A stretch of DNA of 64,000 nucleotides from Anaerobaca lacustris (lineage in GTDB: Bacteria; Planctomycetota; Phycisphaerae; Sedimentisphaerales; Anaerobacaceae). The position numbers and the translations under genes were made by a program. The notes beneath the pieces were generated by a model, which made no database searches, was not told the DNA's origin, and saw nothing but the letters and a program-made list of their open reading frames with translations. Location: assembly GCF_030012215.1 (NCBI RefSeq), contig NZ_JASCXX010000004.1:124001-188000 (forward strand). The letters run 5' to 3'. Shown here one piece after another: positions 1 to 64,000 of the stretch; the first letter of the stretch is position 1, and each line of letters begins with the position of its first letter.

Positions 1-90
1 GGCGGGCATTTCGGCCGCGAGCTGCCTGAGTTCACCTGGGAGAAGACCGATATGGTCGAGGCCCTGCAGAAGGCCGCCCGGAAGAGGTAG
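1..90 (+). CDS. metK: S-adenosylmethionine synthetase, C-terminal end (partial)
   Basis: The first 29 codons before the TAG stop encode the C-terminal tail of methionine adenosyltransferase, which makes S-adenosylmethionine from ATP and methionine in the cytoplasm. The visible signature is GHFGRELPEFTWEKTD followed by a short basic tail, which matches the conserved family end. The 5' part lies outside the window, so catalytic residues cannot be checked. A strong hairpin terminator follows 28 bases later, so this is the last gene of its transcript. Confidence 0.88.
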   Translation, partial: GGHFGRELPEFTWEKTDMVEALQKAARKR

Positions 91-118
91 ACGGGCACAC
101 GGTCCATCACACATCACG

Positions 119-143
119 AGCCCGGCCACAAGCCGGGCTTTTT
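119..143 (+). terminator. Rho-independent terminator after metK
   Basis: AGCCCGGC and GCCGGGCT form an 8-bp GC-rich stem around a 5-base loop, followed directly by a run of T. This is a textbook intrinsic terminator for the plus-strand metK transcript. Confidence 0.9.
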
Positions 144-241
144 CGTGCGCCCCATCGTTCAAGGCACAAAAAGGCGTGGGCCCACGCCACATGGCTGCGG
201 GCCCACGCATACTGCCTTCTTCGTCGCCGATGGCGATTGTG

Positions 242-3115
242 CTACTGACCAGCCAGATACCGGATCTCAAACGGTGACAACACGCGATCATAGAAACGAA
301 TCTCATCGAGCGCGCCGTTGAACGGATTGCCCCCGTCGCGAACGGAGGCCCCGAACACCATAGCCGCTGTCGGGTCCGACCCGAACGAGAAGGCGGCCTC
401 GGCGCCCAACTGCCCGGCCATGTAGACCTTCCCGACGGCCCCGTCGAACGTCACCGCCACGTGGTACCATTCCCCGATCGGCAGCGCCGCCGTCGGAATG
501 TCGGCGATGCCTTCCCTCTGGAAGCGAACGATGCCGGTGTCGATGTTGGCTTCGATCTGCCACATCATCTCGGCAGCCGACCAGCCCGGATCCCTCTTGC
601 CGATCAGGCCCTGATACTGGCCGCTGAGACCGTCCCAGTTTGCCCACAGCGAAACCGAGAGCTGACCCGTCGCGGCTGAGGGATTCAGCGTACCCAAATC
701 GACGTACTGAGCACCGGTTCCATCGAAGTGCAGACCCGAGCCGACCTGTCCGGGCACATAAACGGGATCCCCGACGGCGATGCCGTGGTGCCCGTTGCCG
801 GAGCCGTCCTCGACGTCGCCCTCCAGGGCGTAGTACGCCACCAGACCGCTGTTGCCCGGATCGACGACGCCGGGGCGCCCAACGCCGATCTCATCGACGT
901 AGATCCGCCCGGAGCCTCCGGCCACCGGATTGGTCCGATTGCCCACGCCGATGTACATCATCTCGACGTTGTTCATGGCCACGCCGCCGAATGAGCTGAA
1001 CGGAATCTCCCACGTCTGCCACTGCGTAATCACCGTCGCCTCCGGATCGGGATGGGTCACCACGGCCGTCCGGCCGGCGCGATCCTCCAAGGCCACGTAC
1101 ACCGGTGCCGGGGCGTTGCCCGGCGTCTCGTCTGTGGCCGCCGCATTGCCTCGGAAGTGCACCACAAGGGTATCAGCCCCGCTGACGGTCCAGTTGGCCC
1201 CGCCGAAGTCCCGCTCGGCCTCGGAATAGTAGGGAGCGGTCGCGTTGTCGTATTCCAGCGGCATGGCCTGGGAGCCGGCGAAGACGATCCTTCTCTCGGC
1301 AAACGGTGTTTCAAGATAGCCGACGGTCGAGCCGGTGTTGTTCTCCCAGCCGTCGATCCAGGTCTGGAAGATGGCCGTGCCGGCGTCGATGTCGTCGTTG
1401 TAGGCCTCGAAATTCTCAACGGTGATGTACTCTTTCGTCGAGAAGCTCCAGATCGGTCCGGCCCAGACACTCGGCTCGGCCGCTTCGTTGACCTCGTCGA
1501 TCTTCCAGTAGTAGATCTGTCCGAGGTCCAGCCCGCTGACCGCATGCCGGCTTGCGCTCGCCGTTGCGACGAGGGCCTCACCCGATGCCACAGCCGCCCG
1601 GTCGGCGCTGAAGTAGACTTCGTGCACCGCCGCCTCGCGGCCACCACGCCAATCGAGGACCACGTCCAGCTCTACGCCGCTCTGACCGTTGGCGGGCTCA
1701 GGCTCTCTCGCCATCACAGGTTTGTAGAGGAACCGGACCTCACTGAGACCGAACTGGGGCATCCTTCCACCCCAATTGCTGTTGGCCGTCAGTCGGATGT
1801 ACTTGGCGGCCACGCCGTCGAAGCCAATGGTGGTGTTGTGGACGTAGGTGGCAGTGGCAGTGGCCTGAGCGAATTCGTGATCGCCGAGGGCCGTCCACTC
1901 AACGCCATCGACCGAGTATTCGATGGTGACGTCTTTGAGACCGAAGCCCAGGATCAGCTCAAACTGTACGTTGTAGTTCCAAACCCACATTTCGTGGAGC
2001 TTGTAGACTTCGGGGAACTCGTACTGAATCCAGGCCGGCTCCGGGGCAGTCATATCGGTCAGCCACATGTCGTCTGCTTCGATCGCGTGTTGACCGGCGG
2101 CGTTGAGTCCGGAGCTGTTGATCGTGTTCTGCGGCCCGGCCCCTTCTTCGGCGCTCGAGGCGGTGGCGATGATGTTCTGGATCGGATAGACGAACGGCTC
2201 GACGGTGAAGCTCCAGACGACACCGGTGAAGACGGCGAAATCAGGAGCGCCGTTGACCTCGTCCACGCGCCAGTAGTAGGTTTGCTCGTAGTCCAGCCCT
2301 CCCGGCGGATCGAACGTCGTCCCGGTCTGGCCCTGGCTGAGCAGCACGCCCATCGGATTGGCCCGGGTGGCCTCCTCCACGGCCGCCAAGGTGGTCCCGA
2401 AGTACACATCGTGCGTGACGGCGCTCTCGCCGGGCGTCCAGCCCAGCACGACGTCGCGGGCGATGTCGGTGGCGTCACTGGCCGGACGCGGGTCCGTGGC
2501 GATGCCAGTGACGACATCCCCGATCTTGACGTTGTCGATGTGGAGGCTTCCCGTGGTGCCAGCGGCGGCATCACTGGAGATCAGCACGCTCTCGATGCTG
2601 ACGAAGTTGGCGTTGGTGAGCGTGCCGACCACCGTGCCGTTCAGCGTGACGGTGATCTCGGTGCCGTTCTGCTCCAGCATCACGTTGTTGTACTCCCCGG
2701 CCACAGTGGCGGCGCCGGTGATCTCGACCCAGCCGGGCCAGCCGCCATCGACGGAATTGGCATGGGTCAGTGGGCCGCCGGGCCAGCAGTAGATCTCAAG
2801 GTAGGCGCTGCTGTCGGCGCTGGCGATATTGACGTGCATGTTGAAATTGTCGTTCGCCAGGAAGTCGAACGAGACTTTGTTCTCGCCAGAAACGGGTCGG
2901 GAGATCCCGCATCGCACCCAGTCGGTGGCTTGCGTCCCAGCGATGAGAACCTCCTGATCCACAATCAGGATCTCAATGGTCCCGTTCGTCTGGGTCGCCC
3001 AGCCATTGCCCACCAGGCCATCGGGCCGGTTGAAGTCGTCCATGAAGGGCGCTCCCCAGGCATTGGCAACCAGGAGCATACAAACAAACACCGTGAACCT
3101 TTTCATCTTACTCAT
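242..3115 (-). CDS. Exported multidomain discoidin/LamG protein (paralogue A)
   Basis: A large exported protein of 957 aa. The start at 3115 is chosen because GGAAGGAG lies just upstream and the reading then opens with a signal peptide (MSKMKRF, then a hydrophobic core ending AWGA). Rough order: N-terminal concanavalin-like module (about 22-200), Fn3-like module (205-300), F5/8-type discoidin domain (about 310-465, with PAWIQYEFPEV and YIRLTANSNWGG), second Fn3-like module, a further beta-sandwich beginning ITVENFEAYNDD, and a C-terminal LamG domain (about 755-957, with DEIRFYDRVLS). Such proteins usually bind polysaccharide outside the cell; no catalytic centre was seen, so binding or adhesion is inferred. 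It follows its paralogue at 3225-6053 on the same strand and may be co-transcribed with it. Confidence 0.85.
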   Translation of the reverse strand: MSKMKRFTVFVCMLLVANAWGAPFMDDFNRPDGLVGNGWATQTNGTIEILIVDQEVLIAGTQATDWVRCGISRPVSGENKVSFDFLANDNFNMHVNIASADSSAYLEIYCWPGGPLTHANSVDGGWPGWVEITGAATVAGEYNNVMLEQNGTEITVTLNGTVVGTLTNANFVSIESVLISSDAAAGTTGSLHIDNVKIGDVVTGIATDPRPASDATDIARDVVLGWTPGESAVTHDVYFGTTLAAVEEATRANPMGVLLSQGQTGTTFDPPGGLDYEQTYYWRVDEVNGAPDFAVFTGVVWSFTVEPFVYPIQNIIATASSAEEGAGPQNTINSSGLNAAGQHAIEADDMWLTDMTAPEPAWIQYEFPEVYKLHEMWVWNYNVQFELILGFGLKDVTIEYSVDGVEWTALGDHEFAQATATATYVHNTTIGFDGVAAKYIRLTANSNWGGRMPQFGLSEVRFLYKPVMAREPEPANGQSGVELDVVLDWRGGREAAVHEVYFSADRAAVASGEALVATASASRHAVSGLDLGQIYYWKIDEVNEAAEPSVWAGPIWSFSTKEYITVENFEAYNDDIDAGTAIFQTWIDGWENNTGSTVGYLETPFAERRIVFAGSQAMPLEYDNATAPYYSEAERDFGGANWTVSGADTLVVHFRGNAAATDETPGNAPAPVYVALEDRAGRTAVVTHPDPEATVITQWQTWEIPFSSFGGVAMNNVEMMYIGVGNRTNPVAGGSGRIYVDEIGVGRPGVVDPGNSGLVAYYALEGDVEDGSGNGHHGIAVGDPVYVPGQVGSGLHFDGTGAQYVDLGTLNPSAATGQLSVSLWANWDGLSGQYQGLIGKRDPGWSAAEMMWQIEANIDTGIVRFQREGIADIPTAALPIGEWYHVAVTFDGAVGKVYMAGQLGAEAAFSFGSDPTAAMVFGASVRDGGNPFNGALDEIRFYDRVLSPFEIRYLAGQ

Positions 3116-3144
3116 GGCACTTCTCCTTCCCAAACCAAACGCAA

Positions 3145-3227
3145 GGCAGGGCAACATGGCGTCGCCCTGCCCCGACTTGTTTATGACAATCTCCGTCAAC
3201 GCAGGCGCCCGCGTCTGTCGGAGATTA
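3145..3227. repeat. Inverted repeats between the two LamG paralogues
   Basis: Two dyads fill the gap between the paralogues. One is an imperfect palindrome at 3145-3171, GGCAGGGC with GTCGCCCTGCC around CATGG, which resembles the 20-bp GGGCGACGCATGCGTCGCCC palindromes elsewhere in this window. The other pairs AATCTCCG with CGGAGATT just after the stop codon of the upstream paralogue and could act as an attenuator or processing hairpin. There is no T-run, so full termination is not supported. Confidence 0.45.
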
Positions 3228-6053
3228 CATCGGCTTATGCGCCGGCACTCTCCCGCCGGCCAACCAGGCAATCTCTCCATCGGACAGCGCTCGGTCGTAG
3301 ATGCGGACTTCGTCGACCAGACCGGGGAAGAAATTGTCGTTGTCCTGGCGTTTGCCTATACGGACCTCTCCGGGCGTGTTGACGTTGCCGACCTCGGCGC
3401 TGCCGATGGGCCGGCCGTCGCCGTACCAACTCACCGTTGCGCCGTCGAACGTTGCGGCCAGATGGTGCCACTCCAGGTCGATCGGGACGATGTCCTGCTC
3501 CCAGCCATGGCGGTGCAGGCCGTAGTAGCCCAGTGTCGTGGTGCCCGTATCGCCCACCGCCTGGATATCGAAATGCTGGCCGTCTACACCGGCTCCGGTG
3601 AACCCGAAGACATTGGTCCAGGCCGGAATCGACGTTGTATCCGCCTTGGCCCAGCCGGAAATCGTCCGCGGCGCCGCCCCGGCAATCCCGACCCCGGCCA
3701 CCGAGACATAGGCGTCGGTGCCGTTGAGCTGAACGGCCTGCCCTGTCACACCGGTCCCGTAGGCCACCTGGCCGTTGGCCACACCGTTGTATCCGTTGCC
3801 GGAACCATCGCTGAGGTTGCCGTCGAACGCGTAGTAGGCCGCGAGACCGGCGGCATCGGGCTCGACGGGCGTCACGTACTCGACCGCCTTGGGATACAGC
3901 CGGATGTCGTCGAAGTACAATACACCGGCCGCACCGGCGCCCTCGATACCAATCGTGAGGCTGCTGACGCTTCGCAGATTGGTCCCGACGGCAGACAGGT
4001 CGACGTTCCAGGGTTGCCAGACGGGTTTGGCGATATCGGCGACTGCGCCGTCATACGCCACCTTGATGTTGTTGATCTTCAGATACATCTGTCCCGTGTT
4101 GCCGGGCGCGCCGCGGAAGTACAGCGAGAGCGTCCGGACACCGTTGGCACTCCAATCCTGGGGCACGTCGAACGTCCGCACGGCCTCGGCAATGGTCAGA
4201 CCATTCGTGTTGTCATAGAACAGCGGCATGGACTGCCGTCCGCTGCGCACGATGATCCGCTCGGCAAACGGCATGTCCAGATGCCCGACGGTCGAGCCGG
4301 TGTCGTTCTCCCAGCCGTCGATCCAGGTCTGGAAGATGGCCGTGCCGCCGTCGATGTCATCGCCGTATCCCTCGAAGTCTTCCACCGTGACATATTCCAC
4401 CGTCGAGAAGCTCCAGACGGGACCTTCCCAGACGCTCGGCGCGGCGGCTTCGTTGACCTCGTTGACCTTCCAGTAGTACGTCGTTCCAAGGCTCAGCCCC
4501 TCGACGTCATAGCGGCTCTCTGCAACCGTATCCAAAAGGGCCGTTCCGTCGATAACGGCTTGCTCGTCGTCGCTGAAGTAGATCTCGTGCACCGCCGCCT
4601 CGCGACCGCCGCGCCAATCGAGGGCCACAGCCAGATCCAGGGCCGTCCGGCCGTCGGCAGGCACGGGTTCCCTGGCAACCACGGGCTTGTAGTAGAAGCG
4701 GACTTCGCTGAGGCCGGACTGGGGCATCATGCCGCTCCAGTTGCTGTTGGCCGTCAGGCGGACGTACTTGGCGACCACACCGTCCAGATCCACCGTCGTA
4801 TTGGGGGCATACGTCGCCCGGGCAGTGGCGCGGGCGAATTCGTAATCGCCCAGAGCCGTCCACTCCTCGCCGTCAACGGAATACTCGATGGTGACCTCTT
4901 TGAGCCCGAAGCCCAGCACCAACTCGAACTGCACGTTGTAGTTCCAGACCCACATCTCATGGAGATTGAGAACTTCGGGGAATTCGTACTGAATCCAGGC
5001 CGGCTGTTCGCCGCTGATATCAGTCAACCACATGTCCGTCGCCGCCGTCGAGTGCTGATCGGCTGCGTTCAGACCGGAACCATCGATCGTGTTCTCCGGT
5101 CCGGCTCCTGCCTCGCCGCTGGAGGCGGTGGCGATGATGTTCTGGACCGGGTAGACGAACGGCTCGACCGTAAAGCTCCAGACGCCGCCCTTGAAGACCG
5201 TGCTGTCGGGGGCCGCGTTGACCTCGTCGACTCGCCAGTAATAGGTCTGGCCAAAGTCGAGCAATCCAGGCGGATCGAACGTGGCGGCCGTCTGGCCCTG
5301 ACTGACCAGCACGCCCATCGGATTCGCTCGGCTGGCATCATTGACGTCATCGAAAACCATACCGAAATACACGTCGTGCCCAACCGCGAACACGCCCGGC
5401 GACCAGGCCAGAATCACATCATGCGGCACATCAACGGCACCGCTGGCGGGGCTGGGGTCGGCGGCGGTCGTTCGGGGCTTGAAAACCGTCGGAACGTATT
5501 CGCCCACGTAGAATTGCACATAGTCCATCCAGAACTCGCCGGGCTGATTCTGGACGTGAATCGAGATTTGGGCCGGGTTCACCGCGGCGGTGAGAACCGG
5601 CGTCGTAACGTGATACTCCGTCCACTCCTCGGTGATCGTGACCATCTCGGCGCCGTAGCCGGTCCACGGATCCACAGCCAGCTCGGGCTTGAGATTGAGC
5701 TGTAGCTCACCCTCTTTGCTCTTGAACCAGGCGGAGAAGGTGTACTGCTTGCCCGATTCGAATACGCCGCTATAGAAGGTCTGAATGCCGGCATCCCAGA
5801 AATTGGCTCCCGCCGTGGGGACGACCACGTGCATGCAGTAACTTCCCTCCACCACCTCCTCCGGGATATTGGCGCCCACGACTTCGGTCACGATGCTGCG
5901 TGTATGACCGCCATACCCGCCCCAGCCCGTCTCCGTGCCGTCCTCGAAATTGCCGTTCACCAGCAGATTCTCGATCTCCTGGGCGTGGCCTGCACCCGAC
6001 CCCACAAGACCGACCAACAACACTACCATCAACCAGACTGCTCGCGATCTCAT
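3225..6053 (-). CDS. Exported multidomain CBM/discoidin/LamG protein (paralogue B)
   Basis: A 942-aa exported protein starting at an ATG preceded by AGGAGGATGTGTC. The signal peptide ends near GAGHAQ. The N-terminal module (about 27-180, opening IENLLVNGNFEDG) looks like a CBM4/9-type carbohydrate-binding fold and differs from the N-terminus of the neighbouring paralogue. From about residue 190 the two proteins align closely: Fn3-like, discoidin, second Fn3-like, the VEDFEGYGDD module, then LamG with VDEVRIYDRALS. No glycosidase active site is evident. Likely role is recognition of extracellular polysaccharide at the cell surface, inferred from domain content only. Confidence 0.86.
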   Translation of the reverse strand: MRSRAVWLMVVLLVGLVGSGAGHAQEIENLLVNGNFEDGTETGWGGYGGHTRSIVTEVVGANIPEEVVEGSYCMHVVVPTAGANFWDAGIQTFYSGVFESGKQYTFSAWFKSKEGELQLNLKPELAVDPWTGYGAEMVTITEEWTEYHVTTPVLTAAVNPAQISIHVQNQPGEFWMDYVQFYVGEYVPTVFKPRTTAADPSPASGAVDVPHDVILAWSPGVFAVGHDVYFGMVFDDVNDASRANPMGVLVSQGQTAATFDPPGLLDFGQTYYWRVDEVNAAPDSTVFKGGVWSFTVEPFVYPVQNIIATASSGEAGAGPENTIDGSGLNAADQHSTAATDMWLTDISGEQPAWIQYEFPEVLNLHEMWVWNYNVQFELVLGFGLKEVTIEYSVDGEEWTALGDYEFARATARATYAPNTTVDLDGVVAKYVRLTANSNWSGMMPQSGLSEVRFYYKPVVAREPVPADGRTALDLAVALDWRGGREAAVHEIYFSDDEQAVIDGTALLDTVAESRYDVEGLSLGTTYYWKVNEVNEAAAPSVWEGPVWSFSTVEYVTVEDFEGYGDDIDGGTAIFQTWIDGWENDTGSTVGHLDMPFAERIIVRSGRQSMPLFYDNTNGLTIAEAVRTFDVPQDWSANGVRTLSLYFRGAPGNTGQMYLKINNIKVAYDGAVADIAKPVWQPWNVDLSAVGTNLRSVSSLTIGIEGAGAAGVLYFDDIRLYPKAVEYVTPVEPDAAGLAAYYAFDGNLSDGSGNGYNGVANGQVAYGTGVTGQAVQLNGTDAYVSVAGVGIAGAAPRTISGWAKADTTSIPAWTNVFGFTGAGVDGQHFDIQAVGDTGTTTLGYYGLHRHGWEQDIVPIDLEWHHLAATFDGATVSWYGDGRPIGSAEVGNVNTPGEVRIGKRQDNDNFFPGLVDEVRIYDRALSDGEIAWLAGGRVPAHKPM

Positions 6054-6333
6054 GACACATCCTCCTACTTGTTCTGGGGTCGCTTGGCGACCCGATACGG
6101 TAGACGGCTACCGGGTCTGTCCCGGCTCCTGGAATCGCTCGCCCAAGACCGGTGGCAAGCGTAGGGAAATCGAAAGGCAGGTTCGCCCGACGGGGCGGCT
6201 TCTCTTCATATCACACTCTCCGGACCCTTCCCGACAGAATCGCTCTGGGCATCCGTACAGGAACTACCACGTCACCAGACGAAACGATTATACTCTTATC
6301 GGCCCGTGACGGTCAACCACCGAATCGACCGTT

Positions 6334-7311
6334 TCAGGCAGACGGCCCGTTTGAGGCGGGCCTGAGGTCCCCCTGGGCCCACACCGACAAGCCGGCCCCG
6401 GCCAGCAGCAGGACACCGAAAACCAGTTGCAGCGGGCCCAGACGCTCGTGAAAGACCACGCGGGAGATGCTGAAGACCACGAAGGGTTGCGCCAGGATCA
6501 CCAGCGTGGGCAGGGTCGCTCCGATCCGCTTGATGGCAGCGTAGAAGAAGACATGGCCCAGTGCAATGGCGGTGATTCCGGAGACAACCACCGCCATCCA
6601 TCCGGCGAGCCCCATGGAGGCGGCCTGGGCTGGCTGCCCGAATAGAATCGCCCCGATCCAAAGTGCTCCGGTCGTGTAAAGGCTGATGACGGCAAAACCA
6701 CTGCGCGAATCGACCTCCCTAAGCCAGACTTTCACCGAGACGGCGTAGGCACCCCACATGGCCGCACAAATCAGCGCGATCGCGACGCCCCTGGTGGTCC
6801 CCACAGCGACGAAATCCGACTTGAAATACAGCACGCCGAGGACCCCCGTTGCCGACAGACCCAATCCCAACCAGAAACGCCCGCTCCTCGCCAGCGGTCT
6901 CTCGTCGGCGAAGAACAGCAGCGAGAAGGCGGTCACCCACAGCACGGAGGTCTTCGACAGCAGTGTGGCAAAGGCGGCGCCGATGTAATAGAACGACACC
7001 GCCCACAGGCTCTGCATCCCAATGTTGACCGCGAAAGGCAGAAGGGCCAGACGCCACGTGCGTCGGTCGAACCTCCCGGCGTGCATGAAATACAGCAGCA
7101 CGGGCAGCCAGAACAGGCAGGCCACAGTGTAGCGAAGCGCGTTCTGCGTCCAGGAATCGACGTAGCCGGTCAGTTGCTTGATGAAGATCGGGCCGATCGA
7201 CCAGCAGCACAGGGCCCCGAGGGACGCGGCCGTGGCGGCCATGTCGATCCGGCCTCTCTTCTTGGCCTTCAATTCATTCAACAGGGTGGCTCCGGTCTCG
7301 GCCAATGACAA
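6334..7311 (-). CDS. EamA/DMT-superfamily transporter
   Basis: An inner-membrane protein of 325 aa with about ten hydrophobic segments arranged as two EamA repeats, the usual layout and length of drug/metabolite transporters. The second repeat carries the family-like stretches SGITAIALGHVFFYAAI and LGPLQLVFGVLLLAGAGLSVW. The substrate cannot be predicted. The chosen ATG has only a weak AAGG upstream; an internal ATG at residue 24 is an alternative that would remove a charged N-terminal extension. It follows lpxB on the same strand with a 24-base gap, so the two may share a transcript. Confidence 0.82.
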   Translation of the reverse strand: MSLAETGATLLNELKAKKRGRIDMAATAASLGALCCWSIGPIFIKQLTGYVDSWTQNALRYTVACLFWLPVLLYFMHAGRFDRRTWRLALLPFAVNIGMQSLWAVSFYYIGAAFATLLSKTSVLWVTAFSLLFFADERPLARSGRFWLGLGLSATGVLGVLYFKSDFVAVGTTRGVAIALICAAMWGAYAVSVKVWLREVDSRSGFAVISLYTTGALWIGAILFGQPAQAASMGLAGWMAVVVSGITAIALGHVFFYAAIKRIGATLPTLVILAQPFVVFSISRVVFHERLGPLQLVFGVLLLAGAGLSVWAQGDLRPASNGPSA

Positions 7312-7335
7312 CCTTGCAGGGACAATGCGGCAGGT

Positions 7336-8478
7336 TCAATCGAGCATGTCGAGGACAATGCGGGCCACCTCCCGGCCAGCCTTCTTCTCCGTCAAAGGCT
7401 CGACCATGTCGATCAGGTCGTTGCTGAGGCGATTCAGCGCCTCGGGGTTCTTCAAGAGCGCGGCAACCTTCTCGACAATCGGGTCGATCGACGTGAAGTA
7501 CGGCATGAACTCCGGCACCAAAGCGCGATCCGCCAACAGGTTGACGAGTGTGAAGAACTTCGGATGCACCAGCCACCGGCCGACGAGGTGCCACAGAATG
7601 CGATTGGTTTGGTACATCACGACCATCGGACAGCCCGCCGAGGCGACCTCCAGCGTCGCACTGCCGCTGGCGACCAAGGCAAAATCCACGACGTCGGAGG
7701 TGTCGGTCACCGAGTCGACCGAATAGTCGCACGAGAAACCGGGGATCTGCATGCGCTCGAGCAGGGCGCGTCGGTCTTCGTTGGCCGTCACGGCAACGAA
7801 CTGCGGCGACCGAAACTGCTGTTTCAACCGCAGGGCGATCTGTTGCATGGGGCGCCACAGCGATTCAATTTCCGCCAGCCTCGAACCGGGCATCAGTGCA
7901 ATCCGCGCCCGGCGAGGGTCGAACGCCGAGTAGTCTTTGCGGAAGCTGGTCAAATCGGCCGGCAGCTTATCCAGAAGTGGATTGCCGACAAAGGTCGCAT
8001 CGACGCCCCGCCGGGTGAACCATGCCTCCTCAAACGGCAGCAGACAACAGAGCCTGTCGCAGCAGCGCCGCAGCTTGCCGATCCGCCAGCCGCCCCACGC
8101 CCAGAGCTGCGGGGCCACATAAAACAGCGTCCGAACGCCGGCCCGCTTGGCCGCTTTGGCGACGTGGAAATTGAACGACGGAGAATCGCAGACGATCACG
8201 AGATCGAACGGCCGCTCGTGCAGGCAGCCCTTGATTCGCCGCAGGAGCTTGTAGTAGTACCCCGCGTGGGCCACCGCCTTGTAGGTCATCACCGCCCCGC
8301 CGACCGTGTTTTCGATCAGTTCGCAGCCGGCCTCGGCCATCTTGGGCCCGCCGATGCCGACGAACTCAATATCCCTTCCGCCCGTCTTCAGCGCGTGGAT
8401 CAGCCCCGCACAGTGCACGTCGGCACTGGGGTCGTTGGCACTGATGAACAGCCGGTATTCCTTCTTCGCGTCTGCCAT
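7336..8478 (-). CDS. lpxB: Lipid-A-disaccharide synthase homologue
   Basis: Glycosyltransferase family 19 protein that condenses UDP-2,3-diacylglucosamine with lipid X during lipid A synthesis at the inner membrane. Family hallmarks are clear: CDSPSFNFHVAKAAKRAG, VAPQLWAWGGWRIGK, LPFEEAWF, MPGSRLAEIE and SGSATLEVASAGCPMVVMY. The start at 8478 fits the family N-terminus (MADAKKEYRLFISAND); in-frame upstream starts at 8508 and 8517 lack similarity. Two usually conserved places differ: the N-terminal GExSGD-type loop reads ANDPSAD, and the usual GHP reads GNP in FVGNPLLD. It may therefore be a diverged LpxB, but the rest of the protein is well conserved. Confidence 0.85.
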   Translation of the reverse strand: MADAKKEYRLFISANDPSADVHCAGLIHALKTGGRDIEFVGIGGPKMAEAGCELIENTVGGAVMTYKAVAHAGYYYKLLRRIKGCLHERPFDLVIVCDSPSFNFHVAKAAKRAGVRTLFYVAPQLWAWGGWRIGKLRRCCDRLCCLLPFEEAWFTRRGVDATFVGNPLLDKLPADLTSFRKDYSAFDPRRARIALMPGSRLAEIESLWRPMQQIALRLKQQFRSPQFVAVTANEDRRALLERMQIPGFSCDYSVDSVTDTSDVVDFALVASGSATLEVASAGCPMVVMYQTNRILWHLVGRWLVHPKFFTLVNLLADRALVPEFMPYFTSIDPIVEKVAALLKNPEALNRLSNDLIDMVEPLTEKKAGREVARIVLDMLD

Positions 8479-8678
8479 AGTCTTTGAGTCGCTACGTCTT
8501 ACCACCATCGCCCCCAAACATCAATCCCCAATTCCAGCGCCGGCTGGGTCTGAGCGATGTCGAGTCCGCCATCCTGCGGGCCGTGCTCGCAGCGGTCTCC
8601 CCCGCCGTGGTCGTCCCATTCACGATTCGCAACAACAACGCCGTTCTCAAGGGGCCAAGAGGACTTGAGTCGAGGCTC

Positions 8679-9275
8679 CTATGACTCAGACTCGTCTTCC
8701 GGTTTGGTTTCGAGGAGCTTCTCAAAAACACGGAGGTCCTTGGGGATGTGTACGGTGACATATTCGCCGGTCTCGAGTTGGGTGTACGAGTGGTCGAGAA
8801 GGCCGTCGAAGAAGATGGTGTCGTCCGGACCCATCCGATAGGTCTTGTCCTCGATCCGCAGTTCCACACGGCCGCTCAGCACGTAGCAGAACTCCTGAAC
8901 GTCCTCGTGCAGGCCCATCACGTGGACGTGGTCGCCCTCTTCGGCGATGACGCGAATGAGCTTGCCCTTGTCGTAGCGGGCGACCCGGCATTTCTCCAGG
9001 CCCTTGTCTTTGCCCGACAGATGGCCGCGCGGCTCCTCCTTGGCCGTCCTCCGTTGAACGAACCGGCGCTCGGCCAGTCCGATCAGATCGCTCGTGGAAA
9101 TCTGCAGGGCCCCGGCCAGCGCATCGAGCGTCTTGAGCGAGGGCAGCGTCTTGTTCGTCTCGACCGACTCCACCGTCGGGTACGTCAGTCCGGAGCGCCC
9201 TGCCAGGGCCTGCAAGGTCAGATTCAGCCGGCGACGCAATACCCGAATGATGCGGAAATCGTAAGCGCTGTTCAC
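8679..9275 (-). CDS. XRE-family regulator with C-terminal cupin domain
   Basis: A 198-aa transcription factor. The N-terminal helix-turn-helix (about residues 8-65, with LTLQALAGRSGLTYPTVESVE) is followed by a small-molecule-binding cupin (about 105-185, with GRVELRIEDKTYRMGPDDT and LLDHSYTQLE). The GTG at 9275 is chosen because GAAGGAG lies seven bases upstream and the resulting length suits this class; longer readings add an unrelated charged leader. Proteins of this design usually repress or activate nearby metabolic or transport genes on binding a ligand. It is divergent from the first cheW gene, but no link to chemotaxis is implied. Confidence 0.87.
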   Translation of the reverse strand: MNSAYDFRIIRVLRRRLNLTLQALAGRSGLTYPTVESVETNKTLPSLKTLDALAGALQISTSDLIGLAERRFVQRRTAKEEPRGHLSGKDKGLEKCRVARYDKGKLIRVIAEEGDHVHVMGLHEDVQEFCYVLSGRVELRIEDKTYRMGPDDTIFFDGLLDHSYTQLETGEYVTVHIPKDLRVFEKLLETKPEDESES

Positions 9276-9747
9276 GTCATGCTCCTTCTCTTGGCGGCGT
9301 AAGGACGGCCGCTTTTCTCGATACGACTGCGCCTCCACATACTTATCGGACGCCTATGCAATATCGCCCCCAATAAACACGGTGAATGGGTGTTAGTAAA
9401 GAGGTTTTCGCAATGTGGCCCAAACAGGCCCCACAAGCCACTCTGGAACAGACGTTATAAAACCTGCTTTACATCCGCTGTGACACACCCTCGCGTTATT
9501 CACATAGCCACGGCACAACAACTGCGGCTGAAAGAACGATAACAAGACCGCCTTACTGGCATGGGGGTTCGATAAGGACCAAGTCAGACCTCAAAAGGCA
9601 GGAGATGCCGCATTCTTGGGGGGCATCGCCTAAGAAGACAAGTGCAGCAAGTCCGTCTGCCCCGGCCACGTCCGGCACGGGATTCGTGCCGCGCTGATGC
9701 GCCGGCGGATGGAAATCGCATTGGTTCTTTGGTGAAAGGGGACACAC
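9276..9747. other. Divergent intergenic region, no gene seen
   Basis: About 470 bases separate the XRE-cupin regulator (minus) from cheW (plus). It is more AT-rich than its neighbours around 9360-9480 and must hold both promoters, but I cannot assign boxes with confidence. A 7-bp inverted repeat, CGGCACG with CGTGCCG around GGATT, lies at 9673-9691, some 57 bases before the cheW start, and could be an operator or leader hairpin. No ORF here has a plausible start and coding character. Confidence 0.5.
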
Positions 9748-10239
9748 ATGAGCACCGTTATCGAGACGCGGGCCAAGCCGGGCAAGTACCTGACCTTCGC
9801 CCTGGGGCCCGAAGAGTTCGGACTGGAGATCCTCAAGGTTCGCGAGATCATCGGCTACATGGCCATCACAGCCGTTCCGCAGACCCCTGAGTACATCCGG
9901 GGCGTCATCAATCTGCGCGGACAGGTCATCCCTGTAGTCGATCTGCGCGCCAAGTTCGCCATGCACAGCGAGGAGAGAACGTCGCAAACGTGCATCATCG
10001 TCGTCGAAACCCGCCACGGCGATCAGAAATTCAACACCGGCATCGTCGTCGACCGCGTGCGGGACGTGCTGGACATCACCGCCGGCCAGATCGAGGACGC
10101 GCCCAGCTTCGGCGCCAGTGTGGAGACGGACTTCATCTTGAGCATGGCCAAGATCACCGACTCCGTCAAGATCCTCCTCGATATCGATCGGGTCCTCGGC
10201 TCGGTGGATATGGCGACCCTGCGCAGAACAGCAGCGTGA
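9748..10239 (+). CDS. cheW: CheW-like chemotaxis coupling protein (first copy)
   Basis: A 163-aa single-domain CheW that bridges chemoreceptors and the histidine kinase CheA in cytoplasmic arrays. The family core is clear: YLTFALGPEEFGLEILKVRE near the N-terminus, VINLRGQVIPVVDLR, and GIVVDRVRDVLDI. An AAAGGGGA ribosome site precedes the ATG. A receptor gene follows 121 bases downstream, and an almost parallel cheW-receptor pair is repeated at 12849-16916. No cheA, cheB, cheR or cheY lies in the window, so its kinase partner is encoded elsewhere. Confidence 0.93.
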   Translation: MSTVIETRAKPGKYLTFALGPEEFGLEILKVREIIGYMAITAVPQTPEYIRGVINLRGQVIPVVDLRAKFAMHSEERTSQTCIIVVETRHGDQKFNTGIVVDRVRDVLDITAGQIEDAPSFGASVETDFILSMAKITDSVKILLDIDRVLGSVDMATLRRTAA

Positions 10240-10360
10240 CATGAAAACAGGACCGATCTCACACATGGACGTCTGAGCCAACGCACACACGGAGATATCG
10301 ACACCAGGACAGCCTGGTGCGATCGAGCAAGAGCATGTGTCATACTTCAGGAGAACGAGA

Positions 10361-12328
10361 ATGTTCAAGAACATGAAACTGGCAACGAAAATGGGAGTGG
10401 GCTTCGGCTTCCTGGTCGTGATCTCAGGGATTCTGGGGTACGTCGGATGGAACGGCCTGAGCAACGTGGCAAGGAATGCCGAACTGAACCGCGGGGGCAA
10501 CGAGTGTATCGAAAGGCTCAATGACTGTGCGTCGCTCCGCCGGGACTTTGCGCTCCACGGCTTCGACAAGGTCGGCAACAACGAGAAGAACGCGGCCGAC
10601 ATGTGGCACGAGGCGTACAACGCGCTGATGGCCCGACTGAAGCAGATGGAAGGCGAACAAGGTCTTTCAGCAGCCGACAAGGCCCGCGTCACCGAGGCGA
10701 TCAACGGGATGCCCGCCTACCTGACGTCGTTCGAGCGACAGAAAGAGTCACGACAGACGAGAGACACCGCCTTCCAACTTTGGACGAAGGTCGGCTGGGA
10801 CATCACCCAGGAGGTCGCCAACGTGATCCGGGACGTGATCCAGCCGGCCCGCGCGGCGGCCGAACAGTCCAAGGACGTGGACGAGATGATCAAATGGGCC
10901 CGCATCGCCCTCCAGCTCGATGAATCGGTCTTCCAGGAGTTCCTGATTCTTCGCATCAACGGGGTCGCCCTGGTAGCCACCAACAGGGACGAGCAATGGG
11001 CCGCCGTGCAACAGCAGCTCGCAAAAGTCAGGACCAACGTCGAGGCGTGGGCCGATCTGGTCAAGGGCAACGCCCAGCTCGAAACGGTTGCGAGAAACAT
11101 CGCCGGCTATGTGAACAGCTATGAGCAAGGCGGCCAGCAGTACTATAGCGGCATCGTGGCGGGCCGACAGGCCAATACGGAAATGGCCACCGCCGCCAGG
11201 GCGATCGTCGACACGATCGTCGGCTTGCAGACTTCTTTGAAGGACGGGATGGAAACCACCACAGCGCGTACGAACACGATCATGGCCGTGATGGCGGTCT
11301 CGGGTATCGCTATCGGCATCGTTCTGGCGGTGGTCATCACGATGAGCATCATCAAGCCTATCAAACGGATCATCGATGCACTGACCGCCGGCTCCGAGCA
11401 GGTGGCGGCCGCCTCCGGGCAGGTCTCCGCGGCGTCGCAGTCGCTGGCCGAAGGCGCGACCGAACAGGCAGCGGGACTCGAAGAAACCTCTTCCAGCCTC
11501 GAAGAGATGTCGTCCATGACCAAGCAGAACGCCGACAACGCCCAGCAGGCCAACACCCTGGCTGCCGAGGCCCGCAAGGCCGCCGACACCGGCGCCGAGT
11601 CGATGGGGCGAATGAACGCCGCGATCCGAGAGATCCAGAGAAGCTCCGACGAGACCAGCAAGATCATCAAGGTCATCGATGAGATCGCATTCCAGACCAA
11701 CCTGCTGGCGCTGAACGCCGCGGTCGAGGCCGCGCGTGCCGGCGAGGCGGGCAAGGGCTTTGCCGTCGTGGCCGAGGAGGTCCGGAATCTCGCGATGCGA
11801 TCGGCCGAGGCCGCCAAAAACACGGCCAACATGATTGAGGAATCCGTCAAGAACGCCAACAACGGCGTGGACATCGCCACGGAGGTCGGCAAAGTCCTCG
11901 ACGAGATCGTCCAGGGCATCGGCAAGACCACCGATCTGGTCAGTGAGATCGCCGCGGCCAGCCAGGAGCAGGCCCAGGGGATCGACCAGGTCAACACCGC
12001 CGTCGCCCAGATGGATAAGGTCACCCAGCAGAACGCCGCCAACGCCGAGGAAAGTGCCAGCGCTTCGGAGGAACTCAGCAGCCAGGCCGAATCGATGAAT
12101 GAGATCGTCGGCGAACTGATCGCCCTGGTTGGCGGAGCCACCCGAACGACGGCGCCGCAACAGCAACGCCACAACACGGCCGGTCGCACGCTGTCCCAGA
12201 CCGACCGCATGTATCACAGCATCGCAGGCGGAAAACCCAAGAAGGCTCAGAAGCCGTCTGCCAGATCGTCCGTGGAGAAGGCCATTCCCCTCGGCGATGA
12301 CGATGAACTGGACCACTTCAACTCCTGA
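10361..12328 (+). CDS. Methyl-accepting chemotaxis protein (helical periplasmic sensor)
   Basis: A 655-aa transmembrane chemoreceptor. Membrane segment 1 is near residues 11-30, the periplasmic region spans about 31-300, and the second membrane segment ([19 protein letters not shown]) leads into the signalling helices. The periplasmic part is predicted all-helical and resembles HBM-type sensors, though that is a judgement by eye. The signalling tip [20 protein letters not shown] is canonical. ATG 10361 is chosen for the AGGAG 8 bases upstream rather than the GTG at 10337. There is no C-terminal CheR-binding pentapeptide. A 7-bp hairpin (10302-10319) lies in the leader. The cytoplasmic half is nearly identical to that of the receptor at 14763. 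Confidence 0.92.
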
Positions 12329-12348
12329 TGGTATCACTCGTCCACGAA

Positions 12349-12381
12349 GCGCTTCCGGAGGGCTCGTCCCTCCGGAAGCGC
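12349..12381 (+). terminator. Strong hairpin after first receptor gene
   Basis: A perfect 14-bp inverted repeat (arms 12349-12362 and 12368-12381, sequence GCGCTTCCGGAGGG and its complement) with a 5-base loop starts about 20 bases after the receptor stop codon. No T-run follows, so it may act as a 3'-end stabiliser or a Rho-assisted terminator rather than a standard intrinsic terminator. Confidence 0.5.
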
Positions 12382-12848
12382 CGAACGGACGGCGACCCCA
12401 TGAACCTTCGGCTCCACCAACCCGCTTTCGTCGCCGAAGATCGCCGGACATACGAGCGATTGTCCCCCAGGGCCCGAATGGGTGTGCGCCACTTATGGGA
12501 CATGGACCGAGACAACGCACGAGGAACATCGGTCCGCATGCACCCAGTGGTTGTCCCACGCAAATACCTTGAGAACGCGCGCGCCGTTTCGCCAGATCGG
12601 GACTTATCGGACAGTGGTGATTCGCATCACGGAATCCGGCGCTGCCCCGCAGGAAATTCGCTAAGTTTCCGATCCTGTAACTGCCGAAAACCTGGGATGT
12701 CCTGCCATCGTGCCTGGGGACATGGGACTGTGGGTTGGCTTAGGCGCCCCGGATTCACGGTCGGCACGTTGGGGTTGAATCATCCACGCAGGAACAGGAA
12801 CGTATCTGCCTCGGGGACGGTCCCGTAGGCATGTTAAGGAGTCCTCAC
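12382..12848. other. Intergenic region before second cheW, no gene seen
   Basis: About 470 bases with no convincing gene. Open frames run through it but have no ribosome site and no recognisable protein. It presumably holds the promoter of the second cheW-porin-receptor group, but I see no clear sigma-70 or sigma-54 boxes. Confidence 0.45.
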
Positions 12849-13364
12849 ATGACAGCAACGGCATCCAAACCGCAGCACCGCAGCACCGCGGCCCAGCAGA
12901 AGGAAGGCAAGTACCTGACCTTCGCGCTGGCCCACGAAGAGTACGGCCTCGAGATCCTCAAGGTCCGTGAGATCATCGGCTACATCGACGTGACCGCCGT
13001 GCCCCAGACCCCGCACTACGTCAAGGGCGTCATCAACCTGCGCGGCCAGGTCATTCCCGTCGTCGATCTGCGCGCCAAGTTCGGCATGGAGACCACCGAC
13101 GTGACGGACGAAACCTGTATCATCGTCGTGGAAATCCGCTGCGCCGACCGCACGTCGAGCACGGGCATCATCGTCGACCGCGTCCAGGAAGTCCTCGACA
13201 TCGCCGGCCAGAACATCGAGGATGCCCCGCAGTTCGACGCCTCGGTCGACACCAGCTTCATCCTGGGCATGGGCAAGGTGGGCGACGCGGTCAAGATTCT
13301 TCTCGACATCGACAAAGTGCTCGCCGGTGAGAGCCTGGACGGCCTCCGGTCCGAAACGCTATGA
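12849..13364 (+). CDS. cheW: CheW-like chemotaxis coupling protein (second copy)
   Basis: A 171-aa CheW paralogue of the protein at 9748. Shared signatures are YLTFALAHEEYGLEILKVRE, VINLRGQVIPVVDLRAKFG and GIIVDRVQEVLDIAG. The ATG at 12849 follows AAGGAG with proper spacing; the ATG at 12831 is rejected because that ribosome site lies inside it. The N-terminus has a short Gln/Ser/Ala-rich extension lacking in the first copy. A porin gene and a receptor follow at 53- and 75-base gaps, suggesting one transcript and a dedicated sensory set. Confidence 0.93.
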   Translation: MTATASKPQHRSTAAQQKEGKYLTFALAHEEYGLEILKVREIIGYIDVTAVPQTPHYVKGVINLRGQVIPVVDLRAKFGMETTDVTDETCIIVVEIRCADRTSSTGIIVDRVQEVLDIAGQNIEDAPQFDASVDTSFILGMGKVGDAVKILLDIDKVLAGESLDGLRSETL

Positions 13365-13416
13365 TGGCCGCCGACAATGGTGTCCTCACTCATGGACTGA
13401 AAGAAAGGATGAGAGA

Positions 13417-14688
13417 ATGAGAACAGGGAAATGGATTTGGATCTGTTTGGTCGCACTGATGATGAGCCGGACCTGCGGCGCCGACGATGCGTCGATCGAC
13501 AACCGCCTCGTCCAACTGGAGAAAGAGATTGCCGAGCTGAAACAGACGCGGGCCACGTCGGCCGAGCCAACCGTTTCCGGCGACAGCAAAAAGAAAGGGC
13601 TGTTCTCGAGTGTAGACGTTCAGTTCTATGGCTACATCAAAGCCGACGGTTCCTACGACTCGTCCCGGACCACGCCCGGCAACTACGTGCTGTGGGTGGA
13701 CTCAGAGGCCACGCGGAAGAACGACGACGAGTTCAACCTGACCGCCAATGAGACGCGCCTGGGCATGAATTTCAGCGGACCGTCCAGCGAGACGCTGAAG
13801 ACCTCGGGCAAAGTGGAATTCGATTTCTTCGGAAACTATGCCGACGAGAACAAGGCCAAGATCCAGATGCGCCACGCGTACATGAATCTCGAATGGCCCG
13901 AAGCGCAGCTCAGCCTTCTGGCCGGCCAGACCTGGGACGTCATCTCGCCGTTGAACCCGAGCACCCTGAACTACAGCGTGCTCTGGATCGGAGGCAACAT
14001 CGGGTACCGTCGTCCTCAGGTGCGTCTGACCAAAGGGCTGTCGGTGACGGACAAGGTGAACGTCAAACTGGAGGGTGCGTTGACCCGGACGATCGGCAGA
14101 CCTGCTTTCGGGGATTCGGAGAGCGGTGAGGATGCCGGCGTGCCCACCGTTCAGGGACGCGTCAGCGCCACGTTTCCGTTCTTCGGTCCCAAGCCGACGA
14201 CGATCGGCGTCTCGGGACACTTCGGCAAGGAGGAATATGACCTCGATGCGACCGGGCGGAACACGACCATCGAAAGCCAGTCCATCAACCTGGACGTAAC
14301 CCAGCCTGTCTGCAAGTGGATGACGATCAAGGCCGAGCTGTTCAGCGGCTGGAACCTCAACACCTATCTCGGCGGGATCAACCAGGGAGTCAACACGACC
14401 ACCCTGCGTCCGATTGACAGCCAGGGAGGCTGGATCGCCGCCAGCCTGGGCCCATGGGGCAAGTGGAGCTCGGCCGTCGGCTTCGGCGCCGACAACGTGG
14501 ATCGCGATGACGTCGTCGGCAACAACAGCCTCCGGACGCGCAACTCCTGTCTGTTCGGCAACGTTCGCTATGACGTGAACGCCCACGCGCAGGTGGGCCT
14601 GGAACTGTCGCGCTGGGACACGAACTACAGAGGAGCGGGCGACGCCAAGGACATGCGCGTCCAGGCGTCGTTCATCTATAAGTTCTGA
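13417..14688 (+). CDS. Outer-membrane porin-like protein with N-terminal coiled coil
   Basis: A 423-aa exported protein. The signal peptide ([17 protein letters not shown]) is followed by a short coiled coil ([17 protein letters not shown], about 25-45) and a long region of alternating polar and aromatic beta strands ending in a terminal Phe (ASFIYKF), the hallmark of outer-membrane barrels. The layout resembles DcaP-type porins, which carry a coiled-coil stalk and pass small organic solutes. It lies between cheW and a receptor gene, so it may admit the compound the receptor senses; that link is an inference from position. AGGATGAGAGA precedes the ATG. Confidence 0.8.
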
Positions 14689-14762
14689 TCGTCTCCACGG
14701 CGGGAGACCTGGGTTCGAAGGAGCGTGGTTCGATTCATTTCCATGAAGTGAAGGGGTATACC

Positions 14763-16916
14763 ATGCTGAAGAACGTCAAATTGCAGACCAAGCTGCTGAC
14801 CCTCGGCATCGCCATGACCGTGATCCCATTGCTGATCGTCTCGGTGGTGATCTTCGTCCAGAACAAGCGGATGGTCGCGGTCGCCGAGCAGGGAAACACG
14901 GACCTGGCATACACCGATCTGGACCACATCGCCATGAACGTCTATGGGATGTGCAAGGCCCAGCAGGAAATGCTGCAGGCCAACATCGACTCCTCACTGA
15001 ACGTCGCACGTGACATCGTGCAGAACAGCGGAGGCATCCGTCTCGCCGAGGAGACCATCACATGGGACGCCGTCAATCAGTACACCAATGCCGGACAGCG
15101 GGTGACGCTGCCCAAGATGATGGTCGGCGACACCTGGCTGGGCAAGATCAGTGACATGACCACCCCCGCTCCGGTGGTGGACAAGACACAGAACCTCGTC
15201 CAGGCCACGTGCACGATCTTCCAGAAGATGAACGAGGCCGGGGACATGCTGCGCGTCAGCACGAACGTCCAGAAACTGGACGGCGCCCGCGCGATCGGCA
15301 CCTACATTCCACGGACGCGAGCGGACGGCACACCCGACCCTGTAGTCGCCAGCGTGCTCCAGGGCCAGACCTATCACGGCCGCGCGTTCGTGGTGAACCG
15401 ATGGTACATCACCGCGTACGAACCGATCCGTGACGCCAGTCAGAACATCGTCGGCATGCTGTACGTCGGCGTGCCGCAGGAAAGCGTCGCCGCGTTGCGG
15501 CAGTCCATCATGGACATAACGGTCGGCAAGACCGGATACGTCTACGTGCTCGATTCCAAAGGGCACTACGTCGTCTCCGAGAAGGGCAAGCGCGACGGTG
15601 AGAATATCAACGAGGCCAAGGACGCCAATGGAGATCTCTTCATTCAGGAGATCTGCAAGAAAGCCGTCGCGCTGAAAGAGGGCGAGATCGCCGAGCAGCG
15701 GTACCCGTGGAAGAACGCCGGCGATGCCGTGGCCCGCGAGAAGGTCGCCCGGATCGTCTACTTCGAGCCGTGGGACTGGGTCATCGGCGTCGGCTCCTAT
15801 ACAGACGAGTTCTATGAGGCCCGCGATCAGGTCACGGCCATCGGCAACGCGGGGAACCGCATCCTGGCCCTCGTTCTCGTGGCGGCATTTCTGACCACGG
15901 CGGTGATCTGGTACCTCATGGCTCGCGGCCTGGCTGGCCGAATCTCCCGCGTGGTCTCACAGCTTTCCGAGGGCGCCGATCAGGTGGCCTCGGCCTCCGG
16001 GCAGGTCTCCTCCGCCTCGCAGTCGCTCGCGGAGGGCGCCACCGAGCAGGCCGCCGGACTCCAGGAGACCTCGTCCAGCCTCGAAGAGATGGCCTCGATG
16101 ACCAAGCAAAACGCCGCCAACGCCCAGCAGGCCAACCTGCTGGCCTCGGAAGCTCGCAAGTCCGCGGACACCGGCGCCGAATCCATGGCCCGCATGAACG
16201 GCGCCATCCGCGAGATCCAGAAGAGTTCCGACGAGACCAGCAAGATCATCAAGGTCATCGACGAGATCGCGTTCCAGACCAACCTGCTGGCCCTCAACGC
16301 CGCCGTCGAGGCGGCGCGAGCGGGCGAGGCGGGCAAGGGCTTCGCGGTGGTCGCCGAAGAGGTCCGCAATCTGGCGATGCGCTCGGCCGAGGCCGCCAAG
16401 AACACGGCGAACATGATCCAGGAATCCGTCAAGAACGCCAACAACGGCGTGGACATCGCCACGGAAGTGGGCAAGGTTCTGGACGAGATCGTTCAGGGCA
16501 TCGGCAAGACGACGGATCTGGTCAGTGAGATCGCCGCCGCGTCGCAGGAGCAGGCACAGGGCATCGACCAGGTCAATACGGCGATCGCTCAGATGGACAA
16601 GGTGACACAACAGAACGCTGCAAACGCCGAGGAAAGCGCCAGTGCCTCTGAGCAACTCAGTGCCCAGGCCGAAACGATGAACGAGATGGTCGGTGAATTG
16701 GCCGCGTTGGTTGGGGGTGCGGCCCGAAACACGACCGGCCGGACCCATTCATCCAAGCAAGGACGAGCCCTTCGTCCGTCGGACCATGTGTATCACCACA
16801 TCGCCGGGACCGGCAAGGTCAAGAAAACCCCGGCTGCCACCGCCAAGCCGAGCCGGGCATCGGCCCATCAGAGCATTCCGCTCGACGACGACGGGTTCAA
16901 CCAGTTCAACGAGTAG
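14763..16916 (+). CDS. Methyl-accepting chemotaxis protein with Cache-type sensor
   Basis: A 717-aa chemoreceptor. Membrane segment 1 ([19 protein letters not shown]) is near residues 15-37. The periplasmic sensor (about 38-365) ends in a Cache fold, with [19 protein letters not shown] and [16 protein letters not shown], and resembles Cache_3-Cache_2 ligand sensors of small organic acids. A second membrane segment ([19 protein letters not shown]) precedes the signalling domain, which carries [20 protein letters not shown]. The start is the ATG after AAGGGG, not the GTG at 14748. Its cytoplasmic half matches the receptor at 10361, but the sensor domains differ, so the two detect different ligands through one array. 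Confidence 0.93.
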
Positions 16917-16933
16917 CACGACCTGACGCTGAA

Positions 16934-16970
16934 CGTCCCCAAGTGGGCTATCCGAGTCCACTTGGGGACG
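16934..16970 (+). terminator. Hairpin at end of chemosensory island
   Basis: A 13-bp perfect inverted repeat (CGTCCCCAAGTGG and its complement) around an 11-base loop starts about 18 bases after the second receptor's stop. No T-run follows, so it is terminator-like rather than a classical intrinsic terminator. Confidence 0.5.
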
Positions 16971-17128
16971 AGCGATTCTGCAGCCCCTCGCATCGCTCCC
17001 CCCAGACCCCCTCTGCCCCAATCAAGTTCACGACCGAGCCACCTGGCCATCTCCCCAGCACACCCCCGGCAATCCGGGCTTGCAGGTCGCAAGCCACGAA
17101 CAACGAACAGGCCATCCCACTATTTTTC

Positions 17129-17157
17129 TTGCAATGGGCGGGCGGTTGACGTATCTT
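17129..17157 (+). promoter_or_regulatory. Possible sigma-70 promoter for the SurA/PpiD-like gene
   Basis: TTGCAA and TATCTT are separated by 17 bases in the AT-rich patch upstream of the gene at 17218. Each box matches consensus at four of six positions, so this is only a candidate. Confidence 0.3.
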
Positions 17158-17217
17158 TAAGCCCTTTGTGTTTCAATGGATAACAGGCGCATACGTCCCT
17201 AAGCCCGGAGTTGGAAT

Positions 17218-19428
17218 ATGAACTTAGTCAAATGGTTCAGGAAGAACAACAAGAAGGTCATGGCCGTCGTGGTGATCGTGCTGATGGTCGGCTTCATCGG
17301 CGGCTCGGCGATCGAGTATCTCTTCCAGGGCAGCGGCGGTGCGAACGAGGCGGTTGCGTTCTACGGGAAGCAGAAGATCAGCCATTACGACCGTGAAATG
17401 GCCCGTCAAGAACTCGAAATCCTCCAAATGCTCGGGGCGGCCCAGGTCCTCCAATCGCGGGACCTGCTCGGGATCCTCCTGAGCGAGGTGCTGTTCTCGC
17501 AGGAGCGCGCCTCAGCCGAGGTGCTCGAATACGCCAGACAGATGATCCAGCGGAACCGCTACCGCGTCGGCGACAAGGAACTCCAGGCGATCTATTCGAA
17601 GACGGTTCCGACGGACATCTACTGGATCCTGCTGTGTGAGGAGGCACGCTCGGCGGGCATTCACATCAGCAGCGAAGACGTTGGCCGGCTGCTCGCCCAG
17701 GTCATTCCACAGTTGTTCGGCGGCCAGACGTATGGGACGGTGATGCAGAACATGGTCAGCCGCTATGGCATGTCCGAAGACCACATCCTGACCACCTACG
17801 GCAAGGTGCTGGCGGTGCTCCAGTATGCCGAGATCATCTGTTCGGTCCAGGCCGTCACCGGCTCCCAGATTCGGCATCTGGCCAGCTTCGAGAACGAATC
17901 GATGAACGCCGAGGTCGTGCAGATGAGGGCTGCTTACTTTGCCGACAAGAGCATAACCCCCTCGCAGGCCGAACTTGTCGAGCAGTTCACCAAGTACAAG
18001 GACGTCTTCCCCGGCGACGCCAGTGAGGCCAACCCCTACGGGTTCGGGTACAAGCTGCCGGACCGGCTACAGCTCGAGTATATCGCCGTGAGATTGGCCG
18101 ATGTCTCGTCCATCGTGCCCGTTCCCACCCAGGAAGACATGGAAACGTTCTACCGAGACAACCGCAACCGGCTCTTCACCGAGCAGGTTGCTACTGATCC
18201 CAACGATCCGAATTCCCCGCTTGTCGAGCGATTGAGGGATTTCTCCGAGGTCGTCGGCGACATTCGAGAGCAGTTGACGCAGCAGCGAATCACGACCCGG
18301 GCCGAGCAGATCCTGGTCGACGCTCGGAACGAGGCGGACGCACGCCTGGCGCCGCTTCGTGCCCGAGAAGAGAAACCCTCCGTTGAAGAGATGCAGCGAG
18401 AGGCCGGCGACTACCAGAAGATCGCGCAGGACCTGAGCGTCAAGCACGGCGTTGCCCTCTATAGTGGCCGAACCGGACTGCTCAGCGCCATGGACCTTCA
18501 AAACGACAGACACCTGGGCCGACTGCTTCTGACCGGCTACGGCCAGGCCCCGATCCGGCTCAGCCAGCTTCTGTTCTCCGTCGAGCAGTTCGGCGAGCGC
18601 GCGGTAACTCTGATGTCGGTTCCGGACGTTCAGATGTTCCGGAGCATCGGCCCGCTTCGCGACCTTTCGGCCGCGATCGGCCCAAACCTGTCCGATCAGA
18701 TCATGGTGATGGTGCGCATCGTGGCGATCGAACCCGTGGCGCCCCCGGAAAGCCTGGACGTCACCTACAGCACCAGGACGCTCCGCGTGGGCGGCGCAGC
18801 GACCGACGACAGCGTCCATTCGGTCAGAGAGAAGGTGGTCGAGGACCTGCGGAAGCTGGCGGCCTGGGACGCGACCAAGGCCCGGGCCCAGGAGTTCGTC
18901 GCCCTGGCCGCACAGGACGGCTGGGACGATGCTGTAACCAAGTACAACGAACTCTACGGCGAGCAAGCCAAAGAGGACCCGAACGATCCGGACGTCTTCG
19001 AGCTCCAGCATCTAACGGGCCTGCGAAGGATCTCGGCCGCGCAACTGCAGGTGATTGCCACGCAGGCGGCTGCCAACCCGGCCGCGCCCGAATACCTCCG
19101 CCGGCTCGGGGCCGAACGTCGCTTTATGGATCGGCTCCACTCGCTGATCCCGCCGGACAGGGATGAGGCGACCGAAGTGCCGCTGGTCATGGAATTCAAG
19201 CCCGACCAGAGTTTCTATTGTCTCCGCAGCCTCTCGATCCGGCGATTGAATCAGGAGCAATTCGAGAGCATCCGGCCCATGCTGCTCAGCCGGGAGGAGC
19301 ATGGCGAATCGCAGTCGCTGGCTACGACCCACCTCAATCCGGAGAATATCCTCAAGCGGATGGACTTCCGATTCGCCGAACAGATCACGCCCGTGGCGGA
19401 CAGAGCGCTTCCGGAGGACCCGGTGTAA
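17218..19428 (+). CDS. Membrane-anchored SurA/PpiD-like chaperone domain protein
   Basis: A 736-aa protein with a positively charged N-terminus (MNLVKWFRKNNKK) and a single membrane segment at about 14-35, leaving a large periplasmic part. The layout and the region about 45-210 resemble SurA/PpiD N-terminal chaperone domains, which hold unfolded exported proteins. I cannot find a convincing parvulin prolyl-isomerase motif in the remainder, so it may be a chaperone-only relative. Several heptad-like stretches (for example about residues 330-400) suggest helical arms. It overlaps the next gene by one base (TAATG), so the two are translationally coupled. It may help fold the many large exported proteins of this organism, which is an inference. 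Confidence 0.68.
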   Translation: MNLVKWFRKNNKKVMAVVVIVLMVGFIGGSAIEYLFQGSGGANEAVAFYGKQKISHYDREMARQELEILQMLGAAQVLQSRDLLGILLSEVLFSQERASAEVLEYARQMIQRNRYRVGDKELQAIYSKTVPTDIYWILLCEEARSAGIHISSEDVGRLLAQVIPQLFGGQTYGTVMQNMVSRYGMSEDHILTTYGKVLAVLQYAEIICSVQAVTGSQIRHLASFENESMNAEVVQMRAAYFADKSITPSQAELVEQFTKYKDVFPGDASEANPYGFGYKLPDRLQLEYIAVRLADVSSIVPVPTQEDMETFYRDNRNRLFTEQVATDPNDPNSPLVERLRDFSEVVGDIREQLTQQRITTRAEQILVDARNEADARLAPLRAREEKPSVEEMQREAGDYQKIAQDLSVKHGVALYSGRTGLLSAMDLQNDRHLGRLLLTGYGQAPIRLSQLLFSVEQFGERAVTLMSVPDVQMFRSIGPLRDLSAAIGPNLSDQIMVMVRIVAIEPVAPPESLDVTYSTRTLRVGGAATDDSVHSVREKVVEDLRKLAAWDATKARAQEFVALAAQDGWDDAVTKYNELYGEQAKEDPNDPDVFELQHLTGLRRISAAQLQVIATQAAANPAAPEYLRRLGAERRFMDRLHSLIPPDRDEATEVPLVMEFKPDQSFYCLRSLSIRRLNQEQFESIRPMLLSREEHGESQSLATTHLNPENILKRMDFRFAEQITPVADRALPEDPV

Positions 19429-19829
19429 TGCCGCAGACCTGGAAGGACAACCATGCGTTCTACTTGACCGTGGTCGGGCTGCTGGCCTGGCTCGTACCCG
19501 GTGGTGGGCATTTTCTGCTCAATGAGAGACGTCGTGGTATCGTGATCCTGGTCACCGTGGTGCTGACGTTCCTGATCGGCTTGTACGTCGGCTCGATCGG
19601 AATCATCGACGCCGTGAACGCCAAGCCCTGGTATGCGGCCCAGTTGATGAACTCACCTGTGGTCTTCTTCCTGGGCCGGATCAGCATGTCGGGCCATTTC
19701 CCCGTCTATGGAAGGGCCGGCGAGATCGGCCAGATCTACACGAGCATCGCCGGGCTGCTCAATCTACTGTGCATCGTGAATGCGATCTACACGGCGCATC
19801 TGCGAAGCCTTGATGAGGCGCGTGCGTAA
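19428..19829 (+). CDS. Small membrane protein, DUF6677-like
   Basis: A 133-aa membrane protein. The ATG shares a base with the previous stop (TAATG), and GGAGG lies just upstream in the preceding gene. Three or four hydrophobic segments are visible; the first, LLAWLVPGGGHFLLNERRRGI, has the W-x-x-P-G-x-G-H pattern of TM2/DUF6677-like small membrane proteins common in planctomycetes. Function unknown. Coupling to the periplasmic chaperone-like protein suggests a shared envelope role. Confidence 0.72.
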   Translation: MPQTWKDNHAFYLTVVGLLAWLVPGGGHFLLNERRRGIVILVTVVLTFLIGLYVGSIGIIDAVNAKPWYAAQLMNSPVVFFLGRISMSGHFPVYGRAGEIGQIYTSIAGLLNLLCIVNAIYTAHLRSLDEARA

Positions 19830-19830
19830 A

Positions 19831-20115
19831 ATGACGCCATTGATCTGCACTCTTCTGGCCAGCTTCACAACCCCGATGAGGCTCGATACAAACGCTGCAT
19901 CGATGCTCTGGCTGCTCCCGCTGGTCGTCGCCATCGCGGTCGTCTACAAGGCAACGAAGGTCCATCAGATCCGGGCGAAGTCTTTTGTCAGGGAAACGGC
20001 CCTGTTGATCGGCTCGATCATGGTATTCATTGCCGTTGCGGCGCTGATCCTCTACGGCGTGGCCTGGCTCGTCACCGAGCAGCTTCCGGCCATGGCCGGC
20101 GGGTCTGCATTTTAG
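19831..20115 (+). CDS. Small two-helix membrane protein of unknown function
   Basis: A 94-aa ORF starting two bases after the previous stop, with two hydrophobic segments (MLWLLPLVVAIAVVY and LLIGSIMVFIAVAALILYGVAWLV) separated by a basic loop (KATKVHQIRAKSFVRE). The ribosome site is weak (GAGG about a dozen bases upstream), so the exact start is uncertain; an ATG 18 bases upstream is also possible. No family recognised. It is the last gene of a three-gene membrane cluster, and its stop overlaps the stop of the convergent rnc gene. Confidence 0.65.
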   Translation: MTPLICTLLASFTTPMRLDTNAASMLWLLPLVVAIAVVYKATKVHQIRAKSFVRETALLIGSIMVFIAVAALILYGVAWLVTEQLPAMAGGSAF

Positions 20116-20822
20116 CCTCCAACCTGCTCGGCGGACGGCTGAAGCACGCCCATCTCCACGAGCGCGTTGTAGGCGGCCTTCTGCTCGGCTTCCTTCTTGT
20201 TCGCCCCCCAGGCGCTGGGGAAGTGGCGCTGGTCGATCACAACCTCCGACTCGAAGCACTTGTTGTGGTCGGGCCCTTTCTCGTCGAGCAGGACGTACAT
20301 CGGTGCGACCCCGAACTGTTCCTGGGCGCACTGCTGCAAGAGGCTCTTGAAGTTGCCGTGGGCCTTCTCCGAGTCCACCTGCTCGATCAGGGTCAGGAAC
20401 GTGCGAACGATGAAGTCCTGCGCTGCGTCAAACCCGCCGTCGATGTAGACAGCCGCAATAACCGCCTCCAGCAGGCCGGCCGCCAGCGACGTCGGCAGCG
20501 TCTTGGTCGAGGTCATGCCCTTGCCGACGGTCAGGAAGCCGAGCAATCCCAGGCGTCGCGCGACGCGGGCGCACGTGCCACGAGAGACGAGCATGCTCTT
20601 CATCTTCGTCAGCTCGCCTTCCGCGTAGTGGGGATAGGTGTCGAACAGCGTCTGGCAGATCACGGTCGAGAGAATGGCGTCGCCGAGGAATTCAAGTCGC
20701 TCGTTGCTGTCGAGCCGGTTGTCCACGGCCGACGAATGCGTGAAGGCCCGTTGGATAAGGGCCTCATCGGCGAACTCATATCCGAGAATCTGCTCGATCT
20801 GGTGCAGAACGTCTTTGTCCAT
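20112..20822 (-). CDS. rnc: Ribonuclease III
   Basis: A 236-aa double-strand-specific endoribonuclease that processes rRNA precursors and structured mRNAs in the cytoplasm. The catalytic signature NERLEFLGDA is at about residues 40-49, and the second acidic cluster is in AAGLLEAVIAAVYIDGGF near 118. A double-stranded RNA-binding domain occupies about 160-228, ending with the typical GANKKEAEQKAAYNAL. Length and domain order are standard. The start has only a weak GGGATG ribosome site. Its stop overlaps the convergent small membrane gene by four bases. Confidence 0.95.
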   Translation of the reverse strand: MDKDVLHQIEQILGYEFADEALIQRAFTHSSAVDNRLDSNERLEFLGDAILSTVICQTLFDTYPHYAEGELTKMKSMLVSRGTCARVARRLGLLGFLTVGKGMTSTKTLPTSLAAGLLEAVIAAVYIDGGFDAAQDFIVRTFLTLIEQVDSEKAHGNFKSLLQQCAQEQFGVAPMYVLLDEKGPDHNKCFESEVVIDQRHFPSAWGANKKEAEQKAAYNALVEMGVLQPSAEQVGG

Positions 20823-21031
20823 GTGGCATCATCCCGCCGGATCGTGCGCAACATCCCGGCGGGCACAATCGCCCTTCTATGAGCATCCCGCGAGCAGATG
20901 ACGAATGCCGTTCACGCGAACGACCTTCGCAACCCGCTCCACAGAGCAGTGAACCCGTCCCGTCAGCTTCCTGCGACGATCGCACGGCGCCGCCGGCGGC
21001 CTCCTTGACCCCACGGCCGCTCGATCTGCGC

Positions 21032-21367
21032 CTACCCAACCATCTGCAGGGTGGCCAAGGCAACGAACTTATCGTCCACCATTTCGAAAATGCCGTCAAG
21101 TCCTGTGATCGTGAAAATGCCCTTCGTCGCCGGGGCCACGCTGCAGAAAACCAGCCGGTGGCCGCAGTCGCCGACGAGCTTTCGCAGCTTGAGCAGTTTC
21201 GACAGACTGGAGGAGGTGATGATATCGACTTCCGAGAAATCGACAACGACTTCGCAATCGCCGCGATCGCGGACCATTTCGGTAACCGTCTTGAGTTCAT
21301 CACCCAGCTCGGGCTCCTGAGGCAGATCGACAAGCACGATGTCCTCAGACCAATTCTGAATCCCCAT
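21032..21367 (-). CDS. STAS-domain anti-sigma factor antagonist
   Basis: A 111-aa single STAS domain of the SpoIIAA/RsbV type. The conserved phosphorylatable serine region is present as VDFSEVDIITSSSLSKLLKL (about residues 42-61). Such proteins bind an anti-sigma kinase when unphosphorylated and so release a sigma factor, or act in phosphatase-based partner-switching. AAAGGAGAGC precedes the ATG. No kinase or PP2C phosphatase lies next to it, so its partners are elsewhere. About 230 bases of unassigned sequence lie on its upstream side. Confidence 0.88.
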   Translation of the reverse strand: MGIQNWSEDIVLVDLPQEPELGDELKTVTEMVRDRGDCEVVVDFSEVDIITSSSLSKLLKLRKLVGDCGHRLVFCSVAPATKGIFTITGLDGIFEMVDDKFVALATLQMVG

Positions 21368-21600
21368 GTTTGCTCTCCTTTAGCGTTACAGTGCCTTCGG
21401 TACTCACCCGTATTATCGGCATGGAAGTGGAGGGCATTAACGAAAAACTGAGGCATTCGAGCCGCTTGCGGCTACGGCCCATAAAAGGGCTCGGCGGGCC
21501 GACGCGCCGGCAGTCGGACAGCAGAATTTCGCATGGTGGATTGCGGATTCATCGCCATACGCAGATCGCAATCCGAAATCGCCAACGAAGGCCATGCCGT

Positions 21601-23130
21601 TTAGAGCTTGCGGTCGAGCTTCCGATAACTGATGGCCTCGCTGACGTGTTCAGCCCGAATCTCGGCGGCGCCGTCGAGGTCGGCGATGGTCCGGGCGACC
21701 TTGCAGATTTTGTCGTGGGCGCGGGCGCTGAGGCCCAGTTCGGTCATGGCGGCCTTGAGCAACATCTCGCCGGCCTCGTCGAGCCGGCAGAAGGCCTCCA
21801 GTTGCTTGTGGTTCATCCGGGCGTTGGTCATCGTGCGTCCGTCGCCGAACCGGTGACTCTGGAGCTCGCGGGCGGCCATAACCCTGGCCCGCAGCGTGTC
21901 CGAGTCGATCTGCCGGGCCTTGGAGCGCAGCTTGCCGAACGCGACGGCCGGCACGTCGATGTGAATATCGATCCGATCAACCAAAGGTCCGGAAACCTTG
22001 GCGAGGTACTTGACGATCTGGCTCGGCGTGCACTTGCAGGCCCTCAGCGTGCTGCCAAAATAGCCGCACGGGCACGGATTCATGGCGGCCACCAGCATGA
22101 ACTGGGCCGGGAACTGCATGGTCCGCTTGGCCCGCGAAACGATCACGAAACCGTCCTCCAGCGGCTGACGGATCATTTCGAGCACGTGCCGGGGGAACTC
22201 CACGAATTCGTCGAGAAAGAGAATGCCGTAGTGGGCCAGCGACAGCTCGCCCGGCCGGGGCGAGGAGCCGCCGCCGATCAGGGCCGGACCGCTGGCCGAG
22301 TGGTGCGGCGTCCGCACCGGGCGGGTCGCCATCAGCGCCTGGTCCTTCTTCAGAAGCCCGACCGCCGAGTAGATGCGCGTGGTTTCGAGGCTCTCGGTCA
22401 GGCTCAGCGCCGGAAGAATCGTCGCCAGACGCTGTGAGAGCATGGTCTTGCCCGCGCCGGGCGGGCCGATCATCATAATATTGTGGGCCCCCGCGGCCGC
22501 GACGGTCAGGGCCCGCTTGACGGTTTCCTGCCCTTTGACGTCGGAGAAGTCCACGTCATAGTGCGATGCCACGTCGAAGAGCGCGTCGATATCGGTGACC
22601 GTCGGCTCCAGGGGCAGTTGCTCGCAGAGGAACCCGACCGCCTGCGAGAGCGATCCGACGCCGAAGACCTCGATTTCCTGCACCACGCCGGCCTCCTGGG
22701 CGTTCTCGATGGGCACGATCATCCGGCCAAAGCCGTGGGCCGCCGCCGTCATGGCCATGCTCAGCACGCCGTTGACCGGACGGACCCGCCCATCCAGGGC
22801 CAGCTCGCCGACAATCACGCAGTCGCGGATGACCGGTCCCGGCAGGAGTCCCTCGCCGATGAGCATGCCCAGGGCGATGGGCAGATCGAAGGCGGGGCCG
22901 GCCTTCTTGACGTCGGCCGGGGCCAGATTGACGATGGACTGGGTCTTGGGGTATCGGTAGCCACAGTTGACGATCGCGCTGCGGACCCGCTCGGCGCTCT
23001 CCTTGACCGCCGCATCGGGCAGGCCGACGATAATCGGCTTGTCCAAGCTCCGGCGGGAGACATCCACCTCCACCTCGCAAAGAACGCCCTCGATCCCTTC
23101 AAGGGTCACACTGTGCAGCCTCGCCAGCAT
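21601..23130 (-). CDS. yifB: YifB/ComM-family AAA+ ATPase (Mg-chelatase-like)
   Basis: A 509-aa protein of the YifB/ComM family. The start at 23130 follows AAAGGAAG and gives the family N-terminus MLARLHSVTLEGIEG. An N-terminal LonC/S5-like domain (about 1-185, with VGLPDAAVKESAERVRSAI) precedes the AAA+ core with Walker A GPPGAGKT (about 230) and a Walker B near GILFLDE. The C-terminal helical Mg-chelatase domain includes a Cys motif, CPCGYFGSTLRACKC. ComM acts as a branch-migration helicase in natural transformation; whether that holds here is unknown. Confidence 0.93.
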   Translation of the reverse strand: MLARLHSVTLEGIEGVLCEVEVDVSRRSLDKPIIVGLPDAAVKESAERVRSAIVNCGYRYPKTQSIVNLAPADVKKAGPAFDLPIALGMLIGEGLLPGPVIRDCVIVGELALDGRVRPVNGVLSMAMTAAAHGFGRMIVPIENAQEAGVVQEIEVFGVGSLSQAVGFLCEQLPLEPTVTDIDALFDVASHYDVDFSDVKGQETVKRALTVAAAGAHNIMMIGPPGAGKTMLSQRLATILPALSLTESLETTRIYSAVGLLKKDQALMATRPVRTPHHSASGPALIGGGSSPRPGELSLAHYGILFLDEFVEFPRHVLEMIRQPLEDGFVIVSRAKRTMQFPAQFMLVAAMNPCPCGYFGSTLRACKCTPSQIVKYLAKVSGPLVDRIDIHIDVPAVAFGKLRSKARQIDSDTLRARVMAARELQSHRFGDGRTMTNARMNHKQLEAFCRLDEAGEMLLKAAMTELGLSARAHDKICKVARTIADLDGAAEIRAEHVSEAISYRKLDRKL

Positions 23131-23351
23131 GGGCTTCCTTTCGACGGCTTCGCAACAAGAACACTTTATCTTACGCCATCTCGCCCATCTTAACAAGAAG
23201 CAAATTCACGTAGTACGAAACAATGGGGGGCACCGCATGTTTGCAGGTGGCCAGTCGCGTGCGCCTTCATGGCATGCCGCGTCGCGCAGCGGCCAAACCA
23301 CATTGGCAGACTCTTCTGCTGCACAACCAACGGTCAGGTCTTCTGCCGTAA

Positions 23352-23371
23352 GGGCGAAGCATGCGTCGCCC
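23352..23371. repeat. REP-like palindrome, degenerate family A
   Basis: GGGCGAAGCATGCGTCGCCC differs at one position from the perfect 20-bp palindrome found at 42963 and 43098. It is followed by CCTGCC, where the other copies have CCTAC. Confidence 0.6.
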
Positions 23372-23413
23372 CTGCCACCTTGCGAAGGTCGCGCACAGGC
23401 GACAGGTGCGCTC

Positions 23414-23437
23414 GTAGGGCGAACGTCCTCGTTCGCC
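23414..23437. repeat. REP-like palindrome with GTAG base
   Basis: GTAG is followed by GGCGAACG and its complement CGTTCGCC around TCCT. The GTAG tetranucleotide at the stem base is the hallmark of REPs mobilised by RAYT transposases. Confidence 0.6.
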
Positions 23438-23517
23438 TCTGGGGTGTCATGCGAGGCCGCACGACCTACGGGACGCCGGGCCATCCGACAGATCGTGCGA
23501 CGAACCGTACCCCGCCA

Positions 23518-24351
23518 TCAATCGGCACGGCGGGTGAGGGTGCGGTAGAGGGCGGCGAGGGCGAAGACGAGGGCGCTGGCTAGGACGATGCAGGCGCCGG
23601 TGGGCAGGTTGAGGTAGTAGGAGGCGATGAAGCCGCCGACGGCGCTGAGGGCGCCGAAAAGGGTGGATGCGAGGACGACGGCGCGGTGGCCTCGGCAGAT
23701 CTGGTAGGCGGCTGCAGCGGGGTTGGTGATGAGGCTGAAGATCATCAGTCCGCCGACGAGCGGCAGGTTGACCGCCAGGATGATCCCGCACAGGCCGAGG
23801 AACAGGGCGTAGACGAAGGTCTCGTGCACGCCGGTGGCCGAGGCGATGGTCCGGCTGAACAGCAGGACCTTCAGCTCCTTGTTGAACAGCATCGCGAAGG
23901 CAGCCAGGGCCAGGGCCGCCACGCCGATGACGACGACGCTCTCGCCGCGTACGAACAGGATGCTGCCCCAGAGCAAACCGAGGATCTCGGTGCGGCTGTC
24001 CTGCGTCAGGCCGATGCCGAGGAACGTCAGGCCCAGCATCAGCGAGAACAGGATGCCCAGCGCCACGTTCGGGTCGAGGCGCGAGCGTCCCGGACGGATG
24101 CCGGCCAGGCTCATCGCGGCGACGGTGGAGACCAGCACGGGCCCGACCGTCGGGTTCAGGCCGAAGAGATAGGCAAAGATCGTCCCGGCCATCGCGGTGT
24201 GCGAGATGAACACGCCGATGAACGGCAGCCGCAATGCGACGATGTAGGCGCCCAGCAGACCGCAACTGGCCCCGGCGATGGCCCCGGCGGCAATCACCGT
24301 ATAGAAGAACGGATCGATCGCAAGACTGGCCTGGCCCAGAAGGACGCTCAT
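23518..24351 (-). CDS. Metal ABC transporter permease (ZnuB/TroC type)
   Basis: A 277-aa inner-membrane permease of the ABC-3 family, which imports zinc, manganese or iron. About eight hydrophobic segments are visible, and the family features FISHTAMAGTIFAYLFG, DPNVALGILFSLMLG and PLVGGLMIFSLITNPAAAA are conserved. Its start overlaps the stop of the ATPase gene (ATGA), so the pair is translationally coupled. It is the last gene of the apparent operon beginning at 27602. Which metal is moved cannot be read from the sequence. Confidence 0.93.
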   Translation of the reverse strand: MSVLLGQASLAIDPFFYTVIAAGAIAGASCGLLGAYIVALRLPFIGVFISHTAMAGTIFAYLFGLNPTVGPVLVSTVAAMSLAGIRPGRSRLDPNVALGILFSLMLGLTFLGIGLTQDSRTEILGLLWGSILFVRGESVVVIGVAALALAAFAMLFNKELKVLLFSRTIASATGVHETFVYALFLGLCGIILAVNLPLVGGLMIFSLITNPAAAAYQICRGHRAVVLASTLFGALSAVGGFIASYYLNLPTGACIVLASALVFALAALYRTLTRRAD

Positions 24352-25154
24352 CGGTCGCCCTCGCTCTCAGCGTTCACGGTGTAGCGTCGCCCCTCGGCCA
24401 CCACCACCCGGAACGCTCCGTCGTAAGCCCGGCGCAGCACCTCGGTCGAGAGCACCACGTCGGGCGTGCCGTCGGCCACGATCCGACCCTCGCGAAACAG
24501 CACGATCCGCTCGCACGCCGGCGGCAGGACGCCCGTCTCATGGGAGACCATCAGGATAGTGACATTCGTTTGCCGGTAGAGCTGCTCGATAATCTCGGAG
24601 ATCTGGTGCTTCCAGTTGAAGTCGAGATTGGCGCAGGGCTCGTCGAGCATCAGGATCTCGGGGTCCTGGGCCATGGCCCGCGCGATAAGCACCTTCTGCT
24701 GCTCTCCGCCGGAGAGGCTGCGAAACGTCTGGTCGCGCCGGCTGCCGAGCCCCAGCGTTTCGATCCAACGATCGACGACGGCATAATCCTGGCGATCCAG
24801 GCGAACCAGCAGAGGTTTCAAACTGGTCCGGCCCATCGCGACGACTTCGCGAACGGTGAAAGGCAACTCGGCGTTGTATTCCGTTGATTGGGGAATGTAG
24901 CCGATCCGCTTGCGAAGCCGGCACCTGGCCCACGGGCCCAGCCGTCCGAGATCGACGTCGTCGATCTGTACGGTTCCCTGGGCCGGCGCGATCAGGCCGG
25001 CACAGGTCTTGAGCAGGGTGGTCTTTCCGGCGCCGTTGGTGCCGATGATCCCGACGAAGGCCCCGGCCGGGATCGTCAGATCGTCGATCGAAAGGATGGC
25101 ACGACCGCTCCGCCGAACGCTGATCTGCGAGAGACTCAGCGATCCGCCCGTCAT
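24348..25154 (-). CDS. Metal ABC transporter ATP-binding protein
   Basis: A 268-aa ABC ATPase of the ZnuC/MntA class. Walker A is GTNGAGKT (about 37-44), the Q-loop is in IGYIPQSTEYN, the signature is LSGGEQQK, Walker B ends EILMLDEP, and the switch histidine is in MVSHE. It energises the permease at 23518 and shares overlapping stop/start codons with both neighbours, implying strict co-expression of the transporter. Typical length and arrangement. Confidence 0.94.
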   Translation of the reverse strand: MTGGSLSLSQISVRRSGRAILSIDDLTIPAGAFVGIIGTNGAGKTTLLKTCAGLIAPAQGTVQIDDVDLGRLGPWARCRLRKRIGYIPQSTEYNAELPFTVREVVAMGRTSLKPLLVRLDRQDYAVVDRWIETLGLGSRRDQTFRSLSGGEQQKVLIARAMAQDPEILMLDEPCANLDFNWKHQISEIIEQLYRQTNVTILMVSHETGVLPPACERIVLFREGRIVADGTPDVVLSTEVLRRAYDGAFRVVVAEGRRYTVNAESEGDR

Positions 25155-25990
25155 CGGACGCCGGCCTCAAGCAGACGCTCGACGTTGCCGCGAAGCAACG
25201 CATCGAACGCCGGCCCCTCGGCAACCTGCGGCGGAAAGTTGCTGAAGACCACCGCCTCAGCGCTGAGTCGGTCGGCCAGCGCCCGGGCCAGAGCCGTGCC
25301 CTCCTGCTGGTTGGCGATGACGAAGCGCACCTGCCGCCCGGCGGCCTGTCGGAGGCAGTGATCGATGTGCCCGACGGTCTCGGTGTCGCTGCCGACGAAG
25401 GTCGCCACGGCGTCGAGGCCAAGCCACTCGGCGAATTTCGCCTGGTGATGCGAGGTCAGGACCGGCACCCGAATGGAGCCGGCATCGGCCACCGCCGTTC
25501 GCAGTTCGTCGCTCAGCGCGCCAAGGCGTTCCTCAATCAATGCCAGTCGCGTCGTGAGTTGCTCGGCGCGTTGTGGGTCGTCGCGTGCCAGGATCTCCGC
25601 GACCTGCCGACATGCCGCCAGATAGGTGTCCGGCACACACAACCCGGCCGGGCCGTCGACACGATGCATCTGGAGACCGTTGTCTCTCAGGCGGGAGAGC
25701 GTCGATTCGACCTGCGACTGAAAATCAAACAACAGCAGGATTCGACATCGGCCAAGCTGTCGGACCAGCCCCGGCGAGATGTCGAAATGGCCCGGACACA
25801 TCCCCGGCGGCGCCAGAGACATGATCTGCACGTCGGGCCCGCAGAGATCCCGCACCGCCGCCTCCAGATAGGAGTTCGTCACGGCGATCTCGGGCGCATC
25901 CGTCGCCGCGGCCCCCTCCCGGCAACCGCCTGCCGGCAGAAGCCACAGGAGAAGGACTGCTAGTGAACTGCTAAGGCGAATCGCTTTCAT
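25151..25990 (-). CDS. Metal-binding ABC lipoprotein (ZnuA-like)
   Basis: A 279-aa substrate-binding protein of the cluster A-I (ZnuA/TroA) family. The signal peptide ends in a lipobox (LLPAGGC), so the mature protein is lipid-anchored. Likely metal ligands occur in MCPGHFDISP (where family members usually have DPH), in SHHQAKFAEWLGL, and in a late acidic loop. The Cys-Pro-Gly-His variant of the first ligand loop is unusual and could change metal preference. It overlaps the ATPase gene by four bases and lies seven bases after the pseudopilin-like gene. Confidence 0.86.
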   Translation of the reverse strand: MKAIRLSSSLAVLLLWLLPAGGCREGAAATDAPEIAVTNSYLEAAVRDLCGPDVQIMSLAPPGMCPGHFDISPGLVRQLGRCRILLLFDFQSQVESTLSRLRDNGLQMHRVDGPAGLCVPDTYLAACRQVAEILARDDPQRAEQLTTRLALIEERLGALSDELRTAVADAGSIRVPVLTSHHQAKFAEWLGLDAVATFVGSDTETVGHIDHCLRQAAGRQVRFVIANQQEGTALARALADRLSAEAVVFSNFPPQVAEGPAFDALLRGNVERLLEAGVR

Positions 25991-25997
25991 CCGTCGT

Positions 25998-26636
25998 CTA
26001 TCTCTCGAAGGAACCGGTCTGATGGCCGTTGCGTAGCCGCAAGCGCGTGATCACACCCCGGCCCGTCTGTGGATCGAACCAAGTCGCGCGAGGCACCGGG
26101 TAGTCCAGCTTCCTCATCCGGGCGTCGTCGAAGTTCGGGCCCTGGCTGTAGAGGACCCAACTGACCGGAGAGGTCTTCGAGCTGCTGTAGCTGCGTCCGT
26201 CGGCCTGCTCGTTGTCGGCGAAACCGTCGGGGACCCAGAGATACGCGCCCTCCTCGATGACGGTGGTACGGTTGTAAATCAGGGTCCCGACGGATAGATA
26301 CTTGTAGGTGTAGCCCCGGTTGAAGCGGTCCTCGATGCCCGTCGAGAGAAACGTCTCCGGCGGCGCCGCCGGCAGGTAGCCCGCCTGCGTCAGTTCGAGC
26401 GGAAGCTGATAGTAGTGCTCGCCCAGCATGCAGTCCACGCGCGTCGGCGGATAGGCGCCGTCGTGGTCGAACGAATAGGCCTCGAGCGCCAGGCCGATGT
26501 CACGCAACTCGGCGTTGACGGTGAGCACCTTCGCCTGAAGGCGGGCCCGCCCCGTCACGGGCAGCAAAATCCCTAGCAGCGACGCGACAACGGCGACGAC
26601 CACCAGCACTTCGATCAGTGTGAACGCTCGTTTCAC
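25998..26636 (-). CDS. Type II secretion pseudopilin-like protein
   Basis: A 212-aa protein with a class III (prepilin peptidase) signal: MKRAFTLIEVLVVVAVVASLLGILLP, shown here only by its start MKRAFTLIEV. After the N-terminal helix it has a globular C-terminal domain with YSFDHDGAYPP, typical of planctomycete pseudopilin-like proteins. It ends seven bases before the metal-binding lipoprotein gene and follows an exported protein gene by 21 bases. No pilus or type II secretion machinery genes are adjacent, so it is probably a minor pseudopilin or a surface protein using the same assembly route. Confidence 0.85.
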   Translation of the reverse strand: MKRAFTLIEVLVVVAVVASLLGILLPVTGRARLQAKVLTVNAELRDIGLALEAYSFDHDGAYPPTRVDCMLGEHYYQLPLELTQAGYLPAAPPETFLSTGIEDRFNRGYTYKYLSVGTLIYNRTTVIEEGAYLWVPDGFADNEQADGRSYSSSKTSPVSWVLYSQGPNFDDARMRKLDYPVPRATWFDPQTGRGVITRLRLRNGHQTGSFER

Positions 26637-26657
26637 TTCGACCCCTTCGACAACCAG

Positions 26658-27602
26658 TTATTCTGCCACGGGCTCTTCAACGACCTCGTCGGTCTGATCG
26701 GCCAAGCGATGCTCCGGCGCAGCCAGCACCTGGCCGTTGCCGTCGTAGTTGACCACATATAGTTCATAGCCATCGACGAGGTTCGTGCCCTCTTGGTTGA
26801 GGATGCCGATGACGTCAAGGGTCTCGTCCAGGTTGTACGAACCGGCGTAAATCCCGTTGCCGCGGCCGAGCTTGACGGGGAACGTCTTGACGCCGTCGGT
26901 GATCGTCAGCTTGCCATGCGGGCCCCAGCCGGCCGGGTCCACCACACTGACACCCTCGATCTTGACCAACCGAGCCTGATACCGTTCACAGCCAACCTCG
27001 CGCGCGGGATCGAAGATGAACTGGTCCAGGTCGTCTTTGAGGTCGTCGAGCGTGACCAGTTCGGGCTTGGGAAGCCCGACGCCCTTCTCGACCAGTTCGA
27101 TGGTGAAGTCGCGCTGCGGATCGTTGCTGTGTTGCTCGTTGATATTGTTCTTGCCCTTGTACGACAGGAAGTATCCGGTGACGCGAATGCGATCGCCGAC
27201 GCTGAACTGGGCCGCGTTGAGCCGTGTCAGTTCCGCGACCCACTCCTCATTCGAATAGCCGCCGTCCGGCGAGACCCAGGGCAGATTGTTGTACATCTGG
27301 CCCATAAAGATCGCGGTGCCGGAAACGTCGTCGCCCTCGCCCTGGAAGAAAAGCTGCCACTGGGCGGCCAGGTTGTACATCTGCGTCATGCCGTCATCCG
27401 GCGTCGGGTCGAGCATGTCGCCAGGATTGTGCAGCACGATCCCTTCGAGCGTGACCATCTCCGTCGCGGCGTAGGTCAGCTCCCCTGCGGCGTTGACCGC
27501 CTGAAACTCTCTGTGCGCCACATCGGCCACCGAACCCTGTGCCCACAGCGAGCCGGCCAGGACCCACCCGATCAGCACACCTGCCAACAATGCGTTTCTC
27601 AT
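26658..27602 (-). CDS. Exported OB-fold-like protein of unknown function
   Basis: A 314-aa exported protein. The ATG at 27602 follows GGAGGATGG and begins a signal peptide (MRNALLAGVLIGWVLAGSLWAQG). The middle (about residues 60-200) has the pattern of OB-fold-like domains, with EMVTLEGIVLHNPGD and GDRIRVTGYFLSYKGKNNIN; a second similar unit may follow (ARLVKIEGVSVVDP, DETLDVIGIL). The C-terminus is acidic. The fold assignment is by eye and the function is unknown. It is the first gene of the apparent operon with the pseudopilin-like protein and the metal ABC transporter. Confidence 0.68.
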   Translation of the reverse strand: MRNALLAGVLIGWVLAGSLWAQGSVADVAHREFQAVNAAGELTYAATEMVTLEGIVLHNPGDMLDPTPDDGMTQMYNLAAQWQLFFQGEGDDVSGTAIFMGQMYNNLPWVSPDGGYSNEEWVAELTRLNAAQFSVGDRIRVTGYFLSYKGKNNINEQHSNDPQRDFTIELVEKGVGLPKPELVTLDDLKDDLDQFIFDPAREVGCERYQARLVKIEGVSVVDPAGWGPHGKLTITDGVKTFPVKLGRGNGIYAGSYNLDETLDVIGILNQEGTNLVDGYELYVVNYDGNGQVLAAPEHRLADQTDEVVEEPVAE

Positions 27603-27678
27603 GTTCCATCCTCCACCTTTCTGTGCAGCCCTCAAGCCCCCAGAAGCAGCGCATACGCAACGCCATTTCGTATTACCC

Positions 27679-27712
27679 CGCATAACAATAACGTATTCGT
27701 GCTACCACAGGC
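27679..27712 (-). promoter_or_regulatory. AT-rich patch upstream of the metal ABC operon
   Basis: A locally AT-rich stretch with two CGTATT direct repeats and ATAACAATAAC lies about 80-110 bases before the operon start. It is the likeliest promoter or metalloregulator site in this gap, but no consensus Fur, Zur or MntR box can be called. Confidence 0.25.
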
Positions 27713-27751
27713 AAGGCCAAAATACCAATCGCGAAGTTTTTTTGGATCGGA

Positions 27752-28489
27752 TCAGAGACCGAGGAATTGGATGGCGAGGCCGCAGAGCAGAATGGTCGCC
27801 CCGGCCAAGGCGTGGCTGTACCGCTGCATGGCCCGCAACGGAAGGAAATTGAACCCGGCCCTGCCGAGCATCACCGCCGCCAGCATGGTCGCCAGGGTAA
27901 CGACCCCGAAGACCGCCGTGACGACGAACAGGTCGAACAGGCCGCCGCTGGCCGCCGGATACATCAGCAACGGGATGAGCGGCTCGCATGGCCCGAAGAC
28001 GAAGATCACGAACAGCACCCAGGGAGTGATAGTCTTCACCGAATCCGCGTCGTGAACGTGTGCGTGTTCGCCCAAATGCGTATGCGTGTGCAAATGGGGT
28101 CGGACGGCATCGGCTGTATGCACATGGGGATCAGAATGCGGGTGAGCATGCCGGTGGGGATGACGGCGGTAGACCAGCCGGATCCCCCAGATAAAATATG
28201 CCAGACCGAAGGCGATCAGAAGCCAGGCCGCCACGTTTCCACGAAAGGACTCGGCACCGACCAGACCCTTGAGAGCCAAGCCAAACGCAACGCCGACGAA
28301 CCCAAGAACGACGGAGCTGCCGATATGCCCCACGGCGCAGACCGAGGTGATCAGCAAGGTCCTGACGGCCGACCACTTGCGCGCCCAGGCCATCATGATG
28401 AACGGCAGATAGTGGTCCGGCCCGAGCAGCGTATGCAGGAAACCGATGGAAGCGGCCGTCAACACGAGGGCTCTGAGTTCGTGCGCCAA
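27752..28489 (-). CDS. NicO/RcnA-like nickel-cobalt transporter
   Basis: A 245-aa inner-membrane protein with about six membrane segments. The first carries the NicO-type metal motif HTLLGPDHYLPF, and a cytoplasmic or periplasmic loop is extremely His-rich (HPHRHAHPHSDPH and HLHTHTHLGEHAHVHD), as in RcnA-type Ni/Co efflux proteins. A second conserved patch is FVFGPCEPLIPLLMYP. The TTG at 28489 is chosen because AGGAAGG lies upstream and longer readings add an unrelated basic leader; the start is therefore provisional. It sits upstream of a metal ABC operon on the same strand, but 150 bases apart. Confidence 0.78.
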   Translation of the reverse strand: MAHELRALVLTAASIGFLHTLLGPDHYLPFIMMAWARKWSAVRTLLITSVCAVGHIGSSVVLGFVGVAFGLALKGLVGAESFRGNVAAWLLIAFGLAYFIWGIRLVYRRHPHRHAHPHSDPHVHTADAVRPHLHTHTHLGEHAHVHDADSVKTITPWVLFVIFVFGPCEPLIPLLMYPAASGGLFDLFVVTAVFGVVTLATMLAAVMLGRAGFNFLPLRAMQRYSHALAGATILLCGLAIQFLGL

Positions 28490-28583
28490 GGTGCGTGTTC
28501 CCTTCCTTCTGTGGGGCCGAGCCGTCGCAGCCGGGCGGTCATTCCTGTGGCATGCGATGGCCGAAGCCGACCTGACTCGATGG

Positions 28584-28612
28584 TTGACAAAGGATCGCGC
28601 ACGGCATAGTAA
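28584..28612 (+). promoter_or_regulatory. Candidate sigma-70 promoter for the cupin gene
   Basis: A perfect TTGACA and TAGTAA are separated by 17 bases, 45 bases before the ATG at 28658. The -10 box is weak, but position and spacing are right. Confidence 0.45.
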
Positions 28613-28657
28613 CAGCATGGAGAACCGATTCAAGCAATTCTTGCATAAGGAGATCGA

Positions 28658-28993
28658 ATGACATCATCACAAAAAGCCTTCGCCTTGGAACTGGACAGCA
28701 ACCCGGAATATCAAAGGCTGCTGGAAGGCACACCTCAGACCTGTGGGATGCGGTCGGGCCGTGTCTACCTCGAAGCCGGCGAGTCCTGCGGACAGCACAG
28801 CACCAAGGACCACGAAGAGCTGCTGGTCTTCCTGGCCGGTGAAGGCGTGGTCCACATTGGTGACGATGTCGATCTCAAGGTCGGTTTGGGAAAGGTGGCC
28901 TACATCCCCCCCAGAACGCTACACGACGTGGAAAACACCGGCAGCGAACCTCTCGCCTACATCTACTGCGTCGCACCGGCAAGCGTCGAGTGA
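28658..28993 (+). CDS. Small cupin-domain protein
   Basis: A 111-aa single-domain cupin. The two conserved motifs are recognisable as SCGQHSTKDHEELLVFLAGEG (metal-binding His and Glu residues) and YIPPRTLHDVENTG. AAGGAG precedes the ATG by a good distance. Small cupins of this type are isomerases, dioxygenases or ligand-binding proteins; the substrate cannot be predicted. It is transcribed divergently from the Ni/Co transporter and is followed by an intrinsic terminator, so it forms a single-gene unit. Confidence 0.87.
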   Translation: MTSSQKAFALELDSNPEYQRLLEGTPQTCGMRSGRVYLEAGESCGQHSTKDHEELLVFLAGEGVVHIGDDVDLKVGLGKVAYIPPRTLHDVENTGSEPLAYIYCVAPASVE

Positions 28994-29027
28994 TCCAGAC
29001 GGTTGCCTGCTCTGCATCGGCAGTGGG

Positions 29028-29073
29028 AGGGCCGTCTCCGGGGAGCGGGGGCTCCATCGCTACGGCCCTTTTT
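29028..29073 (+). terminator. Rho-independent terminator after cupin gene
   Basis: AGGGCCGT and ACGGCCCT form the outer stem, an inner GGAGC/GCTCC pairing extends it, and a TTTT run follows immediately. Confidence 0.75.
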
Positions 29074-29400
29074 CCTCCACGCGCCCAACTTGAGAGCCTC
29101 GTCTGACAAATCCCTCCCTTGACGAGAATAAAACCGCAACCACAAGCGTCTATTGCCATGAACACCGTGCTGTGCCAAGGAGAACATCGTGATGGCTCGT
29201 GCGACAGCGACTTCATTCACCCCTTCGGATCGGACCACCCGAACGACAGCACGCCCACGCGATGCAACGATTCGAGCCCATGGCGTCGGATCAGAGAGGT
29301 GAAGGCGCGACTCCGTTCGGTTGACTTGGCGACAGCCGACGGATATACTGGATTGGGTTGGCTGTAATTGAGGTTCTTTGCTCTGTTGGAGAAAAGGCTC
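29074..29400. other. Intergenic region, possible small ORF only
   Basis: About 330 bases between the terminator and the TPR-like gene. Apart from a 36-codon ORF with a good ribosome site (29192-29302, listed separately) I see no gene. The stretch around 29110-29160 is less GC-rich and may carry a promoter. Confidence 0.4.
29192..29302 (+). CDS. Possible 36-aa basic small protein
   Basis: ATG preceded by AAGGAG at ideal spacing, opening MARATATSF and then rich in Arg, Thr and Ala (TTRTTARPRDA), ending TGA. No family is recognised and the composition is also what random GC-rich sequence gives, so this is tentative. Confidence 0.2.
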   Translation: MARATATSFTPSDRTTRTTARPRDATIRAHGVGSER

Positions 29401-30384
29401 ATGGACTCGGAAAAAGACAGCCACGTTCGGCAATTCAAATGGCACGTCACCGTGATCGGCACCGCGTTGGGATTCGTCTTGCTGCTGGCGCTGTTCACCC
29501 GGACCTTCGAGAACACCGAGGCGCTGCGCAACCTCGTGTTTCTGCTGGGCTCGCTGATCTTTCTTGGGGCCCTTCTGGCCATGCTCTCGCGCGTTTCCGG
29601 GATCGTCGAGACGCTTCGCGACAACAGCGCCAAGATGGCCGAGGCAGCCAAGGCCCTGGAAGACATCCGCAGCGACCTGGTCCAGATCAACCACAGCACG
29701 CGCATCAGCGACTCGGTCAAGGCCATCGCGTTTCGCGAGGACGACCGCCAGTCGTTGCGCGAGGCCGTCTTCGAAAAGCTCAAGCAGAGGGACTTCGAGA
29801 GCGCGTACGAGATCATCGACGAAATCAGCATCCACTCGGGGTACCGGACACTGGCCGCCGAGCTTCGCCAGCAGGTGGACACGTACCGCAACGCTACCGA
29901 AGACGAGCGGATCGATCAGGCCATCGAGCACATCAGGACACACTTCCGGAACGCTCGCTGGGCTAAGGCCAGTATCCAGATCGAGGCGCTGATCAAGGAG
30001 CATCCCGACTCGGAAAAGGCCCGGGCCATGCGCCAGCAGTTGATCGACAACAAGGAGGAGCGGAAGAAGATCCTGATGGCAGCCTGGGACGATGCCGTCC
30101 AGCAGCAGGACACCGATCGCAGCCTGGCGATCCTTCGGGAATTGGACATGTATCTGACGCCCAACGAGGGTTTGGCTCTGCAGGAGGCGGCGCGGGACGT
30201 GTTCAAGACGAAGCTGCACAACATGGGCGTTCAGTTCGCGATGGCGATTTCGGACAAGCAGTGGGAAGCGGCGTTGGAGGTGGGCCAGCAGATCATTCGG
30301 GACTTCCCGAACAGCCGCATGGCCACAGAAATTCAGGGCAAGATCAGCGTGCTTCGCCAGAACGTCGAGCTACAGCACGCGTGA
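29401..30384 (+). CDS. Membrane-anchored TPR-like protein
   Basis: A 327-aa protein. ATG 29401 follows GGAGAAAAGG. Two adjacent membrane helices (VIGTALGFVLLLALF and LVFLLGSLIFLGALLAML) lie within the first 80 residues, followed by a helical linker (about 80-120) and a helical-repeat region (about 130-320) with TPR-like pairs such as FESAYEIIDEISIHSGY and WEAALEVGQQIIRDFPNS. TPR repeats usually mediate protein-protein contacts, so a scaffold role at the membrane is plausible. It is convergent with the DUF2617 gene. Function unknown. Confidence 0.75.
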   Translation: MDSEKDSHVRQFKWHVTVIGTALGFVLLLALFTRTFENTEALRNLVFLLGSLIFLGALLAMLSRVSGIVETLRDNSAKMAEAAKALEDIRSDLVQINHSTRISDSVKAIAFREDDRQSLREAVFEKLKQRDFESAYEIIDEISIHSGYRTLAAELRQQVDTYRNATEDERIDQAIEHIRTHFRNARWAKASIQIEALIKEHPDSEKARAMRQQLIDNKEERKKILMAAWDDAVQQQDTDRSLAILRELDMYLTPNEGLALQEAARDVFKTKLHNMGVQFAMAISDKQWEAALEVGQQIIRDFPNSRMATEIQGKISVLRQNVELQHA

Positions 30385-30393
30385 CAACTGCGT

Positions 30394-30939
30394 CTACTGG
30401 AAATCGAAGAGCGACTGCGTCTTGATCATCGTCACCTGATCGGGATAGGCGGCGAAGGTGTGGATGTGCAGTTCGCTGCGTCGCGCCTCGAAGTCCACGT
30501 AGCAGAACGGCTGCAATCCGTCGAGCTCCAACTCGGGGAATTTCACAAAGACCCCGCGATTGCGGGCGAATCGCTCCAAATCGGCGTAGCTCTGCCGATA
30601 GAGATTGGGGCTCATCTTCTCGACCTGGAAATCGGTCATGTAACTGACCCCGCGACTGAGCGTGCACTTGTGGGTGCGCGGGCCGCGGAACTGGAATCGC
30701 TCGACCAAGCCGCGATGCGGAAGCAATTGCCCCGGCGTACTGACGACCTCGCTGAGGCACACATCGCCGGAAAACACGCTCACGACGTGGGTGCAGCCGG
30801 TGACCCAGATCAGCGCCTCGTACTTCTCCGTCTTGAGTTGCCGGGTGGCGTAGAGCTGGAAAAGTTCCGGGTGCAAAGGCCTCTGGAAGAGACTGAACGT
30901 CAGTTGGTCAACGGCGACATTGGCTTGTGGCGATTCCAT
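30394..30939 (-). CDS. DUF2617-family protein
   Basis: A 181-aa cytoplasmic protein matching the planctomycete form of DUF2617: HPELFQLYATRQL, a central THVVSVFSGDVCLSEV, YMTDFQVEKMSPNLY, and a C-terminal ELHIHTFAAYPDQVTMIKTQSL. Function is not known for this family. The ATG at 30939 is preferred because it restores the usual N-terminus (MESPQANVAVDQLTF); an ATG 27 bases upstream is possible. A perfect 14-bp palindrome lies 75 bases upstream. Confidence 0.78.
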   Translation of the reverse strand: MESPQANVAVDQLTFSLFQRPLHPELFQLYATRQLKTEKYEALIWVTGCTHVVSVFSGDVCLSEVVSTPGQLLPHRGLVERFQFRGPRTHKCTLSRGVSYMTDFQVEKMSPNLYRQSYADLERFARNRGVFVKFPELELDGLQPFCYVDFEARRSELHIHTFAAYPDQVTMIKTQSLFDFQ

Positions 30940-31013
30940 CACGCAGAACCTCAAAAACGCGGCCATTTATTTCAGCGTATTGTATCAGAACCGCTGTAGG
31001 CGTTCAAGCGTAA

Positions 31014-31027
31014 TATCAGTACTGATA
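31014..31027. promoter_or_regulatory. Perfect 14-bp palindrome upstream of DUF2617 gene
   Basis: TATCAGTACTGATA is perfectly self-complementary and AT-rich against its surroundings. It sits in the promoter region of the minus-strand DUF2617 gene, where a dimeric repressor site would be expected. Confidence 0.4.
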
Positions 31028-31145
31028 GGCCGTTACGAGCCCCTTATGGGACGATTGTCTCGCAAGCCCATGACAGAGCGAGACTAAGAACCATATGGAA
31101 TTTTTCGCCGCCCGGTTCGAAAAAAAGAGGGAACCCCCCAGACGT

Positions 31146-32081
31146 TCAATGGTCAAAGACAAGCGCGTTGATCAGCGTGGCGATAATGTCGTAAAACGCG
31201 TGCGTGCCGGCCGTGATGCCGAACCCTCGAATGGCGAACAGCGCGGCAAAGTAGACCCCGGCGATCGTCCGAAAACTGAACTCCGTCCAGTTGAACGGAG
31301 CGTTGCAGCCGAATTGTCCGTCCAGAACGACGATGTGATGGTGGGCGCTGAACAGGGCCGCTGAAATCAGCACGCTCGAGACGATCGCGTTGGCATGACT
31401 CAGTCCGAGCAGGTCCTGAAAGAGCATCATCAGCAGGCAGATCAGGATCAGTCGGAAGACCAGCTCCTCGTAGATGCCCGCCCCAACGCCGGTGACGATG
31501 TTCGCCATCAGCGACGGCCCGCCGTTCTTCGCTTCGGCCATCAGCGGCGCCACCCCCTGCCGAACGGGCTCAGCCGGCCCACCGGTGCGGCCGTCGACGA
31601 CGTGCGCCACTGCGGCGAGCGTGTTGCCGTCGAGCCGGGGCGACCCGTCCGGCGCGACCGACCGACTGTTGAAGAACAGACTCAGGACGATCAACGGAAC
31701 CGCCAGAAGCATGCACTCCACAACCATCGGGATGTAATCTCCTGCGCAGAAATACCATCTTTTGCGCGAGGCCAATTGCAGACCGATAAGAATGAGGATC
31801 ACAACCAGGGGCGGCGCGATCCAGGCGATCCGGCTGCTGGTGCCGAGATACTGAAGCAACTGCTGGAGCCACACGAAGGCGACCACGCGGACCTGCGAAC
31901 GGTTCAGCATGTCGGTATTGATCAGGATCGTGCCAATCTCATAGAAGATGATGAACGGCAACAGGAAGACGATCGCGTACACCGGCCGGCTGGTGCGCTC
32001 CAGATAGGAGTCGCTCTCGTAGTTGAGCAACTGGCTCGTCGAGTAGCTTGGCTTGCTTTCGTTCTTCTTCCGGCCGGCCAT
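31146..32081 (-). CDS. CPBP-family intramembrane metalloprotease
   Basis: A 311-aa multipass membrane protein of the CPBP (CAAX protease and bacteriocin-processing, Abi) family. Motif 1 is EELVFRL (the EExxxR glutamates), motif 2 is FSAHHHIV with the metal-binding His, and motif 3 is the late GTHAFYD. About seven to eight membrane helices, plus a hydrophilic insertion near residues 155-200 that is longer than usual. The ATG at 32081 is preferred to an in-frame TTG two codons upstream. Roles in this family range from prenyl-protein processing to bacteriocin self-immunity; the one here is unknown. Confidence 0.85.
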   Translation of the reverse strand: MAGRKKNESKPSYSTSQLLNYESDSYLERTSRPVYAIVFLLPFIIFYEIGTILINTDMLNRSQVRVVAFVWLQQLLQYLGTSSRIAWIAPPLVVILILIGLQLASRKRWYFCAGDYIPMVVECMLLAVPLIVLSLFFNSRSVAPDGSPRLDGNTLAAVAHVVDGRTGGPAEPVRQGVAPLMAEAKNGGPSLMANIVTGVGAGIYEELVFRLILICLLMMLFQDLLGLSHANAIVSSVLISAALFSAHHHIVVLDGQFGCNAPFNWTEFSFRTIAGVYFAALFAIRGFGITAGTHAFYDIIATLINALVFDH

Positions 32082-32269
32082 CTGCAAAGCACCACAGGTC
32101 CCGTTCGTTCTGCCCCCTGACCCGGCGCTCGATCGCGGTCGCCCGGGCGATGACGCCCGCAGTTTACTTCACGGCGAACGGGATTACAATAGCGGCGGCC
32201 GTGCCTTTATCTGACCCGGCGCACGGCAACAAAGGCAGAGTCAAGCAAGGCAACGGGGAGCCGCACCCA

Positions 32270-32938
32270 ATGACAACGCGACAGCAGTTGATGAACATCT
32301 ACGAGCGTCTGTTCGATGCCTTCGGCCCGCAGCACTGGTGGCCGGGCCGGACGCGATTCGAGATCATCGTCGGCGCGATCCTGACGCAGAACACGAGCTG
32401 GACGAACGTCGCGCGGGCCATCGCGAATTTGCAGGCGGCCGGCCGTCTGGATCCGGACCGGCTACACGGGCTCGATGCAGCCGAACTGGAGCCGCTGATC
32501 CGCCCGGCCGGTTACTTCCGCCTCAAAGCCAAGCGATTGCGGAACTTCACGCAGTGGCTCTTCGAAGCGTACGGCGGCTCGCTCGATGCGCTCGAGGCCG
32601 TCGAGACCCGCCGCCTGCGTGAGGAACTGCTGGGTATCTCGGGCATCGGCCCGGAGACCGCCGATTCGATCCTTCTGTACGCGATGGATCGCCCCGTTTT
32701 CGTGGTGGACACCTACACCGCCCGCGTCGCCGTCCGGCACGGGCTCATCGAGCCGGACATCAACTACGAGCAGTTGCAGTATCTCTTCGAGTCCAACCTC
32801 GAACCCGATGTGACGCTGTTCAACGAATACCACGCCCTGCTCGTCCGCACCGGCAAGGACTTCTGCAAGCCCACCCCCAGGTGCCCCGCCTGCCCGCTCA
32901 ACGACCTGCCCCACGAAGTTCAAATCGAGAGCGCCTGA
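32270..32938 (+). CDS. Endonuclease III-like DNA glycosylase
   Basis: A 222-aa HhH-GPD-superfamily protein that would excise damaged bases. The helix-hairpin-helix plus GPD region reads LLGISGIGPETADSIL then VFVVDTYTARV, with the catalytic Asp (VDTYTAR) kept but Glu at the position of the EndoIII lyase Lys (usually GxGRKTA), so it may be a monofunctional glycosylase. The iron-sulphur motif is incomplete: FCKPTPRCPACP gives three Cys, and the fourth is missing in LNDLPHEV. The start follows GGGGAG at nine bases. Confidence 0.88.
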   Translation: MTTRQQLMNIYERLFDAFGPQHWWPGRTRFEIIVGAILTQNTSWTNVARAIANLQAAGRLDPDRLHGLDAAELEPLIRPAGYFRLKAKRLRNFTQWLFEAYGGSLDALEAVETRRLREELLGISGIGPETADSILLYAMDRPVFVVDTYTARVAVRHGLIEPDINYEQLQYLFESNLEPDVTLFNEYHALLVRTGKDFCKPTPRCPACPLNDLPHEVQIESA

Positions 32939-32960
32939 TCCGCCTGGGCGGCAGAGCGGG

Positions 32961-33773
32961 TTAGGCGGAGAGTTGTGGATAGGCCCCCCGAATCCGACCG
33001 GGATGGAAGATCAACTCCCCTGCCTCCAGGTCTCGTCGCAGTTGTGTCGGGTCAGCCCTATAGAGCCCGCCTTGACAGTCGAGCACGCATGTACCCGCTT
33101 GCTCTGCCGGAAGGATCGCAACCATCGCTTGAGCCTCTTCCAGCAGGCAACGCCATCTTCGCGACAGATCGCCAAGATCCGGCGGCGGACCGTCGAACGA
33201 CAGCCCCTCCAGTTCCGCGGGCGCATAGTGTCCGGAACGTCCGGCCTGCTCCAGGATGGTCAGAGGACCAAAGCCCGGGTCCTTGCCACAAGCCGCCCAA
33301 GCCAGATAGCCCAAGGGTTGAATCCGCTCGTGACAAGTGATCATGTCGATCCAATCGCGAATCTCGAGCCGTCCCGCCAACGCCAGGACCTTGTTCGTCG
33401 CCAGATCGAATGGATGCAGCACCAGTCCAAACTCCTCGTGCTCGACCAGAGGGAAAAACCGAAAGGCGCTGTCGCGCGTCCACTGCATCAACACCGCATC
33501 GACACCTTTGCCGACGACGGCCTCGACGTATCCCGGGCGTTCGCGCGTGGCGCGCAATTCGTAGCCCCGGCTTTCGAGCAACTTGCGGTCGGCCTGCCAT
33601 GTGGCATCCAGAGCCTCAAGACTGTCATGAAACAAATCGATATCTCGGGAGACCCGGCTTCCGCCCGTCAGGAGGTTCAATGCCGCCCCTCCCGCCACGT
33701 AGGCCTCGCCCTGTTCGATGCGGTTGGCTGCTATGAGGTGGCAGAGGGTCTGCTGGAATCGGGTGAGAGCCAT
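32961..33773 (-). CDS. AbiEii-like nucleotidyltransferase
   Basis: A 270-aa protein whose N-terminal half fits the AbiEii/nucleotidyltransferase-toxin fold: EAYVAGGAALNLLTGGSRVSRDIDLFHDS (given in two parts: AYVAGGAALNL and SRDIDLFHD) carries the GG/GS and DID metal-binding residues. The central region has DLATNKVLALAGR, also typical. The C-terminal third has no clear match. It overlaps the small gene upstream by 43 bases, with GGGGGAA as ribosome site inside that gene, so the pair is tightly coupled. AbiEii proteins act as toxins in type IV toxin-antitoxin or abortive-infection pairs, which is the working hypothesis here. Confidence 0.76.
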   Translation of the reverse strand: MALTRFQQTLCHLIAANRIEQGEAYVAGGAALNLLTGGSRVSRDIDLFHDSLEALDATWQADRKLLESRGYELRATRERPGYVEAVVGKGVDAVLMQWTRDSAFRFFPLVEHEEFGLVLHPFDLATNKVLALAGRLEIRDWIDMITCHERIQPLGYLAWAACGKDPGFGPLTILEQAGRSGHYAPAELEGLSFDGPPPDLGDLSRRWRCLLEEAQAMVAILPAEQAGTCVLDCQGGLYRADPTQLRRDLEAGELIFHPGRIRGAYPQLSA

Positions 33774-33964
33774 TGGTAGAGTTCCCCCGCCTTGCGGAAT
33801 GCCTCACGGTCGCCGTACCGGCGGATGTAATCGAGCGTGCGCAGGGCCTCCTGCCGGTCGGTCGGGTAATAATCCGCTCGAAGAAACCACAGACATCGGT
33901 CCCGGTATGCATCAACCAACTGGTCGATCTGTCGGCGAACGTCTTCATCGATCCGGTCCATCAT
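33731..33964 (-). CDS. Small helical partner of the AbiEii-like protein
   Basis: A 77-aa protein beginning MMDRIDEDVRRQIDQLV, with CLWFLRADYYPTDRQEAL and LDYIRRYGDREAFRKAGEL as recognisable stretches. The same short architecture is commonly seen just upstream of nucleotidyltransferase-like genes. Its 3' end overlaps the start of the AbiEii-like gene by 43 bases in a different frame. The ribosome site is weak (GTGGCG). If the pair is a toxin-antitoxin module this would be the antitoxin, but it lacks the DNA-binding domain of classical AbiEi. Confidence 0.66.
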   Translation of the reverse strand: MMDRIDEDVRRQIDQLVDAYRDRCLWFLRADYYPTDRQEALRTLDYIRRYGDREAFRKAGELYQWLSPDSSRPSATS

Positions 33965-34124
33965 GTCGCCACGGTAGCATGTTTGGGCCGGATCGACAAG
34001 CCCATCTGGCACACTTCGTTTTGGGGTTGCGGCCGGGTGGGGTTTGGGGTAACCTGTGGGGCATGGAAGGCAAGCTCGATGGCCGTGGTACGATGGCAAT
34101 CCCTTTTGGGTGGAGGCACAGACC

Positions 34125-35465
<1,341 letters not shown>

Positions 35466-35482
35466 CATTGAGGAGCACATCC

Positions 35483-36457
35483 ATGAAGAGCAACGAACGA
35501 CGAACGATCTCCCGCCGGGGACTGCTGGGCAGTGCGGCGGCCGCAGCGGCCCTGGCCATGGCGCCGGGCGGCGCGCTGCGCCGCGTGGGCGCCCAGGCGA
35601 CGGACAAGCCCAACTCCAAATTCAACGGCGTGCAGATCGGGACGATCACCTATAGCTTCCGCGACCTGCCCGGCACCGCCGAGGACATCCTCAAATATGT
35701 CGTGCAGTGCGGGATCAGCTCGATCGAGCTGATGGGCGGACCGGTCGAACAGCACGCCGGCGTCCCGGCCGCCATGCGCGGAGGCCGCGACATGACCGAC
35801 GAGCAGCGCAAGGCCATGCAGCAGAGCCGCGAGGCGCAGCTTCAATGGCGCCTGTCGGCCCCGATGGAGAAATTCCGGGCGCTGCGGAAGATGTACAACG
35901 ACGCCGGCGTCAACATTCACATCGTCAAGTTCGGCAACATCGGCGACGGCAACATGAGCGATGGCGAGATCGACTATTACTTCAACGTCGCCAAGGCGCT
36001 CGGCGCCCGGGGCATCACCCGCGAGCTTTCGGAAGAGGCGGCCAAGCGCCTGGGGCCCATCGCCGACAAACACAAGATCATGATCGGCTTCCACAACCAC
36101 ACGCAAATGACGCCCACGACGTACGACGGGCCGATCCTGTCGTACGGCAAGTATCTCGGGATCAACTTCGACATCGGCCACTATGTCGCGGGCACCAACC
36201 AGTCGCCGATCCCGATTATCGAGAAGTTCCACGATCGGATTCTGAGCCTGCACCTGAAGGACCGCAAGGTCAACAACGGCCCGAACATGCCGTTCGGCCA
36301 GGGTGACACGCCGGTGGCGCTGGTCCTCCAGTTGCTCAAGAGAGAGAAGTGGGACATCCCGGCCGACATCGAGCTGGAGTACCGAGTCCCGCCGGGCTCG
36401 AACTCCGTCGCCGAGACGACCAAATGCGTCCAGTTCTGTAAGGAAGCGCTCGCCTGA
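35483..36457 (+). CDS. Tat-exported sugar phosphate isomerase/epimerase (TIM barrel)
   Basis: A 324-aa xylose-isomerase-like TIM-barrel protein with a Tat signal (SRRGLLGSAAAAAALA). Barrel features include IGTITYSFRDLPGTAEDIL, ISSIELMGGPVEQHAG, MIGFHNHTQM, GINFDIGHYVAG and ILSLHLKDRK; the His, Asp and Glu residues in these strands are the usual metal ligands. Family members isomerise or epimerise sugars, or act downstream of exported dehydrogenases. TGAGGAG precedes the ATG at 35483. It starts 17 bases after the oxidoreductase, consistent with one transcript. Confidence 0.9.
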   Translation: MKSNERRTISRRGLLGSAAAAAALAMAPGGALRRVGAQATDKPNSKFNGVQIGTITYSFRDLPGTAEDILKYVVQCGISSIELMGGPVEQHAGVPAAMRGGRDMTDEQRKAMQQSREAQLQWRLSAPMEKFRALRKMYNDAGVNIHIVKFGNIGDGNMSDGEIDYYFNVAKALGARGITRELSEEAAKRLGPIADKHKIMIGFHNHTQMTPTTYDGPILSYGKYLGINFDIGHYVAGTNQSPIPIIEKFHDRILSLHLKDRKVNNGPNMPFGQGDTPVALVLQLLKREKWDIPADIELEYRVPPGSNSVAETTKCVQFCKEALA

Positions 36458-36513
36458 GAGGCCGGCGCAGTTGAAATCACATACCCGATCACTTTGGTTC
36501 GGAGGTCATGGCC

Positions 36514-37947
36514 ATGTGTGAACAGTGCACGCGACGGGAATTCTTGGGGACAGGAGTAGCCGGCGGATTGTTGCTGGCCGGGGCGACATGGACACACGCA
36601 TGGGCCGCGTCATCGCCGACGCCCCGACCGAGGGGCAAGTCGCGGATCTGCGTGATCTTCACCGGCGAGCCGGCGCCGCAGGACCGCGACTGGGGGGCCG
36701 ACACCCGGCAGGTCGAGGCCGCCAAGGCCCGCCTGGCCAAGGCCGAGAAGGACCTGGGCAACGTCGAACTTCTGATCGGGCAATCGCGAAGCGCCGAGCA
36801 GACGGCCGCCCTGCTGGCCCAGGCCGGACCGGGCACGCCGGTCCTGACGATCAACACGCGGAACTTCGCCCTGACCGGCGTCGTCGGGCCTATCCTCGAA
36901 GGGGCCCATCCCATGATCGTCTTCTCGCTGCCGGCCAGCGGCCACGACTGGATGTACGCCCCCCGCTGGCACAGCCGGGGCCACCGCGTCAGCCTCATCG
37001 CCAGCAGCGACTACGACGAGCTCGAGCGGGCCCTTCGCCTGCTCAGAGTGATTCCCATGATGAAGCAGACTCGGGTCCTTCTGTTCCCGCCGGCACGCGG
37101 CACCGCGGCGGCCCAGTCTCCCGACGAGGTCAAGAAGCGGCTCGGCGCCGATGTCGTGGCCGTCGAGGAGAAGCTCTTCGACGAGATGACCGCTTCCGTG
37201 GACGACCGGGCCGTTCAGGACGAGGCCCGCTGGTGGACCCGAAACGCCAAGGAGATCATCGAGCCGAACGAAGAGGACATCCGCAAGGCCGCCCGCATCA
37301 GCATCGCCCTGCAGAACCTCATGGCCCAGCAGCAGGCCCAGGGGCTGGCCGTGGGCACCTGCATGGGCTGGCTGGCCAAGGGCTTCCCCTGCCTGGGGTT
37401 CACGCGTCTGCGCGACAACGGGATTCCCGCGGCGTGCGAGGGCGACATGGACTCGCTGCTGACCATGATCCTGTTCCAGTACCTGATCGAGCGCCCGGGC
37501 TTCCAGGGCAACGCGACGTTCGACACCTCGCGTAACGTGCTGTGGACCGCCCACTGCACGGCGCCGCTGAAGATGGACGGACCCGACGGCAAGGACGCGC
37601 CCTATCTGCTGCGCGGCCATTCCGAGGTCGCCGGTAGCGGCTGCGTGCCCGAGATTCAGTACCGCCTGGGCGAGACGATCACGCGCACCAAGCTGGTCAA
37701 CCTCGATACGATCCTCGCCTCGACGGGCAAGATCGTCGAGGTCCCGGCCAAATCCGTCCACGGCTGCCGCACCCAGATCGTCACCGAGGTCCGCGACGCC
37801 GCCAAGATGGCCGCCAACTGGAGCCGCATCCTGGAAACCGAAGACGCCATGACCCTGCTGCACCGCGTGGTCTTCTACGGCGACCACATGACCGACGTCC
37901 AGCACCTCGCCCGCCTGATGGGCATGAACGTCGTCGAAGAAGGCTGA
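36514..37947 (+). CDS. Tat-exported L-fucose isomerase-like protein
   Basis: A 477-aa protein with an N-terminal Tat-like signal (CTRREFLGTGVAGGLLLAGA). The body resembles the L-fucose/L-arabinose isomerase-like family: EEDIRKAARISIALQNLM, GTCMGWLAKGFPCLGFTRL, an acidic metal-site region CEGDMDSLLTM, and a C-terminal HSEVAGSGCVPEIQ. ATG 36514 is preferred over the ATG at 36508 because CGGAGG lies at proper distance only for it. It follows the TIM-barrel gene by 56 bases. The substrate is unknown, but the trio suggests periplasmic remodelling of a deoxy or modified sugar. Confidence 0.78.
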   Translation: MCEQCTRREFLGTGVAGGLLLAGATWTHAWAASSPTPRPRGKSRICVIFTGEPAPQDRDWGADTRQVEAAKARLAKAEKDLGNVELLIGQSRSAEQTAALLAQAGPGTPVLTINTRNFALTGVVGPILEGAHPMIVFSLPASGHDWMYAPRWHSRGHRVSLIASSDYDELERALRLLRVIPMMKQTRVLLFPPARGTAAAQSPDEVKKRLGADVVAVEEKLFDEMTASVDDRAVQDEARWWTRNAKEIIEPNEEDIRKAARISIALQNLMAQQQAQGLAVGTCMGWLAKGFPCLGFTRLRDNGIPAACEGDMDSLLTMILFQYLIERPGFQGNATFDTSRNVLWTAHCTAPLKMDGPDGKDAPYLLRGHSEVAGSGCVPEIQYRLGETITRTKLVNLDTILASTGKIVEVPAKSVHGCRTQIVTEVRDAAKMAANWSRILETEDAMTLLHRVVFYGDHMTDVQHLARLMGMNVVEEG

Positions 37948-37980
37948 TCTCGTCGCGTGTCGCTCGTAGATGCGTAGATG

Positions 37981-38043
37981 GTAGGATGGGCTTTAGCTCA
38001 TGCTGCATCTTCAATCGGCCGCATGGGCTGAAGCCCATCCTAC
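37981..38043. repeat. Inverted pair of GTAGGATGGGCTTTAGC-type REPs
   Basis: Two copies of a 23-base repeat face each other (37981-38003 and, inverted, 38021-38043) around a 17-base loop, forming a large hairpin. Each copy begins GTAGGATGGGCT and contains its own small dyad (ATGGGCT with AGCCCAT, with one mismatch in the first copy). A third copy lies inside the gene at 43013. Paired inverted REPs of this sort are typical BIME-like units. Confidence 0.8.
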
Positions 38044-38085
38044 ACGGTTCGTCATGCGTCGTGCGGATTGCGGAGCAAGCGCAGG

Positions 38086-38100
38086 GTGGGCCATGCCCAC
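38086..38100. repeat. REP-like dyad GTGGGC/GCCCAC
   Basis: GTGGGC and GCCCAC around CAT, preceded by GCAGG. Related to the GTAGGGTGGGC repeat at 53246. Confidence 0.55.
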
Positions 38101-38116
38101 CATCTCCCTTTGGATC

Positions 38117-38137
38117 GGTGTGCGGGGCACACCCTAC
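38117..38137. repeat. REP-like dyad with inverted GTAG base
   Basis: GGTGTG and CACACC around CGGGG, followed by CTAC; on the minus strand it reads GTAGGGTGTGCCCCGCACAC. Another member of the GTAG-based repeat set. Confidence 0.6.
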
Positions 38138-38192
38138 CGCTACTGCAAGCAGAGTGTATCGGGGTCAGTGCTTGGGCTGTGCGTGTCCGGGC

Positions 38193-38347
38193 GGAAATCC
38201 GAAGCACGAAACTCGAAATCCAAGACAAATGCGAAGCCCGAAACACAAAGGCCCCCCGCCAAAGGCGGGCTGATCCGCCTGTGGCGGATTCTGGATTTGC
38301 CCCTTTTCGACATTCGGACTTGTTTCGGACTTCGTGCTTCGGATTCC
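38193..38347. repeat. MITE-like element with terminal inverted repeats
   Basis: About 155 bases bounded by near-perfect inverted ends (GGAAATCCGAAGCACGAA and TTCGTGCTTCGGATTCC, one base of length difference). Inside are two further hairpins, CCCGCC-AAA-GGCGGG and ATCCGCC-TGT-GGCGGAT. No ORF fits inside. It is shaped like a small non-autonomous mobile or structured repeat unit. Confidence 0.6.
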
Positions 38348-38373
38348 GGAATATGGGTGCCTCGGCAGGAGCT

Positions 38374-38619
38374 TCATGCGGGTAGTGACCCGAGCGGAAC
38401 ATCGACCTCTTCGACCCGCCAGGCCGCATAGGCAAGCGATTCATCGATGTCCTGCGGTTCGAGATAGGGATACAGATCAAGAATCCGCTGCCTCGAATGG
38501 CCCGAGGCGAGCATCCCCAAAACCATGCCCACGGTTATGCGCATCCCGCGAATGCAGGGCTTGCCGCCCATGACGTTCGGATCGAATGTGATTCGGGTCA
38601 GCTTCTTCATGAAGTTCAC
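38374..38619 (-). CDS. DUF433 (VapB45-like) antitoxin, orphan
   Basis: An 81-aa DUF433 protein with the family signature GGKPCIRGMRITVGMVLGML and ILDLYPYLEPQDIDESLAYAAW. DUF433 proteins are winged-helix-like antitoxins usually followed by a PIN-fold (DUF5615/VapC45) toxin gene. Here the downstream side holds only the repeat cluster, and no toxin is recognisable. The GTG at 38619 is used because GAGGAGG lies 13 bases upstream; an ATG three codons later is the alternative. Confidence 0.8.
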   Translation of the reverse strand: MNFMKKLTRITFDPNVMGGKPCIRGMRITVGMVLGMLASGHSRQRILDLYPYLEPQDIDESLAYAAWRVEEVDVPLGSLPA

Positions 38620-38675
38620 TGTATCGAATTGTCCTCCTCAGAGCAAGCCAAAGTGATCACCATAATACTCCGGCC

Positions 38676-40070
38676 CTACCGAACCAGGGGCCGTCGGTGG
38701 GCGATGCGGGACAGGGCCAGGATGAACACGAGCCAGCAGAGGGCCGCCAACGTTCCGGCGGCGGGCGCATTGGCCAGCGGCCGCAGGTCACGGGACAGTA
38801 ACTCGGCCGTCAGCACTACGGCGTAAATCAGGGCCATCAGCAGGATCATGGACAGGATCGGTCGGCGATAGAACACCAGGTGGATCGTCGCCGCGATCGG
38901 CAGCAGGACCCAGGGCCCGTAGAAGACCTGGGCGCTGATGACGTGGTAGGTGAGTCGCTGCCCATAGACATGGAAATCGGGCAGGAGGCTTGCCAGCGGG
39001 ACGGACAGCGCCGCCACGAGGGCCATGAACACAGTCACCAGCACAGCGCCGGTCGCCGCGACCGCCAGCGTCGCACAGAACCGCTCGCGCCGGCCGCCGG
39101 CCGTCAGCAGGCTGGAGTAGAGGGCGCCGTGGGACAGGCTCATCGCCCCCGCAACGATCGGCAGCGAGGCGAACAGAACCACCATCAGATGCCCGCCGAG
39201 GTAGCCGAGAAAGATCGTCATCACGACCACCAGGAACAGGGCATTCGCCCATTGCGAGAGCATCACGGCAAACGAACTGTAGACCGCCCCCCACGCGCAG
39301 CGCGCCACGCTCAGAGGTCGGCACTTCGTCATACCGCCGAGGAACAGCCTCTGGACCCACGGGCGCGGATGGTCCTTGAGCCGTGTCCAGGGCGCTGCGC
39401 TGCGGGCCTGAGGCGAGCGTCGCAGCTTGTCGCGGTCGAACACCTCGGCGAATCCGACCCACGGCCGCAGGCAGTTGCGCCGGGCCAGGTCCGCTCGCAT
39501 CAGGTACAGCCATATCGCCAAAGCCGCCAGGACTCCCGCCGCCATGACCGCCGGCGGGTGCAAGACGACGATCCGTTCGAGCCGGACGTGCAAGCCAAGC
39601 TGCCGGCCGAAGAAGAAGACGGCAATCAAGAACCCGACCAGCGCCATCGGCTGGCGGACGAGGAACACCCACCACGCTCCGGCCAGATAGAGCACCAGGC
39701 CGGCCGCAAACGCCGAGCCCAGCACCAGCAATCGCCAGACAAACGGCAGCCCCGGATAGAACAGAAACAGCGTCGCCCCGGCGGCGTTGGCCGCGACGCC
39801 GACTGTCAGGATGAACCGCCCGACGGTCCGCCTGTGTTGCGGCAGACAGAACGCCATCGGCTTGGTCAGAATCTCCATCTGCTGCACCGCCGCCGTCATA
39901 CCGACCAGAAACGCCAGCAGAATCAGGCCGATGAACGTGCCCGCCCCCGCCCTCGGATCGTCCAGCGCCACCATCAAACTGATCCAAACGAAGACCGCGA
40001 ACATCAAATACCCCAGCCAAAGCCCCCGCCGCTGGTACAAATGGCGCAGATTCATCGTCAGAACAGACAT
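38676..40070 (-). CDS. ABC-2-like membrane protein, second subunit
   Basis: A 464-aa polytopic membrane protein (about ten to twelve hydrophobic segments) starting at an ATG with AGGAG eight bases upstream. It opens MSVLTMNLRHLYQRRGLWLG and shares features with its upstream neighbour, notably MAFCLPQHRRTVGR versus SFCLPGYRQSLRG and a late GGRRERF versus GSRRTRF. The two are probably diverged paralogues that form the membrane part of the ABC exporter encoded with the ATPase at 41505. The start is two bases after the neighbour's stop. Substrate unknown. Confidence 0.72.
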   Translation of the reverse strand: MSVLTMNLRHLYQRRGLWLGYLMFAVFVWISLMVALDDPRAGAGTFIGLILLAFLVGMTAAVQQMEILTKPMAFCLPQHRRTVGRFILTVGVAANAAGATLFLFYPGLPFVWRLLVLGSAFAAGLVLYLAGAWWVFLVRQPMALVGFLIAVFFFGRQLGLHVRLERIVVLHPPAVMAAGVLAALAIWLYLMRADLARRNCLRPWVGFAEVFDRDKLRRSPQARSAAPWTRLKDHPRPWVQRLFLGGMTKCRPLSVARCAWGAVYSSFAVMLSQWANALFLVVVMTIFLGYLGGHLMVVLFASLPIVAGAMSLSHGALYSSLLTAGGRRERFCATLAVAATGAVLVTVFMALVAALSVPLASLLPDFHVYGQRLTYHVISAQVFYGPWVLLPIAATIHLVFYRRPILSMILLMALIYAVVLTAELLSRDLRPLANAPAAGTLAALCWLVFILALSRIAHRRPLVR

Positions 40071-40072
40071 CG

Positions 40073-41488
40073 CTATTCTCCTGAAGGCATGCGCGACCCG
40101 ATGAGTGATCCGCGCAGGCACACGTGTCGCAGGGACAGCAGGAACACCGCCCAACCACTGAAGCCAATACTCACGAACAGTAGAAGACGGTTCTGGGCGG
40201 GCCAATCCGGAACGCCGAGAAAAGTGGGCACGATCATCAGCAAAAGGAACACCAGAATGATAGCCGAAGCCCCGTTCTCGACCACCATCAGTCTGTGACC
40301 ACGCAATTGGAGAGCGGCCATCCACGGAACGAGGATACAGGCCAGCCAGATGCTGCGGAGGCGGAAGCTCAGACCTCCTGCATCCGCGTCGAATACCACC
40401 GCGATAACTTCCGAAAAGCCTGACATGCCAATAGCCAAGGCGACAAGAAACAGGGACGAGGCCATCACGGTAATCACCGTTGCGCTGAACCGCGTGCGCC
40501 GACTGCCAGGCAGCAGCAGGTTGGAGTTCACCGGCCGGTCCACCATAACCATCAAAAGTCCCAGAGAAGCGAAGGCGATCTCGACGCCCGTTTCGAAGGA
40601 TGTCGCCAACACGGCCGACAGTATGAGAACCGCCGCCAAGCCCCACCTCCAATACGAGAAGATCGGGCCGAACGCCCGATAGAGGCCGGCCCAGATATGC
40701 CGACGGATTCCCAGAAACGGGTACCGCTCCGCCCTTGTCAGAAACAGACCGTCTGTCCAAGGGGGTGCCGTCCTCTTGACGCCGATCTGGGAGCGCTCCT
40801 CCATGGCATCTTCGATGATCAGGCGGTGACCGCGCGCCACGTACCGCATGTCCCCCAAACGGATCCAACAGAAGATACAGACGGGGATGCCAGCGGCACC
40901 CACCACTGACTTGACGACGGACGCATGTGCATCAACGCCGATCCAAACAACCACAGCCACGATACCCAAGGGAAAGGAGGCCAGTGCCAGAAGCCCCCAT
41001 TGCAGCCTCGAGAGAACCAGACGAGAAGCGAGCGCCGCCACGCACGTTGCCGTACCCACAAGGAATGCACCGCCAAGACGCAGGCAGATATCGAGCGGTT
41101 CTGGGCTCACTCCTCGTGTGAAGTACGTCCGGTGCCAGAGATGCGGAACTTCGAGAGAGGCGAGAAACAGCCCGCACGGCAGTGCCGCCAGAAAGACCAA
41201 CCCGCGCAGCGACTGCCTGTATCCCGGCAGACAGAACGAGAGCGGTTTGGCCGTCGTCTGGCGCTCGTGGATTGATACACCACAAGCCACCAATAATACA
41301 ATGAATGCAAATGCGATGAGATGGAACCAAGGGTAATTCCATGGACTCGTCACCTCCACATTGGGGTCGAGGGGAGCCGCAACATCTGCGTTCAGCATCT
41401 TCATAGTACAGAAGAATGCGATGGCAAACGGCACGTCAAATCGCTTGCGCCAAAGCGCCAGCTTCAAGTTGGTCCAGACGATGCTCAT
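40073..41488 (-). CDS. ABC-2-like membrane protein, first subunit
   Basis: A 471-aa polytopic membrane protein preceded by GGAGGAGATC. It opens MSIVWTNLKLALWRKRFDV and has about ten to twelve hydrophobic segments and a central hydrophilic region (about 235-280). Order and spacing place it in an operon: regulator, ATPase, this gene (16 bases after the ATPase), then its paralogue two bases on. No named family fits well; the assignment as ABC permease rests on context. Confidence 0.72.
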   Translation of the reverse strand: MSIVWTNLKLALWRKRFDVPFAIAFFCTMKMLNADVAAPLDPNVEVTSPWNYPWFHLIAFAFIVLLVACGVSIHERQTTAKPLSFCLPGYRQSLRGLVFLAALPCGLFLASLEVPHLWHRTYFTRGVSPEPLDICLRLGGAFLVGTATCVAALASRLVLSRLQWGLLALASFPLGIVAVVVWIGVDAHASVVKSVVGAAGIPVCIFCWIRLGDMRYVARGHRLIIEDAMEERSQIGVKRTAPPWTDGLFLTRAERYPFLGIRRHIWAGLYRAFGPIFSYWRWGLAAVLILSAVLATSFETGVEIAFASLGLLMVMVDRPVNSNLLLPGSRRTRFSATVITVMASSLFLVALAIGMSGFSEVIAVVFDADAGGLSFRLRSIWLACILVPWMAALQLRGHRLMVVENGASAIILVFLLLMIVPTFLGVPDWPAQNRLLLFVSIGFSGWAVFLLSLRHVCLRGSLIGSRMPSGE

Positions 41489-41504
41489 GATCTCCTCCGC
41501 TTCG

Positions 41505-42392
41505 CTATGCGACGACGATGCGGTAGATGTCTTCCAGGGGCAGAGGGTGAACCTCGGCCTGGCAGTGGATGCGGGCGGCGGCGGCTTCGATCAGCTCGGG
41601 TGGCAGGTCATGCATTGTCAGGGTTGCTTCGGACTGGTTGCGGCGGCATTCGAGGACGTTGGCGAAGTCCAGCGGCTCGGGCAAGGGGCCTGCCAGCGAG
41701 GTCAGGCGCACGCGGCTGTATTTTTCGCGCAGCGCATCGAAGCTGGCGTCGGCGACGATCTTGCCGGCCTTCATAACCACGGCCTGGTCGATCACCTTCT
41801 CGACGTCGCTGAGGATGTGCGAGGAGATCACGATCGTGCGCTTCTGGTCCTGGATCAGTTGCAGCAGCAGGTCGAGAAACTGCGCGCGGGCCAGCGGGTC
41901 GAGCGCCGCGGCCGGCTCGTCGAGGATCAATAGCTCGGGCTCGAAACAGATCGCGATCAGGATCGCCAGGCGCTGCCTCTGGCCGGGCGAGAGCGAGCCG
42001 ACGCGGGCCTTGAGCGAGATCTCGTATTCGCCGACCAGCCGCTGCTCCAGTTCCTTGTTCCAGTTGGGGTAATAGACGCTGACGTAGCGGATCAGTTGGG
42101 CGGCTGTCATCCAGTCGATCAGCTCGCCCTCCTGGTGAACGTAACCAATGCGGGCCAACTCCGGCGGACCGAGCCGGCCGGCGTCGCAGCCCAGGGTGGT
42201 GCACCAGCCGCTGTCGGGCAGGTACAGGCCGATGATGTGGCGCAGCAGCGTGCTCTTGCCCGCCCCGTTGGCGCCGAGCAGGCCGATGATCCGGCCTCGC
42301 TCGATGTCGAGGTCGACGCCGTCGAGGGCCTGGATCTGGCCGAACCGCTTGCCCAGGCCGCGAATCTTCACCATGATCGTCTCGTCACTCAT
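41505..42392 (-). CDS. ABC transporter ATP-binding protein
   Basis: A 295-aa ABC ATPase of the CcmA/YtrB class. Walker A is GANGAGKST (about 42-50), the signature is LSPGQRQR (the usual LSGGQ reads LSPGQ), Walker B is ELLILDEP and the switch His is in SSHIL. A C-terminal domain of about 80 residues follows. GGAGG precedes the ATG at 42392, which lies inside the end of the GntR gene (8-base overlap). It would energise the two membrane proteins downstream. Confidence 0.92.
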   Translation of the reverse strand: MSDETIMVKIRGLGKRFGQIQALDGVDLDIERGRIIGLLGANGAGKSTLLRHIIGLYLPDSGWCTTLGCDAGRLGPPELARIGYVHQEGELIDWMTAAQLIRYVSVYYPNWNKELEQRLVGEYEISLKARVGSLSPGQRQRLAILIAICFEPELLILDEPAAALDPLARAQFLDLLLQLIQDQKRTIVISSHILSDVEKVIDQAVVMKAGKIVADASFDALREKYSRVRLTSLAGPLPEPLDFANVLECRRNQSEATLTMHDLPPELIEAAAARIHCQAEVHPLPLEDIYRIVVA

Positions 42393-42789
42393 GCTCTTGC
42401 CTCCGCATCGCAACACCATATCGTTCGAAGAGCCGTTCGATCGCCTCGTGGACTTCGCTCTCGGGGATATCCAACTGCACGGCGGTCGCCACCGCCCTGG
42501 CGAGGATCTGCTCGAGCACCTCGCTCTTCGTGCGGGATTTCTGGTCCGGGCGGATGCGGGCGACGAACAAGCCGACGCCACGACGCCGTTCCAGCAGACC
42601 CTCGATCTCCAGCAGGCTGTACGCCTTGCTGATCGTCATGGGGTTGACCTTGAGCTGCCCTGCCAGCTCGCGCACGCTGACGAGCTGCTCGCCTTCGCTC
42701 AGGTGCCCCGCCAGAATCTGCCGGCGAATCTGTTCCATCACCTGCCGGTAGATGGGTTGGCCGCTATGATGGTCGATCTGCAACAGCAT
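42385..42789 (-). CDS. GntR-family regulator, YtrA subfamily
   Basis: A 134-aa repressor with an N-terminal winged helix (about 10-75: QPIYRQVMEQIRRQILAG, VSVRELAGQLKVNPMTISKAY) and a short helical C-terminal part, the compact YtrA layout. YtrA regulators normally repress their own ABC-transporter operon, and this gene heads exactly such an operon. A 22-bp palindrome overlapping the promoter -10 box lies 30 bases upstream, consistent with autoregulation. Confidence 0.9.
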   Translation of the reverse strand: MLLQIDHHSGQPIYRQVMEQIRRQILAGHLSEGEQLVSVRELAGQLKVNPMTISKAYSLLEIEGLLERRRGVGLFVARIRPDQKSRTKSEVLEQILARAVATAVQLDIPESEVHEAIERLFERYGVAMRRQEHE

Positions 42790-42818
42790 GCCGCCTCAAC
42801 GCTTTCGTGTTCCGCACA

Positions 42819-42840
42819 CTGTATTACTGAACTAATACAG
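42819..42840 (-). promoter_or_regulatory. Operator for the GntR/YtrA regulator
   Basis: CTGTATTA and TAATACAG are perfect 8-bp arms around six bases. The site overlaps the -10 box of the candidate promoter and is centred about 40 bases before the regulator start, the expected position for autorepression. Confidence 0.75.
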
Positions 42841-42867
42841 TATACGACGTCGCGTCACGCTTGTCAT
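42839..42867 (-). promoter_or_regulatory. Sigma-70 promoter of the GntR-ABC operon
   Basis: On the minus strand, ATGACA (five of six to TTGACA) and TATACT (five of six to TATAAT) are separated by exactly 17 bases. This is the best sigma-70 promoter seen in the window. Confidence 0.7.
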
Positions 42868-42962
42868 TACAGAAAATCTCCATTTTCTGAGAAATTCTCT
42901 TGGGACAGGCTGCCGGGCGTTTGCTTGACAGGGCCGTCGGGCAGGCGGACAATGGCCTGCAA

Positions 42963-42985
42963 GGGCGACGCATGCGTCGCCCCTA
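42963..42985. repeat. REP palindrome, family A
   Basis: The perfect 20-bp palindrome GGGCGACGCATGCGTCGCCC followed by CTAC, so the GTAG base is on the minus strand. It ends 27 bases before the start of the DUF4091 gene, and an identical copy lies inside that gene at 43098. Confidence 0.8.
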
Positions 42986-43012
42986 CCAAAACACATGGCG
43001 AAAGGAGCAACG

Positions 43013-45337
43013 ATGCGGCGAAGGGGCATTTCTGTGGTTGTTCTCATGGCGTTAGGCATCGTAGGATGGGCTTTAGCCCATGCGGCCAAACCAGCTTGGG
43101 CGACGCATGCGTCGCCCCTACGGGAATATGGCGAGGCGCTGGGCGGCTCGACCGCGCAGGTCGGATTGTGGTGGGCGTCATCGGGCTGGAAGATCGGACG
43201 GGATCGGGCGTTGCCGGCCGCGACAGGCGAGGCCATTGTCATCGCTGCGGCGAGGAACGAGGCGGAGGCGGCGCAGCTCGTGGTGCGACCGAGCACGGCC
43301 TTGAAGGGTCTGCGGATCGCCGCCGGAGCGATGGTCGGGCCGGATGGGGCCGCCATGGACGCCGCCTGTGTCGAGGTGCTCGAAGTCCGCTACGTCAACG
43401 TCACGATGCCGACGGACAAGAGCGCCGTCGCGGGGCACTGGCCCGACCCCCTACCCCCATTGACCGGCCCGATCGATCTGGAGGCCGGCAAGAACCAGCC
43501 CTTCTGGGTCCGCGTGAAGGTCCCGGCTGACGCCCGCGCGGGCCTCTACAAAGGCACGCTGAATCTGACGGCCGATGGCTATTCGGCTCGCGTGCCGCTG
43601 CACGTCGAGGTCTACGATTTCACCCTGCCCGACAAGATGACCTGCAGCACCGCCTTCGGATTCAGTCCGGGCAACGTCTACCGCTATCACAAGCTGACCA
43701 CCGACGCGCAGAGGCGCGAGGTCCTAAACAAATACTGGGCCAGCTTCAGCGACCACCACATCTCGCCCTACAACCCGGCGCCGCTGGATCCGGTCCGTGT
43801 GACGTGGCCTGACATCAAACCGCCTGAGCGCAAGTGGCAAGGCGGTCGCGAAGTGACGAACGAGAGGCACGGCGGCACGCGCTCGCTGCTGATCTTCGAC
43901 GACCGCACCGATGAAAGCGTCCAGGCGAGCTACGAGCCGCTGGTATCGATCCCCGAAGGCGGTCTGCGGCTTTCGTTCTGGTATCGCACGGCGATCCCGA
44001 ACCAGGTCTTCCTGGTGACGCTCACCCATCACGACGGCGACGGCCAGTGGATCTGGGGCGGCAACAACGACATCGGCATCGAAGGCAACGGGCAATGGCA
44101 GCAGTTCGATCGCGTCATCACGAAGTTCCCGTCGAACGCCAAGAGCGTTCGTCTGATCCTGCGCGCCGCGGCCTGGACGGAGGAGGGCGAGCAGACGGGC
44201 TTGGTCTGGTTCGACGACGTATCGCTTCGCGACGCCGGCACAGGCCAAGAGCTGATCGAGGGAGGCGACTTCGAGCCGCCGGCACTGCCCGAGGTGGACC
44301 GCGAGAAGCTGCGCGTGACGCTCGATTTCTCCGCGTGGGACCGCGCGATGGAGCAGGCCATCGATCGGTGGCATTTCAACTCGTTCCGGCTGGGCATTCC
44401 GGGCATGGGCGGCGGGACGTTCCACGCGCGGACCGAGCCACAGTTGCTCGGCTTCGGCGAGGAAACGCCCCACTACCAGGCGCTCTTCCAGGACTACTGC
44501 CGACAGATCGAGCGGCACCTTCGCGCCAAGGGCTGGCTCGACGAGGCGTTCGTCTACTGGTTCGATGAGCCGGACCCGAAGGACTATTCGTTCGTCAATA
44601 ACGGCTTCGCCAAGCTCAAGGCGGCCGCCCCGGACATCCGCCGGATGCTGACCGAACAGGTCGAGCCGGACCTGATCGGCGGGCCCGATATCTGGTGCCC
44701 GATCTCGAACCACTACGACCACGAATCGGCCGAGAAGCGACGGGCCCACGGGGAGAAGTTCTGGTGGTACGTCTGCACGGGACCCAAGACCCCCTACTGT
44801 ACGCTGTTCATCGACCACCCCGGTACGGAGCTGCGCGTCTGGCTCTGGCAGACCTGGCAGCGCAAGATCGACGGCATCCTGGTCTGGGAGACGAACTACT
44901 GGACCAGTTCGGCGGCCTATCCCGACCACCCGCAGAACCCCTACGAGGACTCGATGGGCTGGACGAGCGGCTACAGCACGCCGGCGGGCGTCAAGCGGCC
45001 CTGGGGCAACGGCGATGGGCGGTTCATCTATCCGCCTCTGGCGGCGGCCGACGCCAAGGCGAGCGGGCCGGTGCTCGAAGGGCCGGTCGACAGCATTCGA
45101 TGGGAGATGCTCCGCGACGGGATCGAGGACTACGAGTACCTCGCCATGCTCAGCCGCCTGATCGAGGCCAAACGCCGCAAGCTCTCGGCGTCTCAGCGAG
45201 CGAGCTACGCGGCCCTGCTGGAGGTCCCACCCGAGATCACGAAGGACATGACCACCTTCACAACCGACCCGGCCCCCATCGAGCGGCACCGCGACCGCGT
45301 CGCCCGCGCGATCGCGGAGTTGGGCCGCATCGAGTAG
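43013..45337 (+). CDS. Exported DUF4091/GH123-like glycosidase
   Basis: A 774-aa exported protein. ATG 43013 follows AAAGGAG; an ATG six codons upstream is rejected because that ribosome site lies within it. The signal peptide (MRRRGISVVVLMALGIVGWALAHA) is partly encoded by a REP. An N-terminal beta-sandwich (about 45-205), an inserted carbohydrate-binding-like module (about 255-410, with LRLSFWYRTA and GLVWFDDVSLRD), then a TIM-barrel catalytic part with FVYWFDEPDPKDYSF, whose Asp-Glu pair matches GH123 catalysis, and ILVWETNYWT. Likely hydrolyses a host or algal polysaccharide amino sugar; specificity unknown. Confidence 0.83.
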   Translation: MRRRGISVVVLMALGIVGWALAHAAKPAWATHASPLREYGEALGGSTAQVGLWWASSGWKIGRDRALPAATGEAIVIAAARNEAEAAQLVVRPSTALKGLRIAAGAMVGPDGAAMDAACVEVLEVRYVNVTMPTDKSAVAGHWPDPLPPLTGPIDLEAGKNQPFWVRVKVPADARAGLYKGTLNLTADGYSARVPLHVEVYDFTLPDKMTCSTAFGFSPGNVYRYHKLTTDAQRREVLNKYWASFSDHHISPYNPAPLDPVRVTWPDIKPPERKWQGGREVTNERHGGTRSLLIFDDRTDESVQASYEPLVSIPEGGLRLSFWYRTAIPNQVFLVTLTHHDGDGQWIWGGNNDIGIEGNGQWQQFDRVITKFPSNAKSVRLILRAAAWTEEGEQTGLVWFDDVSLRDAGTGQELIEGGDFEPPALPEVDREKLRVTLDFSAWDRAMEQAIDRWHFNSFRLGIPGMGGGTFHARTEPQLLGFGEETPHYQALFQDYCRQIERHLRAKGWLDEAFVYWFDEPDPKDYSFVNNGFAKLKAAAPDIRRMLTEQVEPDLIGGPDIWCPISNHYDHESAEKRRAHGEKFWWYVCTGPKTPYCTLFIDHPGTELRVWLWQTWQRKIDGILVWETNYWTSSAAYPDHPQNPYEDSMGWTSGYSTPAGVKRPWGNGDGRFIYPPLAAADAKASGPVLEGPVDSIRWEMLRDGIEDYEYLAMLSRLIEAKRRKLSASQRASYAALLEVPPEITKDMTTFTTDPAPIERHRDRVARAIAELGRIE
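43061..43121. repeat. Two REPs inside a signal-peptide coding region
   Basis: A GTAGGATGGGCTTTAGCCC-type repeat (43061-43083) and, 15 bases on, a family-A 20-bp palindrome with CTAC (43098-43121) lie in frame in the DUF4091 gene. They encode VGWALAHA and ATHASPL, which form the hydrophobic end, cleavage region and first mature residues. Confidence 0.8.
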
Positions 45338-45446
45338 GTGAATCGGCGAGAATGCACATTGTCTGCCCGATTGCCGTGAATCAATATGCCCGTAAGGCGT
45401 CTCTCTGTGCAGAAGCACACTTGACGATTCGCCGCAGAGAACTGGA

Positions 45447-45938
45447 ATGGATTTGACCGAAATGCAAGAGATGGCCGTTCCACGATCCGGAAGGGCGTTT
45501 GCCCCGCCGGCCGAGGGTGCCGCACAGAGGCACGCGGCGGTTGCGCACGCCGTGGTGTTGTCGATCTGCGCCGCGACGCTGGCGGGCGCGTTCCTGCTGC
45601 GACCGGACGAGGACGGGCTGTCTCTGCTCGGTTACCGATGGCCGTTCGATTGCTGGCTGCATGAAACACTGGGCATCCGCTGCGGGCTCTGCGGGCTGTC
45701 CCGGTCGTTCTGCTCGCTGGTCAGAGGAGACATCGCAGCCGGCCTGCATTTCCACCGGCTCGGGCCTGCTGTGTTTGCTCTGTTCTGTCTGGAGATTCCG
45801 TATCGGCTCGGCGCGTTGGCCGCGGGGAGTCGAGGCATCGACGCGAGATGGGCCAGACTCCACCTCGGCGTGGTCGCCCTGGTCTGTGCGGCCATCCTGG
45901 TCAACTGGATGGTCTACCTGGGAGGATTGATCTTGTGA
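45447..45938 (+). CDS. DUF2752-family membrane protein
   Basis: A 163-aa membrane protein with three hydrophobic segments. The family core is CWLHETLGIRCGLCGLSRSFCSLVRGD, seen as two blocks, LGIRCGLCGLSRSF and GDIAAGLHFHRLGP; the Cys-x-x-Cys-Gly-x-(T/S)-R pattern is the DUF2752 hallmark. Function unknown. The start region has only a weak site (GAGAAC), and later in-frame ATGs exist. The next gene begins with a GTG overlapping its stop (GTGA), so they are coupled. Confidence 0.82.
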   Translation: MDLTEMQEMAVPRSGRAFAPPAEGAAQRHAAVAHAVVLSICAATLAGAFLLRPDEDGLSLLGYRWPFDCWLHETLGIRCGLCGLSRSFCSLVRGDIAAGLHFHRLGPAVFALFCLEIPYRLGALAAGSRGIDARWARLHLGVVALVCAAILVNWMVYLGGLIL

Positions 45939-46912
45939 ACCCACGTCCCGCATACGTCAGTGTGATCGACCCGATCAGTCCGGCCATCGAACGGGTCCGA
46001 ACCATCCTGTTTCGTCCATTCGATCTGGGCAAGTGGTTCGTCATCGGCTTCTCCGCCTGGCTGGCCGAGCTGGGCAAGGGTGGAGGCGGAGGTGGACACG
46101 GCGGTGGCGGAGGTGGCGGCGGCCGCTATCGGCGGGGCGACATTCCAGGGCAGATTCAAGAGGCATTCGAGCACGCCAGAGACTACGTCGCCGCCAATCT
46201 CCACTGGATTGCGCCGCTGACCGTATTCGTTCTGCTCGTCGGCATCAGCGTCGCACTGCTGATCGCCTGGCTAAGCAGTCGAGGCCGCTTCAACATGCTC
46301 TATTGCGTCGCTCAGAACAAGGGCGAGTTCTGGAACCCGTGGCGCCGCTATCGCCAACACGGAAACAGCTTGTTCGCCTTCCGTGTGATTCTGGGAATCG
46401 TATGGTTTCTCACAGCCGGAGTGTTTCTTGCACTGGGAATCGGACTGGCCATCGCCTCGCATGAGAGATGGGGCTTCAACGTCCTGACCATCTCGGGTAT
46501 CGTGACTTTCGGGCTGTTGTTCATCTCCAGCATGATCGTCTTTGGCCTGATCGGCATGTTCACCACCGACTTCGTCGTTCCGATCATGTACCGGTACACG
46601 CTCAGTTGTAGACAGGCCTGGCGGGTCTTCCTCGATGTGCTTTCGGACAACCAGGGGCGGTTCGTTCTGTACGTTCTCTTTCAGATCATCATCGGGATGG
46701 TCATTGGCGTTCTAACGTTCGCGCTGGCGTGCGCGACCTGCTGCATCGCCTGTTGTCTCTTCGCGATTCCATACATTGGCGCCGTGGCTCTTCTGCCGTT
46801 CACGATCTTCCGTCGGTCGTATTCGCTGTGCTACCTCGCTCAGTATGGGCCGGACTTCTGCGTCTTCGCGCCCGAGCCCGGCGAGCCGCCGGCCGACGAA
46901 TCGATCGCGTGA
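45935..46912 (+). CDS. Multipass membrane protein with Gly-rich segment
   Basis: A 325-aa membrane protein starting at GTG 45935, which overlaps the previous stop and has GGAGG nine bases upstream. A conserved-looking amphipathic start (VIDPISPAIERVRTILFRPFDLGKWFVIGF) is cut here to its core RTILFRPFDLGKWF, followed by a remarkable Gly-rich run at about 52-66 (GGGGGGHGGGGGGGG). Five to six membrane segments follow, including a Cys-rich one (LACATCCIACCLF). Function unknown; coupling to a DUF2752 gene is common for such proteins in this phylum. Confidence 0.72.
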   Translation: MNPRPAYVSVIDPISPAIERVRTILFRPFDLGKWFVIGFSAWLAELGKGGGGGGHGGGGGGGGRYRRGDIPGQIQEAFEHARDYVAANLHWIAPLTVFVLLVGISVALLIAWLSSRGRFNMLYCVAQNKGEFWNPWRRYRQHGNSLFAFRVILGIVWFLTAGVFLALGIGLAIASHERWGFNVLTISGIVTFGLLFISSMIVFGLIGMFTTDFVVPIMYRYTLSCRQAWRVFLDVLSDNQGRFVLYVLFQIIIGMVIGVLTFALACATCCIACCLFAIPYIGAVALLPFTIFRRSYSLCYLAQYGPDFCVFAPEPGEPPADESIA

Positions 46913-47015
46913 CAGGCAGGCGGAGCGGGCAATGCCCGGATTTGCCAAGCGTTGAGTCCGCCGATGACCAACCTGGCGCTTGTCAGGGGCGGGCGGTTTT
47001 GGTCTACTGTGGCGT

Positions 47016-47789
47016 ATGGAGAATCGACGGTTCGATCTGACGGGCAGGACGGCGCTGATCACGGGTGCGGGGCGGGGGATCGGACGGGCGATCGCGCAAG
47101 GGCTGGCTGAGCATGGCGCCGATGTGGTCCTCGTGGCGCGAAGCGGCGATCAGCTCCGCACGGCGGCGCAGGAGATCACAGCAGCGACAAGCCGCAAAGC
47201 GTGGGCGATGCCCTTCGATCTGGCGGATCTCGACGGCGTGGAGCGGCTGTTCGCTGCGGCGGCGGAAGTCGCTCGGGGGATAGACATTCTCGTCCATTGC
47301 GCCGGCACGACCGTTCGTACGCCGAGTGAAGAGGTTCCGCTGGCAGACTTCAAGCGGGTGATGGACGTGAATCTGACCTCGGCTCTGTTGCTTTCGCAGG
47401 CCTTCGGTCGGCATTGTCGAGAAGCCGGCAAGCCCGGGCGGATCATCCACATCGGCTCGCTGGCCTGCCATGCCGCCCGCCCGACCATCGCCGCCTACAC
47501 GTGCAGCAAGATGGGGCTGCTCGGCCTGACGCGAACGCTGGCGGTCGAATGGGCCCCGCACCACATCAACGTCAACGCCATCGGTCCGGGCTATATCGCC
47601 ACCGAGCTGACCGAGCCGCTTCGGAAGGACCCTGAATTCGACCGGTGGGTCCTGGCCAAGACGCCGCTGGGCCGCTGGGGCACGCCCCAGGACCTTGTCG
47701 GCGTGGCGGTTCTCCTTGCTTCCAAGGCCGGCGAGTTCATCACCGGCCAGATCTTTTACGTCGATGGCGGCTGGACCGCCCTGATTTAG
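47016..47789 (+). CDS. Short-chain dehydrogenase/reductase
   Basis: A 257-aa classical SDR. The cofactor motif is TGAGRGIG (about 17-24), the NAG-like turn is HCAGTT, the catalytic Ser lies in IGSLAC, and the YxxxK motif is YTCSK. The C-terminus GQIFYVDGGWTAL is typical. It resembles gluconate 5-dehydrogenase and 3-oxoacyl-ACP reductases; sugar oxidoreduction is more likely given the neighbours. There is no good ribosome site before the ATG at 47016, so the start rests on alignment. Confidence 0.9.
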   Translation: MENRRFDLTGRTALITGAGRGIGRAIAQGLAEHGADVVLVARSGDQLRTAAQEITAATSRKAWAMPFDLADLDGVERLFAAAAEVARGIDILVHCAGTTVRTPSEEVPLADFKRVMDVNLTSALLLSQAFGRHCREAGKPGRIIHIGSLACHAARPTIAAYTCSKMGLLGLTRTLAVEWAPHHINVNAIGPGYIATELTEPLRKDPEFDRWVLAKTPLGRWGTPQDLVGVAVLLASKAGEFITGQIFYVDGGWTALI

Positions 47790-47819
47790 TCGGCGGCAAT
47801 ACTTCCACGGGAGTTCCTC

Positions 47820-49388
47820 ATGAAACAACGCACGTTCAAAGCCTTGACCACGACGCTGCTGCTTTCGATCCTCGTGGCCGTTTGTACGGGCCAAGCTCCC
47901 CTCGCCCCTGCGACCGTGCATCTGCGCACCCGGGTGGCTGTGCCCGACGTTCCGGGCGGATTCCGTGTTGCGTGCCGAACGGAACAGTGGAATCCGTCGG
48001 AGACCGCGATCATCATCTGCGACATGTGGGATCGGCACTGGTGCGAGGGGGCGTCGCGGCGCGTGGCCGAACTGGCGCCACAGATTGATCGCGTGGCGAC
48101 CATCGCACGCGACAAGGGCGTCCTGATCATCCATGCCCCGAGTGACACGATCAGTCACTACGGCGACTACCCCGGCCGCAAGCTCGCAAAGGATGCGCCA
48201 AGAGCGGCCAATCTGCCCGAGGGGATTGACCGGTGGTGCAACTGGAAGGACGACGCCGAGCAAGAGGTGGGCTATCCGATCGACCACTCCGACGGCGGCT
48301 GCGACTGCCGACCCCGCTGCCCGGAATCACAGCCCTGGACCCGACAGATCGGTACAATCGAGATCAAGGACAACGACGCCATCAGCGATTCCGGCGTCGA
48401 GATCTGGAATCTGCTGGAACAGCGGAAGATCAAGAATGTCATTCTGATGGGCGTCCACACGAACATGTGCGTTCTGGGCCGGCCATTCGGCTTGCGCAAC
48501 CTCTCGCGGTTCGGCAAGAACGCCGTGCTGATGCGCGACCTGACCGATGCCATGTACAACTCGACCATGCCGCCCGGCGTCCACCATTTCACCGGGGTCG
48601 ATCTCGTGGTCGGGCACGTCGAGCAGTACGTCTGCCCTACAATCATCTCGACCGACCTGACGGGCGATCCGCCGTTCCGATTCAAAGAGGACCGGCGACC
48701 CCTGGTGGTCTTCCTCTCGGCTGAGAGTGAGTACAGTGCAGCCGAGACACTGCCCGATTTCGCGCGCGAGCTGGAGTTCGAGCACGGTCTGGCCTGTCAG
48801 ATCATCCAGGGCAGCACCGAGAAGACCGGGCCCGACCGACACGAAATCTCCGGCATGGAAATCCTCGCCCACGCCGACCTCGTGGTGGTCTACGCTCGCC
48901 GAAGGGCCTTTCCCGTCGATCAGATGAAGTACCTGCACGAGTACCTCGATCGCGGCGGCCCACTGATCGGTCTGCGGACGGCCAGCCACGCCTTCGACTC
49001 GCGCGGCAGCGGGCCCGCCGGCCACACCGACTGGCCCACGTTCGATCCCGACGTGCTCGGGGGCAACTACCGCAATCACTACGGCGCCGGTCCGGTCTGC
49101 ACCGTGACGCGCGCCGCCGGCGCCGGAAACCACCCCATTCTTACTGGCATCAAGCTGCCGCTGACCAGCAATGGCTCGCTTTACCGGACCAGCCCGCTGG
49201 CCGCCGCCACGACGCTGCTGCTCGTCGGCGCCATTCCAGGCCAAGAGCCCGAGCCGGTTGCCTGGACCAACCAGTACAACAAGTCACGTGTCTTCTACAC
49301 CTCGCTGGGGCACCCCGACGATTTTCGGAACGCACCGTTCCGCAGGCTGCTCGTCAACGCCGTGCGCTGGGCACTCGACACGCCGTGA
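47820..49388 (+). CDS. Exported isochorismatase-ThuA fusion protein
   Basis: A 522-aa exported protein with a signal peptide ending near VAVCTGQA. Residues about 60-280 form a cysteine-hydrolase (isochorismatase-like) domain: AIIICDMWDRHWC carries the catalytic Asp, and MGVHTNMCVLGRPFG the nucleophilic Cys; a Cys-rich insertion (CDCRPRCP) interrupts it. Residues about 290-520 form a ThuA-like domain (VVFLSAESEYSAAETL, DRGGPLIGLRTASHAF, FYTSLGHPDDF), as found in trehalose-utilisation-type proteins. The two are rarely seen in one chain. Substrate unknown. GGGAG precedes the ATG. Confidence 0.85.
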   Translation: MKQRTFKALTTTLLLSILVAVCTGQAPLAPATVHLRTRVAVPDVPGGFRVACRTEQWNPSETAIIICDMWDRHWCEGASRRVAELAPQIDRVATIARDKGVLIIHAPSDTISHYGDYPGRKLAKDAPRAANLPEGIDRWCNWKDDAEQEVGYPIDHSDGGCDCRPRCPESQPWTRQIGTIEIKDNDAISDSGVEIWNLLEQRKIKNVILMGVHTNMCVLGRPFGLRNLSRFGKNAVLMRDLTDAMYNSTMPPGVHHFTGVDLVVGHVEQYVCPTIISTDLTGDPPFRFKEDRRPLVVFLSAESEYSAAETLPDFARELEFEHGLACQIIQGSTEKTGPDRHEISGMEILAHADLVVVYARRRAFPVDQMKYLHEYLDRGGPLIGLRTASHAFDSRGSGPAGHTDWPTFDPDVLGGNYRNHYGAGPVCTVTRAAGAGNHPILTGIKLPLTSNGSLYRTSPLAAATTLLLVGAIPGQEPEPVAWTNQYNKSRVFYTSLGHPDDFRNAPFRRLLVNAVRWALDTP

Positions 49389-49552
49389 AGCGAACGTGTG
49401 GCCGGCTCAAGCCGCAAGGCGTGCCGATGACGCGGCGATGAGACCTATGGGACTGATAGGACCGATTGCACGTTCTGCGCGGAAATTGCTTCGATCTCTG
49501 TCAACCGATGGGCTACGATGATCGTCTGGAGGAGGTAGTTGGAGTCGCAACA

Positions 49553-50146
49553 TTGACATCAGTGACAGACGAGAGCCTCATTGCCGCCCATCTGCGTGGA
49601 GACCCGGCGGCCTTTCGTGAGCTTGTCGAGCGGTATGCCGACGGCCTGTTGAGGTATTTGATCCATATGACCGCAAACCGGGACCAGGCCGAAGACCTTT
49701 TCCAGGAGACCTTCAAGAAGGTCCACGAGAAGGCCCACGCGTTTCGCGGCCCGGCCTTCAAGAGCTGGCTCTTCACGATTGCCACGCGGGCGACGATCGA
49801 CCACGTGCGACACCGCCGCCGTACGGCGATGCTGTCTTTGGATCGGGAAACTGACTGTGGCCAAGAGAGCGGCTCGGCACTGGTCGAATCCCTCTCAGCC
49901 GAAGACGCCCCCGATCCCGCCGAGGAACTGGTCCGAGAAGAACGCACGCAACAGGTCAGAGAGGCCATTGCGAGCCTTCCCGTCAAGCAGCGGGCCGCCC
50001 TCGTGCTGGCCTACTATCAGCAGCTCAGCTACCGCGAGGTAGCCGAGGTGATGGGCTGCTCGCTCGGCACGGTCAAGACCCAGATGTCCCGGGCCCTGGC
50101 GACGCTGGCGCGCAAGCTGCCCGACTCTCTGAGTGTGACGAAATGA
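49553..50146 (+). CDS. ECF RNA polymerase sigma factor
   Basis: A 197-aa sigma-70 family factor. Region 2 includes ADGLLRYLIHMTANRDQAEDLFQETF and region 4 QQLSYREVAEVMGCSLGTVKTQMSRAL, shown here as the cores NRDQAEDLFQETF and MGCSLGTVKTQMSR. A TTG start at 49553 is preferred because GGAG lies eight bases upstream; an ATG at 49508 has no ribosome site but would add 15 residues. Its stop overlaps the start of the anti-sigma gene (ATGA), so the two are co-translated. Confidence 0.9.
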   Translation: MTSVTDESLIAAHLRGDPAAFRELVERYADGLLRYLIHMTANRDQAEDLFQETFKKVHEKAHAFRGPAFKSWLFTIATRATIDHVRHRRRTAMLSLDRETDCGQESGSALVESLSAEDAPDPAEELVREERTQQVREAIASLPVKQRAALVLAYYQQLSYREVAEVMGCSLGTVKTQMSRALATLARKLPDSLSVTK

Positions 50147-52059
50147 ACGGACACTGCACCGAACAACAACTGATCGACTATGCATTCGAGCTGGCCTCGC
50201 AGGCCCGGATGCACGAGATTCGCGCGCATCTGGATTCCTGCGAAGCCTGTCGAGCGAAGCTCGATAGACTCAAGAGCAAGTTCTCTTCGCTGGACCTCCT
50301 GCGCGAGGAGATGGGGGCCTCGGAGGCGCTGATTGCCGGCGCCGTTGCGGCCGCCACCCAATCCAGGCGTCCGGCGATCCTGCGGCTGTGGGCACGCCCC
50401 TGGCTCGGCGCCGTTGCGGCAGTCGTTGTTGTGGGCGTTGCCCTGCTGGCGGTCTCGACGTTCGGGCCGAGCCGAAAGGCGTCGCCGCCTGTGGCCGAGG
50501 AACTGTTCGCTCGAGAAGACCTCCGTCAGCGTTCTCTCGATGCACCCGCCGCGGCCAAACCCGAGAAATTCGCCGCGGCCGGCAGGGTGCTTTCTGCCGA
50601 CGCCGAAGCGTGGCAGCCTCAAGCGAAGCTTGCCGATGGCGCCCTCGCGAAACCATCCCCAACTCCTTCGGAGTTGAGGCTGCCACACACGGAAGTGGAC
50701 GAAAAACCGCCGTTCGCGCCGGCCAGCGCGATCGAACTGGTTGTGCTGCCTCGTCGAGAGAACGTGCAACTGACGATCTACAACGGGGCCGACCTGACGC
50801 TCGTCCGCGAACAGCGCCGCCTGACGTTGAAGAAGGGCTGGAACTGGCTCCAGTTCATGTGGGCCAATACCCTGATCGATCCGACCAGTCTGAGCCTCGA
50901 ACCGGCCGAGCACAAAGATGGGGTGGAGGTACAGCAGTTGGTGTTTCCGCCGCGATTGAGGGAGCTGGGCCGCTGGCTGATTCGTTCGGAGATCGAAGGT
51001 CAGGTCCCGTTTGAGCTGACGTACATGACCAGTGGCCTAGCTTGGCGGGCCTTCTATATGGGCACGCTCTCGCTCGACGAGCGCTCGATGCGGCTGGAAG
51101 GCTACGTCCGCGTCGACAACGCCAGCGGCGAAGACTACGAGGACGCCCAGACCCGCCTGCTCGTCGGCCAGGTGCACCAGCTTGACGAAATCCGCACCCT
51201 GGCTCAGCGCCGATATGCCTATGGCGACCCGCGTGCCCAAGGGCGGATTGGTGGCCTGGGCGGCGCAATGGATGCAGGGGATCGCGATGACAGGCTCTAT
51301 TTCTTCCAACCAATGGATACGTCGAGGTCCCTGTCAGAGGAATTGTTGGAACGCAAGGAGATCATTAAGGAAGGCTTGAGCGAGTATTTCCTTTATACGA
51401 TCGAGGGGACCGAGACGATTCCGAACGAATGGGGCAAGCGGCTGCTGTCTTTCGAGACCGACAACGTTCCCGTCACGAGTCTATACAAGTACGACGAGGA
51501 ACGCTGGGGCAGCGAGCCGATTCGGTTCGTCTCCTTCGCCAACGACGCCGAGTCCGCCGCAGGCGGACTGGGCGAGACGCCCCTGCCCGACGGGGCCGTG
51601 AGGATCTACAGCCAGATCGATGACGAGAAGCACCTCGCTTACATCGGCGGCACGGAGACGAAGTACATCCCTGTGGGCGAGAAGGTCGAGCTGAATCTCG
51701 GCCCGGCCCGGCTGGTCAAGGTCGAGCCCGTCCTCATAGACGTTCGAATCGAAAACCACACCTTCGACAGCAAAGGCAATGTCACCGGCTGGGACGAGGT
51801 CCGCACGTGGAAGATCGAGATCGCCAATGCCCGGACGTTGCCGGTGGAGATCGAGATCACGCGCGGCTTCGACACACCCCAGTGGGAGCTGCAATTGCGC
51901 AGCCAGACCGCAACGTATGAGAAGTATGACATGGCCCGCGCCCGATTCGACCTCACGGTCGGGCCGCGAAGTAAAGAGGTATTGACCTACACCGTGACAA
52001 CCTATCACGGCGCAAGAGAACAAGTGTTGATTCAAAGGCAGCAGAACGCACAACGTTGA
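50143..52059 (+). CDS. Anti-sigma factor fused to a DUF4139-like periplasmic domain
   Basis: A 638-aa transmembrane regulator. The cytoplasmic N-terminus is a zinc-binding anti-sigma domain with H29-x3-C33-x2-C36 (RAHLDSCEACRAKL). A single membrane helix spans about 87-107 (WLGAVAAVVVVGVALLAVS). A low-complexity linker (about 108-200), partly encoded by a repeat, leads to a large periplasmic DUF4139-like beta domain (about 200-638) with VQLTIYNGADLTLVRE, LTYMTSGLAWRAFYMGTL and KEGLSEYFLYTIEGTE. That domain is almost a copy of the exported protein at 53296. Anti-sigma factors normally have short sensors, so the large domain is probably the signal input. Confidence 0.85.
   Translation: MNGHCTEQQLIDYAFELASQARMHEIRAHLDSCEACRAKLDRLKSKFSSLDLLREEMGASEALIAGAVAAATQSRRPAILRLWARPWLGAVAAVVVVGVALLAVSTFGPSRKASPPVAEELFAREDLRQRSLDAPAAAKPEKFAAAGRVLSADAEAWQPQAKLADGALAKPSPTPSELRLPHTEVDEKPPFAPASAIELVVLPRRENVQLTIYNGADLTLVREQRRLTLKKGWNWLQFMWANTLIDPTSLSLEPAEHKDGVEVQQLVFPPRLRELGRWLIRSEIEGQVPFELTYMTSGLAWRAFYMGTLSLDERSMRLEGYVRVDNASGEDYEDAQTRLLVGQVHQLDEIRTLAQRRYAYGDPRAQGRIGGLGGAMDAGDRDDRLYFFQPMDTSRSLSEELLERKEIIKEGLSEYFLYTIEGTETIPNEWGKRLLSFETDNVPVTSLYKYDEERWGSEPIRFVSFANDAESAAGGLGETPLPDGAVRIYSQIDDEKHLAYIGGTETKYIPVGEKVELNLGPARLVKVEPVLIDVRIENHTFDSKGNVTGWDEVRTWKIEIANARTLPVEIEITRGFDTPQWELQLRSQTATYEKYDMARARFDLTVGPRSKEVLTYTVTTYHGAREQVLIQRQQNAQR
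50610..50686. repeat. REP-like repeat inside the anti-sigma gene linker
   Basis: Arms GTGGCAGCCTCAA and TTGAGGCTGCCAC (13 bp, perfect) enclose about 50 bases with a second hairpin CAACTCC-TTC-GGAGTTG. The unit is in frame and encodes residues about 156-182 of the linker (WQPQAKLADGAL ... SELRLPH). Confidence 0.7.
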
Positions 52060-52078
52060 ATTCTTGGGAGATCGAAAC

Positions 52079-53227
52079 ATGAACGCGAAAAGACTGGTTC
52101 TATCGGTGATTGTCGGGCTGCTGCTGGGCGGCCCGATGGCCCAGGCGCGGATCAAACTGGTGGCGCTGCCCGAGCGGGCGGCGACCATCATCCGCCTGGA
52201 CAACCCGAATGCGACACTGATCGAAGAAGAGCGCGTGCTCACGCTCCAGCAGGGGCTCAACAAGGTGGACTTCTCGTGGAAGGGCGTGCAGATCGACGAG
52301 GACTCGATCCGCCTGGAGGTGCTCGACCATCCGGACACCGTGAACCTGCTGAGCGTCAGCTATCCGCCCGGCGAGTCCGCTCTGGTCTGGGAGATCAGCA
52401 GCGGCGGCAACTATGCCGAGACAGTGCGAATCAGCTATCTGCTGGGCAACATTGACCGGCTGATTACCTACAAAGCCGTGGCCGACAAGGCCGAGACGCA
52501 CGTCGATCTGAGGAGTTACGTCATCCTTCGCAACTTCTCGGGCGAAGACTTCGACCACGCCCGCATTCTGCTCGACTATGGCGAGGCCTTCGAGCAGGGC
52601 ATCGACCACGAGGAGACCAAGCAGGTGCTGTTCCTCAAGGCCCCGACCGTTCCGATCCGCAAGGTCTGGACCTTCGATGCCGCTAAGCTGCCCTGGGACG
52701 CCGAGCGGCTGGACAACCAGAACGTCGGTATCCCGGTCAGCTACCGCATCGTCAACGATGCCGCCAGCGGGCTGGGCCAGTTCGCGATGTGGGGCGGCAA
52801 GGCGCGCCTGTTCCAGGATGACGGCCGCAGCAGCACGATCTTCCTCGGCGAAGACAACGCGCCGCTCGTGCCCGTGGGCGAGAAGATGGAACTGTATATC
52901 GGCGACAGCCGTGACATCGTCGTCACGCAGCGCAAGATGCGGGATGTGCAGATCAACCTGCGCAAGAATGATTCCGACCGCGTGGTGCTCTACGACACCG
53001 ACGAGATCATCACCGCCAAGATCGAGAACTTCAAGGACAGCCCCGCGACGCTGACGATGATCCAGCATATCGAGGGGCAGTGGGACATGGAGAAGTGCAA
53101 CCTGCCGTACACGAAGAAGAACGCGAGCACGCTGGAGTTCGAGATCGAGCTTCCCGCGCGTACGGATGCCGGGCCGGCGGTGCAGGAACTGACGATGCAC
53201 TACCACCGGCGGAACGTCCGCAACTGA
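52079..53227 (+). CDS. Exported distant DUF4139-like protein
   Basis: A 382-aa exported protein. ATG 52079 follows GGGAGATCG and starts a signal peptide (MNAKRLVLSVIVGLLLGGPMAQA). The mature part aligns loosely with its neighbours: EERVLTLQQGLNKVDFSWKG matches the TLKEGANALQFSWEN region of 53296, and VPVGEKMELYIGDSRDIVV matches IPVGEKVELNLG. The C-terminus carries the repeated ending EIELPARTDAG. No catalytic motif is visible. It stands between the anti-sigma factor and the closer paralogue, so it may be a partner of the sensed domain. Confidence 0.78.
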   Translation: MNAKRLVLSVIVGLLLGGPMAQARIKLVALPERAATIIRLDNPNATLIEEERVLTLQQGLNKVDFSWKGVQIDEDSIRLEVLDHPDTVNLLSVSYPPGESALVWEISSGGNYAETVRISYLLGNIDRLITYKAVADKAETHVDLRSYVILRNFSGEDFDHARILLDYGEAFEQGIDHEETKQVLFLKAPTVPIRKVWTFDAAKLPWDAERLDNQNVGIPVSYRIVNDAASGLGQFAMWGGKARLFQDDGRSSTIFLGEDNAPLVPVGEKMELYIGDSRDIVVTQRKMRDVQINLRKNDSDRVVLYDTDEIITAKIENFKDSPATLTMIQHIEGQWDMEKCNLPYTKKNASTLEFEIELPARTDAGPAVQELTMHYHRRNVRN

Positions 53228-53245
53228 CGATCCCACAACGTCCTT

Positions 53246-53266
53246 GTAGGGTGGGCACCGCCCACC
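53246..53266. repeat. REP-like palindrome GTAGGGTGGGC
   Basis: GTAG then GGTGGGC and GCCCACC around ACC, a GTAG-based dyad between the two DUF4139-like genes. Related to the copy at 38086. Confidence 0.65.
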
Positions 53267-53295
53267 AATTGGCCAAACAGAACAGGAGCCCTGAT

Positions 53296-54648
53296 ATGAA
53301 ACGTCTGATTGCCTCTCTTCTGATATTCGCGATCGCCGGGGTAGCCAACGCCAAGGTCGATCTGACCACGCTGCCGACCCGCGACACCGTGCAACTGACA
53401 ATCTACAATAGTGCCGACATGACGCTGGCCCGCGAGAGCCGGGCGCTGACGCTCAAAGAAGGCGCCAACGCGCTGCAATTCTCATGGGAGAACACGCTGA
53501 TCGATCCGACGAGTCTGGAGATGCTGCCGAAGAACCACGCCGGCCGGATCGACATTGCCGAATTGGTCTTCCCGCCCCGCGTGCGGAACCTCGGCCTGTG
53601 GAACATCCACAGCGAGGTCAGCGGCAAGGTCCCGGTCGAGATTACGTACCTGACCAGCGGCCTGACCTGGCGGGCGTTCTACATGGGCACGCTGTCGGCC
53701 GACGAGAAGACGATGCGGCTGGAAGGCTACGTCCGTGTGACCAACAACAGCGGCGAAGACTACGAAAACGCCCAGGTCCGCGTGATCGTCGGCAAGGTCC
53801 ACCTGCTCGACGAGATCGCCGAACTGGCTCGGCGCGAGTATCCCTACGGCCGACCCGGTGTAGTCAGGCCGCCGACGCCGTCGATGCCGGCCCCCAGCGC
53901 CGTCATGCTGCGCCAAAGGGCAGCCGGACGTGAAATGATGGCGGCGGCCGATATGGCAGCGCCCAAAGAGATCATCAAGGAAGGGCTCAGCGAGTACTTC
54001 CTCTATACGATCGAAGGGACCGAGACGATTCCCAACGGCTGGTCGAAGCGCCTTCAGAGCTTCGACGTCGATGGCGTGCCGGTCGTGAACCTCTACAAGT
54101 ACGAGGCCGAACGATATGGCGACCGGGTGATGCGGTTCCTGAGCTTCGCCAACGACACCGAGCACAAGCTGGGCGAGACGCCGATCCCCGACGGGATGCT
54201 CAAGGTCTATCGCGGCGTTGATGACGCCAAGCACCTGTCGTACGAGGGCCAGTCGTCGTTCAAGTACATTCCCGTGGGCGAGAAGGTCGAGCTGAACCTC
54301 GGCACCGTCGCCGACGTGGTCGTCGAGCCCAAGCTGATGGAAGTCAGGAGCGACAACCATCGCTTCGACCGCAACCGCAACGTCGCCGGCTGGGACGACA
54401 TCCACACATGGAGAATCGAGGTGCGCAACACACGCGACGTCCCGATCAAGGTCGAGATCATGCGCAACTTCGACGCGCCCCACTGGGACATCACGCACAG
54501 CGGCTCGATCGACGGCTACGAGAAGGTGGACCTCGACACGGTCAAGTTCACCGTCGAATTGCCCGGACGCTCGCAGAAGACGTTCGAGTACACCACGACG
54601 CTCTATCGCGGCGTCCGCACCGAGGACTACAACCGTCGTACCCGATGA
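53296..54648 (+). CDS. Exported DUF4139-like protein, paralogue of the anti-sigma sensor domain
   Basis: A 450-aa exported protein with signal peptide MKRLIASLLIFAIAGVANA and AGGAG before the ATG. Its entire mature part is collinear with residues about 200-638 of the anti-sigma factor: VQLTIYNSADMTLARESRAL, ENTLIDPTSLEML, YLTSGLTWRAFYMGTLS, KEGLSEYFLYTIEGTETIP, IPVGEKVELNLG and DVPIKVEIMRNF. A proline/methionine-rich loop (about 195-225) replaces a different insertion in the anti-sigma protein. It lacks zinc finger and membrane helix. A soluble or surface form of the same domain that could compete for, or deliver, the signal is an inference. Confidence 0.82.
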   Translation: MKRLIASLLIFAIAGVANAKVDLTTLPTRDTVQLTIYNSADMTLARESRALTLKEGANALQFSWENTLIDPTSLEMLPKNHAGRIDIAELVFPPRVRNLGLWNIHSEVSGKVPVEITYLTSGLTWRAFYMGTLSADEKTMRLEGYVRVTNNSGEDYENAQVRVIVGKVHLLDEIAELARREYPYGRPGVVRPPTPSMPAPSAVMLRQRAAGREMMAAADMAAPKEIIKEGLSEYFLYTIEGTETIPNGWSKRLQSFDVDGVPVVNLYKYEAERYGDRVMRFLSFANDTEHKLGETPIPDGMLKVYRGVDDAKHLSYEGQSSFKYIPVGEKVELNLGTVADVVVEPKLMEVRSDNHRFDRNRNVAGWDDIHTWRIEVRNTRDVPIKVEIMRNFDAPHWDITHSGSIDGYEKVDLDTVKFTVELPGRSQKTFEYTTTLYRGVRTEDYNRRTR

Positions 54649-54808
54649 GGTCGCCGGGCCGCACCGTCGGCCAAATTGGCCTCCGAAGAGACCACACCTG
54701 CTCGACACAGGTGAGCCGGGGGAGATTTCCACTTTACAGGGCCGAGCCGCACAGGTAGCATGGAGTAATTCCCTATCAGGCGAATGGACAACGCAAAGGA
54801 AACGTGAA

Positions 54809-55087
54809 ATGACAGGCAGGATCGTCATCAATACCGAGCGCTGCAAGGGTTGCGGGCTGTGCGTGGTGGTCTGCCCGAAGAAGAGCATCGTGATCTCCGA
54901 GGAATCGAACCAGAGCGGCTATTTTCCCGCCAGGAAAACGGACGGCGACTGCACCGGCTGCGCGCAGTGCGCGATCATCTGCCCCGAGGGGATCATCGAG
55001 GTCAGCCGGGACCAAATGGAGCGAATCCGCATCGTGGCGACGCCCGGCAAGCCGGGGGCACCGCACCTGATCGAGGAGAAGCGCTAA
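54809..55087 (+). CDS. 2-oxoacid:ferredoxin oxidoreductase, ferredoxin-like subunit
   Basis: A 92-aa iron-sulphur protein with two CxxCxxCxxxCP clusters (CKGCGLCVVVCP and CTGCAQCAIICP), each binding a 4Fe-4S centre. AAAGGAAACG precedes the ATG. It is the first gene of a four-subunit set (54809-57562) and would pass electrons from the TPP-containing subunits to ferredoxin. Size and motif spacing match the delta subunit of KOR/VOR enzymes. Confidence 0.93.
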   Translation: MTGRIVINTERCKGCGLCVVVCPKKSIVISEESNQSGYFPARKTDGDCTGCAQCAIICPEGIIEVSRDQMERIRIVATPGKPGAPHLIEEKR

Positions 55088-55091
55088 GGGG

Positions 55092-55151
55092 ATGGAGCAG
55101 AAGGTCAAGAACTACCTCGATCGCTGGATGAACAGAGAGGCAGGAAAGTGA
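55092..55151 (+). CDS. Possible 19-aa coupling peptide in the VOR operon
   Basis: ATG to TGA gives a 19-residue basic helix-like peptide (MEQKVKNYLDRWMNREAGK). It starts four bases after the ferredoxin-subunit stop, and its TGA overlaps the GTG start of the next gene (GTGA). The upstream ribosome signal is weak (AAGGGG almost abutting the ATG). It may be a coupling ORF or chance. Confidence 0.3.
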   Translation: MEQKVKNYLDRWMNREAGK

Positions 55152-56215
55152 GCGAGCGGATATTGATGTGTGGCAACGAGGCGCTGGCGGAGGCGGCGAT
55201 CGTTGCCGGCTGCGACGCCTATTTCGGCTATCCGATCACCCCGCAGAACGAGATCACCGCCTACATGTCCGAGCGGATGCCTCAGGAGGGCCGTGTCTTC
55301 GTTCAAAGCGAGAGCGAGCTGGCCGCGATCAACATGGTCTTCGGCGCCGCTGCGACCGGCAAGCGGGCGATGACCAGCTCGTCCAGTCCGGGCATCAGCC
55401 TGATGCAGGAAGGGATCAGCTATCTGGCCGGAGCGGAGCTGCCGGCCGTGGTGGTCAACGTCATGCGAGGCGGACCGGGGCTGGGCAATATCGCCCCGTC
55501 GCAGGCGGACTATTTCCAGGCCACGCGAGGGGGCGGACACGGCGACTATCGCACGATCGTACTGGGCCCGTCCAGCGTACAGGAACTGGCCGACTGCATG
55601 CCTCTGGCGTTCGATCTGGCCGACCAATATCGCATGACCGTGATGGTGCTGGCCGACGGGATTCTCGGCCAGATGATGGAGCCGGTGATGCTCGATCCGA
55701 AACCACGGCGCCAACTGCCGCCCAAACCGTGGGCGCTGACCGGGATGAAGGACAGGCGGCAGAACATCGTACGATCCTTGTACCTGGCCGACGGGGCCCT
55801 CGAGGAACTGAACAACCGGCTCATGGCGAAGTACCAGCAGATCCAGGAGCACGAGGTCCTGTGCGAGGAGTACCGAGTCGAAGACGCCGAGATCGTCATC
55901 GTCGCCTACGGGATCGCCGCGCGAATTGTCCGGGCGGCGGTGGACCAGGCTCGCGACGAAGGCATCGCCGCCGGCATGATCCGCCCGATCACGCTGTGGC
56001 CTTTTCCGTCCAATCAGATCGGCGCTGCGGCCGAGACGTTCCGAATGGTTCTGACGGTGGAGATGAGCTGCGGCCAGATGGTCGAGGACGTGAAGCTGGC
56101 GGTGGCGGGCAAGTGCCCCGTCCTGCTGCACGGTCGGCCCGGCGGCGGCGTGCCGACCGACGACGAAGTTCTGGACAGAATTCGACAGATGACGATACGA
56201 GCCGGCGCGGCATAG
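55148..56215 (+). CDS. vorB: 3-methyl-2-oxobutanoate:ferredoxin oxidoreductase subunit VorB
   Basis: A 355-aa alpha subunit of 2-oxoacid:ferredoxin oxidoreductase (transketolase-like pyrimidine and core domains). Conserved stretches are GYPITPQNEITAYMSERMP, VFVQSESELAAINMVFGAA, MTSSSSPGISLMQEGISYLAG, NVMRGGPGLGNIAPSQADYF and GQMMEP, which fit VorB-type enzymes acting on branched 2-oxoacids; the substrate could also be 2-oxoglutarate. GTG start after AGGCAGG. With the other three subunits it oxidatively decarboxylates 2-oxoacids to acyl-CoA, reducing ferredoxin, as expected for an anaerobe. Confidence 0.9.
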   Translation: MSERILMCGNEALAEAAIVAGCDAYFGYPITPQNEITAYMSERMPQEGRVFVQSESELAAINMVFGAAATGKRAMTSSSSPGISLMQEGISYLAGAELPAVVVNVMRGGPGLGNIAPSQADYFQATRGGGHGDYRTIVLGPSSVQELADCMPLAFDLADQYRMTVMVLADGILGQMMEPVMLDPKPRRQLPPKPWALTGMKDRRQNIVRSLYLADGALEELNNRLMAKYQQIQEHEVLCEEYRVEDAEIVIVAYGIAARIVRAAVDQARDEGIAAGMIRPITLWPFPSNQIGAAAETFRMVLTVEMSCGQMVEDVKLAVAGKCPVLLHGRPGGGVPTDDEVLDRIRQMTIRAGAA

Positions 56216-56255
56216 GCCATTCGAGCTTCTGCGCGACGCCACAAGGTAAAAAGAT

Positions 56256-56993
56256 ATGACTACCGTATTCAAGCGAACCCCTGTTTTGAAGGACTGCCCG
56301 ACGCACTATTGCCCGGGCTGCGGTCATGGGATCGCCCATCGCCTCGTGGCCGAGGTCCTCGATGAACTCGACATTCAGGCCCGCACGATCGGGATCGCCC
56401 CGGTCGGCTGCGCCGTGCTGGCCTACAACTACCTCGACGTGGATATGATCGAGGTCGCTCACGGACGGGCGCCGGCGGTCGCGACGGGAATGAAACGGAC
56501 CAATCCCGACAAGATCATCTTCTCCTACCAGGGCGACGGCGACCTGGCGGCCATCGGCACCGCCGAGATCATCCACGCCGCCCATCGCGCCGAGCGCATC
56601 ACAGTGATCTTCATCAACAACGCGGTCTTCGGCATGACGGGCGGCCAGATGGCGCCGACCACCATGCTCGGCCAGGTCACTGCAACCACGCAGCAGGGCC
56701 GCAACCCCAGCAACGGCCAGGGCTATCCGCTCCAGGTCTCCGAGATCCTGGCCCTGTTGCCCGGCACGGTGTACGTCGAGCGATGCGCCCTGAACGGGGT
56801 GCCCGGCATCCGGCGGACCAAGGCGGCGATGAAACACGCCTTCCAACTGCAAATGGACGACGCGCCGGGCCTGTCGCTCGTGGAGGTCCTCTCGCCGTGC
56901 CCGACGTACTGGCGAATGTCGCCGGCGAAAGCCATGAAGTGGATCGACGAGCAGATGAGTCAGGTCTTCCCCATCGCTCGGTTGAAGGGTTGA
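56256..56993 (+). CDS. 2-oxoacid:ferredoxin oxidoreductase, TPP-binding subunit
   Basis: A 245-aa beta subunit. The N-terminal cluster motif CPTHYCPGCGHG and the thiamine-pyrophosphate motif GDGDLAAIGT ... NN (in INNAVFGMTGGQM) are intact. The later CPTYWRM stretch completes the family pattern. AAGGTAAAAAG precedes the ATG. It pairs with VorB, 40 bases upstream, and with the gamma subunit, whose ATG is two bases after its stop. Confidence 0.93.
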   Translation: MTTVFKRTPVLKDCPTHYCPGCGHGIAHRLVAEVLDELDIQARTIGIAPVGCAVLAYNYLDVDMIEVAHGRAPAVATGMKRTNPDKIIFSYQGDGDLAAIGTAEIIHAAHRAERITVIFINNAVFGMTGGQMAPTTMLGQVTATTQQGRNPSNGQGYPLQVSEILALLPGTVYVERCALNGVPGIRRTKAAMKHAFQLQMDDAPGLSLVEVLSPCPTYWRMSPAKAMKWIDEQMSQVFPIARLKG

Positions 56994-56995
56994 AC

Positions 56996-57562
56996 ATGGG
57001 ATCGGCAAACGGACTGTACGAAGAGGTCGTCATCGCCGGTTTCGGCGGCCAGGGGATCATTCTGGCGGGCAAGCTGCTGGCCCAGGCGGCGATGAAAGCC
57101 GGCCTGGAAGTGACCTACATGCCCAGCTACGGCGCCGAGGTCCGAGGCGGGACCGCCAACTGCATGGTCATCCTGTCGAACAAACCCATCGCCTGCCCGA
57201 TCGTCGGCGCGCCCAACGCCCTGGTGATCTGCAACAAGGCGTCGCTGAGCAAGTTCGCGCCGCGATTGCGACCCGGCGGATGGCTGATCTTCAACAGTTC
57301 GCTGATCGAAGACGTCCATTCCGTACCCGACGGGGTGCGGGTCATCGGCGTGCCGGCCGAGGAACTCGCCCTTCAAGCAGGCAGCCCCAAGAGCACCAAC
57401 ATGGTTATGCTCGGCGCCTACCTGGGCGTGTGGGGACACCTCAGCCCACAGCAGGCGGCCGAGGCGCTGGCCGACGTGCTGGCCGAACGACATCACAAGA
57501 CGATCCCCGCCAACAGCGAGGCCCTGCGTCGCGGCGCCGAATTCACCGCCAGCCGCGTATAG
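56996..57562 (+). CDS. 2-oxoacid:ferredoxin oxidoreductase, gamma subunit
   Basis: A 188-aa gamma subunit with the family marks VVIAGFGGQGIILAGKLLAQAA, YMPSYGAEVRGGTANCMVI and NMVMLGAYLG. AAGGGT lies before the ATG at 56996; an upstream in-frame reading is out of family. It completes the four-gene VOR/KOR complex (ferredoxin, alpha, beta, gamma), a cytoplasmic enzyme. Confidence 0.92.
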   Translation: MGSANGLYEEVVIAGFGGQGIILAGKLLAQAAMKAGLEVTYMPSYGAEVRGGTANCMVILSNKPIACPIVGAPNALVICNKASLSKFAPRLRPGGWLIFNSSLIEDVHSVPDGVRVIGVPAEELALQAGSPKSTNMVMLGAYLGVWGHLSPQQAAEALADVLAERHHKTIPANSEALRRGAEFTASRV

Positions 57563-57716
57563 CGTGCCAGGCGAGAGGCACATCGAGCCGGAAGTCGATT
57601 GACACACGCCGAGAACCCGCAACAATAGCACCGGAAACACGGGCGTACGGTCGCAATGGGCTGGCTGTCGCGCTCCGACAGAGCCTTTGGATATCACGGA
57701 ACAGAGGAGATCTCAC

Positions 57717-60593
57717 ATGAGCAGGCACTTGACGTTACCTGGATGGAAAACAATGCTGGCGCTCCTGACGCTGCACATGGTCTTCGGTCTCCTCGCAACG
57801 GATGTGGCGTACGGCCGCCAGGGGCAATCGCTGGCCGGACGATGGCGGTTTCAGGCGGACCCGGAGGACAAAGGCCTCGCCGGGCGATGGTACGAGAAGG
57901 AGCTGTCGCAAACCATCCGCCTGCCCGGGTCCATGCCCGAGAACGGCTACGGCAACGATGTGACGATTGAAACGCAATGGACCGGGCAGATTGTGGACCG
58001 TTCGTGGTTCACCGACGACAAGTACGAACCCTACCGCCGGCCGGACAACCTCAAGGTGCCCTTCTGGCTGACTCCGGTCAAACACTACGTCGGACCCGCC
58101 TGGTACCAGACGGACATCCGCATCCCGAGCCGATGGAACGCCAAGCGGATCATGCTGTCCCTGGAGCGATGTCATTGGGAAACGCAGGTGTGGGTCGATG
58201 GCCGGTCGGTCGGCTCGGCCGATAGTCTGAGCGTGCCGCACGAATATGATCTGGGCGTGCTCGCCGCCGGTACGCACCGGCTGACGATCCGCGTGGACAA
58301 CACGGTCAAGGTCGGCGTCGGCGTCAACGCCCACAGCGTCTCCGACCACACGCAGACCAACTGGAACGGCATCATCGGCGATATCGAACTGCGGGCCTGC
58401 AACGATCTCCGCATCGACGACGTGCAGATCCATCCGGACATCGAGCACCGGGACGCCAAAGTCTGTGTCACCATCGCCAATACGAGCGGCGCGAGGACCG
58501 CCGGAACGCTGACGCTCCAGGCGACGAGCTTCAACTCCGAACGCCGACACAGGGTCGCCGAGAAGCGGGCCCTCTTCGCCATCGACGGCGAGAGCCAGAC
58601 CGTCGAGATCGAGTACGAGATGGGCGAGGACGTCCTGTTGTGGGACGAGTTCTCGCCGAATCTGTATCGCTTGACCGTGTCGATAGACGGGAGAGACTTC
58701 AAAGACGAGAAGACGGTCGTTTTCGGCATGAGGCAGTTCACCACAACCGGAACGCAGTTCGCCATCAACGGACGCAAGACATTCCTTCGCGGCACGCTCG
58801 AATGCAGCATCTTCCCGCTGACCGGATACCCACCGACGGACGTGAAGGCGTGGCGCACGGTGCTGGCGGCGGCCAAGGCGCACGGGCTCAATCATCTGCG
58901 TTTTCATTCGTGGTGCCCGCCCAAGGCGGCGTTCGTCGCAGCCGATGAGATGGGCGTGATGTTTCAGGTCGAGTGCGCCGCCTGGACCAACAGCGGGCCG
59001 ACCGTTGGCGACGGCGCGCCCATCGACGACTGGATCTACGCCGAAGGGGACCGCATCCTGAAGGCCTATGGCAACCACCCGTCGTTTTGCATGCTGGCCT
59101 ACGGCAACGAGCCGGCCGGACGGCGCCAGGGGGAGTACCTCGGCAAGCTCGTGAACTACTGGAAGGACAAGGACCCGCGACGCCTCTACACCAGCGCTGC
59201 AGGCTGGCCGATCATCCCGGAGAACGAGTTCCACTCGACGCCCGGCCCGCGAGGCCACCAATGGGGCGCCGGTCTGAAGAGCCGGTTCAACGCGGAGCCA
59301 TTGACGACTGATTCCGACTACGCCGATTCGGTCAATGCGTACTCGGTCCCCATCGTCTCACACGAGATCGGCCAATGGTGCGTCTATCCGAATCTCGACG
59401 AGATCAGGAAGTACAAAGGCGTGCTGAAGGCAAAGAACTTCGAGATCTTCCGGGACTCGCTCAACGCACAGGGCATGCTCGGCCAGGCCCGCGATTTCCT
59501 GATCGCCTCGGGCAAACTCCAGACGATCCTGTACAAAGAAGAGATCGAGGCCGCCCTGCGCACCGACGGCTTCGGCGGGTTCCAACTGCTCGATCTGCAC
59601 GACTTCCCCGGACAGGGTACGGCGCTGGTGGGCGTGCTCGATCCGTTCTGGGAGTACAAAGGATACGTCACGCCCGCCGAGTACCGTCGGTTCTGCCGTG
59701 AGACCGTGCCCCTGCTGCGGATGCCCAAATGCGTGTGGACCGACGGCGAGACGTTCACCGGCCAGGTCCAGATCGCCCACTTCGGTCCCGCTCCTATGTC
59801 GGCGGCCGTAGTCCGCTGGCAGGCGGCGTATCCCGACGGCCGGTCGGTTGCTTCGGGCCGGCTTCCCACGCAGGACATCCCCATCGGCAACGGCGACCCC
59901 CTCGGCGCGATCGACCTGGATCTGTCACAGGTACAGGCGCCGACGAAGCTGGCAATCACCGTCGAGATCCAGGGGACCGACTACAGCAACGCGTGGGGCA
60001 TCTGGGTCTATCCCAGCCGCAGCGCCCCACCGGCCGACTCGGACATCCTGATCGTGGAGCAGTTGGGTGTTGAGGCGTTGCGCGCTCTGCGCGAAGGACG
60101 CAAGGTCCTGCTGATGCCAAATCCACAGAACGTCACCGGCGACGTGCCACCGGGGTTCACGACGATCTTCTGGAACACGCAGTGGACCAACAACCAGCCG
60201 CCCCACACGCTGGGAATCCTGTGTGACCCGAGGCATCCGGCGCTGTCGAGCTTCCCCACGGAGTTCCACAGCAACTGGCAATGGTGGGACCTGATCGCGA
60301 ACTCGAAAGCGATGGTCCTCGACGAGTTTCGCGACGGACTGCAGCCGATCGTGCAGGTGATTGACGACTGGAACCGCAATCGCAAGCTGGGCCTGATCTT
60401 CGAAGGAACCGTCGGCGACGGCAGGCTGCTCGTCTGCAGCATCGACCTGCGGACCGACCTGGACAAGCGACCCGTAGCCCGACAGATGCGTCGAAGCCTG
60501 CTGGACTACATGCAAAGCCCGGCCTTCCAGCCGAGATTGCCGCTGCGAGTCGAGGCTCTCGACGGGCTGCTCAAGAAACAGTCGTGGCGATGA
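57717..60593 (+). CDS. Exported glycoside hydrolase family 2 protein
   Basis: A 958-aa exported protein. ATG 57717 follows AGAGGAG and gives a signal peptide with core MLALLTLHMVFGLLATDVAYG. A sugar-binding jelly roll (about 60-230), an Ig-like domain and a TIM barrel follow. The catalytic acid/base is in MLAYGNEPAG and the likely nucleophile in VSHEIGQWCVYP, as in GH2. A C-terminal region of about 230 residues (from about 730) lacks a named domain, with ILIVEQLGVEALRALREG. Related planctomycete proteins are beta-galactosidase, beta-glucuronidase or beta-mannosidase-like; the sugar cannot be told. Confidence 0.87.
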   Translation: MSRHLTLPGWKTMLALLTLHMVFGLLATDVAYGRQGQSLAGRWRFQADPEDKGLAGRWYEKELSQTIRLPGSMPENGYGNDVTIETQWTGQIVDRSWFTDDKYEPYRRPDNLKVPFWLTPVKHYVGPAWYQTDIRIPSRWNAKRIMLSLERCHWETQVWVDGRSVGSADSLSVPHEYDLGVLAAGTHRLTIRVDNTVKVGVGVNAHSVSDHTQTNWNGIIGDIELRACNDLRIDDVQIHPDIEHRDAKVCVTIANTSGARTAGTLTLQATSFNSERRHRVAEKRALFAIDGESQTVEIEYEMGEDVLLWDEFSPNLYRLTVSIDGRDFKDEKTVVFGMRQFTTTGTQFAINGRKTFLRGTLECSIFPLTGYPPTDVKAWRTVLAAAKAHGLNHLRFHSWCPPKAAFVAADEMGVMFQVECAAWTNSGPTVGDGAPIDDWIYAEGDRILKAYGNHPSFCMLAYGNEPAGRRQGEYLGKLVNYWKDKDPRRLYTSAAGWPIIPENEFHSTPGPRGHQWGAGLKSRFNAEPLTTDSDYADSVNAYSVPIVSHEIGQWCVYPNLDEIRKYKGVLKAKNFEIFRDSLNAQGMLGQARDFLIASGKLQTILYKEEIEAALRTDGFGGFQLLDLHDFPGQGTALVGVLDPFWEYKGYVTPAEYRRFCRETVPLLRMPKCVWTDGETFTGQVQIAHFGPAPMSAAVVRWQAAYPDGRSVASGRLPTQDIPIGNGDPLGAIDLDLSQVQAPTKLAITVEIQGTDYSNAWGIWVYPSRSAPPADSDILIVEQLGVEALRALREGRKVLLMPNPQNVTGDVPPGFTTIFWNTQWTNNQPPHTLGILCDPRHPALSSFPTEFHSNWQWWDLIANSKAMVLDEFRDGLQPIVQVIDDWNRNRKLGLIFEGTVGDGRLLVCSIDLRTDLDKRPVARQMRRSLLDYMQSPAFQPRLPLRVEALDGLLKKQSWR

Positions 60594-60654
60594 GCCGACG
60601 GAAGACCGGCGCCGATCTTCGATCGCGGAACCCAACTTTGTCGCCGACAGAGGG

Positions 60655-60683
60655 CAGACAAAGCGAAGATCGTGTTGTAGAAT
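60655..60683 (+). promoter_or_regulatory. Candidate sigma-70 promoter for clpX
   Basis: CAGACA (four of six) and TAGAAT (five of six) are separated by 17 bases and end 43 bases before the clpX start. Confidence 0.4.
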
Positions 60684-60725
60684 GGCCCCTCCATTGAACA
60701 CGAACCAGGAAACAGGAAAGGGAAC

Positions 60726-61997
60726 ATGGCCAAACAACCCGGAAACCGAAAATCCCGTGCGATATGCAGCTTCTGCGGCCGGGCGGGCAGCCAGACCGAT
60801 ACGCTCATCGAAGGCCCGGACAACGTCTTCATCTGCCCCGAATGCGTCGAGCTGTGCCACAATATCATCAAGCAGAACCGCCGCCAATCGAACATGCCGC
60901 AGAGGAGCGTCAAAGAAACACCCAAACCCCGAGAGATCAAGGAGTATCTCGATCAGTACGTGATCGGCCAGGAGAACGCCAAGCGGTATCTGTCGGTCGC
61001 GGTCCACAATCACTACAAGCGACTGTTGCACAGCGACATCGGCGACAGCGACGTCGAGATCGACAAGTCCAACGTCCTGCTGATCGGCCCGACCGGCTGC
61101 GGCAAGACGCTGCTGGCCCGGACGCTGGCCAACAAGCTCGAAGTGCCCTTCGCCATCTGCGACGCCACCACCGTCACCGAGGCCGGTTACGTCGGCGAAG
61201 ACGTCGAGAATTTCCTGCTCAGGCTGCTCCAGGCGGCGGATTTCGACATCGAGGCGGCCCAGCGCGGCATCGTCTACATCGACGAGATCGACAAGATCGG
61301 CAAGACCTCGCAGAACGTCTCGATCACGCGCGACGTTTCGGGCGAAGGGGTCCAGCAGGCCCTGCTGAAAATGCTCGAGGGCACCACCGCAAACATCCCG
61401 CCTCAGGGGGGACGAAAGCACCCCGAACAGTCGTACATTCAGATGGATACGACGGAGATCCTTTTCATCTGCGGCGGGACCTTCGTCGGGCTCGAAAACA
61501 TCATCAAGAAGCGCCTTGGCCGCAAGATGATCGGCTTCGGGTCCGAGCTGTCGGGCAAATCCGACGAGAAGGCGGATCTGAGCAGCGTGCTCCAACAGGC
61601 GATCCCCGAAGACATCATCGAATTCGGGATGATCCCGGAGATGGTCGGCCGCCTGCCAGTAATCGCCACACTTACCGCCCTCGATGAAGAAGCCCTCATC
61701 GATATTCTCACTCGGCCCCGAAACGCCCTGGTCCGACAGTACAAGCGGTTCTTCGAGATGGAAGACGCCGAACTGGAATTCACCGAAGACGGCCTGCAAG
61801 CCTTGGCGCACAAAGCCCTCAAGCGCGACACCGGCGCCCGCGCCCTTCGGTCGATCACCGAAGAGCTGATGGTGGACCTGATGTATCAACTGCCCGAGGA
61901 AACGAAGCCGGCGCGATACGTCATCACGCGGGACATCGTCGAAGGCAGAGCCCCCCTGCTGGCGGCAAAGCAGCAGGCCCGCAAGGAATCCGCCTGA
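60726..61997 (+). CDS. clpX: ATP-dependent Clp protease ATPase subunit ClpX
   Basis: A 423-aa unfoldase that feeds substrates to ClpP. The N-terminal zinc-binding domain has C14-x2-C17-x19-C37-x2-C40. The AAA+ core shows Walker [24 protein letters not shown], Walker B with [10 protein letters not shown], the [14 protein letters not shown] segment and the pore-proximal PPQGGRKHP. The C-terminal domain is complete. GGAAAGGGAAC precedes the ATG. clpP is not adjacent, unlike in many bacteria. Confidence 0.97.
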
Positions 61998-62045
61998 CAC
62001 AAGCACGTGCGGCCTGAGCCGAACGCCGTACACCCAGGAGACGGC

Positions 62046-63185
62046 TCAGTCCGTGACTTCGACTTTGGAGTAGAGGGGGAACAGCAGGTTGTACACGAGG
62101 ATGGCGTCGCCGTTGAACATGCGGATGCATCCTCGCGAGCCGGCCGTTCCGATCTGCTCGGGCTCCTTGGTGCCGTGGATCGCGAATCCGGTCCGTCCCT
62201 TGGCGTTGCCGTCGATCCCGTCCAATGCGATCCACCGTGAACCGAGCGGGTAATCCGGATCGGTCGCTTTGTACACTCGGCCCGAATCCGGATCGGTCCA
62301 GGTTGGCGCGATGAGTTTGCCGCCCTCCTGGACGCGCCAGAGCCCGGTCGGCGTCTCGTATCCGGCCCGGCCCAGACCCACCTTGAAACTGCGAACGTAG
62401 ACGTCCTGCAGGTATAGATCCATCGTGAACGTGGAGCGACAGACGTTGGCGTGGAAGGGCCCCTTGACGATCTTGATCGCCTTGCCCGCCTGCAGGCTCT
62501 GCGGGCGGGGGATGTTGTTGATCTGCATCAAGACCTCGTACGGGACCTTGTTCCGTCGGCCGATGACCTGCAAGAGATCACCCGGCTGGACGGTATAGTT
62601 GTCGCACAGGGCGTCGCCCGCGAAGACCGCCGGACCGAACAGCCATTCCTTCGACAGCTTCGCCATTTCCTCCTTCACCGCCAGACGCTGGTTCGGCGGC
62701 ATCGGCATCGACAGCGCCTCGTTGAGCTTGTTCCGGGCGGAAATGACCTGCCGCGGATGGGAGTTCAGCATCGCCATCGCCTCGGCCACCACCGCCGCAA
62801 CCTTCGCGTCGGCCGCCGGCGCGGCCGGCCCCGTCACCTCGGTCGCCACGGGCGCGGGCTCCGCGACTTCCGGCAATACGGAATCCTGTCTCTGCGGCTC
62901 GGTGGGCGCTTCTGCAGGTGTCTGTGCGGGCGCGGAACGCGCAGCCGGACCGGGGGCCGTGCTGGTTTCGACGACGGCCAATTGAGGCGTCGTGCGAGAC
63001 GGTTCCGGCGTCACAGGGTTCTCGTTCACGACATTGGCCGCACCCGCCTCCCGCGGCACCGATGAGTCGCCCCGAAATAGAATGAAGACCACAACTGTAA
63101 ACACGATGATCGACACGGCAAGGTAAAGCGTGTTGTTCTTCAATCCCCGTCGTTTCCGTCCCGTACTGGATAACAAGCGAGCCAT
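62046..63185 (-). CDS. LysM and L,D-transpeptidase (YkuD) protein
   Basis: A 379-aa envelope protein. ATG 63185 has GAAAGGAGC upstream. The N-terminus is a membrane anchor (LYLAVSIIVFTVVVFILF), followed by a Pro/Ala/Thr-rich stalk (about 50-125). A LysM-like peptidoglycan-binding unit lies at about 195-245 (YTVQPGDLLQVIGRRNKV), and the YkuD catalytic domain follows, with FAIHGTKEP (His) and SRGCIRM (the nucleophilic Cys). It would form 3-3 cross-links or attach proteins to peptidoglycan. Its start lies one base after the cyclo-ligase stop. Confidence 0.93.
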   Translation of the reverse strand: MARLLSSTGRKRRGLKNNTLYLAVSIIVFTVVVFILFRGDSSVPREAGAANVVNENPVTPEPSRTTPQLAVVETSTAPGPAARSAPAQTPAEAPTEPQRQDSVLPEVAEPAPVATEVTGPAAPAADAKVAAVVAEAMAMLNSHPRQVISARNKLNEALSMPMPPNQRLAVKEEMAKLSKEWLFGPAVFAGDALCDNYTVQPGDLLQVIGRRNKVPYEVLMQINNIPRPQSLQAGKAIKIVKGPFHANVCRSTFTMDLYLQDVYVRSFKVGLGRAGYETPTGLWRVQEGGKLIAPTWTDPDSGRVYKATDPDYPLGSRWIALDGIDGNAKGRTGFAIHGTKEPEQIGTAGSRGCIRMFNGDAILVYNLLFPLYSKVEVTD

Positions 63186-63186
63186 C

Positions 63187-63768
63187 CTATGCTCCTTTCT
63201 GCGAATCGCAGCCAATTACTCCTTCGTCCGTCACCAGGAAATCGACCGGCTGGTCGTTCTCGGCAACCGGAATGGAATCCAACACTTGTTCGATGAAAGC
63301 AAGCCCGCACCGCGATGCGGTCAACATCTTGTTAGCGAAAAAACGGTCGTAAAACGCACCCCCACGGCCCAGTCGATTGCCCCGACGGTCGTAGCCCAGC
63401 GCCGGAGAAACAACCAGATCGATCTGGTCGAACGGAATCGGCACACCCTCCACGGGGTTCCGCAAACCCAATGCCCCCGTCGCAAAACCCGTTTCCAGAG
63501 AACTGATCCCGACGGGAATCATGTGGCGCTGCTGCCAGGAGATCTTGGGCACCGCCACCGTCTTACCAAGCTGCCAGGCATGGAGAATCGCCTCTGACGT
63601 ATCCACCTCGTGCGGCAGCGACAGAAACATCATAATGGTCGAGGCCTCCTGGAATCGCTCCGTAGCGATCAGATTGCGGCACGCCCTGCGACTCTTCTCC
63701 TGGCGCTGCTGATCCGGTATGGAAAGCAGGCGATTCTGCAATTGGCGGCGCAGCTCAACCTTGTCCAT
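63187..63768 (-). CDS. 5-formyltetrahydrofolate cyclo-ligase
   Basis: A 193-aa enzyme that converts 5-formyl-THF to 5,10-methenyl-THF with ATP. The family pattern is present: basic N-terminus with KVELRRQLQNRL, MMFLSLPHEVDT, the ATP/folate-region VSPALGYDRRGNRLGRGGAFYDRF, here as its core NRLGRGGAFYDRF, and a C-terminal PVDFLVTDEG. The start at 63768 gives standard length. The gene overlaps the end of rarA by 14 bases, so the two are coupled. Confidence 0.92.
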   Translation of the reverse strand: MDKVELRRQLQNRLLSIPDQQRQEKSRRACRNLIATERFQEASTIMMFLSLPHEVDTSEAILHAWQLGKTVAVPKISWQQRHMIPVGISSLETGFATGALGLRNPVEGVPIPFDQIDLVVSPALGYDRRGNRLGRGGAFYDRFFANKMLTASRCGLAFIEQVLDSIPVAENDQPVDFLVTDEGVIGCDSQKGA

Positions 63769-64000
63769 CCATAGGCCCCTGATTCCCGTGGGTTGCTGTA
63801 CGCTCAACCGTCCTGGTACTATCTATCAGCCTTTGCAGTTCCTGTAAATGGTGACCTATCGTTTTTTCGTACCCGGCGTTCTTCGGCACGTAGTATCGCT
63901 CGGGCGCGCCGGGAAGGTATTCCTGGGCCACGAATCCTTCGGGAAAGTCGTGCGGGTACTTGTAGGCGGCGCCGATGCCGGCCTTCTTCGCAGCCGCATA
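63755..64000 (-). CDS. rarA: RarA/MgsA-like recombination ATPase, C-terminal end (partial)
   Basis: The window ends inside this gene. The visible 81 codons contain the RarA C-terminal signature YKYPHDFPEGFVAQEYLPG and RYYVPKNAGYEK, then a short tail ending TGA. RarA is an AAA+ ATPase that acts at stalled replication forks. It heads an operon with the cyclo-ligase and L,D-transpeptidase genes. Confidence 0.88.
   Translation of the reverse strand, partial: YAAAKKAGIGAAYKYPHDFPEGFVAQEYLPGAPERYYVPKNAGYEKTIGHHLQELQRLIDSTRTVERTATHGNQGPMDGQG

Follow-up and report, generated by a model that had tools for sequence, protein, structure and literature searches.

GTAG-tagged REP elements, which have spread in one planctomycete genus, probably entered the signal-peptide sequence of a GH123-like glycosidase gene, where their presence is best read as a tolerated exaptation at a permissive site. 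The gene lies in a 64-kb window (the whole stretch of DNA analysed here, G000:C4:124001-188000; positions below are those of the window unless another locus is named) of the 5.73-Mb genome G000, whose closest named relatives are Phycisphaerae metagenome genomes. It occupies positions 43013..45337 on the plus strand and encodes 774 amino acids with an N-terminal signal peptide; the product has orthologues and matches Pfam families PF13320 (GH123_cat, E 9e-25), PF22680 and PF19543, GH123 N-terminal domains among them. PF13320 was formerly called DUF4091, the name under which the gene appeared in a preliminary description of this DNA. An NCBIfam search of the protein returned no family name, and the product is probably a secreted sugar-cutting enzyme.

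REP copies in the GH123-like gene and its leader

As the preliminary description had it, two REPs lie in frame at the 5' end of the gene, at 43061-43121; both are GTAG-tagged, and the stretch corresponds to codons 17-37 counted from the ATG at 43013. The first is an exact family-B REP (GTAGGATGGGCTTTAGCCCATGC, GTAG plus hairpin; 43061..43083, plus strand), which provides codons 17-24, V-G-W-A-L-A-H-A, and is followed by a B-dimer spacer (43084..43097, plus strand) that sequence comparison found to be common to the window and the orthologous locus of genome G001. The second, recognised by repeat search and by alignment with G001, is a family-A REP with its GTAG tag on the minus strand (GGGCGACGCATGCGTCGCCCCTAC; 43098..43121), which stands in place of the right arm of the B dimer and contributes A-T-H-A-S-P-L as codons 30-36. 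The coding element of the window is a hybrid, in which the left half and spacer of a B dimer are kept and the right half is swapped for an A palindrome. G001 carries the complete B dimer at the same site (GTAGGATGGGCTTTGGCCCATGC-GGCCAAACCAGC-TTGGGCTCAAGCCCATCCTAC, coding for VGWALAHAAKPAWAQAHPT), and over the 41-nt block from GTAGG to TTGGGC the two genomes differ at one position, which is synonymous. The presence of the B block in the independent genome G001 led us to reject an assembly artefact in the GH123 case.

The further family-A copy that had been reported upstream of the start was located in the 5' leader, at 42963..42986, with its GTAG tag on the minus strand (repeat search and comparison). 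It begins ~10 nt past the -10 box of a predicted sigma-70-type promoter (TTGACA-17-GACAAT; 42925..42953, plus strand), which is kept in the orthologues of G001, G002, G003 and G005 as TTGACA-17-GAGAAT or GACAAT by sequence comparison, and a Shine-Dalgarno site (AAAGGAG) lies upstream of the ATG. The G002 leader holds another A-type REP and those of G001, G003 and G005 hold none, so that interspecies variation in 5' mRNA hairpins at the start of this gene is possible.

The first 16 codons (43013..43060, plus strand), coding for the n-region and the proximal hydrophobic region of the signal peptide (MRRRGISVVVLMALGI), are inherited, being conserved in REP-bearing and REP-free orthologues. The end of the hydrophobic stretch and the Ala-x-Ala cleavage region are encoded by REP B, as proposed in the preliminary description: MRRRGISVVVLMALGI continues directly into the REP-coded V-G-W-A-L-A. 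By inspection, the product has the layout of a Sec signal peptide, MRRRGIS / VVVLMALGIVGWALA / ALA or AHA. In an AlphaFold model (AF2, 30 orthologues), residues 1-36 have pLDDT < 50 and values reach ~90 from residue 41; the fold starts at about residue 40, so nearly all REP-coded residues lie outside it, and a helix at residues 9-20 corresponds to the hydrophobic core.

Six-frame readings revealed how such a repeat can be accommodated in a coding sequence. In every family, the GTAG tag read in frame 2 gives a TAG stop, and frame 1 is open in all of them, yielding V-G-A (A), V-G-W-A-L-A (B) and V-G-R-A-S-S (C); the minus-strand reading of family B contains A-W-A. Signal peptidase I requires small residues two apart (the -3/-1 rule). 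Because GTAG(G) gives V-G-A, V-G-W or V-G-R, and families A and B add V-G-A or A-L-A, which fit this rule, the REP-bearing sequence still reads as a signal peptide. Candidate cleavage positions, judged by the -3/-1 rule only, lie after ALA (before H) and after AHA (before A), and from the sequence we infer that cleavage at the REP-coded site would be functional.

Repeat families and a candidate mover

Families B, A and C are GTAG-tagged REP elements. In each, a palindromic stem with a short loop, the trait of the GTAG REP superfamily, is present, and the unpaired GTAG tag abuts the stem (on the minus strand in A); hairpin DNA folding gave -6.5, -9.9 and -10.6 kcal/mol for B, A and C, respectively, with z of -2.6 to -5.1. 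The 5.73-Mb genome contains 20 exact copies of the B sequence, and 62 with ≤3 mismatches, as against 0 in the reversed-pattern control. The 20-bp family-A palindrome GGGCGACGCATGCGTCGCCC, with CTAC behind it, has 24 exact genome copies (control 0), GTAG-tagged A with ≤3 mismatches yielded 275 strand hits versus 4 in the control, and a search for A-type palindromes with the arm sequence left free found 106 (control none). For the family-C REP GTAGGTCGTGCGTCCTCGCACGA, 36 copies with ≤3 mismatches are present in G000. Chance similarity as the source of the matches was rejected on these copy numbers and reversed-pattern controls.

Pairs of B elements in opposite, head-to-head orientation occur ~33-40 bp apart, the dimer inside the G001 gene being one of them; repeat search found another such BIME-like pair between genes at 37981..38043 of the window. 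The same search placed an A-type REP (GGGCGAAGCATGCGTCGCCC) between two likely genes at 23352..23371, adjoined by a family-C copy on the minus strand at about 23447-23469. Perfect GTAG-A hairpins were absent from 55 of the 61 genomes searched and present in five of the genus and in one genome from another genus of the family. This last genome, G029, has 34 + 41 exact GTAG-A strand hits, compared with 0 in the other 30 family members searched, which suggests that this genome gained the REP family independently or by transfer.

A RAYT-type HUH transposase probably once mobilised the GTAG-tagged REPs. The candidate is a 230-aa Y1/HUH protein (G000:C17 near 116.0-116.5 kb) that resembles RAYT/TnpA_REP, the Y1 HUH transposase of REPs, in its Y1_Tnp domain (PF01797, 53 bits against a cut-off of 23), its HVHLI HUH motif and a degenerate B copy ~100 bp from the gene start, and differs from it in an NCBIfam REP_Tyr_transpos score of 62 bits, below the cut-off of 80, and in that a REP was observed at a single flank of the gene, close to a contig end. 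Its role as the mover of these REPs is uncertain. Near the contig end, the RAYT-like gene (G000:C17:115.0-116.6 kb; L211:5984-6764, L155) has as direct neighbours a tRNA-like sequence and an ORF resembling an integrase (L155:7-1026), and it may belong to a tRNA-associated integrated element.

Orthologue states at the coding site

The G003 orthologue is REP-free throughout its 5' end and has a complete signal peptide (MRRQAFLLAIILLGSMVTAQAISQDYF), and the signal peptide of G002 is likewise complete and REP-free (MRRRGISLAVVLMASVTVAGAASQDYL). The repeat therefore replaced the distal part of the signal and did not create it. Of the earlier proposal that a selfish repeat had been domesticated as an export signal, what stands is that the REP supplies this distal part; the origin of the signal is older than the REP, and 'domesticated' goes beyond the data. 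No orthologue was found to share the region without REP similarity at the DNA level: in the REP-free orthologues, the DNA at the REP site is unrelated. G005 has an exact C REP at the same site, which codes for VGRASSH and leaves the length unchanged relative to REP-free orthologues. The site thus presents a series comprising no REP (G003, and G002 within the signal peptide), a B dimer (G001), a C REP (G005) and the B+A hybrid of the window. Further on in the gene, another A-type REP is common to G002 and G005 only (STLVGANDDSPVLWW versus STAQVGLWW).

Under the favoured reading of insertion into a permissive site, most REPs would have settled between genes and a minority would have entered reading frames where these tolerate it, at loops, linkers, termini and the signal-peptide/mature junction. 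The B dimer would have gone into the 3' end of a signal-peptide sequence already present, in an ancestor or a donor that the window shares with G001, taking the place of the distal h-region and the c-region, and an A REP would later have taken over the right arm of the dimer in the lineage of the window.

No single tree accommodates all the element patterns. The window resembles G002 upstream of the gene and G001 within the signal peptide, and the downstream A-type element is confined to G002 and G005, yet by pooled protein identity G000, G001 and G005 belong together at about equal closeness (87-88%), with G002 at 81-83%, G003 at 74-76% and G004 at 66-71%. This makes it likely, as far as five genomes can indicate, that REPs were exchanged in place at this site or that lineages recombined. 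One specific form of this process, in which homologous recombination or template switching anchored in the GTAG/CTAC ends swaps the resident REP family in place between species, is possible if somewhat doubtful. It accommodates these conflicts as well as the length-neutral replacements, namely the G005 C REP and an A REP that, in an orthologue alignment, replaces sequence in a ClpC-like protein with its length unchanged, both of which count against simple transposition. However, a Clp N-domain protein with a VGANHDSP insert shows a clean gain of 21 nt in G000 only, five relatives being without it, which fits insertion, and telling exchange apart from loss would take more than five genomes. Such exchange is compatible with entry at a permissive site and may be part of it. 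It is rather unlikely, although conceivable, that GTAG REPs are pre-adapted as signal-peptide cleavage regions through V-G-x and small residues, and that the genus renews the c-regions of its secreted enzymes by REP exchange at the same site.

In-frame copies across the genus and known systems

Gene positions were analysed in 83 REP-centred stretches of the own genome together with the 64-kb window. Of 175 distinct A, B and C copies, 141 lie outside called genes, 26 wholly inside and 8 across a gene end. About 25 own genes contain in-frame REPs, including those for QueA (434 bits against a curated model), the Clp N-domain protein, a HisC-like aminotransferase, a ferredoxin/MinD-like protein, an SSF transporter and a sulfatase with a Tat signal, and, by inspection, a ThiG-like protein. 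The REP-coded segment of QueA reads KGDACIAPT. In G002 alone, ~20 of 75 A copies are in frame, counts that contain duplicates as the G002 loci partly overlap. In-frame REPs are specific neither to the GH123-like gene nor to signal peptides, usually falling in loops and linkers, and in-frame insertion is a genus-wide phenomenon.

The HisC-like gene carries different A-type REPs in different species, which are old shared inserts with divergent arms. Across the copy L190:8347-9405(+) and its orthologues (L306, L261, L258 and L262), an in-frame A-type hairpin is present in four of five species, with arms that differ and pairing that is mostly kept (AAACATCTTT, AAAGATCTTT, AAACACTTTT, AGACATGTCT), which may reflect exchange or compensatory change. 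Another gene, L204:13010-14578(-), and its orthologues L311 (G005) and L313 (G001) contain an in-frame A-type REP, into the loop of which a second palindrome, TCCGCCTCTGGCGGA, is nested in G001 and G005. Related TCCGCC/GGCGGA hairpins occur in frame in the ThiG-like gene of G005 (L314), and a fourth REP-like family of this type seems to exist. In a small protein gene (L181:5674-6387, plus strand), a whole B dimer codes for VGWASAHAADTAWAKAHPT; this dimer is common to G005 (L270), and G002 and G003 are without it.

A search for other signal peptides with REP translations, suggested in the preliminary description, was productive. Five own genes have a REP at the signal-peptide/mature junction by hand assignment: the GH123-like gene, the Tat-signal sulfatase (L187), an esterase-like gene (L175:8416-10440), a BNR_2 gene with a family-C copy (L199) and L201. 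In G002, the junction REPs are in GH5-like (L349) and TIM-barrel (L377) genes, and in G005 they are in the GH123-like gene (the C REP) and L316. L201 and its orthologues parallel the GH123 case: G002 is REP-free here, and the A-type REPs of G000 and G005 are offset from each other by six residues.

These genes bear on the question of true domestication, in which a REP-coded signal would have been selected for better or tuned export, or leader and coding hairpins would tune translation of secreted enzymes, the REPs being recruited as a result. Several junction-REP genes encode secreted carbohydrate-acting enzymes, and with the discovery case excluded, 4 of 24 REP genes have the repeat at the junction, compared with ~1.3% of codons (p 2.6e-4), a hand count that leans towards excess by setting hand-called cases against an automatic background. 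The automatic counts are weak: the strict count gave 2/23 in the own genome (p 0.037) and the count in G002 gave 1/21, which is not significant (p 0.26), both being too low as the codon-usage gene finder missed signal peptides, after which genes were extended upstream. An excess within the first 40 codons was found in both genomes (p 0.014 and 0.025). Between G000 and G001, identity is 97.6% over the 41-nt B block and 91.7% over the preceding 48 nt, but this contrast, of one substitution in the block to four in the stretch before it, is not significant and fits recent insertion or conversion. Moreover, junctions are permissive places in any case, and many in-frame REPs are in cytosolic proteins such as QueA, HisC and Clp-N. 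Adaptive domestication is unproven and, in our judgement, improbable; we read the junction as a permissive place rather than a REP target.

That the REP is untranslated 5' DNA, with the true start downstream, is very improbable and was rejected: the codon-usage gene finder did place the start at 43280, downstream of the REP, and general caution has been expressed about N-terminal REPs of other species (PMC3733652), but the MRR-x-hydrophobic starts, n-region, hydrophobic region, Shine-Dalgarno site and promoter coincide whether or not an orthologue bears the REP, an indel of 3 nt precedes the REP, and a downstream start would lose the signal peptide together with conserved residues such as LWWASSGWK.

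Entry of GTAG REPs at a permissive coding site would offer a simple route from non-coding mobile repeats to protein sequence with a recognisable function. The states of the GH123 site in close relatives (no REP, B dimer, B+A hybrid, C REP) form a natural comparable series, with which questions left open in 2013 become testable: whether N-terminal copies are translated, whether they alter the protein and how REPs replace one another. A literature search limited to open-access papers found none linking REPs with signal peptides.

GTAG REPs were described as short palindromes with an unpaired GTAG tag, arranged in head-to-head dimers and mostly intergenic; Planctomycetes are among their reported hosts, and the verrucomicrobium O. 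terrae has them in abundance (Di Nocera et al. 2013, PMC3733652). The same study noted some in-frame copies inside ORFs, over-represented at N-termini, considered many N-terminal copies probably untranslated and drew a comparison with rickettsial palindromic elements (PMC3733652). In-frame GTAG REPs are thus already known, as are the Rickettsia palindromic elements (RPEs), likewise palindromic repeats in frame in many unrelated protein genes (PMC3733652). Compared by description, RPE-1 is longer than the REPs of the window, the REP-type elements of rickettsiae are of the CGTC class (PMC3733652), and the RPE host is an obligate intracellular alphaproteobacterium, unlike the planctomycete host here. 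The REPs of the window match the GTAG REPs of Di Nocera et al. in palindrome, tag, dimers and in-frame copies. Whereas signal peptides are unmentioned in that work (PMC3733652), here orthologues show an N-terminal copy to be part of the coding sequence and the source of the cleavage region, and one coding site bears different REP families in sister species; an N-terminal copy shown to be coding, the role as a signal-peptide c-region and the occurrence of several REP families at one coding site seem not to have been described before.
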